Assembly: GCA_963921795.1 (NCBI GenBank)
Contig: OY997647.1
Coordinates: forward strand, 49,748,213-49,812,212
Length of the DNA stretch: 64,000 nt
Origin: Nannobrachium achirus
Lineage: Eukaryota > Chordata > Actinopteri > Myctophiformes > Myctophidae
Direction: 5' to 3'
Part shown: positions 1-64,000 of the stretch, piece after piece
Position numbering within the stretch: position 1 is the first letter of the stretch
Layout: the number at the start of each line of letters is the position of its first letter
Translations under genes and position numbers: made by a program
The notes under the pieces: model-generated
Databases searched by the model: none
Told to the model about the DNA's origin: nothing
The model's input: only the letters and a program-made list of their open reading frames with translations

Positions 1-20
1 AAGTCTGTAACTCTGACGGT

Positions 21-72
21 GTACAAATGGAACCAAATGAACCCTTACGGGTTCATTTGATTCCATTTGTAC
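21..72. repeat. Short perfect hairpin repeat (second hairpin family)
   Basis: Two 24-base arms beginning GTACAAATGG and ending CCATTTGTAC pair around a 4-base loop (TTAC), with one mismatch. Related sequence recurs at about 14109-14190 and 37378-37425, each time near the words CTGTAACTC, so this is a dispersed family. It is probably an internal module of hAT-like elements. Confidence 0.7.
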
Positions 73-466
73 ACTATAAGAGTTAAGGGGAGACCTTGAA
101 ATTTGAAAGTTTGAGAAACTGGGTTAATATACAGTATCTGAACAAAACAACGCAAGACAACATTCAAGGAAGAGATAGGCATAGCCATTATAATCGGGAG
201 GATTCGGTCATTGCTACAACTGAGGCAGACGAGATGAGAGGGGGGAAGGAAAAAGGGTGAAGAATGAAGCCAGGACCTGCGATGGCTGACTGAGCTTCAG
301 TCTGCTGTTACAACACTGTATCAAACAGCGTTCCCACATTCCCACACTGTCCTACTAAAAGTTCTCTCCCTCGCACACCCCCACCTTCCTGCTCTCTATT
401 CTTTCATTTGTGTGTGTGTGTGTAGCTAGGAAGCCCTAGATAGGACAGTACAGCCAGTACAGAGTA

Positions 467-470
<4 letters not shown>

Positions 471-514
<44 letters not shown>
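471..514. repeat. (GT)n microsatellite
   Basis: About 22 uninterrupted GT units. Confidence 0.95.
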
Positions 515-516
<2 letters not shown>

Positions 517-1879
517 AGTATGTGTATCACATGTGGTTCACATCAGCAGAAACATGTGTAACAGTGAGACGAGTGAGTGAGACAGTGAGTGAGTGAGTGT
601 GTGAACGAGTGAGAACTGTTAAAGTCATATACTGTAGATATAAATATAGATACACTGGGAAAATGGGCTAATCATCGCTGCCAGTGCTCTTCACTTTAAG
701 AAGATGAAATCCGTTCCCAGATTGTGGAAAAGGAAGACACACACACACAAGCATGGACACTCAGACACATACTACATGCACAAACACAAGCATGCACTCA
801 TAGTCTCTCACAGACACACACTACATGCAGAGACACACGCAACGACACAGCCAGAAACAAGTCTCTACCCGTTTTCAATCGCTATAACAACAAAACCTTT
901 ACATTTAAAAGAAAACACATTGTACAACTTACTTGGGTGTACTTGCCTCGTCCTCTCCTCGGGTCTTCACGCTTTTCTCTCTTTCTCTTACTCCCTCTGC
1001 GCTGAGTGTGTGTGCGTGTGTGTTTAGCAGTGTGAATGAAGCTCCATGCGCTCTGGGCAGACAGTCCCCTCCCTTCGTGGGTCAGGCTCTCCTCCCACCT
1101 CTCACAGTATGCTGTCAGTGGCTGGCGAGTTCCACTACCCTGCCCTCATGCAGCAAACACCTGAGCTCCTGCATTGGCCTCGGTGCCAATTCTAATCGTT
1201 AAAGCGCACTCATCATTGCCAGCTTCTTTACTCAGCAGACAGTGCCAGACACACATCCTGTCCGTCCGTCCAGCCTCTGTCTACTTTGCCCTGGTCTTTT
1301 TTTTTTGTCCTTATGAATGGGAACCCCAGGGTCTGGACGCGTCACAGCTGCTTGGAGAAACTCACACACACACCCGCACACCTCAGACGGAAATAGCAAA
1401 ACCACAACAATCACATCACGGCATTACCCAGACAAGACAGGAATTTTCCCGCCTTAAGTAGAAGACAAAGTGCAGTCTGGCTTGGAGATGTGAACAGATA
1501 AGCAGAGGGCTGACGGCATATGAACTGTCTATTCTGCTTCTAAAGGGAGTGTCTCTTTTACCCTGTCACTTTGCAGCAGAACGGAAACTCGATACCCTCG
1601 CGTTAAGTGTGACAGACAGACACGTACGAGTATGCACACGCGCGTGCACGCACACAGGTAAAGTGAGTATCAAGGGCCCCATTACCTTTAGGGCTTGACC
1701 AGTAATACGGTACCACTACCCCCCCTTCATACAGAAAAGGCCATCCACTGGTTCTTGGAGTGTGGAAATCATTGCTGCGTCTTACATTTCACTGTGGTGG
1801 GAATTATCTGGGGACCTTACATCATCACAGCGCGGGGAAAGACTCTTGTTGGAAGGGGGTGTGGCAATATGTGTGCGTT

Positions 1880-1881
<2 letters not shown>

Positions 1882-1942
<61 letters not shown>
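1882..1942. repeat. (GT)n microsatellite
   Basis: About 30 GT units with edge interruptions. It generates spurious VCVC and HTHT open frames on both strands. Confidence 0.95.
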
Positions 1943-1945
<3 letters not shown>

Positions 1946-2158
1946 CATGTCCAGGGACTGGCTCATCTGGTTTGAATGCAGAATGGACTCTCCAGAGTGA
2001 GGGCTGGATGGAGGGAGGTCGGAAGCAAAGGGAGGAGGACAGGAGGAGGGGAAGACGTCCTCAGGGAGTGAATGGGGACACACCTGTGAACACAGCTTAC
2101 AATACCCCACACACAGTGAGAAATCTCTCTCTCCCTCTGTTTATATATACTGTACATG

Positions 2159-2450
2159 CAGTGGTGGGAAAAGTACTACATTTTTTTACTTAAGTAAAAG
2201 CAGCACTACTGCAATGTTGAAACACTGTTATTACAAGTAAAAGTCCGGTAATCGAAATTTCCTTGAGTAAAAGTACAAAAGTAATGGCATCATAATATGC
2301 ACGTGTTGATGTCCCATTTCACGAGTCCCCCATGTATAAAAGATCTACAAGCTCACAAATTACAGTAGTATAAAATAAACAGATTTTTTATATACATTTT
2401 ATACAGCATGGAATATTAAAAACAAGGGCCATTACTCGACTGACGTTTTA
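2159..2450. mobile_element. hAT-like non-autonomous element, degraded
   Basis: It begins with CAGTGGTGGGAAAAGTACT, followed by repeated ACTTAAGTAAAAG and AAGTACAAAAGTA words. The same style of sequence is seen in the better preserved elements at 6941-7437 and 7454-7869. A fragment of the AGATCTACAAGCTCACAA hairpin lies at about 2340-2360. No clear right terminus was found, so the end is approximate. Confidence 0.55.
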
Positions 2451-2691
2451 CACAAAAAATCCAAGCTTTCTCCTTGAGGGGCTATAACAGATTACGCAAC
2501 ATTTCATTTCAACAAGCAACGTTTACTCCGCTGCGCCCATATCGATATCAATACCAAAAATCAGCAGTGCAAACAAAGCACTGTCCTATAGCAATATATT
2601 ACATCAGAGGTTCGCGGACCCACAGAAGCTCCTTGGGGACATTTGAGGGGACAAATACAGTTAAATCACACTAATATTTCATACAGTAGAG

Positions 2692-3139
2692 CAGGGGTCT
2701 TCAACAGGGGGTCCGGGACCCCTAGGGGGTCCTCAGAGTTACTACAGGGGGTCCTCCAAATCTTTGTGTGATCCCTTTTTATATTAACCAATTGAACCTT
2801 AGTGTCCATACTCGGAGAACTTTAGCCAAAAATAGCAGATCTACAAGCTCACAACGCCTCGCGCTGCGCGGCGTTGTGAGCTTGTAGATCGGCTATTTTC
2901 GGCAAAGAGCTCTGGTGTAGAGGGGGAAAAAAGTAGAATGAGTACAGAGTGAAAGGTCAAGTTTTGACGGTTCAAGTGGTAAAATATCTGAAAACACAAA
3001 TGGACATGAATCCAAAATACACTGATGATCGTGCTGTCAAACGATTAAACTATGGAATCTATGAACAGGTTGTGGGGGTCCCTGCTTCATCTCTCTCTCA
3101 ACTAAGGGGTCCTTGGCCTGAAAACATTGAAGACCCCTG
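2692..3139. mobile_element. hAT MITE with nested hairpin, perfect 8-bp TSD
   Basis: Termini are CAGGGGTCTTCAA on the left and TTGAAGACCCCTG on the right. The 8-bp direct repeat CAGTAGAG flanks both sides (2684-2691 and 3140-3147). That combination is diagnostic of hAT transposition. The element is 448 bp with no transposase, so it is non-autonomous. The hairpin repeat sits inside at about 2829-2900. Confidence 0.93.
2829..2900. repeat. Core hairpin repeat, nested in a hAT element
   Basis: The left arm reads AAAATAGCAGATCTACAAGC and the right arm GCTTGTAGATCGGCTATTTT, with a GC-rich centre. Central arm bases ACAACGCC and GGCGTTGT also pair. This is one of roughly 25 copies or fragments in the window. 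Confidence 0.9.
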
Positions 3140-4126
3140 CAGTAGAGAATGACTCATGGTCTCATTAGAGGCTACACTTTTATCATTCCACGGTGGGTCC
3201 ATGCTCTGATGTGATCTGGGAGTCCTTGAAATGAACATTTTCTAATAACCCCTGAATTACATAACTGTTAGGGGGTCTGTCTCCATTTAGCTGCTCTGTC
3301 AAGGCCAGTTAATTACTGTACCTCTGTTGGGATTCGTGGGTTATTTCTTGCACAGGACCTCTGGTTATTGCTGCCCAGTATAAAAGAGGCAGGCTAAATT
3401 AAGATTCCGGATTTTACTGTGTGCCATTCATTCCTTAGGCTTAGCTGCACCTACATATATGGCTTAAAAGGCAGACTTGTACAAAAGCATACACAGACCT
3501 AGAAGAGAGAAATATGCTGTCATTTGGATCCAAGGAGTTCTAGAACATATGGATGGGATATACTGTGATGAATGTGTGGCCTCTGAAAGTGCATTCCTCC
3601 ATACATTATATATGTCAGTGAGTCTGTAGCCGTTTTACGGTGCTGACATTATGAAGGAATTTGAGGAGATATGCAGGGAAAGTGTATGCATTAAATCTGC
3701 AATTCATAACTTCCATGTCCTCGTCCTGTATTTAGGCCTGATGCTGATGGATAACAAGGCAGGAATCAATGAGAAACAAAAATATCCACTAACTGGGTTA
3801 AAGGTCCCCCAAAAGATTTATTACAAGTGCAACATTTCAACCATCTTCATGAGGCAAAATGAAAACCAAACTGGTCCAAAAGTTGCACTTGTAACACATT
3901 TGTTTGGGAGTTTTAACCCAGTTATATTTACTTTGATTTACTTTGATTCCTGCCATGTTATCCAGCACCTGGCCTAAACAGGAGTTGTAATTATCTTTTA
4001 CTACTTGTCAAACAGTATGTTTCCTACCAAACACCATGGGTCTACATTTCTCCATTAGGGAGACCACCTTCAACCATAGCAGATGTGTTGTATCAACAAC
4101 ATGCTCTACCATATAAGATTGAACCT

Positions 4127-4322
4127 ATTAAGACCTGAGGCCGATTCTACAAATGCCTTCTAAATCTATCACTTTTTCAAAAAATGAGCAAAAATAGCAG
4201 ATGTATAAGATTGCAGCGCGGCACAAACTGATGCTCTCTGAGCTCGTATATCTATCTATTTTTGAATAGCCAACGCAAAAATCTAAAATGACAGAGATGT
4301 ATACCCGCTTTTAATGGGTTAA
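4127..4322. mobile_element. Longer palindromic MITE carrying the hairpin core
   Basis: The left end resembles GAACCTATTAAGACC and the right end reads TTTTAATGGGTTAAA. A degenerate hairpin core with AAAATAGCAGATGTATAAG lies between them at about 4191-4265. Similar outer ends (TTAACCACTTAAACCC type) flank other cores, for example near 8735 and 32776. The hairpin is therefore probably the centre of a palindromic element of about 200 bp. Confidence 0.55.
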
Positions 4323-4692
4323 AATAAACATTTCTTTATTAAAATAGGTTCCGGATGGCAGCTTTAAGTAGACTTTACAGAGCGATAGTCCGACTTTGCT
4401 ATACACGGACATTACAGAGAATTACGAGGATCTGATCTGAAAGAGGAGACAGCGGGGTGTCTTTGTGGTTGGGAGGGAGTTGAGGATGACTAATATAAAC
4501 TGTAAATATTGTGTCAGAAGTCTGCGGGCGTGCTGTGGTCCCTCTAACGCCCTTCATATAAAGGCATCAAAAGTTAATGTTTCATGCAGTCAACTTGCTT
4601 GGATCACTTGGCCTGTGGTAGTTTTGGGTGTATAATGATGTCTTTGGGTGTGATTAAGTTAGTTGTCGTTCTTTGTGTGTGTTGTGGTTATG

Positions 4693-4779
4693 TGAGAGAG
4701 AGAGGGAGGGAGAGAGAGAGAGAGACATGGGAGGGAGAGAGAGAGAGAGACATGGGAGGGAGAGAGAGAGAGAGAGAGT
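4693..4779. repeat. GA-rich minisatellite
   Basis: GAGAGA tracts alternate with the spacer ACATGGGAGGG, giving two to three tandem units on a purine-only strand. Confidence 0.85.
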
Positions 4780-5299
4780 GTCCTGGGGAGGAGTAGGGAG
4801 AGGTTAGAATGAGTCATAGTTTAGTTCACTCATGCTGCACAGATTTAAATGTTTTAACGTTTCCATGACGATTTGACACAAAACAGTTCTGGCCCTGCAG
4901 TGTGTGTGTGTGTGTGCAGGCGCACGCACAGTCGCACACGCATGCACATGTGTGCGCGTGTGTGTAATAAAAGGTACAAAACATTAACCACGAGAACACT
5001 ATGAGTCTACTGGGGAATGTATCACCAATTCCCCTCCTATCTCCGTGGTTCCCCCAGTTAAGATAACACTGAGGATTTGTGCAGATTGAGAGGCCCCAGA
5101 GATCGTATCCAAAGCTGGTCCATGGCCTAAACCCTAAAGGATATCAAACTGGGGGTCCTTGAAATGAAAAAGGGTTGAGAATCACTGCTACAGTATATAC
5201 TGAACTCTCTGTAACCACTGTCACTGCAGAGTCTGCGACGTGTTCTAGCCAATATGTTGAATTTACATTGTCTCAAACTATTTTTACCAGCTCAGTGAT

Positions 5300-5445
5300 C
5301 TTGTGTTTGCAGTGTCCGCTCTGGGATTGGGAGGTCGGGGTTCAACCCCAGCTGAGTCATACCAAAAGACTATAAAAATGGTACCCAGCATCTCCCTGCT
5401 TGGCACTCAGCACCGAGGGGTGGATTGGGGGTAAGTCCCAGCAAC
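5300..5445 (+). mobile_element. tRNA-derived SINE fragment
   Basis: A B-box-like GGGTTCAACCCC at about 5338 is followed by GAGTCATACCAAAAGACTA, then CCTCCCTGCTTGGCAC-like sequence and GGGGTGGATTGGGGG. I recognise this order from common teleost tRNA-derived SINEs. The head is incomplete and no target duplication was identified. Confidence 0.6.
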
Positions 5446-6460
5446 ATACTATCGTCCTGTCCAGGGGGAGTACTTGTAGCCTACATCATGGCCAGGGGAT
5501 GTACTTGTAGATCAAGCCAACCTCACACTACAGAAACAGGAGATATGCTTGTGACCTACAGTAAATGGGCCACATGGCTCGGCAAGGCTACTTACACAAT
5601 TCTCAAATGCTTCCACCCAACAGTCTGTATTTAGCCATGTTTAAATGTTTTTTACAGAAAGAAAAATCAGAAAACAGCATGCAACAGTACAGTGTACCTG
5701 TTTGTATGTCAGGAGGCTCTATCTTTATACTTCCAGAGTTAAATTAACACTCAGGATTTGCTCCTCAAGCTACCTGAAAGTGCACTGCTATTTGCCATCC
5801 ACCCACTCAGGTGTGCGGAATCTGCGGATGACCTTCTGGCAAACACCTGACATTCCATTCCACGCTGTGCCATTCCAGGCCAGGTTACCATGGACACCCG
5901 CTGCATGAAGCACTTTTCAAGGTAGGCCTCAGTCACTGGTAAGGCTGTCACAGTCATCACATTTTACTTCAACCATTAATTGCCATTCAAACAACTGTGA
6001 TTAACGGTATCACAATTACATTTATGTTTGCCTTTCTAAACAAAAAACTGCACAGAGCAGAAATATCAAATAACACAAATAAATTACTGAAAATGAACAG
6101 TATAATTACCAAAATAAGACACAACTACGGCCAAAACAGGCCATGCATTTAATAATTGTGTACTTTAAAATTATTCTGTGATTATCTCAAATAATTGCGA
6201 TCGGGCAATTACGTAATAACTGTGACAGGTCTACTCACAGGTAGTCACCACCGGTGACCTTCCTAAACATTTTGTTTTTGTCCAGCTGATATCAGACATG
6301 AAGCCTTGTCGGAACAGTCATTGGGTCAAGGTTTTAAGTGCTGCCATTACAACGCTGTTCCAACAATACAGACATTTTCAGGGGGAAGTCGAGATGCATG
6401 AGGCAGCACAATAACCACATGGTTCAAATCATAGCAATGACATGATGCATTGTCAAAGAG

Positions 6461-6463
<3 letters not shown>

Positions 6464-6555
<92 letters not shown>
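6464..6555. repeat. (GT)n microsatellite
   Basis: About 46 GT units. Confidence 0.95.
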
Positions 6556-6558
<3 letters not shown>

Positions 6559-6840
6559 ACACACATATCAGATGTGACTGCAATGAGGTGAGGCAACAGG
6601 CAGGAAATCCAGACTACCGGTTGGGATAAGCCGTCTGTTCAGCAAACCAGTATTATCATTCCCAACCTGCCTTTGTCCGGCTGCGGACACATTCTTTCTG
6701 CCCAAACGACAGGTTATCTCTATCTCCCACAGGGACTATAGATACATCTAATGAATTCACCTTGAAAAGAGGGGAGAGGAAAAAAGGAGACATTCACCCA
6801 TCGAAACTGCATGTCAGCTCCTTCATCCCTACACTCTCAA

Positions 6841-6842
<2 letters not shown>

Positions 6843-6923
<81 letters not shown>
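6843..6923. repeat. (GT)n microsatellite
   Basis: About 40 GT units, ending close to the left end of the next hAT element. Confidence 0.95.
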
Positions 6924-6924
<1 letters not shown>

Positions 6925-6940
6925 TACACTAGTATGTGTG

Positions 6941-7437
6941 CAATGGTGTAAAAAGTACTCAAAAGTTTTACTTAGGTAAAAGTATCAATACTGCAATATA
7001 GAAATACTCCCTAACAAGTAAAAGTCCTGAATTCAAAATGTACTTGAGTAAAAGTATGAATGTATTGGCATCAAAATGTACTTAAAGTACCAAAAGTAAA
7101 AGTACAACATTTTTGAAAATAGCAGATCTACAAGCTCACAACGCATCGCATTGCGACGCATTGTGAGCTTGTAGATCGGCTATTTTCAAACAGCCTAAGT
7201 ATGAAATGGGGCTAAAGTGGTATGTTTTATAATATTATAATTTATACCTGCAAAGTAACTAGTAACTTAAGTTTTCAAATAATTGTAGTGGAGTAAAAGT
7301 ACAATATTTGGATCCGAGATGTAGTGGAGTATAAGTAAAAGTATTGTAAAAATGAAATACTCAAGTAAAGTACAAATACTTCAAAAGTGTACTTAATTAC
7401 AGTAAATGTACTTACCAGTAGTTACTTTACATCACTG
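6941..7437. mobile_element. hAT MITE with nested hairpin
   Basis: Ends read CAATGGTGTAAAAAGTACTC and GTTACTTTACATCACTG. The 8-bp flanks are TATGTGTG (6933-6940) and CATGTGTG (7438-7445), one mismatch. A well-formed hairpin copy lies inside at 7117-7189. The right flank abuts the next element. Confidence 0.85.
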
Positions 7438-7453
7438 CATGTGTGTGTGTATG

Positions 7454-7869
7454 CAGTGGTATAAAGTTACAAAGTACATTTACTCAAGTACTTAAGAACA
7501 ATTTTGAGGTATTTTTCTTCTTTACTGGAGTATTTCCAGTTTTCAGTACTTTTACTTTTACTCCATTACATTTCAGAGGCAAGTATTGTACTTTTACTCC
7601 ACTACATTTATTTGAAAACTTTAGTTGGTAGTTACTTTGTAGATTTTGATTATTATTACAAAACATAAATTAACCACTTGAGTGCTATATACTTGTCAGC
7701 CTTCTGAAAATAGCAGATCTACAGGCTCAAAATACAATGTGTCACATCACGAAGCAGTGTGAGTACTTTCTACTTTTGATGCCAGTACTTTTGTGCTTTT
7801 ACTCAACTACCTGTAACAGATTATTTCTACGTTGCAGTATTGATACTTTTACTTACTTTCCACCACTGT
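7454..7869. mobile_element. hAT MITE of the same superfamily
   Basis: Ends are CAGTGGTATAAAGTTAC and TACTTTCCACCACTG. The interior repeats the AAGTAC/GTACTT vocabulary of the neighbouring element, and a truncated hairpin starts near 7708. The target duplication is ambiguous because both flanks are GT/AT repeats sharing TGTATG. Confidence 0.75.
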
Positions 7870-7980
7870 GTATGAGTGCCTGTCCATCACATCATCTCTT
7901 ATAATTGCATCTCTCAGAACAGACCGGACATGCGGTCCCAAGCGCAGAAGAACAACAGAAGCCAAAATGGCATTCCTCAC

Positions 7981-8397
7981 TAGGGATGGGACGATACGTG
8001 ATATTATCGTATATCGTGATGAAAAACACTCACGATAATCGTATCGTGGAGATTTAATTAATCGTGATATCGTCCTCCGTCATGCACTGGGATCAATTCA
8101 CCTTTTATTTGAGCTGCATATCCGGTACCACTTAAACCCTCTATTATTGGTAAAATGTACTTATGTACGTGATAGTCTTTTTTTCACTCTCTACCAAATG
8201 TCTTTGCCAAAAAATAGCAGATCTACAAGCTCACAACGCGTCGCAACGTGACGTGTTGTGAGCTTGTAGATCTGCTATTTTTTTGCAAATGTTCCACCCC
8301 AGGATAATGGATTTTGATTAGCGCAATAATATCGTAAATCGCGATTTCTTTTGTCACAATAATCGTGATATGATATTTTCATATCGTCCCATCCCTA
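7981..8397. mobile_element. hAT MITE (GGGATGGGACGAT type) with nested hairpin
   Basis: Inverted ends TAGGGATGGGACGATA and TATCGTCCCATCCCTA are bounded by TTCCTCAC (7973-7980) and ATCCTCAC (8398-8405), an 8-bp duplication with one mismatch. ATCG-rich subterminal sequence is shared by both halves. A hairpin copy is nested at 8211-8283. Confidence 0.9.
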
Positions 8398-8734
8398 ATC
8401 CTCACTCCACCATTTACAGCATCTACAACGGTATCGAGCGAGAGGAGAGGATGACAGGGTCAGAGAGGGGGGAAAGGCAGAGAGAGAAGACGGAAGTGAC
8501 AGAGCCAGAGAGGGAAACAGTAAAAGATGGATAGAGTGAGACTGAATATTTGTAATAGCCGTTGCAGAGCTTTCAGAGGGAAGTACTGTTATATGAAACA
8601 GAGAGGGGAATCCTCTGATCGACAGACACAGCTCTGTCTCACCAGACCTCGTCTACTGTAGAATCTCTTGTACCGTATCATCTGTTACTGCTTTATACAC
8701 TGAACTAATACTATAATAAATATACATTATTTAA

Positions 8735-8870
8735 CCACATGAACCCTAGCGTCACTATTCTGGGGCAAAGATTCCGCGGAAATAGCAGATATAGAAGCTC
8801 ACAGCACGTTGCAAGCTTGTAGATTGGTTATTTTCGCCACAGAGATTTGGTGTCGAGGATAACAGGAGCG
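8735..8870. repeat. Hairpin repeat with outer left arm
   Basis: The outer arm TTAACCACATGAACCC is followed by a degenerate hairpin (GGAAATAGCAGATATAGAAGC to GCTTGTAGATTGG), without a recognisable right outer end. Confidence 0.6.
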
Positions 8871-8912
8871 GGCCAACTATAGAGCCCTGGGGGCAACCCC
8901 GGTCAAAAGTAA
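8862..8912 (-). mobile_element. Tiny LINE reverse-transcriptase fragment
   Basis: On the minus strand the translation includes GCPQGSIVGPLLL, close to the conserved RT block GVPQGSxLGPLLF of L2/CR1/Rex-like non-LTR elements. Nothing else of the element is recognisable around it. Confidence 0.4.
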
Positions 8913-11010
<2,098 letters not shown>

Positions 11011-11335
11011 AAGGAAGGTAAACTATAGCAAACAGTGCATGACTAGCAAGCATGTCTCCTGTAGTTTTTTCCTCGAAGATGAAACAATACGAGCCAAGAC
11101 CAAACATGGCAGGACATCTGTGCGCTATTTAGAGTGAAGCTGTGGACAGCAGCATACTTCTCAGAATCCAGAAGCAAGTAGGAGCCAAAACACACTGGCT
11201 GTGTCCAGAACCATCTGGCCGGTCGGCCGGCCAGCCGTCCCCCACACACACACACACACACACACACAGGGAGGATTCACTCAAATATAAACCGCCCCGG
11301 AACACGTAGGCCTGAAAGTCCCGGGTACTCTGTAC

Positions 11336-12826
11336 CAGTGGTGGAAGAAGTAGTCTCACACTTACTGAAGTAAAAGTATCAATACTGCAATATATAAATA
11401 CTCTGTTGCAAGTAAAAGTCCGGATTTTAAAATGTACTTGAAAGGTATGAAAGTGTTGGCATCACAATGTACTTAAAGAAGGGATGCCGTGATTTTTTCA
11501 CAACTACAACATAATCATCAGGTATTATGATTATACTTGGAGAAAGATTTTTTTCAAAAAGGTGTACAGAAAGTGTTAAAATCATGTTTTCATGTGGCCA
11601 CACCCACCTGTTCATTAAGTATGCCCGGGTGTCAGGTGGGTGGTGACCCAGCTTAAGTTATCCATACCCACCACTGTTGCTGGATTGTGAAAGGGGCAGG
11701 GGATGATATTATGATGTCATTATATCAGTGTTTCTACCACTTTTTCTAGTCACATGATCAAATACTGGATTCTGATTGGTTTAAAACAGTGGTAAATCAG
11801 GCAACTCCAGTGACTTTTTCAACGTCCCCGGATGCGTTGTCATGCTAATGAGGCACATTTCCGAGATCAATGCGCCTCACAACGCATCCGGGGACTTTCA
11901 GAGTCGGAACACAACGCATCCGGGGACTTTCAGAGTCGGAACACTTTTCCCCAACCAACAATGACATGGTCGCGGGCGTCCTATGTTTACTAACGTACTA
12001 TCGTCGCCGATTTATTCCATTGGATCCAATGCAACTTTTGTTGTGAGCTTGTAGATCGTCTATTTAAAAAAGGCCAAGGTATAAAATAGGGATAAAGTGG
12101 TTATGTATGTTTTATAATATTATAATTTATACCTACAAAGTAATTAGTAACTCAAGTTTTCAAATAAATGTAGTGGAGCAGAAGTAAAAGTATTGGAAAT
12201 TGGAAATAATCAAGTAAAGTACAAATAACTCAAAAGTGTACTTAAAGGGATATTCCACTTTCAACAGGGAAACAGTGGTAACAGTGGAAGGGTTCCTCTC
12301 CACATACACACGCATTGTAACTTCAAACTTCATTTTAACCATTATAGATTCATTAAAAACACCCATTATTTTTTCTGGTGACTCATTTTACCCTCCTAAT
12401 ACGTGAGCAGGCCGTGTTTTATCCATAACTGTTTTCATGTATTTTTAATAATTATTTGGGAAAATGGAAAAAATGAAATACCAAAAATAATTATTAAAAA
12501 TAAATGAAAAAAGTTATTGAAAAAACACGGCCTGCTCACGTATTAGGAGGGTAGTTTGAGTCACCAGAAAAAATAATGGGTGTTTTTAATGAATCTATCA
12601 TGGTTAAAATGAAGTTTGAAGTTACAATGTGTGTGTGTGGGGAGAGGCCCTGGGCCTGGTAACATTTACATCAAATATCTAAATATTGAATCAAGCAAAT
12701 TAAAAACTGTTCAGGGTGTTCATAAAAGCCTGATTAGACGATACAATGACCAAAAGTTTTTTGAAAGTGAAATACCCCTTTAAGTACAGTACTTAAGTAA
12801 ATGTACTTTGTTACTTTACACCACTG
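11336..12826. mobile_element. hAT-like element with a nested palindromic insertion
   Basis: The left end CAGTGGTGGAAGAAGTAGT and right end TTGTTACTTTACACCACTG match the element family at 6941 and 7454. The flanks CTCTGTAC and CTCGATAC agree at six of eight positions. It is expanded to 1.5 kb by insertions, including the TTAA-flanked palindrome at 12246-12779 and a partial hairpin near 12041-12066. A direct duplication of an ACAACGCATCCGGGGACTTT segment lies at about 11879-11940. Confidence 0.7.
12246..12779. mobile_element. Palindromic MITE with TTAA target site
   Basis: Long inverted arms begin AGGGATATTCCACTTTCAA and end TTGAAAGTGAAATACCCCT, and are flanked on both sides by TTAA (12242-12245 and 12780-12783). 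Internal blocks such as AACACGGCCTGCTCACG and CGTGAGCAGGCCGTGTT mirror each other. TTAA duplication is typical of piggyBac-type insertion. No coding capacity. A one-armed relative lies at about 34060-34265 in an rbbp4 intron. Confidence 0.8.
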
Positions 12827-13030
12827 CTCGATACGTTCTGTTCAGTTTGACTTCGGTGCTTGCACACAGACCAAGACAGTGATTGGAACAAGCTGTGCTG
12901 AAATGTTAAAGCATTCGGTTTGTATTTAGCCACACCATCCGTCTGGCCGATATCATAACACGCATCCATCCTTCAGGCAAGATGGTGTAAGCATTTATGC
13001 CCTATGCTGTATATTTCATGGGATTGTGAA

Positions 13031-13098
13031 AAAAGCTGATCTACGTGACTGTATGTCACAACACACGCTGTGAGCTTGTAGATTGGCTATTTTTGTCA
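13031..13098. repeat. Core hairpin repeat, diverged
   Basis: The left arm AAAGCTGATCTAC and right arm GTGAGCTTGTAGATTGGC preserve the family plan around a longer loop. Confidence 0.65.
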
Positions 13099-13984
13099 GC
13101 TTTCTTTTGTGTGCCCTAAAAATGGAAGCCAGGGTTAAAGTTATAAATGCAATTTAATGATATTAAATACCGGACATGTTATGATATTGCCAAAATACTC
13201 CCTTAAAAACATCATGACATTAAAATACTCTTTTTTTTTGCAGCAGCTGCAGGAATTCCTGGGAGGAGGGTGTGTCTGCTCATGCTGCTGGTTATTGTGC
13301 GAGACTGGACAAAAACAAGCCTGGTTTTCCATGTCTAACCCCCCACCCCGCCTCGCTCCCTTTCTTTCTCTGGCGGTCCCTCGCTCCATTTGAAGAGGAA
13401 CTGTGCTCCTGTACTTTCCACTCTCCCTAGGGGGTCGTTAGAAATGAGAGGCTGACGTCACCGCCACACAGCCTGGTGTGACCTTTGTCAACTCACCTTT
13501 TCTTTTTCTAATAAAAACAACATCAACAGGGTGGGAACTGGGATAATACATGATTAAGGGGAAAAAAACTTGAACAAAAAGCTGCACTGTGAAGAAGAAG
13601 CCGGTTCAGATACTGACCGAAAGGGCCAAAATAGGAACAAATCATTTCAATCGTGTCATCTAAGAAACTCATTACAAGGTCTGTAGGTTTTCAAGAACAC
13701 ACAAGGGAAGATTACTTTTTTTTTTGACAAAATAAAATATTTTATTGTGACTAGCTGTCACAACATTTCCTGCAGTGCCTCATTCTACCACCGGGGTTAG
13801 TACCCCCATTACACATCCTAACACATCCCTTCAACAGCTCACTGCTCACAAAAACGCAGTCCCATATAAGGATGCGAACGGAGATGTGCACACAGAAAGG
13901 CGTACAGGAGCACACTACATGCACACACTCACACAGAGTATACACAGTACACATAAATACAGTACGTAATCTATATTAACTAAA

Positions 13985-14230
13985 TCTGGGATTCTCAATA
14001 CTTTTAAATTCAAGGACCCCAAGTTTGAAAAACATTAAGCCACAGACCCCTGTTTGATATAGTATATATTTTTTTTTATCTCTGGGACTCATGTTAATGT
14101 AACTTGGAGAGTGTACAAATGGAACCAAATGTCTCATTTGTACACTCTTTGAGTTACAGACTCATACGGGTCCATTTGGTTCCTAACTATAAATAATTTA
14201 GCTGGGAGGGTGACCGGACCCCACGCTGAG
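13985..14230. mobile_element. hAT-like remnant with second-family hairpin
   Basis: The interior AAGGACCCCAAGTTTGAAAA and the end GACCCCACGCTGAGAACTA are typical of fish hAT MITEs with GGTTCTCAA-type termini. The GTACAAATGGAACCAAATG hairpin lies inside at about 14109-14190. Termini are worn and boundaries approximate. Confidence 0.5.
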
Positions 14231-14450
14231 AACTATGCGTACTTGAGCTGGAAGGCTACGTGCAGGTGCAGCGTACACTGTATCTCTCCAAAGGTCTTTG
14301 ATACAGGGCAGAGTTGGGAGGGAGGAACAGCAAGGTCAAGGAGATTAGCAGAGAACGAGAGACGGAGTACCATAGGAATGCTTTCTGTTACATTCTGTGT
14401 ACACTGTGTCTTTCTCCAGCACAACATCTCTTCGTCCTGATTTGCAACTT

Positions 14451-14568
14451 AAAGGGATAGTTAATCAAATGATTGGCGTAGGAATGCAACAAAAAACATC
14501 TATGAATTCAAGTCTCCATGGGGCGAGTAATCGATAGCAAAAAAAGGGGGTGAACTATCCATTTAAAG
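14451..14568. mobile_element. Small MITE (AAAGGGATAGTT type)
   Basis: Left TTAAAGGGATAGTTAATC and right GTGAACTATCCATTTAAAG form inverted ends of about 16 bp. This terminal word is very common in teleost MITEs. Confidence 0.65.
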
Positions 14569-14939
14569 TGGAGAGGCACTGAGGCAGTGTTCAGTTTATT
14601 ATGTACTACCACATAATGTATCTGGGATAAACTTCCATGAAACTGCAGGCCTGCTACTCTGTTCTTTCAAGTCCAAAGCCACTGCGTGTGCTATACAAAT
14701 AATCTCGCCCTGCCCCACAGACACACAGACGCCCACCCACACCCACACCCAACCAGCACCGACAGAAACACCAAAACACAGACATCCAGCCGTATGTATA
14801 ACCACAGATCTCCATGTAAATAATATACATTCAAATCTATGGCAAAAGATAGAAGATAAGATGAACGTTTCCTCCATGGTCTGGTCTCATTGTTGAAAAC
14901 GTGTTAAGTTTTAGACAGCCTGCCACCCATGACTGAACC

Positions 14940-15533
14940 CAGGGGTGTCACAAGGGGAGGGGGGGGGGGGGGGGGAGTGGGACTGAGTTATAGGGCCCAC
15001 GGTGGAGGGGCCTTCATTATTTTATACTTTTAGCTATTGAAAAATAGCAGATATACACGCTCACAGAGCGGCACCGAGTGCCACGCTGTGAGCTTGTAGA
15101 TCTGCTATTGAAAAGTCGTGAAAATATGTACAAATCTTTGTATTTTTTTAAGCAAACATTTGTAACTCAAATTTGCTTCTGGGGGGTCCCTGGAACTAAA
15201 TATTTTGAGATGGGGGTCCGTGGCCAAATACATATCATTTTCGGGGTCCATCGCATGAAAAGGTTTGAGCACCACTGACGTAGAGACAGGTTTTTTCAAA
15301 AAACCTTAGAAGGATTTGAAATATTCAAAGACTTGCACAAAGTTTTAAAGAATAGCAGATCTACAAGCTCGCAGCGCGGCTGTGAGCTTGTATATCTGCT
15401 ATTTTTCAAGAGTTAAAGCACAAAAGAATGCGTTCCCACTCTAAATGGGTTAAACCCCTCCCTATGAAGAACATTCATGGGGGGCCCGCAGTGACCTTGT
15501 ACCCAGGGCCCAGAATTTGGTGCGACACCCCTG
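14940..15533. mobile_element. hAT MITE with two nested hairpins, perfect TSD
   Basis: Ends CAGGGGTGTC and GACACCCCTG are flanked by a perfect 8-bp repeat ACTGAACC (14932-14939 and 15534-15541). The interior has a G-run of 18 near 14957-14974 and two hairpin copies (15042-15116 and 15350-15408). A truncated relative of the interior lies at about 38390-38720. Confidence 0.93.
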
Positions 15534-15747
15534 ACTGAACCCATAGTGGGCAGCTGATGGAGCAGATAATGATCTCTCCTGTGATCTCTCAACATGGTGT
15601 GCTTTCATCTGCAGCAAAACTTCACGGGAATTGACACACAATAAAAGGTGAGGGGAGGTGTGCTGCATTACAGAAGAACAAGGACGTGTAGAGAATGTTA
15701 GAGAGGCAGGGGGGCTGACATTTCTAAAAGGGCCTTTTGGTGAAAAT

Positions 15748-15792
15748 ATTGAAAATAGCAGACCTCCAAGCTTGGAGGTCGGCTATTTACAA
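15748..15792. repeat. Compact hairpin with matched arm changes
   Basis: The centre is the perfect palindrome GACCTCCAAGCTTGGAGGTC. The family norm is GATCTACAAGC paired with GCTTGTAGATC, so two substitutions are present in both arms at complementary positions. Confidence 0.8.
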
Positions 15793-16989
15793 TACTTGAT
15801 ACCACACTAAACCAAGCATAAAAAAGGCAATACTGGAGATGTGGCGTACAGAATGGATTTCTACACAGTGAAGACAATTCTTTCAACATAAGATTCTGCA
15901 TTCAAGTTCAGGAGAGTTTGGACAAGGCAATTCTCTTGAATGCTGCCTTCACGTACGGCATGGAAAGAGGGCATTTGCATTTCTTTCACCATAGTGAAAA
16001 CGGCAATCATGGTCTGGAGAGGGCACTTTATACAGACTGTTAAAAGGGCAGGGGCTCAAGCCCCCTTTCATGTCTATGTGTGCACGTGCCTGCAGAAGAA
16101 CGTCGAGAAAGGGTGATGTAATATAGTGTAATGATATGTTCCCATCTTGCCATTAAAGAGAGGTTTTGTCTGCATGCTGATTCAATATTAACACCATTAC
16201 CACCCTTTCTGTGAGAATGTTGATAATGTCATCATTGCATGGATGGAATGATGTCGGGGGGCATTGATGTCTTTGCACCTTTTACAGGCTACATGGCAAG
16301 GTACGTTGTACTGTAGCCTTAATTTCGTTTTACATATGAATTTAAAAAAGCAGCTACCTTTAACAGGAGGAAGCCTACCTAATCCAGAACAGTGGAAAAT
16401 AGACTTAAGAAGTACATGAGCCCTCCTCCTCCATTATATAAAGTGATCCCAGAAGACCTTAAAAAGGCGAACTCATACAAACAACGGGCGGCTGATGACA
16501 GTAAAAAGACGGTGCCTAACGATCATCTGCTGAAGGCACTCTCCATGGAATAAACACTGGATGAGATCACTGTCATTAAAACCCACTTAGCTGGAGTGTG
16601 ACAATACCAAATGTCACACGAAATTCTGTAGTTCCGGAACAACGCTTGTGCACGTGTGTATACAGTCAGTCTGCAGAACACATTCATGCATGCAAGTAAA
16701 TGCATTCAAACATGCATGTTGTGCAGTGCACGCATGCAGAGACCGTATGACCTCACTCTACAGATCCTTTTCACGGCAGCCATTTTGACAGGGAAACACA
16801 GCTGAAGGGTTGGTTTCATTTAGGTGTTACTGTGTGCCAGCATGGGCAGCTTCCTGCATGTTAACGTCATACTGGCACACAGAGGAGCCCTGAAACACAC
16901 ACCCACGATTAATGTCACAACATACTGCACTCAAGTTCAATAGTTTTTTTTTTTACCATCAATAAGTAGTTCAGTTTAATACTGTAAGA

Positions 16990-17315
16990 GTTACTATGAA
17001 AACCTCCACCGGCTGTCCTTCCGCCAGTCAGTCCCTCCGTCTGTCGGTCACGTCACACTTTTGGCCCTATACTCTTATCTCCGGCACCGTTGCCCCTATC
17101 CATGCCAAATTTTGCCCGCACACTCCTTGGCTGGCAAACCACAATCTCCGCCCCTGATTTCTCACATGCCCCTCTTCTAGAGCCACCATTAGGTTGCTTT
17201 TTGCAGTTAAACATTAATGGACACTGCTCCTACAGATTGCCACTTACAGGCCAATTTGTGTATACATGCGACCTGATGGTCGCTTATCTACCGGTTAGGG
17301 AGTCTTACTGATAAA
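16990..17315. mobile_element. Single arm of the giant-palindrome repeat family
   Basis: Ordered blocks AACCTCCACCGGCTGTC, ATCCATGCCAAATTTTG, CTCCTTGGCTGGCAAACCA and GACACTGCTCCTACAGATT match both arms of the 46-51 kb palindrome. The right end carries GCGACC..GGTCGC and TTAGGGAGTCTTACTG. It is non-coding; the superfamily is not assigned. Confidence 0.7.
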
Positions 17316-18446
17316 TAATAGAGGTTGGAAACCTGAAGGAGGTCAAAGTGGAGGGTGCCAATTTGTGGTATGGACATTGTGCAGCTAAAGGAGGAAACAC
17401 CGTGGATGAACTAGAAGCAAAAAGAGGACGTGTTCTGGTCCATTTGGAAGGGTTATGTATTCTGGAGCAGACCGTTCCAAATGGCCGTCCAGCATATGGA
17501 GCATCTCAGAGGGACATTCAGCTCTCAAACCACAACGCCTCCCTAAATATTTGGTTTCCTCCTCATCCCTCCTCTCCGCCCTACATACAGAACGAAGAGC
17601 TCTCCATCCGCTCTACAAAGGAAACTACGCCGAAAGGATGTGGGAAAAGGAACACAAATATGTGATGAAAAATACATTTATTACAAGTCAAGAAAGACTC
17701 TTCTCCTACTAGAGCCCAGCTGACATACAGTAACTATGCACTCAAGTTAGTGAAAGCATGCAGTCAAAGCCCTACACAGTGCCTCAGCACTGCCTTCAAG
17801 AAGCTAATCCCTGGACATAACGTCATGAAATTATCGCCTCTTTCACAAGAGCTTTGTCTTTCCAAGACACAGCGTCACAGCCATTATCTAGGCGAATACA
17901 ATACACATGACATATCTACTTGGACAGGGTGAAAGCCCCAGTTTTTTCCTGGAAACACAGAGTCAGAATACCTCAAGGAGATATCTCAATTTATTTATGT
18001 ATGTATTTATTTATTTAATAAAATCAGAACTGTAAATAGAAAGATGTGATGTAAGCGAATTACATTATGGTGGAGTGGTGAACTCTGGCACACTGTTGTC
18101 TGACATTTTGAGTCACTATTCCATCCCTTGTCTCTGCTCCACAGCCTGTTCTATCTGGCAGTAGGTCTCTGCGTTCCACAAGCAAACTTTGTGTGAGGGC
18201 AGGGAAGGAGGGAGACGGGGAGAAAGAGACATAGAAAGAATTGGAGTGGGAAGAAGAAAGCCAAGTTGTCCATGGCTCACGGTGTTAAACTCAAGTAGAG
18301 GTAAATTTGTGTCACTTCTTTGAGATTGAGATAACGTCAGCCCTATTCAAGGTAATTGCTATTTATACATGGCAAGCTCTTTAACGCCTGAATCACTGTT
18401 TAGGTATTTAGGCAGAGAGTCTGAGGAGAGTTTCAACCTGTTGGAT

Positions 18447-18834
18447 TATAGAGCGTCGCAGCGGAAGTGGATTCCTGGGGTCACTTAATATTCCCCATTC
18501 ATTTTCGCCATAGACTTTTACAAAAATATTTATAACAATTATGTTAAGCCTCGAATCAAGCCATCCAGGATGGAGGTGAATCATGACCATATAACCTTTG
18601 ATCCTATGTGAAAACATATTTTAATATTACATTATTTGATATACTACATTTAATAACTCAAAATGTTCTTTTCATAGAAAAAAAGGTTATATGGTCATGA
18701 TTCACCTCCATCCTGGATGGCTTGGTTAAAGGCTTAACATAATTGTTATAAATATTTTTGTAAAAGTCTATGGCGAAAATGAATGGGGAATATTAAGTGA
18801 CCCCAGGAATCCACTTCTGCTGCGATGCTCTATA
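18447..18834. mobile_element. Near-perfect palindromic MITE, about 390 bp
   Basis: The arms mirror each other from TATAGAGCGTCGCAGC to GCTGCGATGCTCTATA, through blocks such as GGTTATATGGTCATGATTC. The loop is AT-rich, roughly 50-70 bp. TA at both edges suggests Tc1/mariner-like insertion. No coding capacity. Confidence 0.85.
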
Positions 18835-19084
18835 TACATAGCAGGTGAAAACAGAGTTACCATAAGGCTCATGTTGAACTTTTATATTGATATTAGTTTG
18901 ATGATCCTCTGCAAATGAAAGGCACAAAAGTTAGACTTTGTGGCCATCTAGTGGTATGCTATATTCCTATCTGCTTTTGCCCTAAAAGGCTCCAACATCA
19001 AAAAGCGAGGTGGCAACATATACATACTTTACAATGATTCTGAACCGTATTTGCATGAATAGAACAGTTTGTCTAATAAAATAT

Positions 19085-19175
19085 ATTGGCCTAGTCCCGG
19101 GGCATATACCACATAATAGGCTCTAATGGGTTCTAATCCCGATACCAAAGACCTTTGCTGCATGTCATTCCCCAT
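19085..19175 (+). mobile_element. tRNA-derived SINE fragment
   Basis: GGGTTCTAATCCCGATACC and GACCTTTGCTGCATGTCATT match the better copy at about 29320-29360. Only the B-box region and early body survive. Confidence 0.5.
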
Positions 19176-19506
19176 TAAACATTCACATCTACAATTTAAA
19201 ACTATTCAGGGATAGCCGGAATAGTCTGGGCAAAAAAACTTGCCCTCGCCCATTCAATTGTGAATCCATTTCCTCTCCCCCAAAATTTGGGGGACCAATC
19301 AGGGCCCAGCATTGGTCTGGTCTAACCAATCGTGTCCAGAGACATTTTTTTAATCCTTGGAAATGAAAAGTCCAGACTAATATACGATACGCAGTGAGGA
19401 ATTAGTATGAGCAATGCCAGGCTAATTCAGGAAGAATTCCTCTTTACACCCAGCAATTCACCTCTCCCAGGGGCATCATTTTCTCTTTTTGCCCCCAAAC
19501 AAATTG

Positions 19507-19581
19507 TGAAAATAGTGGATCTACAATCTCTCAGCGCATCGCTTGGCGACGCGTTGAGAGCTTGTAGATGCACTATTTTTG
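19507..19581. repeat. Core hairpin repeat with variant matched arms
   Basis: The left arm starts AAAATAGTGGATCTACAA and the right ends TTGTAGATGCACTATTTT. TAGTG and CACTA are changed together relative to the common TAGC and GCTA, and CTCTCA pairs with TGAGAG rather than the usual CTCACA with TGTGAG. Confidence 0.85.
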
Positions 19582-19689
19582 CTGTTTTAGAAAAAATGGT
19601 GCTGTTATCTTACAGTATTACGCCTGCCATAAACCCTCATCTTCACATCCCTTCTCTGAACCCAATGTCTCTCTCCCTCCAACTACTCC

Positions 19690-19866
<177 letters not shown>

Positions 19867-20394
19867 CAAGACCACCTGTGGTCTGTCATGTATGTAGGGG
19901 TGAGTAGTTTAAGGGGAAAACCAATCCTGCGCCCTCATCTCCTTTGGGGGGAGCGTCAAAGTGCAGGGAGCTATTTAAAGACGGCTCGATAATGAACAGC
20001 CATGGGTGGAATCCTGGGATCTGTGTTAAGCCTCAACATAAGCACGCTCCATGGCTCCCCCTTCAGCAACCGTGGAAGCATGCTCTCAACTTGAAGTGAG
20101 AGACATGACAAGCCAAGGAGTGGATAGGACAGGGCATTGGGGAACCAGGAGGAGTCTGCAAGAGGTGTGATCTCCGCCAGGCTTGAAGGCAAGGGGAGAG
20201 ATGATGTTTTCACCTGTGTGTGTGTGTGTGTGTCTCTGTTTGTGTTGGTTTGGGGCTAATCTTGCAAAGCGCTGCACCAATCAGCAGCAAATTTCTTGCA
20301 CATGCCGCCTGTCAGTATCCCATTCCCCCCCAGTTTTATATTAATTGAAATGATCTACTTTAATAATAATGATATCTATATACTATAATTTTGC

Positions 20395-20465
20395 GAATGT
20401 CTGTCTGAGTGAGTGTCTGTCTGTCTGTCTGAGTGTCTGTCAGTCTGTCTGAGTGTCTGTCACAG
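20395..20465. repeat. GTCTGTCTGAGT short tandem repeat
   Basis: Imperfect repeats of GTCTGTCTGAGT and GTCTGTCA, followed by sequence resembling a dispersed fish repeat (CAGCGTTTCTCCTCAGTGG). Confidence 0.75.
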
Positions 20466-20657
20466 CGTTTCTCCTCAGTGGCTGGAGCAATTGATCTGAA
20501 ATCGCATCACCATTAGCATATGAACACACCTGACATAACTGTGAAGCCCGTTTGTCACTTTCACAAATCATATGCTGTATATTAGCATTTTTATGGTGTA
20601 ACTACTATCTATTCTGCATCTAGCATGAGGCATGTCTATTCTGCATCTAGCATGGGG

Positions 20658-20659
<2 letters not shown>

Positions 20660-20733
<74 letters not shown>

Positions 20734-20752
20734 GGCGGGGGGGGGGGGGGGT
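20660..20752. repeat. (GT)n followed by poly-G
   Basis: About 32 GT units run into GGGTGGGTGGGCG and then about 16 G residues. The G-rich end could form a quadruplex. Confidence 0.95.
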
Positions 20753-20759
20753 GTTGGCT

Positions 20760-23440
20760 GGCCCTCTTTCAGATGTTGTCATGTAGATCGGTACACAGTA
20801 TCTCTGTAGCCTTTAAACGAAACGGGTATTTCTTACATTGATACACCCCATAACCCACACACTGCACATCATTTCGGAGCGCATCTTTGAACGGGTAAGG
20901 ACTAGTAATATATATTAATCAATTAATGTTTTTTAATATTAAGAAACAGTGGTGCAGGCTTTAGAGAATACACAAGTGTCTCTTTTCTGAAAAGCCATAT
21001 AGTTTCATTTTTATTGTGACTAGCCATCACAACATTATCTGCAGTGCCTCATTCTATGATGCTACCCCATATACCCAATGGATCAGCCTGAAACATTACA
21101 CAAATATGGAGTCATACATAATAGATGAATGATATCATAAGACTGGCCACACTTCGTGGCAGAGATACACGCTCCACTGAGTGTATGGACCTCCCTAACT
21201 TATAGACTTATTTAGCAGGTGGCATCAAAGTGGGCAATTACCAATTTGCTCCTTCGTCTGAGGACGACCGAGAGAGTCCTTTGCACCATTTGGTTGCAAA
21301 GTCAATGTTTGAATTCAGATGGTCTGGTGTTGGCACCATGAACACCATGGCAAATATCTGCCTGGTGCTCAGCGAAACATTTCAGACCAGTGCATGTCAG
21401 AGCCTGTGGGTCTCTTGGGCAGAGAGCCATGCAACTGTGGCCTCTTCTCCCTCACTGCCCAGTGTTTATTAATAAACCTAAACAGACTCAAGCGTCGTCA
21501 TGGCCACACATAGCTGCACTATGACTCTAAGGAAGGAGGTCCTGGGTCTATATCCCCCTCGTTCCCTCTGTACGCCCCTCTCACTCTACAGTGTCTGCCT
21601 ACTATTTTACCTCTCATTCTTCACTCTCTTTGACATCCTATCCACAACTTGTAGCAGCATGTCTGGATATTGGACAACCGAGGAGGAAAGGATTTACACA
21701 GAGAGGTAGGTTCAAAGTAATGTTTGATACTGACCAAAGACGAGTGGGACAATGGGTATTTTGTGATATTTGTTTGGAGTTTGCAGGGAGAATGACTTGA
21801 AGAAACCTAACACCAACAGATCAACTACTGTAGCTTCTCACTGCCTAACATCAAAGGCATCTGCTTCTCTGTGCATGTGCATGTAAACATTTTACCAATT
21901 AAATGTACCGGTATGAGGGTTTTCAAACCTTTTCATGTCACAGACCCCCAAAATTGAGTTTGGATGATTCTGTCCTAAAGGGTACCTGATATGAAAAGAT
22001 GTTTTGTTTTAAATAATATTGCCTAAATGCCATATGAGATGTACTGTGGTTTCCTAGGGGTGATATTTAAACATAAACAATCATAACCTTTCTGTATTGT
22101 AACAATAAATAGAATTGAATGTATTGTAAAATACACATTTGGCTGTGGACCCCACTTTGAAAACCACTTCCCTGTAGAGCTGCTATGTTGAAAGTTGAAC
22201 TGAGCAGTTGTAGTTCACAGAATGCTCATTGAATGTAGGCCAGTGCTCTTTACAGTTGTCGAGGGTCTGGTGGAATGTGCCCCGGTTTTCAAACCTACCC
22301 TCCAGCTAGACAGCTGGTGTCTCTGCCACAGCCTGACTGTGCCAAGCTGTGCCAGGCTCCAAACAATCCCTTAGCCCTGGGTGGTGACGTCTATGGTAAA
22401 GAATAAAAGGACTTAACAGAACTAAGAGCCATCACATTTTCCCCCCGAGATCTAAAGGGGTGACATGTCACACAGGCACAGACACTTTCAGAGACGTCTT
22501 AAGCAAACAGGTGCCCACAGCGCTAGGGATGTACTTGTTCCTCTTGGCTAACAAAAGCACTCCAACAAGCGGTGCAACTTCACGCTTTTAGCTTGAAATC
22601 TGAGAATATTATTCAAGTTTATTCATGTACAGAAACCGCAAGGAAAATATAATGTCTGGTGTGAAAGTGCACACCTGCCTTCCCACAGGAAGACAGTATG
22701 ACGGTTATAGTTTCTAGCAACATGTCTCTGTGTGGTTGCCCCCTGAGGCAGCCAAACATAGATGGATACATCTTATATTTCAGCTTCTGCTAATGAATTG
22801 GAATATATCAAGCAGTAAGTGGTATAGAAATGTTACAGTTGTCTGACACTACTGGGTCAGTTTGATCAATTTACTGTCAGAGAAAGCCAACCGTATGCTG
22901 GCCAGGCTTGGCAGGCACTTCAAAGGGGGTGAAATTACAACTTGATTACTGACCAGGGGGATGTGAATACCCATTCACTGATACAATGACATAGTTATGA
23001 CAATACGCCCAACGTTGTAATTAATGTAGTGCCACTTGTCTGACATTCAGAGGCATTTGTGCATGTTTTTAATAGTGGGCAGGGGGCAGACAGTCAGTGT
23101 GAATGCCATAGAGTACGTGGATGTTTGTTTATATTTGTGTGTGTGTGTTACTACAGCTCAGTTGTCAGTTGGTCCCTGTGAGGGCTGCATGCTATGGCAG
23201 CTGTCAATGAACAACATTCCTCCGACTAATCTCTCCCTCTGCCCCTTTTTCCATGCTTCCATATGCTAACAACATCAGCATACCTCACAGAGAGGTCCAG
23301 CCAAAACAGAAACCCCTCTTCCAATGACATGTCATCACAGACCAGACCTAGTATTTGTACAATTCAAAAGGACTATAAACAACCACAGATATCAAGTGTA
23401 TCATCATGTAACATGTTTTTGTTTCTGCTTTCATCAAGGG
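20760..23440. other. Gene-free stretch upstream of the sync-like gene
   Basis: No conserved exon was recognised. It holds a worn hAT remnant at about 21925-22175 and a duplicated segment at 21003-21060. Regulatory DNA or a non-coding first exon of the downstream gene could lie here but cannot be proved by eye. Confidence 0.45.
21925..22175. mobile_element. hAT-like remnant
   Basis: Mirror words TTTTCAAACCTTTTCATG with CAGACCCCCA, and ACCCCACTTTGAAAACCAC, are the typical worn ends of CAGTGGTTCTCAA-type fish hAT MITEs. Confidence 0.5.
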
Positions 23441-23452
23441 GCAGGTCTTGGT

Positions 23453-23458
23453 TATAAA
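23453..23458 (+). promoter_or_regulatory. Possible TATA box
   Basis: TATAAA lies 57 bp before the start codon of the coiled-coil gene, a spacing that would give a very short leader. Position is the only evidence; an upstream non-coding exon is equally possible. Confidence 0.25.
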
Positions 23459-23509
23459 GGAGGCTGTTAAATCAAGGTGTAATTGGGTACATGAAGAAAG
23501 ACCAAACTG

Positions 23510-26500
23510 ATGGATGACCAGAAGGACAACCTGTCATCAGACCCAAAGGGGTTTGATTCCCTGTTCATCCAAGAAGAGGATGGAGCGCAGGCACACACCG
23601 TGCCGGTTGAAAGAGTAGAGTGCAACTCTACACAATCTGAACTTGCATTCACTGGGACACTCTTGAATCATTCTACCCAAATACGGCCATACTTAATGGA
23701 AATGGATGAATTACTGAAGAGCTGTGATGAGCTTGCAGGTGTTGCCTTGGGCCATGACTTCATGCCCTCGTACACAGACACTCACTCGAAACAAATCAAA
23801 GTGGAAGTCGTGAAGGACCGATATAGGGAGACTAGTGTATCTCCCCAACCGTATCTGTCTACTACCTACATTGACACACGTGTGGATAGGAATGAAACCG
23901 AGCATGTCCCAACGCAAACCCATCAACAGGACATGGGCTTCATCATGAACAGATACGGAGAGTCCAAAGGAGCTCCTTCTAAAACTCTGATGCCCCTCAC
24001 CTCAGCAGGTGCGGAACTAAGTGGCACCATGGTGGAGTACCAGACCCAGCTGATGGGCATGTTGGCCATGCTAGAGAACTGTATGGAAGAGGCTGGCATG
24101 GACTTGGATCCCCAAGAATGGGCTACAGACGCAAGCCAAGAATATGTACAAGTTATACAAGATCATAGTCATTGCAAAGCGCCATCACTAGAGCCAATGG
24201 AGGAGAGAGGAAGGACAGTGAGGATAGAGGCCCAGACAGCACCATCTCAGCCCTGGGTTAGCCACCCTGTGGATGCTATTACAAAGCAAGGATCAAGAGA
24301 AGAGGTGATGAGACTGGAAAAGTCAGACACTGAAACTGGTGTGAGTGTGGATTTTATGGTAGATCTGGGGACTTGTGAGCCACAGTTGAAAGGGTTGTCC
24401 CCTTCAATGAGCACCAACAATACAGGTAATGAATCAGGAAGGTTTGAAGAGGCACACACAAGATATGCTGGCAAAGAGACAAGCATAAGGACACACACAT
24501 CTAGAATGGATGTAGAGAACAGCGATGCATTGAAACCAGATACAGAGATGGAAGTGACTGGTCAGACTCAGAGCGCTTACATGGAGGAACTACAGGCACT
24601 GGGGGCTCAGGTGAACAAGTGCATTGAGGAGGTCCAGCACCTGGAGAAAAAGAGGGAAGAGCTGCTAACGGAGGTGCTAAGGCTGCGCGGGGAGGTGGAG
24701 GAGGAGAAGGAGAGCGAGGAGGGGGGACAGAATAGTGAGAGAAAAGTGGCAGAGCTGATGGCTGTGCTGAAGACGGAGGCCGAACAGAGCAGGGAGGAGA
24801 GCAAGAGGGAGGCGCAAAGCCTCAGGGAACAGAGGGCAGAGCAGGAGAGGAGGGTGTGGAGGGTCATGCTGGAGAGAGATGCCCTGCAGGAGGAGACCAG
24901 GAGGCTGAGGAGGAGGCTATTTGCTGTGGCCAGAGCCTGCGCTTACTGCCAGGCCACCAGGAACACACAGCAACGTGTGGTGGAGAGGTTAAAGACAGAG
25001 GAGGTAAGGAAGGCCGTGGAGCATTTCCTTTACAAAAGGTTTCTGCCTAGAGTCCACCTTCAGGAATGTAATTATTTTTGCTTAAATCACCCAATGACCA
25101 CTTATAATCAAACTCTATAATGCATTATGACAGTGATTATAGTACATTATACGATTTTTATAATTATGGCAATTATAATACATTGATGCAAAAAAAGGTC
25201 TGAGAGTCTAGCAATTATGAAATGGTATAATACTTGACCTTAGAATTCATCATAAAATGTTATTGTTATGTTAAGTTCTTAACTTCTTATAACTATAATT
25301 ATAGTATTATTATAGTGTTATGTATGTATTCATATTTACAACATAATCCACAGCAGCCATCTGCATTCTACAAATTACACATTCAAACTTGCATGCCTCT
25401 GAGAGGCCACTGGATCAGTTTTGGTGTTTCCGATCCTCCCTTAAAGGCATTTAGCCATCGTCAGTGTCGCCATAGCATATAGTATATCAGTGGTTCTCAA
25501 CATTTTCAGTCTGCGAACCCCCAAATAATCATATTTGAACTGGGGACCCCCCACCCTGACAAGCGCTTGGAATTGGAGTTGAGGAATTCAATTTAGTTTG
25601 ACTCGGTTACATAGACAAATATTGCATTGGCCTTAAGGCTTCAGAGCTTTTAGATAGTCTAATCTTTCTTATATACTGTAATTTGACAATTTGGCCAATG
25701 TTTGACCAGTTTTTATAGCATAGTTTGTTGATTAATTTGATGCATTGAGTAATGGTCTTTTAATTTTCTCTTTTTTGGGGCATTAAAAATATCTTAAAAG
25801 TCCTCAAATTGTCTCTTTGTTAGACCCCACGTCACCCCAGACCGACATGTTGAGAACCACTGGCGTATACAACTAGAATTCTTTATTCTTTAACTGGAAT
25901 ACACCATCCATGCCTGATCTGGGGATCAGTTTCTGGGTGGACTTCCTACCTTTATGCCGCTGCCACACTGGATATGCAAACAAATGCAACGTGTTCCTTC
26001 TCCCCATGCTTCCAGGAGCAGATGCAGTCCATAGTGCTCCAGCTCACAAAGGACTGTTCCCAGCTCCGCTCAGCTCACCAGCAGCAGCTCTCCAGCTTGG
26101 AGGCCCAGTTGAATGCCCAGCACTCCAGCCAAACTCCCAGTAACACTCAAGAGGAGCTGACTGAGTGCAGGAGGAACTCGTGTGGTGACATCGAGCAATA
26201 CCTGCAGGGCGAGCTGAAGGCACTTAAGGCTAGGTACCATCAAGTCATCCTGACAGGTTTAATGGATATCAACCCGAGAAGACATGCAATATATTATACA
26301 CATTACCAGCAATTACAATCATAATTTCTATGCTAGTTGTAATTTCTCTGTTGTCCAGTCCAGTAAAGTCATAACGTATATTTATCTTTTGCAGTAATGC
26401 GAGCCCTGTGTGTATGTATTTATTGTTAGGAATACTTGGTGCTTATGTTTCCTTGTTAAAAAAAAGAAGAAAAAACGCATTTGGTGACGTGTTTCTGAGT

Positions 26501-27215
26501 GTGATTTTGAATAGACAATTTGACACAAAATACCTTTGAAATGTTATTTGTCTCAATGTCCAGGTTTGAGCCCATGGTCGTGGCCCTGCTGAAAAGGAAG
26601 GAGGCAATAGCTGGATCTCTGGTCCAAGTCAAAGAGCAGTCCCAGGAGCTCAGGGTTAAGGTGGGCCCCCTGAGGGACGAGAGCCAGAAACTGAAGCTTC
26701 AGAGAGCCTGTCTGGAAGAGAGACTCAAACTAATGCACACACAGAGGAGAGAAGACGTGATGCAGTACAAGGTAAGAGAGGAGGAATAGGAGATGGATCA
26801 ATCCAATGACAGAATTGTGTCAAGCCTGATCAACCCAAACAATCAGACATGGTAGAGGAGTGAGTGTACATTAATGAGTCATGAAAAAAGTGAATGTTCT
26901 GCAACATATTCTAAATGTTCTGTAACAAAGGAGGTGGTATTTTCATCTCAACCCTTACAGGAGACTGTATCAAGTCTAGAGATGATCAGCAGAGGACTGA
27001 AGACAGAGCTCAGCATTCAAACGCGGAAAACCAAAGAGATGGAAGAACTCAAAGAAAGTCTCACCAAACAACTCCTCCTCTACAGGTCAGACATTCAGAC
27101 GCATAACACAGAATTCAGTAAAGTCATTAAACACATACAGCATATTTTTCAATCTTAATTAAAACATTCTTCTTACAGGGCTGCCATTGAGGACCATAAC
27201 AAGGAGAAAACATGA
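23510..27215 (+). CDS. sync: Syncoilin-like intermediate filament protein, five exons
   Basis: Coding exons: 23510-25003, 26016-26233, 26564-26771, 26961-27085, 27179-27215. Junctions keep phase (0, 2, 0, 2) and use GT-AG. The product is 693 residues. Residues 1 to about 350 are acidic, low in predicted order, and lack a recognised domain. From about 356 (MEELQALG) onward the protein is a long charged heptad-rich coiled coil spread over all exons, ending LLLYRAAIED, which resembles a worn intermediate-filament rod end. Vertebrate SYNC lies tail-to-tail with RBBP4, as here, and this arrangement is the main argument for the name. Known syncoilin is a muscle protein linking desmin with the dystrobrevin complex. 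Human SYNC is, from memory, about 480 residues, so the N-terminal region is longer here. A nine-codon upstream ORF (23491-23517) overlaps the start out of frame. Confidence 0.75.
25114..25330. repeat. AT-rich repeat with TTATAATACATTATA words
   Basis: ATAATGCATTAT, ATTATAATACATT and similar words recur here and at about 43960-44150, suggesting a shared dispersed repeat. It lies in the first coding intron of the sync-like gene. Confidence 0.5.
25488..25862. mobile_element. hAT MITE in sync intron 1
   Basis: Ends CAGTGGTTCTCAACATTTTC and ACATGTTGAGAACCACTG form good inverted repeats. The 8-bp flanks (TAGTATAT and GCGTATAC) match at five positions, so the insertion is probably old. It is non-coding. 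Confidence 0.8.
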
Positions 27216-27357
27216 GTGCATATTATATGCATATGGGATTTTAGTGGTCTTGTTTGCCGACAACACAAAGATTGTTTACTTCTATTAACTACTTAGAATG
27301 TTAGCGTTCCTAGTTTGGGCACATTTTCTAAACCAAATAGTTTTTATTTTATTTTCA

Positions 27358-27480
27358 AAAACAGCAGAAACTAGTCATCAATTAACATAAGCTCCACAAT
27401 GCGTCGCCATGCAATAACGCAAGCTTGTAGATCGGGTTTATTCATTGCACTTATAAGTATACAGGGTTTAAGTGGTCAAC
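27358..27480. repeat. Hairpin repeat with outer right arm
   Basis: A degenerate core (AAAACAGCAGAAACTAG to GCTTGTAGATCGGG) is followed by the outer end AGGGTTTAAGTGGTC. That outer end complements the left outer arm TTAACCACATGAACCC seen near 8735. It lies downstream of the sync stop codon. Confidence 0.6.
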
Positions 27481-27579
27481 AAGGGTGACATTGAAGAGCC
27501 TTTAAGTCATCAAAGACACTGGAATACAATAACAGACTTCAGGGGACAGGCATCTGTAACAAACTGTGGCTTTGTTTTG

Positions 27580-27585
27580 AATAAA
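27580..27585 (+). terminator. sync: Candidate sync poly(A) signal
   Basis: AATAAA 365 bp after the stop codon is the first clean canonical signal on the plus strand before the convergent gene. Confidence 0.5.
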
Positions 27586-27942
27586 AAGGTTTATGCTTTC
27601 ATTGTAACCCGAGTGCTGCTGATGACTGGTGTGAATTAGAGTCCACAGAAAGGTTGGTGTACTTATAAGGGCAATGTGACCAGAATGTCTAAACAACAGG
27701 ACAGATTAATAGAGTGAGATTAGGCTGATGGGACAGAAGTGGAGGGAAATGACATACCAGAGGACAGAAGAGTCTGACTAAATCCACAGCATGACTGAAT
27801 GTATCCCACACTTAATCTTACAGGTTGTTTAAAAATAGTTAAACTGAAATAGTCGTACAACTGGTAAATAGTCTATAAATACTGAAGAATGTTCCTGACG
27901 ATGAGTGAACTATGCACCTAATGTTGATGGAAAAGTTTTTTT

Positions 27943-27948
27943 TTTATT
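27943..27948 (-). terminator. rbbp4: Candidate rbbp4 poly(A) signal
   Basis: AATAAA on the minus strand gives an rbbp4 3' UTR of about 0.9 kb. It lies about 360 bp from the sync signal on the other strand, so the two transcripts converge closely. Confidence 0.55.
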
Positions 27949-28827
27949 AAGAATGCACTCCCTGTACAATTGCAAAATATAGAACATAGAAAAAGTGAAC
28001 CTACAAATCTACATCACAACATTCACAATCACATTTAGCTGACAAAGACATCCGACTACCTAATGGTGAAAGAGTTTTTCTTTTGGGGGGGACGACGACA
28101 GAACATGTTTAACATGCAAATCAGAACAGTGTTTCCAAAAATGGACCCTGAAGTTGGCAGAAAGGGCTGGTGTCAAAGTTAAGAGTGGAGAAGAGGCAGG
28201 TTCAGAATGCACCATTAAAACTGTGCAATGGACCGTGCCAGACCGTAAACTAGCCAAGACCCTAGTAAAAATCCCAGCAGATTGAATTTGGTCAAGTTCA
28301 ATTTCAAACTTGTGTTAATGCACCACAAAGCCCCCAGCAATCGTGAGGTGAATTTGTTTGTCAAACAACATGGACATGGTAATGAGATAGTGCTTCCACT
28401 TTGAGTCAGGATGATGAACACCTTAGAAAGTAGGAGAGGGGTTTATACATTGGTGCGGATTTAAATACAATGTGCAGTGATAGAGAAAGCCAATTAGGTT
28501 AGAAAAATACACATTTTAAAATGCAGTACAAAAAAAATCAGAAACCTGGTGAGACTCTTCTGCAAATAAATTACTTTGTTTACCCTACACGACGAGAGCT
28601 TTTTCATGTTAGGTACACCTAAAATGTGACCGTGGGGGATAAATGGAAATACCGCCAATCCTCTCCTTTCCTGCACTCCTTTCATTTACGGGCTTTGAGA
28701 CACAAACTCCCAGCAGAAAGGAGGAGCAGCTGGGGCGGAGGTAGCTGAGAGAAACTTTAGAGACAGCCTCTTGGCAGTGTATGGTGAGGTTAAGAGGTGT
28801 ATAGGAGACAGGGTGAGGGTGGGTACG

Positions 28828-37779
<8,952 letters not shown>

Positions 37780-38099
37780 CGTAGCAAGATGAAGAAGCCA
37801 CAAATAACGTGTTAAAATAAAACAAGTCTCGCCGTTTTGTCTCAGGTGCCTCCAGATCTGCTGCAGCAGCAGTGTCAAGACAACCACGGAGAAAAGCAAG
37901 AGATCCGGTCTAGAACTTCAAAATAAGGTATATTTTAATACTTATGTCCAGCTTATTTGCTTTATGTTATATTATATAAGAGATATAATGCTGCTATCAG
38001 CTGTATTGTTATCCCTAGAATGACTGTGATATTGCATACATTTCATGTATTCCAATATCTAATATCACAGCCAATCTACAGGGCTACTGTATTGTATTG

Positions 38100-39160
38100 T
38101 ATCGAGAGGACAATGACCTTGTCCTCAATCATGGACAAACCCAAGGAAGTAATCCTGGATCACTGCAACTCCTCACCATCAAGGGACAGAGGTGGAGCAG
38201 CCAGAATTCCTTGCATTCATGTGTCAATAAATCTGAGCTGGACTGAAAACACCATTGCTACAGTGGGAAAAAGCCCAGCAGTGGTACTTCATTAGTACAG
38301 CCACTGTACTAATGAAGAAGGCCGGACTCAGTCCCCAGCCCCTCACTCTGGCAGTCTGGCCTACAGAGGACTGGTGTATAGGGCCAGGGGCACAAGGGGG
38401 AGAAAAGTGGGACTATGTTACTCGGGCCCAAGGCGGAGGGGCCTTAATTATTTTATACTTTAGCTATTGAAAAATAGCACATAAGCAGATATACACGCTG
38501 CGAGATACATTTGTAACTCAAATTTTGCTTCTGGGGCCTGGGGGGGTCCCTGGAACTAAATATTTTGAGATGGGGGTCTGTGGCCAAGTACATATCACCC
38601 TTCACATGAAAAGAATTTGAGCACCACTGACATAGAAACATTGTTTTTTCAAAAAACCTTAGAAGGATTTGAAATATTCAAAGACTTTTCAAGATTAAAA
38701 AAAATAGCAGATCTACAAGCTTGCAGCGAGTGCCACGCTGTACACACAACGCTGTAGGAGGAGAGCACAGAGCATCCTTAAATCTACATCATCCTGCTCA
38801 GCCTCTGTTCGTGTGGAGGGACGCGGGACACATGCTGAGACGCCACAGACCAGAGGCCATCTCCACCCACACCAAATGCTTTTGTAATAGTTTATTTCCT
38901 GCCACTGAGCAATTAGTCAAGACAGATGAATTGAATCATGACAGATGAACTGAATTATGACAGATCAATTGCACTATAATATGCCTATGCATTCTTTTTG
39001 CACTGTTTTAGACTCTGATCATTGAGTAGGCCTATTGTAAGATATATGCTAGATGTGTTTTCTTTGTCTTGCCTTTTTAAATGCTGACCCCATGGGAGCT
39101 GTGCTCCAAGAATTCCTATGCACATGTCCAAATGGCAATAAAGTCTATTCGATGACTATG
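38100..39160 (+). mobile_element. LINE ORF2 remnant with 3' end
   Basis: Translation of the left part gives pieces like KEVILDHCNSSPS, INLSWTENT and KKAGLSPQPLT, which match the late RT and post-RT region of Rex/L2-like non-LTR elements. After an internal hAT/hairpin-bearing insertion (about 38390-38730), a post-RT piece follows (about 38730-38880). A 3' end with GGCAATAAAGTCTATTCGATG completes it. Multiple frame breaks; not functional. Confidence 0.7.
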
Positions 39161-39544
39161 ATGAGGACCATGTGACAAAACACAAGCAACCTTTGTACAA
39201 AATAACCCATTAACTCATTAATTAAAAGTGTATAATTATGTAAATAAAAGAACACAGCCACCCCATATTGGCTTATTCCACGGGTGGGGTCGTGGGGAGC
39301 CGATACATTATGAAAACTATGTGAGAGAGTGCGCTAACAAAACGCTGTTATTTTGAAAGTAAATTACATATACTTCCTGTTGCTGTGTTGTGTCAGCTGC
39401 CCCTCTACTTGACGCAGATCCAACCCATAGATCCAACCCCCGCTGGCGCGAGACCGCGAGACTTCAGAACGACGTGGTGCGTTCGCGCGCTTGATACAAG
39501 CGACGGGGGCGTCGTAGAACCAATCAGCACGCACGTCCATGATG

Positions 39545-40004
39545 CGTGATTATGGATCCCACTGGGAATATGAGATACTTTAATGGTTTCCTGTTGAAAT
39601 AAGCTTAGTCTTTTCATGGATCTCCTTTTAGTAGACCTTGTACCAGTGAACTGTACCGTCATGAATCTGTACATTTTCCTATGCAAACTTCTAATAAAGC
39701 CTTCAATCAAATCAATCAAAGATTGATAACCACGCCCCGGACTCATTTTTGAAGCTTGTGATTGGCTGAACCGGACATAGGGAGCGCTCCGTTGTAGTCT
39801 CTTGGACCGCGCGAGGTGCACCACCAAACCCCAATTATCATTGCGTTTATCGTGCGCTTGCCCAGGCCGTAAATAGAACGATTGCATTCACCACGGCTTC
39901 GTAACTCGCGCGGCGCGCCGCTTGCAGTGTCGTGGACAATAACTGTGAAAACGAGCGCTCTATGCTGTTTCCATCCATCTTTCCCAGTGGGATCCATAAT
40001 CACG
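39545..40004. mobile_element. GC-rich element with 24-bp inverted ends and 11-bp direct repeats
   Basis: Ends CGTGATTATGGATCCCACTG and CAGTGGGATCCATAATCACG are perfect complements, flanked by the perfect direct repeat CGTCCATGATG (39534-39544 and 40005-40015). It contains a short LINE-like 3' tail at about 39600-39715 (AATAAAGCCTTCAATCAA) and CpG-rich DNA. The long target duplication is unusual; Mutator-like elements (about 9 bp) are one possibility. Confidence 0.7.
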
Positions 40005-40015
40005 CGTCCATGATG

Positions 40016-41660
40016 TGTAATTCCATGCTACAGCCAGAAGAGGGCGACAGAAGGCCAATTTAAACATCATCAGTTCCAGATATCCAATTTCCTGATTGAA
40101 ATTTAAATGGAAATACATTACATCGAAAATAAATCTGAAGAAGGACATGATACAATGCTGCCATTCTGTAAAAATATAAATCCCATTTTACCATTCCATA
40201 TCCGTTACATTTGAAAAATACATTTGGGCTGAGGTGTCATGTCACACATTTATAAACTACAAAACGCCTGCAGTGGAGGATTGCTTTGCTTAGCTGATAG
40301 CTAAGCAAACTAATAAATATAGCACTAAAGTGATTTATGTAGGCTACTCTCCCATAAGATCATAATTATAAATATACTTTAATGATAAAGTATGTGTGTG
40401 TGTGTGTGTGTGTGTGTTGATTGAGGTATGCACAAGCAGCACACAGATGCTGCTTTTTAAAGAACCACACATATCCCAATATATGCAGCATTTGTTCTAT
40501 TATTGACACGCTTAACATTTAGCATAACAGCTAAATGTTTGGCAAAATAAACCTGATTGTGTTTCCAAATAGTTAAACATAATTTATTAACAGTATATAT
40601 ACAAAAGAATATATACAAAACTATTGGCCTAAGTCAAAAAAGGTGGGGAAAAGAAAAACACTCCAGCAAGAAGTCAAGTGAACATAGAACAAGTCAAGTG
40701 CTATACCTAAGAAAGAACAGCAGGGAGAGGGCTTTCCAACTAGCTGAAATAAAACTATGATGAAGAATATAAAAATAATGCTCCTTGAATGCAGAAAAAC
40801 AGAAACTAATAATAATGGTGCCATGAAGTAGTGCACAATTCAACAAGCACATTAATAAGGTGGGGATAAAGGCGGAGTGTCAACATTAATGCAACTATAG
40901 TCCTTACTCGGGCAGCATTAAAGGAATAACCTTATTTTGAAATGCGTTGCCTGATGTGTTAGGTTAGCATGTATGTTGACAGTCTTACGGTTTTCATACT
41001 ACGACTGTGAACAAATGTTCCATATTTTAACATTAAAAACAAATACGTATTTGACTGTACAAATCTTCCCTGGCGAAAATCTATAGATAGGCTATAGAAT
41101 AAGATATACCGTAAGGGTGAATCATTCATTTGAAGAGCACATTTCTCAGCACCAACCACAGCCGGCACATGAAGAGAAAGAGACGTCTGCAGTCTTTGCT
41201 GCATACAGTATTTTATATAAAAAATATATATTTGAAATTCGATATATTTGAATAGCTCAAATGTTTTAAAGGAATATTCCAAAGGCATTATTGGCCAACA
41301 GCCCTAGCTCCTACCTTTTAACCACATGAATGTCAAATAGGCTTTCACTGAAATATCCGATCTACAAGATTGTGAGCTTGTCTATTGGATAAGAGATTTG
41401 TTGAAGGGGTTCACAACTCCTGGCAGTGCAAGGTGCTTGTAGTTCAGCAATTTATACAATATTATATCTGTGGAACAGAGTCAAACAAAAAGTAATGCCT
41501 ATAATTCCAAGACAAGTGCTTGTCAGGGTGAGGGTTCCCCAGTTCATATATGATTATTTTGGGGGGTCGCAGCCTAAAGAATTTAGGAACACTTGGTTTA
41601 AGAAGTGTTTGCATGTCACTGTGCACTACTTGATGGCATCAACAAGTTTTCCCCCCTCTT
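40016..41660. other. Gene-free stretch
   Basis: No exon recognised. There is a short GT array near 40393-40417 and a worn hairpin copy near 41350-41385 (GATCTACAAGATTGTGAGC). Otherwise AT-rich. Confidence 0.5.
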
Positions 41661-41661
41661 T

Positions 41662-41667
41662 TTTATT
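41662..41667 (-). terminator. AATAAA overlapping the MADF-BESS stop codon
   Basis: On the minus strand the last codon and stop (CAA TAA) are part of CAATAAAA, so the canonical hexamer overlaps the stop. If used, it would give a 3' UTR of about 20 nt. Confidence 0.45.
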
Positions 41668-44600
41668 GTTCCTGCATTGAAGAAGCTTCATTCAGTGCCT
41701 CAGTCTCGTTCTCGTAAATCAGCTGGTATATTTTAAATTTCACGGCGGCCTTCCGTTTCGGCGAAAAGCTTTTGACCGTGGGGACTAGGCTCATGAAGAA
41801 CATTTCATCTGCGTCCCGGTCCGTCAGAGGCTGGGTCGAGGGGACGGTGGTCTCCTCTATCGCCCGCAAGAGGCCCGCTTGGAAAGGGGTCAACGATGGC
41901 TCGTGCGAGCGGTAGCGCCGCACTTTGGCAGGGACCGGAAGGTCCTCTTCCTCTTCGGTTTCCTCTTCCGAGACCTCATACAAGAACTCTGGCGGGGTCT
42001 CTGCGAGGTCTGAGGCTTCCGGGATGTCTGGGGTTTCTGGGGTGTAGGGCTGGGCAATAAGGGACAAAAATCAAACATTACATCAAGTTTTGACCAAGTT
42101 CCTTTATATCAATGTTTGCAAAACAGTGGGGCGGTGACCTTGTAGACCTGCTATTTTCACTAGTTTGTGTCCAGGGCAAATGTCTAATTGTGCTGAAAAG
42201 TTTGGGAACCTTTGCTTTGTATCAATGTTATGATGATATTGTGAGGATGGCTATTAGGGCTTTCACAATATGCCTATATAATTTCTAGGTGGGTAAAGGT
42301 AAATAATAGAACTAGAACAGTCAGGTAAGTTCAGAAAATGACAGTAGGCCTACTTAAAAACAGAAAAGACCACATTTATGCCATATCACAATATTATGAT
42401 CTTCAAAATCTATACATATATTATGTCGATTTTGTCATACCAGTCAATCGGCCACTATTTGACTTTTCACCTATGCAGCCAATGTTTTTTTTCTTCTTTT
42501 CTAAGTAAAAAAATAGCAGATCTATAAATTCGCAATGTCTTGTGAGCTTGTGTATTGAGACAAAATCTGAATAGGACTTAAAGGGGAATACCACTCATTT
42601 TCAACATTGAACTATGTCATTAATATACCTTAGAGTTGTTGTGTGGAAAAGAAAAAGGGAAACGACCAAGTATAAAAGATTTATGTATTTACATACCGTT
42701 AATATGACAAAAGGTGCTAATAAAGCAACAATGTAATTTAGGGGTGCTGTGGATGAAAACATTATTTACAGGGGTGACCTGAGACAGAATTCTTTGAGAT
42801 TGAATTTAACATTCATTTGTTCTACAAGATTAAGGATTTACTTTTCTGGGAAGTGGGCATGACCTTGGGGCAAGTAGAACATGACCTGTACTTGCCAGAT
42901 GGGCAATTGCCTCTGAGACCTTAGTGTCATCCCCTGAGATCGACATCGTTCCCAGCAGCCCTACCTGGGTGTGTGTGGTGTCTGGACTGGCCTCATTGGC
43001 TGGAGGAGGTAGGGTGCTGCTGGTGCCCTGGGCAGCTGGAGGTGGCACTAGGGTGCCCTGGGAAGCCGGAAGTGGTGCTAGGGTGACGTTGCCCTGCGTA
43101 GCCGAAGGTGGTGCTAGGATGATGGTGCCGTGGGAAGCCGGCGGTGGTGCTAGGGTGATGGTGGTGCCCTGGGTAGCCGGAGTTGGCGATCGGGTGCTGT
43201 TGCCCATGATGTGCAGCGCCATGAAGGACATGGATTGCGCGTGTCTCCACTCCTTCCCTGGCAACTGCACAGAGCCACTTCTGTTTTGGTCTTTATCTTT
43301 TTTTAATATCTTGCGGTAGGTGTCCACCAGGTTTTTCCATTTCGCCTGGGCCTTTTCAACTGGTAGGGAGAAACACAAGACAAAAATTAAAAAAACAAAA
43401 GGTTATGTGAGAAATGGTGTGTCATGTAAAGTACATGTCAACATGCACTGACATCATTATCAGACTTACATTTAACCTTTTAAACTTCATGTTTAAAATG
43501 ACCCAAAATGACTGGAAGTAGTACATGTTTTGTAGCCATTTCTAGCAATTGTAACAATGCTAGACCTTCACCAATAGTTTACGTTACTTAAGACCATTTT
43601 AAATAATTTGGACAGTTTTACATGGTGGTGCCCACACTTCCTGTTACCACATAACCATGCACAATAGAAATTCTAGACTGTGTCTTCATGTTCTGTGTAT
43701 AGAGGCATTATAGGGTGGGCTGTACTGTAAAGCCCATTTTCCACTGGCCCAACTCCACACCACTCCACACCACTCCACACCACACCGCCCACTTGTGCCA
43801 GGTTTTCCACTACAAGGACCTGGGTAGAGTGGTGTGAAAGTGGTACTAAACAGGGTACTAAAAAGTATCCACTCTAGAGTAGGTCTGAGCTAGGCCAAAC
43901 AGGGCCAAACACTTCATAATGACTGATCACTCACTGACTTTTCATTTAGACCACCAGGATATAGTTGTAATACATGATAATAGATTCTATTGTGTTATAA
44001 CCACTATTATAATCTATTATAGTGTATTTTAATTATCATAGTAATACATTAATACTGTATAATGCATTATAATCACAGTTATAATCCATTACAGTGCATT
44101 ATAATTAGGATAGTTGTAATACAAATGTATATTGTATTTTAGTCACAGTTAAAAGGGTCAATTTGTTTCTTACCGATAGGGGTACTTTTTTGTAATGGAA
44201 AATGTAGATATTTTTATGTGGTGTGGTGTAGTGTGGTGTGGTGTGGTGTGGTGTGGTGTGGTGTGGTGTGGTGCTAAAACTGCAGTCGAAAAGGGGCTTA
44301 AGTGTTGTTTGTGTTTTGAAATGAGACATGTTTCTACTTTCTAATATTGTGCGATAGCTATTATTGAACTCAGGGTTATGCCAAGGATTGGGAAGTTATA
44401 CTAGCTGGTGGTAGCTACCATATACAAAGATGCTGGTGGTAAGATTTGCATTGTCTAGCTTGCAAGCCATTTGCATTTTTATTTTTTGACAGCCTACTGG
44501 CACATGGAAATAAAACACATCTCGTTGATCTTTTTCAGGTGTTTTTGTATTCATAGCGCTGATATTTCCGCTACATCACTCACTCTGACTGGCAAGTAAA

Positions 44601-45332
44601 AATACTTACGAAGTGTGGGTTTACTTTATAAACACATAATGTGTTTTTCCTGGCAGGGAAAGAAGAGGAGCGTTTTGACTCACTCGACATCGTGCAAGGT
44701 TTTGACAACACATGCATTTGCATATTCCTTTTATAAATCACGTTAAAACAAGGCGTGTGGGGTGGGGAGCGACCTTCTGTGCATTTGAATAACACTTCGT
44801 GTCTGTGCAGTGCAGACAGGGATACTTTTTGACATTATTCTTGTAGTTAATATGGGGTTATTAAAAAATACTATTTTCGTCTCACTTCAGGCCAGGATTG
44901 AAGGCACGGCACCCCAGTCAGTGATCCTTCTCCAAGCAGTGTCACTGCACTGTGAAGTGTGAACCACTTACCACGTCCCCTTGTGGCTTACTTCTATGTT
45001 GTTGCATAGTATGCATACATTATACATACACAAGTTACACAACATCTAGTTAGAAGTGCGTTTTAACACGTTTTGACTGTTTTCTGGTAGCTCAAACTTT
45101 ACATTTTTAATAGCATAACACATCAACATCGTGTCTTGTTAGTACAGTACAGTACACGTGCACAAATAAATAAAATCACCAAATATTTCGGTTTGAACTC
45201 ACCTGTCATGCCACACATCATGGCAATGCTCTCCCATAGCGCCTTCTTCTTGTTGAGGTTTTTGAAGTCGGCGGCGTGCTTGTCGTAGAGGATGGGATGG
45301 CAGCTGACGGCCACGATGAGACGGTCCTCCAT
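41663..45332 (-). CDS. MADF-BESS domain protein, three exons
   Basis: Exons: 45203-45332, 42965-43359, 41663-42049; phases 1 and 0, GT-AG. The product is 303 residues. Residues 1 to about 100 form a MADF (Myb/SANT-like) DNA-binding domain: LIVAVSCHPILYDKHAADF, then KKALWESIAMMCG, then KAQAKWKNLVDTYRKILKK and KEWRHAQSMSFM. The middle (about 105-175) is a Pro/Thr/Gln-rich set of three to four imperfect repeats of the type LAPPPAxQGT. An acidic stretch (EEETEEEEDLP) precedes a C-terminal BESS motif, DADEMFFMSLVPTVKSFSPK and following basic residues. Members of this class (Drosophila Adf-1, Dip3) bind DNA through MADF and self-associate or recruit partners through BESS. The fish family is large and thought to derive partly from PIF/Harbinger Myb-like genes. 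The frame is intact, which argues for a host gene; the specific orthologue is unknown. Confidence 0.85.
42511..42560. repeat. Worn hairpin repeat in MADF-BESS intron 2
   Basis: AAAATAGCAGATCTATAAATT and TGTGAGCTTGTGTATTG keep the plan with an internal deletion. A half copy lies at about 42136-42163. Confidence 0.6.
43731..44301. mobile_element. MITE-like element with (GTGTG)n interior in MADF-BESS intron 1
   Basis: Ends AAGCCCATTTTCCACTGG and CAGTCGAAAAGGGGCTTA are imperfect inverted repeats. Near the ends are CCACACCACTCCACACC on the left and a GTGTGGTGTGGTG minisatellite (44217-44275) on the right, themselves complementary. The middle carries the AT-rich repeat shared with 25114-25330. Confidence 0.65.
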
Positions 45333-46197
45333 GTCAACACTGTTCCAGAGTCTAATCTAATGTTTAGGTTTCGGGTGGGAGGGACTTCTTGGAAACATAA
45401 TATTCTATGGGGTCACTTCGCTTTGCGAGGCAAGGATCCGGTCCAAGGGGTCTTCTAGAGCGGATACGGAAACGGCTCGTCCGATGTATGTGAAGATGTA
45501 TGTGAAGTGCAAAAACAGGACCGGATACAGTAGGCGGGCTTTAAACCGGATCTGAATCCAGGCGTGGTAAAAATGGAAACAACCAGATTCTGTTTCCCGT
45601 CTTTTTCTGATTGGCTATCGCTTTCTCTAGACTCTGTAGTTGACGCTGGTCTCCTCGCCGTGCGGCAGGGCGGCAGCGGAAAATGGCTTCTTTGCTTCTT
45701 TGCCTTCTGCCTTGCCGCACACGGCACACCGCGTCTTGTCTTTACCACATTGTTGAAATGTTGGATATAGTGTAAAAATTATAATAACGCAGAGACACTT
45801 GTGATATCATGCTATAATTTCAATAAGGGCAGACAGTCAGACTGAATCTCTCTGAATGGCTCGGCTGTGAATAGGCCAACCATTTATGTATGTATGCCCT
45901 CTTGCGTCGACGATGAGTCATCGCGCATGATTAAAAGTTGTAGCTGCATGCTCAGCGCTGCATGTGTGTACTCTACTCACCTAGTAAATAATAATAATAT
46001 TATATAATAATAATGGCCGGTCATGTTCTGATAAGTGACAGAAAAAACTTGTCGACGCCTTGGCATCACGTTGTCGTTAGGGTTATTGGGGAATTTGGAG
46101 TCGAAATTTTACCAAGCGTTTTTGAGAGTTTGATCTTTCATATACGCTGCACTCATTGTTATATCCACAAGAGGGTAGCAGTGGTCTGCGCTTGAGG
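45333..46197. other. Upstream region of the MADF-BESS gene
   Basis: GC-moderate sequence just upstream of the start codon is the likely promoter side. No TATA box or conserved element was recognised. Open frames on both strands at 45455-45770 lack any recognisable domain. Confidence 0.45.
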
Positions 46198-49100
46198 AGG
46201 TCAGGGTACTAAAGTATCGTTAGATTTTCAATAGGAATTCAATTTTAAAAAATCATTTTTCTCTCAATTTTCTAATTTTCTAGCTCCCCATAAAATCAAA
46301 TATTGGTTCATTTTTCAAATTTTCTAGCTTGCAAAAAAATCAGGAAAATGCTTCAATTTTTTAAATGTGTGATTCATATTTGTCATTATTTGATTTGGAA
46401 CCGACAAAGGAAAAACATCTTTAAAAAAGTTATTTTTCATTTTTTTACCACATTACGAATATCAAAAAATGGACCAATTTTCCAATTTTCTAGCTTGCAA
46501 AAAAATCAGGAAAATGCTTAAATTTTTTAAATGTGTGATTCGTCTTTGTCATTATTTGATTTGGAACCGACAAAGGAAAAACATCTTGAAAAAGGTATTT
46601 CTTAATTTCTTACCCCATTACAACAATCAAAAAATGGGCCCATTTTTCCAATTTTCTAGCCCACAAAAAAATCAGGAAAATGCTTAAAATTTGCTCAATT
46701 TTTTGAATGTGTGATTCATATTTTGGCATTATTTGATTTGGAACCGACAAACAAAAAATAGGCCCATTATTCAATTTTCAAGTCCAGGAAAGAAATCGTC
46801 ATCATGAATGTCACGTGACCACGTGTCAAGTCACATGGTACACAACTTCAAAATAAAAGCTGTAGGCTAGTCTAACATCCAACAAGTAATAGGATCAACA
46901 TGCAGGCAGGCAGGGGGTCCATGAGGGGTTTACAAGGGGGTCCATGGCTGGTTCCCAAAGTGTGGTTTGGGGACCCCCAGGGTTTCTATGGCTGGTTCAC
47001 AACAGCCTGGTACACGTACAGCCATGGCTGGTTCCCAAAGTGTGGTTCGGGGACCTCTGGAGGTCCATGACGGATTTCCAAGGGGGTCCATGGCTGGTTC
47101 TCAAAGTGTGGTTCGGGGACCTCTGGGGGTCCCTGAGGGGTTTCCAAGGGGGTCCATGGCTGGTTAGCAATAAGTGTGTTTAATTGCGACCGTAGTAGGT
47201 CGCAGTTACTTTTACACTCTCTACTATCCAAACCTCCACCAGCCGTCAGCCTGTCCTTCCCTCCGTCACGTCACTCGTCACACGTCACACTTTCCCCCTA
47301 CTCATATCTCCGCCACCGTTGCCCCGATCCATGCCAAAATTTCCATACAAACTCCTTGCCTGCCAAACTACAACCTCGAAGGACCCCCGGAGCTCCAGGG
47401 ACCCCCAGGTCCCTGGGGGACCCCCAGGTGTAAAAAATGACCAAATGTGCAAAAAAGACCACCCCAACGGGGCTGCTCACGGGGAATTCCCGGGGACCAC
47501 CGACTCCTGGTGCTCCAGAACGGATGCAAAAGTGGTGGCGCCCCCAGTGGAGGACCCCCTCCACTGCAGCTCACATAAAATGCCTTAACTCGGGCTAGGA
47601 GCGACCGGGAGAGCCGGGGCCGATACCTATTCGTCCGCCTCGGCGGCGCGGAGACCCCACCTCTCATTTCTCATATGGCCCTCTTCTAGCGCCACCATGA
47701 GGCCGATTTTTTAAAACACATTTTTGGACACTGCTCCTACAATCTTTGCCCTAAAATCACGCAAATCGCTACACAGTATGTCTACACTCATCTCATCAAC
47801 ATGGATCTGTCCCATATAGCGCCACCTTCAGGCCGATTTTTTAAAACACATTTTTGGACACTGCTCCTACAGATTTTGCCCTAAAATCACGCAAATCGCT
47901 ACACAGAGACACTGCTCCTACATATTTTGCCCTAAAATCACGCAAATCGGTACACAGTATGTCTACACTCATCTCATCAACATGGATCTGTCCCATTTAG
48001 CGCCACCTTCAGGCCGATTTTTTTAAACACATTTTTGGACACTGCTCCTACAGATTTTGCCCTAAAATCACACAAATCGCACAGTCATGTAATCAAAACG
48101 CATCTGTCCCATCCAGCGCCACCATCAGGACGATTTTGGTAAAACAAACTTTTGGTCTTTTTGTGGAGATAAGCGACCAACGGTCGCTTATCTCCCGATT
48201 AGGGAGTCTTACTGGTAGTGTAATAGGTGAAATAGTGTAATAGTGCATTCTTATCAAAACCTCCACCAGCTGTCAGTCTGTCAGTCAGTCTGTCAGTCAG
48301 ACTTTCAGTCACACTTTTGCCCTTCTCATAGTGGTTTTGGCTGCCAAACCACTACCCCATTTCTCCCTCTTCTAGCGCCACCATGAGGCCGCTTCTTGCA
48401 AAACACATAATTTTTTGGACACTGCTCCTTCAAATTCTGCCCTAAAATCACGTAAAGCGGTACACATTATGTCTACACTCATGTCATCAGCATGGATCTG
48501 TCCGAGATAACGCCACCATCAGGGCATCCTAAAATGATTTTACGGCAAAATCTGTAAAAGCAGAGTCCAAAAATGTGTTTGAAAAATCGCCCTGATGGTG
48601 GCGCTATCTTGGACAGTGTAGACATACTGTGTACCACTTTGCGTGATTTTAGGGCAAAATTTGTAGGAGCAGTGTCCAAAAATGTGTTTTGCAAGAAGCG
48701 GCGTCATGGTGGCGCTAGAAGAGGGAGAAATGGGGGTAGTGGTTTGGCAGCCAAAATCACTATGAGAAGGGAAAAAGTGTGACTGAAAGTCTGACTGACA
48801 GACTGACTGACAGACTGACAGCTGGTGGAGGTTTTGATAGTAACCTGCGACCTGACGGTCGCAATTACACTATTACACTATTATATTATTACACTTATTA
48901 CAATATTACACTATATTGCGCTATTACACTACCAGTAAGACTCCCTAATAGGGTGATTTTAGGGCAGTGTCCAAAAATGTGTTTTCAAAAATTGGCCTGA
49001 AGGTGGCGCTATATGGGACAGATCCATGTTGATGACATGAGTGTAGACATACTGTGTACCGATTTGCGTGATTTTAGGACAAAAAATTTAGGAGCTGTGT

Positions 49101-50041
49101 CCAAAAATTTGTTTTGCAAGAATCGGCCTCATGGTGGCGCTAGAAGAGGGTCATGTGTGAATTGATGGGTGGAGGTTGTGGTTTGGCAGGCAAGGAGTAT
49201 GTGTGCAAAATTTGGCATGGATCTGGGCAACGGTTGCGGAGATATGAGCAGGGCAAAAGTGTGACGTGTGACAGACAGACAGACAGACTGACTGACTGAC
49301 GGATGGACGGACTCACAGCTGGTCGAGGTTTTGACGGTCGCAATAACATTTATGCTATTTCAATATTACAAGTAATGCACTATTACACTATTTCACCTAT
49401 TACACTACCAGTAAGACTCCCTAATCGGGAGATAAGCGACCGTAGGTCACATGTATACACAATGAGGGCTGTAACTGCCATTGGTTCCTAGTTGTGTGGG
49501 CAATGTGTAGACATACTGTGTACCGATGTGCGTGATTTTAGGGCAAAATCTGTAGGAGCAGTGTCCAAAAATGTGTTTTGCAAGAATCTGCCTCATGGTG
49601 GTGCTAGAAGAGGGCCATGTGAGAAATGAGGGGTGGGGTCTCCGCGTTGCCTTGGCGGACGAATAGGTACCGGCCCCGGCTCTCCCGGACGCTCCTAGCC
49701 CGAGTTACGGCATTTTATGTGAGCTGCAGTGGAGGGGGTCCTCCACTGGGGGCGCCACCACTTTGGCATCCGTTCTGGAGCAGCAGGAGTCGGTGGTCCC
49801 CGGGAATTCCCCGTGAGCAGCCCCGTTGGGGTGGTCATTTGGTCATTTTTGCATATTTGGTCATTTTTTTACATCTGGGGGTCCCCCAGGGACCTGGGGG
49901 TCCCTGGAGGTCCGGGGGTCCTTGGAGGTTGTAGTTTGGCAGGCAAGGAGCGTGTGTGCAAAATTTGGCATGGATCGGGCCAACGGTTGCGGAGATATGA
50001 GCAGGGCAATAGTGTGACGTGTGAGGTGTGACAGACAGAGG

Positions 50042-50072
<31 letters not shown>

Positions 50073-51107
50073 GGACAGTTTGTGCAGGCTGTGATAGTAA
50101 GTAGCGACCTACGGTCGCAATTACACTTATTGCTAACCAGCCATGGACCCCTTTGGAAACCCCTCAGGGACCCCCAGAGGTCCCCGAACCACATTTATTG
50201 CTAACCAGCAATGGACCCCCTTGGAAATCCGTCATGGACCTCAAGAGGTCCCCGAACCACACTTTGGGAACCAGCCATGGCTGTACGTGTACCAGGCTGT
50301 TGTGAACCAGCCATAGAAACCCTGGGGGTCCGCAAACCACACTTTGGGAACCAGCCATGGACCCCCTTGTAAACCCCTCATGGACCCCCTGCCTGCCTGC
50401 ATGTTGATCCTATTACTTGGATGTTAGACTAGCCTACAGCTTTTATTTTGAAGTTGTGTACCATGTGACTTGACACGTGGTCACGTGACATTCATGATGA
50501 CGATTTCTTTCCTGGACTTGAAAATTGAATAATGGGCCTATTTTTTGTTTGTCGGTTCCAAATCAAATAATGCCAAAAAATGAATCACACATTCAAAAAA
50601 TTGAGCAAATTTTAAGCATTTTCCTGATTTTTTTGTGGGCTAGAAAATTGGAAAAATGGGCCCATTTTTTGATTGTTGTAATGGGGTAAGAAATTAAGAA
50701 ATACCTTTTTCAAGATGTTTTTCCTTTGTCGGTTCCAAATCAAATAATGACAAAGACGAATCACACATTTAAAAAATTTAAGCATTTTCCTGATTTTTTT
50801 GCAAGCTAGAAAATTTGAAAAATTGGTCCATTTTTTGATATTCGTAATGTGGTAAAAAAATGAAAAATACCTTTTTTAAAGATGTTTTTCCTTTGTCGGT
50901 TCCAAATCAAATAATGACAAATATGAATCACACATTTAAAAAATTGAAGCATTTTCCTGATTTATTTGCAAGCTAGAAAATTGGAAAAATGAACCAATAT
51001 TTGATTTTATGGGGAGCTAGAAAATTAGAAAATTGAGAGAAAAATGATTTTTTAAAATTGAATTCCTATTGAAAATCTAACGATACTTTAGTACCCTGAC
51101 CTTTTTT
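46198..51107. mobile_element. Giant foldback palindrome, about 4.9 kb
   Basis: The two halves mirror each other from GGTCAGGGTACTAAAGTATC at the left to GATACTTTAGTACCCTGACC at the right, with a centre near 48.55 kb and a spacer of only about 60 bp. In order the arms hold: AT-rich tandem units of about 166 bp (AGCTTGCAAAAAAATCAGGA), a GGGGGTCCATGGCTGGTT block, a GCGACC..GGTCGC hairpin, a GTCAGTCTGTC-type tract, and repeated TTTTGCCCTAAAATCACGCA / GGCGCTA modules. Arm lengths differ (about 2.3 and 2.5 kb) because modules are repeated unequally. No transposase was recognised. It resembles foldback-type DNA elements; superfamily unassigned. Confidence 0.8.
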
Positions 51108-51663
51108 GTTTGTCGGTTCCAAATCAAATAATGCCAAAATATGAATCACACATTCAAAAAATTGAGCAAATTTTAAGCATTTTCCTGTTTTTTTTGTGGG
51201 CTAGAAAATTGGAAAAATGGGCCCATTTTTTGATTGTTGTAATGGGGTAAGAAATTAAGAAATACCTTTTTCAAGATGTTTTTCCTTTGTCGGTTCCAAA
51301 TCAAATAATGACAAAGACGAATCACACATTTAAAAAATTGAAGCATTTTCCTGATTTTTTTGCAAGCTAGAAAATTGGAAAAATTGGTCCATTTTTTGAT
51401 ATTCGTAATGTGGTAAAAAAATGAAAAATACCTTTTTTAAAGATGTTTTTCCTTTGTCGGTTCCAAATCAAATAATGACAAATATGAATCACACATTTAA
51501 AAAATTGAAGCATTTTCCTGATTTTTTTGCAAGCTAGAAAATTGGAAAAATGAACCAATATTTGATTTTATGGGGAGCTAGAAAATTAGAAAATTGAGAG
51601 AAAAATGATTTTTTAAAATTGAATTCCTATTGAAAATCTAACGATACTTTAGTACCCTGACCC
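50540..51663. repeat. Tandem duplication of the palindrome's right end
   Basis: The block at 50540-51102 (starting TTTTTTGTTTGTCGGTTCC) is repeated with very few differences at 51103-51663, period about 563 bp. The outer terminus TTTAGTACCCTGACC therefore occurs twice on this side. Confidence 0.85.
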
Positions 51664-51803
51664 CTGACCTTGATCATGGACTGAATTTCAATATGTGTGT
51701 GCACACCCCTATTAAACTGGGAATGAAATGATTCTGTAGGTTTTCTTTGTCTTTGTTTACTTTCTCAGGGGGGAAATGAATTCAAAAAAGTATTTTCAAT
51801 GCT

Positions 51804-51809
51804 TTTATT
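51804..51809 (-). terminator. Poly(A) signal of the double-forkhead gene
   Basis: AATAAA on the minus strand, 52 bp beyond the stop, in the context TTTAATAAAAGCATTGAAAA. The same context follows the orphan exon at 62148-62153, supporting its age and function. Confidence 0.7.
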
Positions 51810-51860
51810 AAAAAAAATAACAACTGTATGAAGTGAAGTACAGACCAACAATTCTTCAAA

Positions 51861-53836
51861 CTAAAATGATGAATTTACAAATTGGACATTTTGATCTAGA
51901 AGACGCGACTGACAGTAAGCAACTAGCCCCCGAATATCAGGGACCTGTGTGTCCACAGGTGAAGAGTCCCAATTTAACTTCCTCTTCGTTCCAAATGTTC
52001 TCTCTGTGGACGAATCAGGCTTCTGCTCCACTTTGACTGACACACTGGACTCATTCAGGATGGAGTCAATGGAGAAAGAACTGCTGAACTTCACCTCACA
52101 TCTACTGTTAACAGCTTTGCAGGCTGCATATTGAGGAGAGTGGAGAGTTGTGTTGTGATCTGGTGATGGTGGTGGTGTGGTCATCATCTCCTTTCTCACT
52201 AAGGTCAACTCAGGGAACCACCCCAGAATTCCTTCGAAGTGACGACGCACCATCTTTTCTGTTATTTTGCTGTGATCAAGTTTCCAGTAGTTACATGGGG
52301 ACTCTGGGCTAAATGAAATCTGAAAACGAAACAACACTACTGTTAGAATTTGACGATAGCATGGGTAAATAAATCGTATCTACGGTATTAAATAACAGTT
52401 GAAATGTTATTTTTCAAGGAATTTATATATTTACCTTGACAAAACATGCATGGGTTGACAAGCGGACTCTGATGTTGTTCTCAGAAGATTTTGTCCGGAC
52501 CAACCCAAATGATTCCAGTCTGTTCATCAACTGCAGGGGAAAAAAAGTGATATTACAATGAGGTCAACTTTGATTTGATAGCTAATGGGCAGTTCCCTAC
52601 ATGGGGGTCTATAGGCCGGGTACTACTCGCTGAGAGATTAAGGCAAGGACCACGGGGGATTTGTATCCCACACTGGCCTTGCAATGTTGGGAAATGGGAA
52701 ACTGAACGTAAATGTTTAGTGGTATTGTGTGTTTTCTTACCTGACAAAAGGTGAGCATCTTTTCTGGAGCGTCTTGTAAGATGAAGGCGATCATTGCCAA
52801 GTAGGATTTGCACTTGTTGAAGCGTTCTTGCTGAGTTGCACTGGATGGATCAGGACTCATGAACATCCTCTTGGTGGGTCTAGCAGCACCATCACCGGTG
52901 TGATCTGTGCTGCATCCTGTTGTATAACTGGAGTAACTGTAACCTGTACTTTGAACATGGTGTGTGTCCACAGGTGAAGAGTCCCAGGTGAACTTCATCT
53001 TCAGTCCAACGGTTCTCTCTGTGGACCAGTTAGACTTCTGCTCCACTTTGACTGACACACTGGACTCCTCTGACAGAGGAGAGGCTTTGCAGCACAGACC
53101 AGAAGGACTGTCTTTCTTCAGGATGGATTCAATGGAGAAAGAGCTGCTGAACATCTTCTCACATCTACTGTTAACATCTTTGCAGGCTGCAGGAGAGTGG
53201 AGAGTTGTGTAGTGGTCCGGTGGTGGTGTGGTAATCCTATCCTTTATCCCTATGGAGGTAAACTCAGGGAACCACTCCATAACTCCTTTGAGGTGACGAC
53301 ACGCCATCTTTTCTGTTATTTTACTGTGATCAAGTTTCCAGTTGTTCCATGGGTCCGCTGGGCTCATCTGAATCTGAAAATGAAAGCACAGTATAATGTC
53401 AGTATTTGACTAAGCTTAAGTTCAGATATTTACAATTTACATTTATGTATTAGTGAAATGCTTATTTGAGGAATTTATATTTACCTTGACAAAACATGTG
53501 CTGGATGACAAACAGACTCGGATGTTATTCTCAAAGGATCTTGTCCTCATGGACCCAAATGCTTCAAGTCTGCCCATCAACTGGAGAAAAAAATAAATCA
53601 AGTTACAAATTAGGTCTGAAATACTGTTAAGTTAACATAACATTTGATTATATAAACCGTTAGCAGCAGGATTGTCTGTTTCTTACCTGACTAAAGGTGA
53701 GCATCCTGTCCGGAGAGTCTTGTAGGACAAAGGCGATCATTGCCAAGTTGGTTTTGCACTTGTTGAAACTTTCTTGCTGAGTAGCAGTGGGTTGATCATT
53801 GTTGTAAGATAGGTGAGTTCCAATGTTTCCAGGCAT
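51861..53836 (-). CDS. Forkhead protein with two tandem forkhead domains
   Basis: Coding exons: 53687-53836, 53485-53580, 52741-53373, 52435-52530, 51861-52319; all junctions GT-AG, all phase 0; 477 residues. The domain plan is repeated twice. FH1 (about 23-120) starts FNKCKTNLAMIAFVLQDSPD, has helix-3 words NNIRVCLSSSTCFVK and ends NNWKLDHSKITEKM. FH2 (about 267-362) starts FNKCKSYLAMIAFILQDAPE, has NNIRVRLSTHACFVK and ends NYWKLDHSKITEKM. Each is followed by an eh1-like Groucho/TLE motif (SFSIESIL 160-167; SFSIDSIL 406-413), a SUMO-type VKVE (190-193; 420-423) and a WDSSPVDT block. Forkhead proteins are nuclear DNA-binding regulators; the eh1 motifs suggest repression. The subfamily is unclear, with some FoxH1-like wording. 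The 633-nt third exon encodes the end of unit 1 and the start of unit 2 without a stop, so two separate genes are unlikely. The start at 53836 follows a likely acceptor (exon from 53945); an in-frame ATG at 53965 lies in intron. Confidence 0.8.
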
Positions 53837-54902
53837 CTTGTTTTCTGTAGAATGAAGTCCCAGACACAGAGCAGAGGTTTGAGAACTTCTCTCAGTCAGT
53901 AGCTTGTGCTGAATGAGCAGATGTCCAGGTCTCTGGATATAAACCCTGTTGGAACAATAGGACATAGAAAGGTGTGAATTCCTGCTTAATGAGGACCTTT
54001 TCCATATACTGTATGGCTATGATGGTCCAGGGTGGAGCCAATGACCACAATAACAATAGACCATGTCCAACAGATCCTCAGGAGGTACATCTGTATAATT
54101 CTCATGTTTAGTTTTATTTAATAGAATAGAAAATGTTCAAATGTAAGGACACAAATATTTATATGCCATGAGCATCCATATCCAGTAGAATAATATTCTG
54201 AAATATCAATTGAATGGGAAAAGTCTGTAGATTACTTTTACTTTATTTGTTTATTTGAGGTGTACAGCTCAATGAAGTAATTTAGATAGTACTTACTTAG
54301 TATACACACTGTGTAAAGACATCACTGTCTACTCTAAACGTTGTATTGCTGCTGTGAATACAAATGGGAACATTATAGCACATTTATATTCTGACTGTCC
54401 CACAGAACCCACTCTTTCCAATGATAAAGTTCATACACTAAACATTGATGCATATGTCTAATTTATCTCCATACCTCTACTCCACTATACCAGGCAAAAC
54501 TATTAAGCCCTATACTTGACCTACAGGGTCATTTGCTTGTAGATCTGATTATATCTTTTAAAGAAAGTAAAATGTCTAATGCAAACATACTTCTGTTTCT
54601 GAAGTTTACATTTATTGTGTCTCATGTAACTTAATACATTTGTAATGTGCAAATCTCCATCTCTCCAATACTACTAAAGGTGTTTACAATTATACATTAT
54701 CATTTAGATATTCAGCAGACCCTCAAGGACCCCTTCAGGGACCCCCCAAGGACCCATGGGGTTCCCAGGACATCACTTTGAGAATTACTGCACTAGAATA
54801 TATCTTTAGCCACAGATCAGTTTATATGGATGGATGCGAATGTGTTTAAGGAGCACATTTGATCCTTCCTAGGTACATCAAAAAGAACATTGAATTACCT
54901 TG

Positions 54903-55240
54903 TTGTTGAAATGTGCTTTGCAAATCAAACTGGCTTGCCTTGCCAAAGGTCAAATTAACATCTGGTCTCTTTGAAAGGGGATCAATGTCTGAGACAATAG
55001 AAACATTAAATGAGGTTATAATCACTGGAATGCAGTGGTGAAAAATGCAACAACCTTTCTCTTCATGTCTCACTGCTGAAAACAGACCTTTCACACAATT
55101 CACAGTGTAGCCTACAATGTGTGGAATATTCACTTTGGGCTTATACACTGAATGTTTTGGCCCCTGTTCGTGTTTTGGGACAGGGGCCAACGGTGTCGAC
55201 TGCCTAAAACTATGGCGAAAAATGTTTGGTGACTACCTTT
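54903..55240 (-). other. Presumed non-coding first exon and promoter side of the forkhead gene
   Basis: A good donor (CAACAACAAG|GTAATT) ends this block at about 54902. The same block with a good donor (CAACAACAAG|GTAAGC) is conserved in the inverted arm at 59110-59463. Joining it to the next exon does not give a continuous coding frame, so it is read as 5' UTR. Confidence 0.45.
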
Positions 55241-55419
55241 TTTTCGCTGACAACTTGGCCTACGAAATAAGAACTAAATAAAAACTAAGCTGATGACTAA
55301 AACTAAGACAACAAAGTCAACAACAAACTAGACTAAAATGTTATGAACGGACTAGTGGAGAAGAGATCTAGTAGAACTAAAAGACAAGTCATTTTATGTG
55401 TAGTTCTGATGTTGCGCTC

Positions 55420-55496
55420 TGAAAATAGCAGATCTACAAGCTCTCAACATGTCGCAGCACAACGTGTTGTGAGCTTGTAGATCTGCCATTTTCAGC
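55420..55496. repeat. Core hairpin repeat, well formed
   Basis: TGAAAATAGCAGATCTACAA pairs with TTGTAGATCTGCCATTTTCA. Its inner arms (CTCTCAAC against GTTGTGAG) are not fully matched, unlike several other copies. Confidence 0.85.
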
Positions 55497-55877
55497 ATGT
55501 AGTATAAAGTATAAAGCCATTACGACACCATCAAGGCCCACAAAAATGTAGTTGACTAAATAAATCAACTGTAGATTTAGTCAACTAGAATCTTATATTT
55601 AGATGACGCAACGTAAAGTAAAATCTTGTAGATTTGGTGTAGATGGAGGTATCAGTGGATTCAAGTTCATAATTTAACTTGAATGAACTCTAAAGTCAAA
55701 TTGGGTTATTTGCAACACTGCTGTGTATTCTTGTGAATGTGACTGCTGTAAGCCTATGCTGCACATTCAACTGTGATAATTGCTGCTATGAATTAGATAT
55801 GCATATTATGCACATTACCTACACAGGTATATTATGCACATATGCATTGATAAGCTAAGCTAACACCATCATGGACC

Positions 55878-55921
55878 ATCGTTTCATGAACACATTCCAG
55901 TGAATGTGTTCATGAAACGAT
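55878..55921. repeat. Perfect 19-bp hairpin
   Basis: Arms ATCGTTTCATGAACACATT and AATGTGTTCATGAAACGAT pair perfectly around a 6-base loop CCAGTG. It is unrelated to the common hairpin family. Confidence 0.85.
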
Positions 55922-57074
55922 GATCCACACATTCCAGTGATTATCACCTCATCCTGGACTCATGCCCAGGGATAAGCTAATGGGGCATTCAATAAAGTCA
56001 AATATGTGTTGTACATTTACACAGTACAGTACAGTACAAGTACAAGTACAAGTACAGTACATGGTAGTAAAAAATCATAAGATACACCTCATTGTAGAGA
56101 ATACAATTAGACATTAATCATGTATGGACTTTATGAATGGAATGAGTGGGTTCTGTGGGACAGTCAGAATAGAAATGTACTTTATAGTTAATTGGAAAAA
56201 ATATATAAAATGTTTAGACTGTGATGCCTTTACTCTCCATAATAAGATATTTGAATAAGCACATTTGAATGCAATTAATTCCAGATATGTGGTGCAGGGG
56301 GGGGAAAAAAACAGAAGACCTGAGAGGTCTGGATGGTGCATGATATCGTCAAGATCACAAATTTTATATTGCTTTTATAACCAACCGTAATATTTTGGAG
56401 CCAGTGTAAGGATTGAAGAACTGGAGTGATGTGCTCCATGTACTTTCGTGGTATTAGTAAGGAGACGTACAGTAGAATGTGTTATTCAGTAGACTGAAGA
56501 TGAATCCATGCTGGACACGTTTTTTTAAATCCTGCTGTAATTCATCTAATCTATGACTACACGCTAAAGGTTGGTTTGTGAATTTTAACTTGATTGTACA
56601 GTTTACCAATTAGGCCTACCAAACGGCACCCTTGGATATAATGCAACTGCACTTTTGAAAATGTTAATGTTATTATACAGTTCTGGTACGTTAAAGATTG
56701 CACCACAGTATACTTAGGCTACTGCTAGTTAACTCTTAAATGAAATGCACATTGGGATGTGTTTTTATTTATTTGATATATGATGCTTTTTAGATGGTTT
56801 TCTGTTGCACACCAAGTGGCAGTCTGTCCATAACATTTTAATCTGTTGTTGACTTTGTTGTCTTAGCTTTAGTCATCAGCTTAGTTTTTATTTAGTTCTT
56901 ATTTAGTAGGCCTATTAGTGGGAGAAATATGTGAAAAAGGTGTTCACTTCCGGCAGAAAGCGTGAAAATTTGCACCTAGGGGTATTTTTGTGCGCTGAAT
57001 TCAAAAATTGATGGTCCCAAGCACTTTTCTCAAATTCACTTTTCTCTCATTCACTTACCATACAGGGAAAAATA

Positions 57075-57358
57075 CCCCCCAAAAATCTTCTTTAAGTAGC
57101 ATGTGAGGGGTCTATCTAGGGGGTTTTCATGATTCTGAATCCATTCCAAGCATTTAATTTGCACAAAAAACATTCCTTGGGCAATAAATGGACCCCACAA
57201 AACTATGGTTTAGTGATGAGTCATCACTTTTCACAGTTTTGTTGTGTCCATTTCTCTGAAAGGAATGTTTTTCGCGCAAAACAAATGCTTGCAATGGATT
57301 CAGAATCCCGAAAAACACCTAGTTTGACCCCTCACATGCTACTTGAAGAAGATTTTTA
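57075..57358. repeat. Palindrome at the centre of the inverted duplication
   Basis: AAAAATCTTCTTTAAGTAGC at the left mirrors GCTACTTGAAGAAGATTTTT at the right. TGAATCCATT.CAAGCATTT and AAATGCTTGCAATGGATTCA also mirror. The axis is at about 57218, in GTGATGAGTCATCAC. No coding content. Confidence 0.8.
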
Positions 57359-57589
57359 AGCTGGGCCACCAGCTTCGGTAATCAGCTCATTTTCTTTGAC
57401 GACCATTGATTACCTCTTCTGGATAGGCTATTCATGTCACATGGTAGAGCTAAGGGCCAATCGCAGGACAGTACCCCACGAGTGCCCTTCTAGACAATGG
57501 GGGGAAAGAACTGGGCCAATAGCAGTTACATAGAGTATATATAAAAGGAGCAGTTACCGCTCCTCCAGGCTATGGGGAAAATTAGCTGT

Positions 57590-57830
57590 TGGAAAAAGTA
57601 CTCAAATGTTTTACTTAAGTAAAAGTATCGTAAAAGTATCAATACTGCACTGTAGATGGGAAGTAACGAAGTACAAATACTTTGTTACTGTAACAAAGTA
57701 CTTTTTTCAGTACTTTGTACTTTACTGAGTAGTTATTTGTCTGAGTACTTTTTACTTTTATCCGTTACATTTGAACACAAGTATCAGTACTTTTACTCTG
57801 CTACATTTTCAAAACAGGCTCATTACTTTG
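57590..57830. mobile_element. Fragments of the AAGTAC-rich hAT family
   Basis: GGAAAAAGTACTCAAATG, ACTTAAGTAAAAGTATC and GTACTTTTTACTTTTA words repeat those of the elements at 6941-7869. Boundaries are unclear and two pieces appear joined. Confidence 0.55.
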
Positions 57831-58907
57831 GTTTTAATGGTATATAGCCTATTAATGTTGCGCCGGAGCATATCTGAATTATCTGATGCGCATCTGATAG
57901 GCACACACAGTCGCACGCACGCACGCACACACACACACACAGGCACACACGCACAGCAGCAGCAGCAAGCAAGTTCCCAAAAGTTCTTTTTTCGCCAACA
58001 GACAACTCTCTCTGCTTTCCTCTTACCTGCAGCCTGCAGGACATCCTCGACATGTTCCCAAATAAATAAGTCCTTATTTAAACAGTAGGCCTACACAGCT
58101 TCCAATTCCAAACACAGCCTTTGTGATCATTAATCCACCCGTACCGCTGGATTAAGAATTGACGTCTTTTCTCTTTTTGTCTTTCCAGGTGTAGCCTATT
58201 ACAACTCGTTAAGCCTCGTCCGAATGTTTTAAAGTGCACTGATCAATAGAGAGAAGTGTAACATTGTAAGTCTCTGTAGAGAGGTTAAAACGAATCAAAA
58301 CAACTTGAAGCAGTAACATGGGGTATTTTTTTGCTTTACTTGAAGGCATCAGACTAATGACATAAGGTACATTTCTCACCTTAAACAATGAAATGCAGAC
58401 ATGCACGTACTGCTATGTGTTTGAATAGGGAAACCTTATTTATTTATTTTAGCTTTTATTAAAAAATATTAAAATAAGATTTTGTTTGATAATATAAGTT
58501 TTGCCATAATCATGCAGCTTTATTACAATGACACAGCTATAACAGCAATGTTTAAAAATGTTATAGATTACAGTAGTAGACCTATAATCTATAGCCTAAT
58601 TCTTTTTTAATTCATATTATTTTTGTATCCATATCATGATATTAGACTGGATAATTATCGTCTGTGATTTGGGATATTGTACTACATATAGTCCAAGTCC
58701 AAGTCTTATTTGTCCTTTCTCACAATGACATCACTTACAGCAATTCACAGCCGTCTACTGCAGATTTCATCCCACAATATAGTCAGTCAGTGATATGTTC
58801 ACTTTGTCACGCTCATTCAAAGCATTATGGTAACATTGTTAAACGTCCCCGCCTTTTTAACCCAAATGTGACCAGCTTATGTATTGACAATGTGTCAATT
58901 CTTGTTT

Positions 58908-58935
58908 GGGTTAGGGTTAGGGTTAGGGTTAGGGT
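58908..58935 (+). repeat. Interstitial telomere-type repeat
   Basis: Four perfect GGGTTA units plus GGGT, lying about 20 bp before the start of the right arm of the inverted duplication. Confidence 0.9.
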
Positions 58936-58954
58936 CTTTTTTCCCTAGTATGGT

Positions 58955-59585
58955 AAGTGAATGAGAGCCACCAGATCCCATGGGAAAAGTGCTTGGGACC
59001 GTACATTTTTGAATTCAGCGCACAAAAATACCCCTAGGTGCAAATGTTCACGCTTTCTGCCGGAAGTGAACACATTTGCCTTTTTTGTTACATATTTCTC
59101 CCACTATATTTGTCAGCAAAAAAAGGCAGTCGCCAAACATTTTTCGCCATAGTTTTAGGCAGTCGACACCGTTGGCCCCTGTCCCAAAACACGACAGGGG
59201 CCAAAACATTCAGTGTATAAGCCCAAAGTGAATATTCCACACATTGTAGGCTACACTGTGAATTGTGTGAAAGGTCTGTTTTCAGTCATAGCAGTGAGAC
59301 ATGAAGAGAAGAGTTGTTGCATTTCACCACTGCATTCCAGTGATCACCTCATTTAATGTTTCTATTGTCTCAGACATTGATCCCCTTTCAAAGAGACCAG
59401 ATGTTAATTTGACCTATGGCAAGGCAAGCCAGTTTGATTTGTAAATCACATTTCAACAACAAGGTAAGCTAATTCAATGTCCTTAAACACATTAGCATAG
59501 GAATGTATATAGGCTACATACATTCACACTGATCCATTATAAACTAATCTGTGGCTAAAGTAAAGATATATTCTTAGTGCAGTAA
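58955..59585. repeat. Right arm of the inverted duplication, 5' part
   Basis: 58955-59105 is the reverse complement of about 56920-57075 (shared words CACCTAGGGGTATTTTTGTG and CTTTCTGCCGGAAGTG). 59110-59480 is the reverse complement of about 54880-55240. Divergence is modest, with small indels. The segment ends near 59585, where a 320-bp block begins that is instead a direct repeat of 56200-56510. Confidence 0.8.
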
Positions 59586-59923
59586 TTGGAAAACACATAT
59601 ACAATTTTTAGACTGTGATGCCTTTGCTCTCCATAATAGAATATTTGAATAAGCACATTTGAATTCAATTAATTCCAGATATGTGGTGCAGAAAAAAACA
59701 AAAACAACGGAAAACAGACCTTTCCCAGAGGACCTGAGAGGTCTGGATGGTGCATGATATCGTCACAAGATTACACATTTTATATTGCTTTTATAACCAA
59801 CCGTAATATTTTGGAGCCAGTGTAAGGATTGAAGAACAACTGGAGTGATGTGCTCCATGTACTTTCGTGGTATTAGTAAGGAGACGTAGAATGTGTTATT
59901 CAGTAGACTGAGATGAATGGACA

Positions 59924-59925
<2 letters not shown>
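59586..59925 (+). repeat. Direct repeat of 56190-56510
   Basis: Both copies share TTTTAGACTGTGATGCC-type sequence, AATTCCAGATATGTGGTGCA and TTTTGGAGCCAGTGTAAGG in the same orientation. The 56.2 kb copy lies inside the inserted element, so this may be a second fragment of that element family. Confidence 0.75.
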
Positions 59926-59929
<4 letters not shown>

Positions 59930-60004
<75 letters not shown>

Positions 60005-60027
60005 ACACACACACACACACACACACA
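59930..60027. repeat. (CA)n microsatellite
   Basis: About 47 CA units with one GTA interruption. Confidence 0.95.
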
Positions 60028-60229
60028 TTGTAGAACTAGTAAGGTGCCTCAGGGTGACATGCGACGTCACCTCGCCCATCTGGCCAGTGATGTATCGGAC
60101 CAGTTACCCATATATGGAGACCCCTGCATGATAGTCAACAATGTGATGTGAGAACATGCCCATATATGGGCATTACCAAATATGGGCATTACCAGGTATG
60201 CTCTTAAAAAAACGGACAAGGACGTTATT

Positions 60230-60440
60230 AATATGCAAGTGTGACTCGTGATGACATCAGCTATCTCCATATATGAGCATAAAAGGGACATCAAGCCAGA
60301 GCGTGATACAAGTGTGACTCATGATGACATCTGCGATCTCCATATGGGCATAAAAGGGACATCAAGCCAGAGCGTGCTGTCAGAGCGGCAAACCCATTCT
60401 GTTAAGAGTGGTTCCCATGACATCACTGTGACATCAGAGC
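60230..60440. repeat. Tandem repeat of about 70 bp
   Basis: Units carrying GTGTGACTCRTGATGACATC, ATCTCCATAT and GGGACATCAAGCCAGAGCGT occur twice, with a further partial unit (CAGAGCATGATGTCAGAGCG). A 14-bp repeat TATGGGCATTACCA lies just before. Confidence 0.8.
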
Positions 60441-60469
60441 ATGATGTCAGAGCGACAAACCCATAGAAC

Positions 60470-61115
60470 CGAGTAGCTAACGGCTGCAACCTGCAGGCCA
60501 ACTCCGGGGACTGCCTGGCGGCGACGCGCTGCCTCCTGTGTAACCGGAAAAATACCCCTCTAACGGGTGGCTCACGTGCAAATCCTGGGGACCACCGCTC
60601 CAGCGGACCACCAGACCCCCGCCACTGCACCCCGGTTAAAAGGAGCTCCGCTCCACGGGCCGCTCCTCGGCCCGGGGAGTTGTACGCGGACCCCCACTTC
60701 TCAGGGGGGGTCCCTGGCCGCCCACCGGGGCCCCACCACGCCGTTCACGGACCACAGCGGAAAAGCCTTCCTAGGAAAACAGTGAAACTACTGGTGATGG
60801 AATTAGATCTACAAATGGATGGACTGTATGAAATAGAAACCAGAATATCTAAATATAGCACAAATATAGAAATTAGTATAATAATAATAGTATAATATAC
60901 TGTAAGTATATATACATAAAGTATAATAGATTACACAATGATAGGTTGGCACTGGGAGGAGTAGGGAGGTTGACCTGGGTCTGCAGACCATACTCTATGC
61001 TGCAGACCCCTTCCTGCAGGCTGCAGCCATTACTAGGCTACTTGATTGAACCACGGACAAACCCATAGAACACGGACAAGCTGTGACATTTCTCATGGTA
61101 AACTGCGAACTTCGG
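60470..61115. mobile_element. GC-rich relative of the palindrome module
   Basis: GGGTGGCTCACGTGCAAATC, CCTGGGGACCACCGCTCC and the end GCGAACTTCGGTCGCAATAA resemble the CTGCTCACGGGGAATTCC / GGGGACCACCGACTCC module and the GCGACC..GGTCGC ends in the 46-51 kb palindrome. No gene was recognised. Confidence 0.5.
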
Positions 61116-61685
61116 TCGCAATAATATTTCATGATAAACAAACACATTTAGTGTGATGTAGGCCACAGTAGAAATTGCAGTTTAAAATGATGTACTTAAG
61201 GCTACTTAGATTGACATGAATAAGAGGTGAAACTCACTGGAGTGTGAACAATGTTCATGAAAAGAGCCTCACCAGACCACATTCCTGTGTTTCAGGACTC
61301 ACGCATGCATACCAATAGACACAAATAAATCAATCATTTAGACTTAGACTTAATCAGATACATTAGCGTATCAATGTTCAGCAGTTCCAGAGGTGTACAG
61401 GTGATATATAAATGTGTATGTAATGTGCATATGCATATCTAATACATAGCAGCAATGTCACAGTTGTGCAAAGGAGTCCAGCAGGCTATTATACATCAAT
61501 GAGAGTAATTGCTTTTAAGAAGACATTACATTTATGTTTAACAGTGTCCAGTGATAATTCAAGGTAAATATCAATTACTCTATAATTATAACATTTCAAT
61601 GGTGAAATTGCAGTGACTTATACCCATCAAGCTCATCTCATCAAGTACTCAAATGATAAACACCAATTTATTTATTTCTTTTCAG

Positions 61686-61976
61686 ATTCCAATGGAGATG
61701 GACAGTCTATGGAACTACTGGAAAGTTGATCATAGCAAAATAACACAAAAGATTTTGCGTCGTCACTTCAAAGGAATTCTGGGGTGGTTCACTGAATTGA
61801 CCTTAGTGCAAAAGCAGATGTTCACATCATCACCACGACCAGATCACTACACAACTCTCCACTCTCCTGAAGATGCAGCCTGCAAAGCTGTTAACAGTAG
61901 ATGTGAGGTGAAGTTCAGCAGCTCTTTCTCCATTGAATCCATCCTGAATTACAGACCTGTGACAGTTCCATACTGA
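61686..61976 (+). pseudogene. Orphan terminal forkhead exon
   Basis: The exon follows a clean acceptor (TTCTTTTCAG) and encodes 96 residues: LWNYWKVDHSKITQKILRRH, GILGWFTELTLVQ, the tail DHYTTLHSPEDAACKAVNSR and the eh1-like SFSIESIL, then a stop. It lacks the VKVE and WDSSPVDT blocks present in the double-forkhead gene. The intron upstream still begins with a donor-like CAAGGTAAATAT near 61572, but no sequence coding for the first two forkhead exons was found between 59463 and 61686; repeats occupy the space. It is most likely a partial copy left by inverted duplication. Whether it is transcribed is unknown. Confidence 0.75.
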
Positions 61977-62147
61977 AAAGGAGGATTCAAATCATCACTG
62001 GTGATGATGATGATTAATCAAGAGATTGTTCATGAGTAATGACGGAGTCCTCATCAGAATATCTAGCACTGTTCCTTATTTTTCACATTTGTCTGTATTT
62101 ATTATTAGCTGTGTTTTTATACACATTGAAGATGTTGAGTTTTTTTT

Positions 62148-62153
62148 AATAAA
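62148..62153 (+). terminator. Poly(A) signal after the orphan exon
   Basis: AATAAA in a context matching the signal of the double-forkhead gene. Confidence 0.6.
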
Positions 62154-62230
62154 AGCATTGAAAACTATTTTGTGTCCATTTTCTTAATTTTTTTCCCCAA
62201 ACTGTATTCAAAGAAAGGAGTATCAAATTC

Positions 62231-62232
<2 letters not shown>

Positions 62233-62293
<61 letters not shown>
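62233..62293. repeat. (AT)n microsatellite
   Basis: About 30 AT units, directly before the LINE fragment. Confidence 0.95.
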
Positions 62294-62297
<4 letters not shown>

Positions 62298-62639
62298 TGG
62301 AATATGTAAAAAGGCCTTCTACACTTTGACAAGGTTGACCACTCAATTTTACTATCACGCTTAGAACACCACGTCGGCATCTCAGGAACCGTTCTCACCG
62401 GAATCCAGTCCTATCTATCAGAGAGAACCTTTTCCGTAAATATTGGCTGAATTTACATCACCTGCTGCCCCTCTCACGTGGAGTTCCCCAAGGCTCCATA
62501 CTCTAGGCCCCATTTTATTTCTTCTTTATATGTTACCACTAGGGCCAATTTTAACAAATCTCAATATGGCTTTTGAAAAGTACCTAGAGACCCATTCCAA
62601 CCACTTCTCAACTGTTTAAATTATGTCAAGGCCAGGATG

Positions 62640-62966
62640 GAAATATTTTTTCATGAATTTCTGCAACCTAAGAACTTCAATAAGTCTTAGGTCGCATGAC
62701 TTTGATAGCTAAATCTTTGTTCAGATTGTCTGTCAGTCATTTCTACAAGATGCACACCCTTTATTTTGAAAGATTACCTTCAAAATATTTTTTTAATGAA
62801 TTTCTGCAACCTAAGAACTTCAATAGGTCTTAGGTCACATGACTTTGATAGCTAAATCTTTGTTCAGATTGTCTGTCAGTCATTTCTACAAGATGCACAC
62901 CCTTTATTTTGAAAGATTACCATCAAAATATATTTTTCATGAATTTCTGCAACCTAAGAACTTCAA
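62640..62966. repeat. 143-bp tandem repeat inside the LINE
   Basis: Units marked by CTGCAACCTAAGAACTTCAA begin near 62661, 62804 and 62947, period 143 bp. The third is cut by the MITE that follows. Confidence 0.85.
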
Positions 62967-62968
62967 TA

Positions 62969-63180
62969 GAGGGTATGCGCATGCATAAAGTGAATGGCAA
63001 ATCGAGTGGCAAAGTGAGTGGCAAAGTGAGTTTAATGTCGTTCAACGTTGTTTAATGCAATCAGATAGGACTTTTCTGTTTGGACGTATGGGCTGTCAAG
63101 GCCAGAAAGTAGTGTGTTGCCACTCAGTAGGCGTTCCCACATAACTTCCGGGTATGATGATGTCACACGCATACCCTCTA
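62969..63180. mobile_element. MITE with TA target site
   Basis: Ends GAGGGTATGCGCATGC and ACGCATACCCTC are inverted and flanked by TA. Removing it restores CTTCAA-TA-GGTC, as in the uninterrupted tandem units, so the insertion site is well defined. Confidence 0.82.
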
Positions 63181-63490
63181 TAGGTCGGTTCTTTTATTTG
63201 TTTTTAAATCCCTTCGTGGCCTGTCACGCTTTTATCTTTCTGACTTAATCAAACCCTAAGTCCCCACCAGAGCCTTGAGGTCCGCGGCCAAGATGCTGCT
63301 GGGGGACACCCTTAATAAGAGGAGTAGAGGTGACCGCGCCTTAACCGCCGCCGGCCCACAGCTCTGGAATATGTTGCCCCTCCCTGTCTTTTTTCTGCAT
63401 ATTTTGTTTTGTGTCATTGCATTGTATGTATTCCTTCCTGTGTCCTTCTGTATTGGTTAATAATAAAGGTTGATTTGATTTGATTCGATT

Positions 63491-64000
63491 CTTTGATTTG
63501 ATTCTAATTTATTCACCCCGTATCCTAGGGATTCGATAATCACCTCCAGCACACAGTATCTCTATAGCCACGTGATCAAGATGGATTCCATCCTAATTGG
63601 CTAACATTGGCTTCCAAAGTTTGCAGGATTTGTAACAAAATTCCTCAAATTATGAACGTAGCATGCGATTTGCATGCACATTCCCTTTTCACATTGGCCT
63701 GTTATAGTAATAGTATTTTTTCTTCCTATCGCCAAAATAAAAGTCTGGGTTTCCGAGGCTATAGTAATAGTTATAGTATGACTTTTGTGTGACAATCTAT
63801 CAATCTATCTGGATACTTTAATCAGATATATTCAATATATGGCATTTTCTCTTAATCAGATGTATTCAATAAACCGGTATGACATTTCTCTTCAGTGTAA
63901 AAAAACATCACAAGGATGCAGCTGGGACGTATCATCAGTGATGTAGCCTGGGGTCGACGGGTGTTTCGGGTCTCGCAACATCATACACCCTCGCCCAGGT
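63491..64000. other. No feature recognised
   Basis: Ordinary non-repetitive sequence with short self-similar words (TATAGTAATAGT). No exon or element boundary is visible. Confidence 0.5.

Follow-up and report, generated by a model that had tools for sequence, protein, structure and literature searches.

The question raised by this locus is whether one gene encodes two forkhead domains in a single chain, given that forkhead factors are, to our knowledge, generally held to possess a single DNA-binding domain. The literature searched, which covered few subscription journals, yielded no description of a protein with two forkheads; among what it did yield was a paper on yeast Fkh1. The locus was analysed within a 64,000-nucleotide stretch of Nannobrachium achirus DNA, hereafter the window. 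With a probability of roughly 0.7, we consider it to be a single protein-coding gene with two forkhead domains, which would have arisen through internal tandem duplication or unequal crossover and whose product would be a bivalent binder. A natural two-domain family would show how valency can be gained in a transcription factor through simple phase-0 exon duplication, and would make it possible to ask directly whether two linked forkheads recognise paired sites or divide the work between them.

Exon borders were tested on the minus strand, which yielded a frame of 477 residues from an ATG at 53836 to a TAG at 51861, with the only stop at its end. The five in-phase exons and single frame proposed in an earlier, sequence-only reading were thus borne out by the borders, which are phase 0 throughout, by GT..AG at all four introns, and by the single final stop. 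The third exon, which that reading took to bridge the two units, indeed does so without a stop, proceeding from the eh1-like word through the family tail to ..KRMFMSPDPSS and then to ATQQERF... By eye, the N-terminus encoded by exon 1 is similar to the starts of P0027 and P0036. A single mRNA is predicted to run across both units. A summary of the features is provided in Table 1, which also lists other features of the window.

Table 1. Positions of the gene, its broken relative and further features in the window.
Feature	Position	Strand	Description
Exon 1	53687..53836	-	Native start (MPGNIGTH..) and beginning of forkhead 1; 150 nt, phase 0
Exon 2	53485..53580	-	Middle of forkhead 1, helix NNIRVC at ~53529-53512; 96 nt
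Exon 3 (fused)	52741..53373	-	End of forkhead 1, FSIESIL (53139-53119), family tail, beginning of forkhead 2; 633 nt, stop-free
Approximate junction	52839..52840	-	Tail homology stops at 52843-52834; exon-1 homology (ATQQE..) from 52839
Intron 1 of unit 2	52531..52740	-	210 nt; unit 1 counterpart, 106 nt
Exon 4	52435..52530	-	Middle of forkhead 2, helix NNIRVR at ~52479-52462; 96 nt
Exon 5	51861..52319	-	End of forkhead 2, FSIDSIL (52076-52056), WDSSPVDT, lineage-specific tail, TAG; 459 nt
AATAAA poly(A) signal	51804..51809	-	Within a 3'UTR stretch common to the broken copy at 62140-62181
Third copy, last-exon relic	61686..61976	+	89.8% DNA identity to unit 2 over 244 nt
Third copy, 3'UTR/poly(A) relic	62140..62181	+	86% over 44 positions
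Open frame	23495..25117	+	541 codons, no Pfam match
RBBP4-type histone-binding gene	34379..36297	-	Exons (CAF1C_H4-bd)
MADF and BESS domain pieces	41666..43402	-	Possibly transposon-derived

When the whole protein was compared with the Pfam profile PF00250 (length, 88; cut-off, 27 bits), two stretches were matched (58.2 bits, E 9e-16), the best spanning residues 272-343. Each half alone gave one match, at residues 32-100 with 29.1 bits for unit 1 and with 32.4 bits for unit 2, so that each forkhead barely exceeds the cut-off; the halves covered profile positions 9-83 and 6-83, respectively, and both domains are near-complete. The presence of two forkhead domains, as claimed from the letters alone, was thereby confirmed. 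The same applies to the motif order, twice over, of forkhead, eh1, SUMO-type site (VKVE) and WDSSPVDT, which was recovered from the protein as forkhead 1, FSIESIL 161, VKVE 190 and WDSSPVDT 212, followed by forkhead 2, FSIDSIL 407, VKVE 420 and WDSSPVDT 442. The likeness between the two units is far beyond chance, with 73% DNA identity over 677 aligned positions (E 2e-119) and 133 identical residues among the 185 aligned in the protein. Identity reached 78% in exon 2 and 56% and 66% in the introns, and unit 2 is without 16 residues that unit 1 has. The extra stretch of the first intron of unit 2 had no clear match elsewhere within the window.

The window gene descends from a teleost family of FoxH1-like proteins, ~290 aa in length and with a single domain, recorded as si:rp71-45k5.2, si:ch211-239d6.2, zgc:113424 and 'forkhead box protein H1-like / Q1-like'. 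Common to both are an NNIRVC-type helix, the eh1-like word FSI[DE]S[IL]L, exon borders after CFxK, and a tail as far as ..KRM. Family members possess one forkhead and a conserved tail (..SYITYSVPTFTHDAL..), whereas the window gene has two forkheads and no native C-terminal tail, both units being devoid of it. The eh1-like word was present in 117 of the 120 single-domain relatives, as well as in all nine fused ORFs and all three last exons described below. The SUMO-type site and WDSSPVDT, put forward earlier as shared words, do occur in both units but are not family features: a [VILMFA]KxE site was found anywhere in 25/120 single-domain relatives, on which basis it was rejected as a conserved feature, and WDSSPVDT in 0/120. 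Among solved forkheads, FoxH1 was the best match, and the relative P0001, modelled alone, gave a winged helix (pLDDT blocks of 87-97 over residues 31-130) with FoxH1 nearest.

The linker between the units can be aligned with the tails of relatives that have one domain as far as ..GDGAARPTKRMFMSPDPS at 52843 (best P0006, E 1.5e-6, 41 columns), past which it passes straight into ATQQERFNKCKSYLAMIAF, i.e., exon-1 sequence. The C-termini of the relatives read ..GGSTHHGLTANGAAKPIKRMHVCTEPSFPVYTR..SYITYSVPTFTHDALRFRL, and unit 1 is short of its final ~35 residues, which constitute the native end; past 52834, unit 1 showed no significant family-tail match, and neither did the tail region of unit 2. 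In place of the family tail, unit 2 bears QVPDIRGLVAYCQSRLL.. as its last 28 residues (51947-51861, minus strand), which match no family tail, yet recur in P0121-P0123 (..LVAYCKSRLLNLN), and whose source was not found elsewhere within the window. The notion that the whole gene plan is repeated, tails included, was accordingly abandoned, as neither unit is complete: unit 2 is without the native start, unit 1 without the native end. These two missing ends place the breakpoints inside exon 3 and exon 1.

Starting from a FoxH1-like gene with three exons and a single domain, internal tandem duplication or unequal crossover between a point in the tail of exon 3 and one in exon 1, upstream of the forkhead, would have given the exon order 1-2-[3/1 fused]-2-3, with the fused product in frame because all exon borders are phase 0. 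A single event of this kind would be a simpler account of the gene than duplication of a whole gene with subsequent loss of the stop. Of the tandem gene duplication and fusion that had been proposed, the in-frame exons, the junction within two native exons and nine further ORFs bearing this fused exon uphold duplication with fusion, and the whole-gene step gives way to the simpler internal breakpoints. Unequal crossover between neighbouring single-domain genes is an equal alternative to internal duplication, since tandem single-domain neighbours occur elsewhere. Two separate tandem genes, in which unit 1 would end and unit 2 would start from a separate promoter within the fused exon, would be in keeping with single-domain paralogues that often seem adjacent in other fish, to judge from consecutive locus tags (P0015/P0078, P0053/P0074, P0066/P0091 and P0093/P0116), with si:rp71-45k5.2 and zgc:113424, both named within one zebrafish interval in an excerpt of PMC2924321, and with the in-frame ATGs in RMFMSP. 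However, neither a stop nor 3'UTR nor intergenic DNA separates the units, unit 2 is without its native start region and unit 1 without its native tail end, and the open fused exon recurs in the nine ORFs. This arrangement is quite improbable and was rejected on junction anatomy in favour of a single fused gene.

Relatives of the fused gene were searched for using unit 2 as the query (87 matches) and a fused-exon profile (26 matches). The same fused exon is present in nine ENA ORFs, whose contigs do not exceed ~2 kb (P0124, P0125, P0126, P0127, P0129, P0130, P0136, P0141 and P0146). All nine run from a KR..(T/S/L)Q tail word into exon-1 sequence and then into QVR, equivalent to a GTRAG-type donor; exon 3 of the window follows this subfamily pattern too, with a ..KR..QQE join and a GTRAG donor. 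Pairwise identities of 56-86%, among the nine and with unit 1, indicate distinct loci or species. Three further ORFs, P0121-P0123, are last exons carrying the unusual tail of unit 2. The ten fused exons alone had no match in Pfam, because each contains only parts of two domains, and a scan of viral contigs for the pattern returned 74 matches with no relative among them. At the level of the DNA, the anatomy of the gene, its junction and the recurrence of the fused exon in nine further ORFs are established. A mis-joining of two gene copies during assembly is extremely improbable, as the units differ at 27% of the aligned DNA and nine independent ORFs on other contigs have the same junction.

The main tree was computed from the exon-3 core and comprised three window rows, 13 of the 14 ENA rows (P0151 was dropped) and 20 relatives with one domain. 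A single clade (100/99) contained all 16 rows from the window and ENA; within it, the fused exons grouped with P0142 and unit 1 (97/88). Unit 2 paired with P0121 (91/81), and the last exons were not one clade. In an earlier tree of whole ORFs with 29 relatives, in which columns past the junction may introduce bias, the last exons, including unit 2, were grouped with moderate support only (90/84). Units 1 and 2 as sisters, as would result from a recent local duplication, were rejected (AU p 0.0027). The grouping of the fused rows with unit 1, together with this rejection, shows that the duplication predates these loci; the event is a shared one that took place before this gene copy arose. Recurring as it does in nine related sequences, the double-forkhead join seems to be a heritable feature of the protein and not an isolated accident. 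Of note, exon 2 of P0121 runs into exon 3 without an intron, so this ORF may be either a spliced copy or a case of intron loss; P0123, P0130 and P0142 have an intron before exon 3.

The third copy lies on the opposite strand to the gene, and its exon is closest to the ENA last exon P0122, with which it paired in the exon-3 core tree (100/96). It is broken by an early stop, and its exons 1 and 2 were not found within the window. An out-of-frame relic, KRLFMSNDGVLIRISSTVPYFS, shows weak likeness to native tails, with E above 1.

Constraint on the coding sequence was assessed by comparing the two units, which gave a dN/dS of 0.66 with a bootstrap range of 0.41-1.09, and 54 of 1000 resamples were at or above 1. 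This ratio does not by itself reject neutrality. It replaced a first, more favourable estimate of 0.67 (0.45-0.995), which had included the non-homologous tail. Coding constraint on both units is suggestive only. In neutral simulations, both units stayed open in 31/5000 runs at 0.10 changes per site per lineage, in 2/5000 at 0.173 and in 1/5000 at 0.25; the per-lineage dS, taken as half of the cleaned dS, was 0.116, i.e., near the simulated 0.10. These results bear on whether the locus is decaying, such that the fused gene would no longer be functional and would be open by chance. We regard decay as unlikely: a dN/dS not significantly below 1, a fast-evolving family, the 16 residues missing from unit 2 and the clearly broken sister copy at 61686 speak for it, whereas both units are open with in-frame indels only, the splice sites and poly(A) signal are intact, neutral runs that keep both open are rare at 0.10 and at 0.173, and exons are more alike than introns. 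Nine further open fused exons also argue against decay, and are drawn from ORF collections that, like the sequence-only reading, favour open frames.

The recognition-helix pattern could be scored in 134 of 156 relatives (22/156 unscored). The base-contacting His of this helix is replaced by Val in both units and in 131 of the scored relatives; across the family, Val, Ile or Met stands in its place in 134/134, which is unusual. The helix Asn and Arg are kept in each unit. The residue after RV is Arg in unit 2 and P0121, and Cys in unit 1 and 133/134 scored relatives, a hint that the two forkheads may read DNA differently and the only one towards a division of labour. With the His missing, DNA binding by either unit is no more than putative. 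That the parent FoxH1-like family is without this residue yet widespread in teleosts is a question in itself.

Eh1-like words in other factors bind Groucho/TLE corepressors. The two-unit protein would accordingly be a bivalent DNA binder with two eh1-type corepressor motifs and might act as a repressor or competitor on paired or clustered forkhead-like sites. The Smad-interaction core of FoxH1 is the PPNK motif, and the PPN[KR] pattern was absent from the window protein and from all 120 relatives; because this core is absent, the protein would be uncoupled from Smads. Its most likely, putative role is that of a bivalent DNA-binding repressor without the Smad link of FoxH1. More tentatively, a fish lineage may possess a multigene tandem-forkhead family, some of whose members would have at least three forkheads, with different DNA preferences in the first and last units. 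The repeat module, consisting of a 96-nt exon and the fused exon, is phase 0 at both ends and could thus be copied without breaking the frame. Mere hints of such a family are the larger number of fused exons sampled (nine) than of clear last exons (three), the longest contig, 1435 nt, given by both P0127 and P0151, and the Cys-to-Arg helix change in unit 2 and P0121.

Two further known systems were compared with this gene. The recognition helix of FoxH1 has Asp at position i and His at i+4, according to the text available from PMC9701222, versus Asn and Val in both window units; neither Asp at i nor His at i+4 was found in any scored relative (0/134 each). In an excerpt of PMC10531137, Monopterus FoxH1 is described as a protein of 510 aa with FM1/2 and SID, compared with 285 aa for P0058, a FoxH1-like protein of the same species. 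The gene was not filed as FoxH1 proper, on the grounds of the helix residues and the missing PPNK core. The foxh1 genes of papers on the teleost ovary (PMC9403048, PMC10376888 and PMC11290265) could not be linked to the FoxH1-like single-domain family from the passages available, which gave no gene sequences. The forkheads of FoxP proteins (e.g., the FoxP3 entries 8srp and 9d22) dimerise by domain swapping or form ladders and thereby bring several forkheads together on one DNA as separate chains, whereas here the two domains belong to one chain. The likeness to FoxP would be one of function only.
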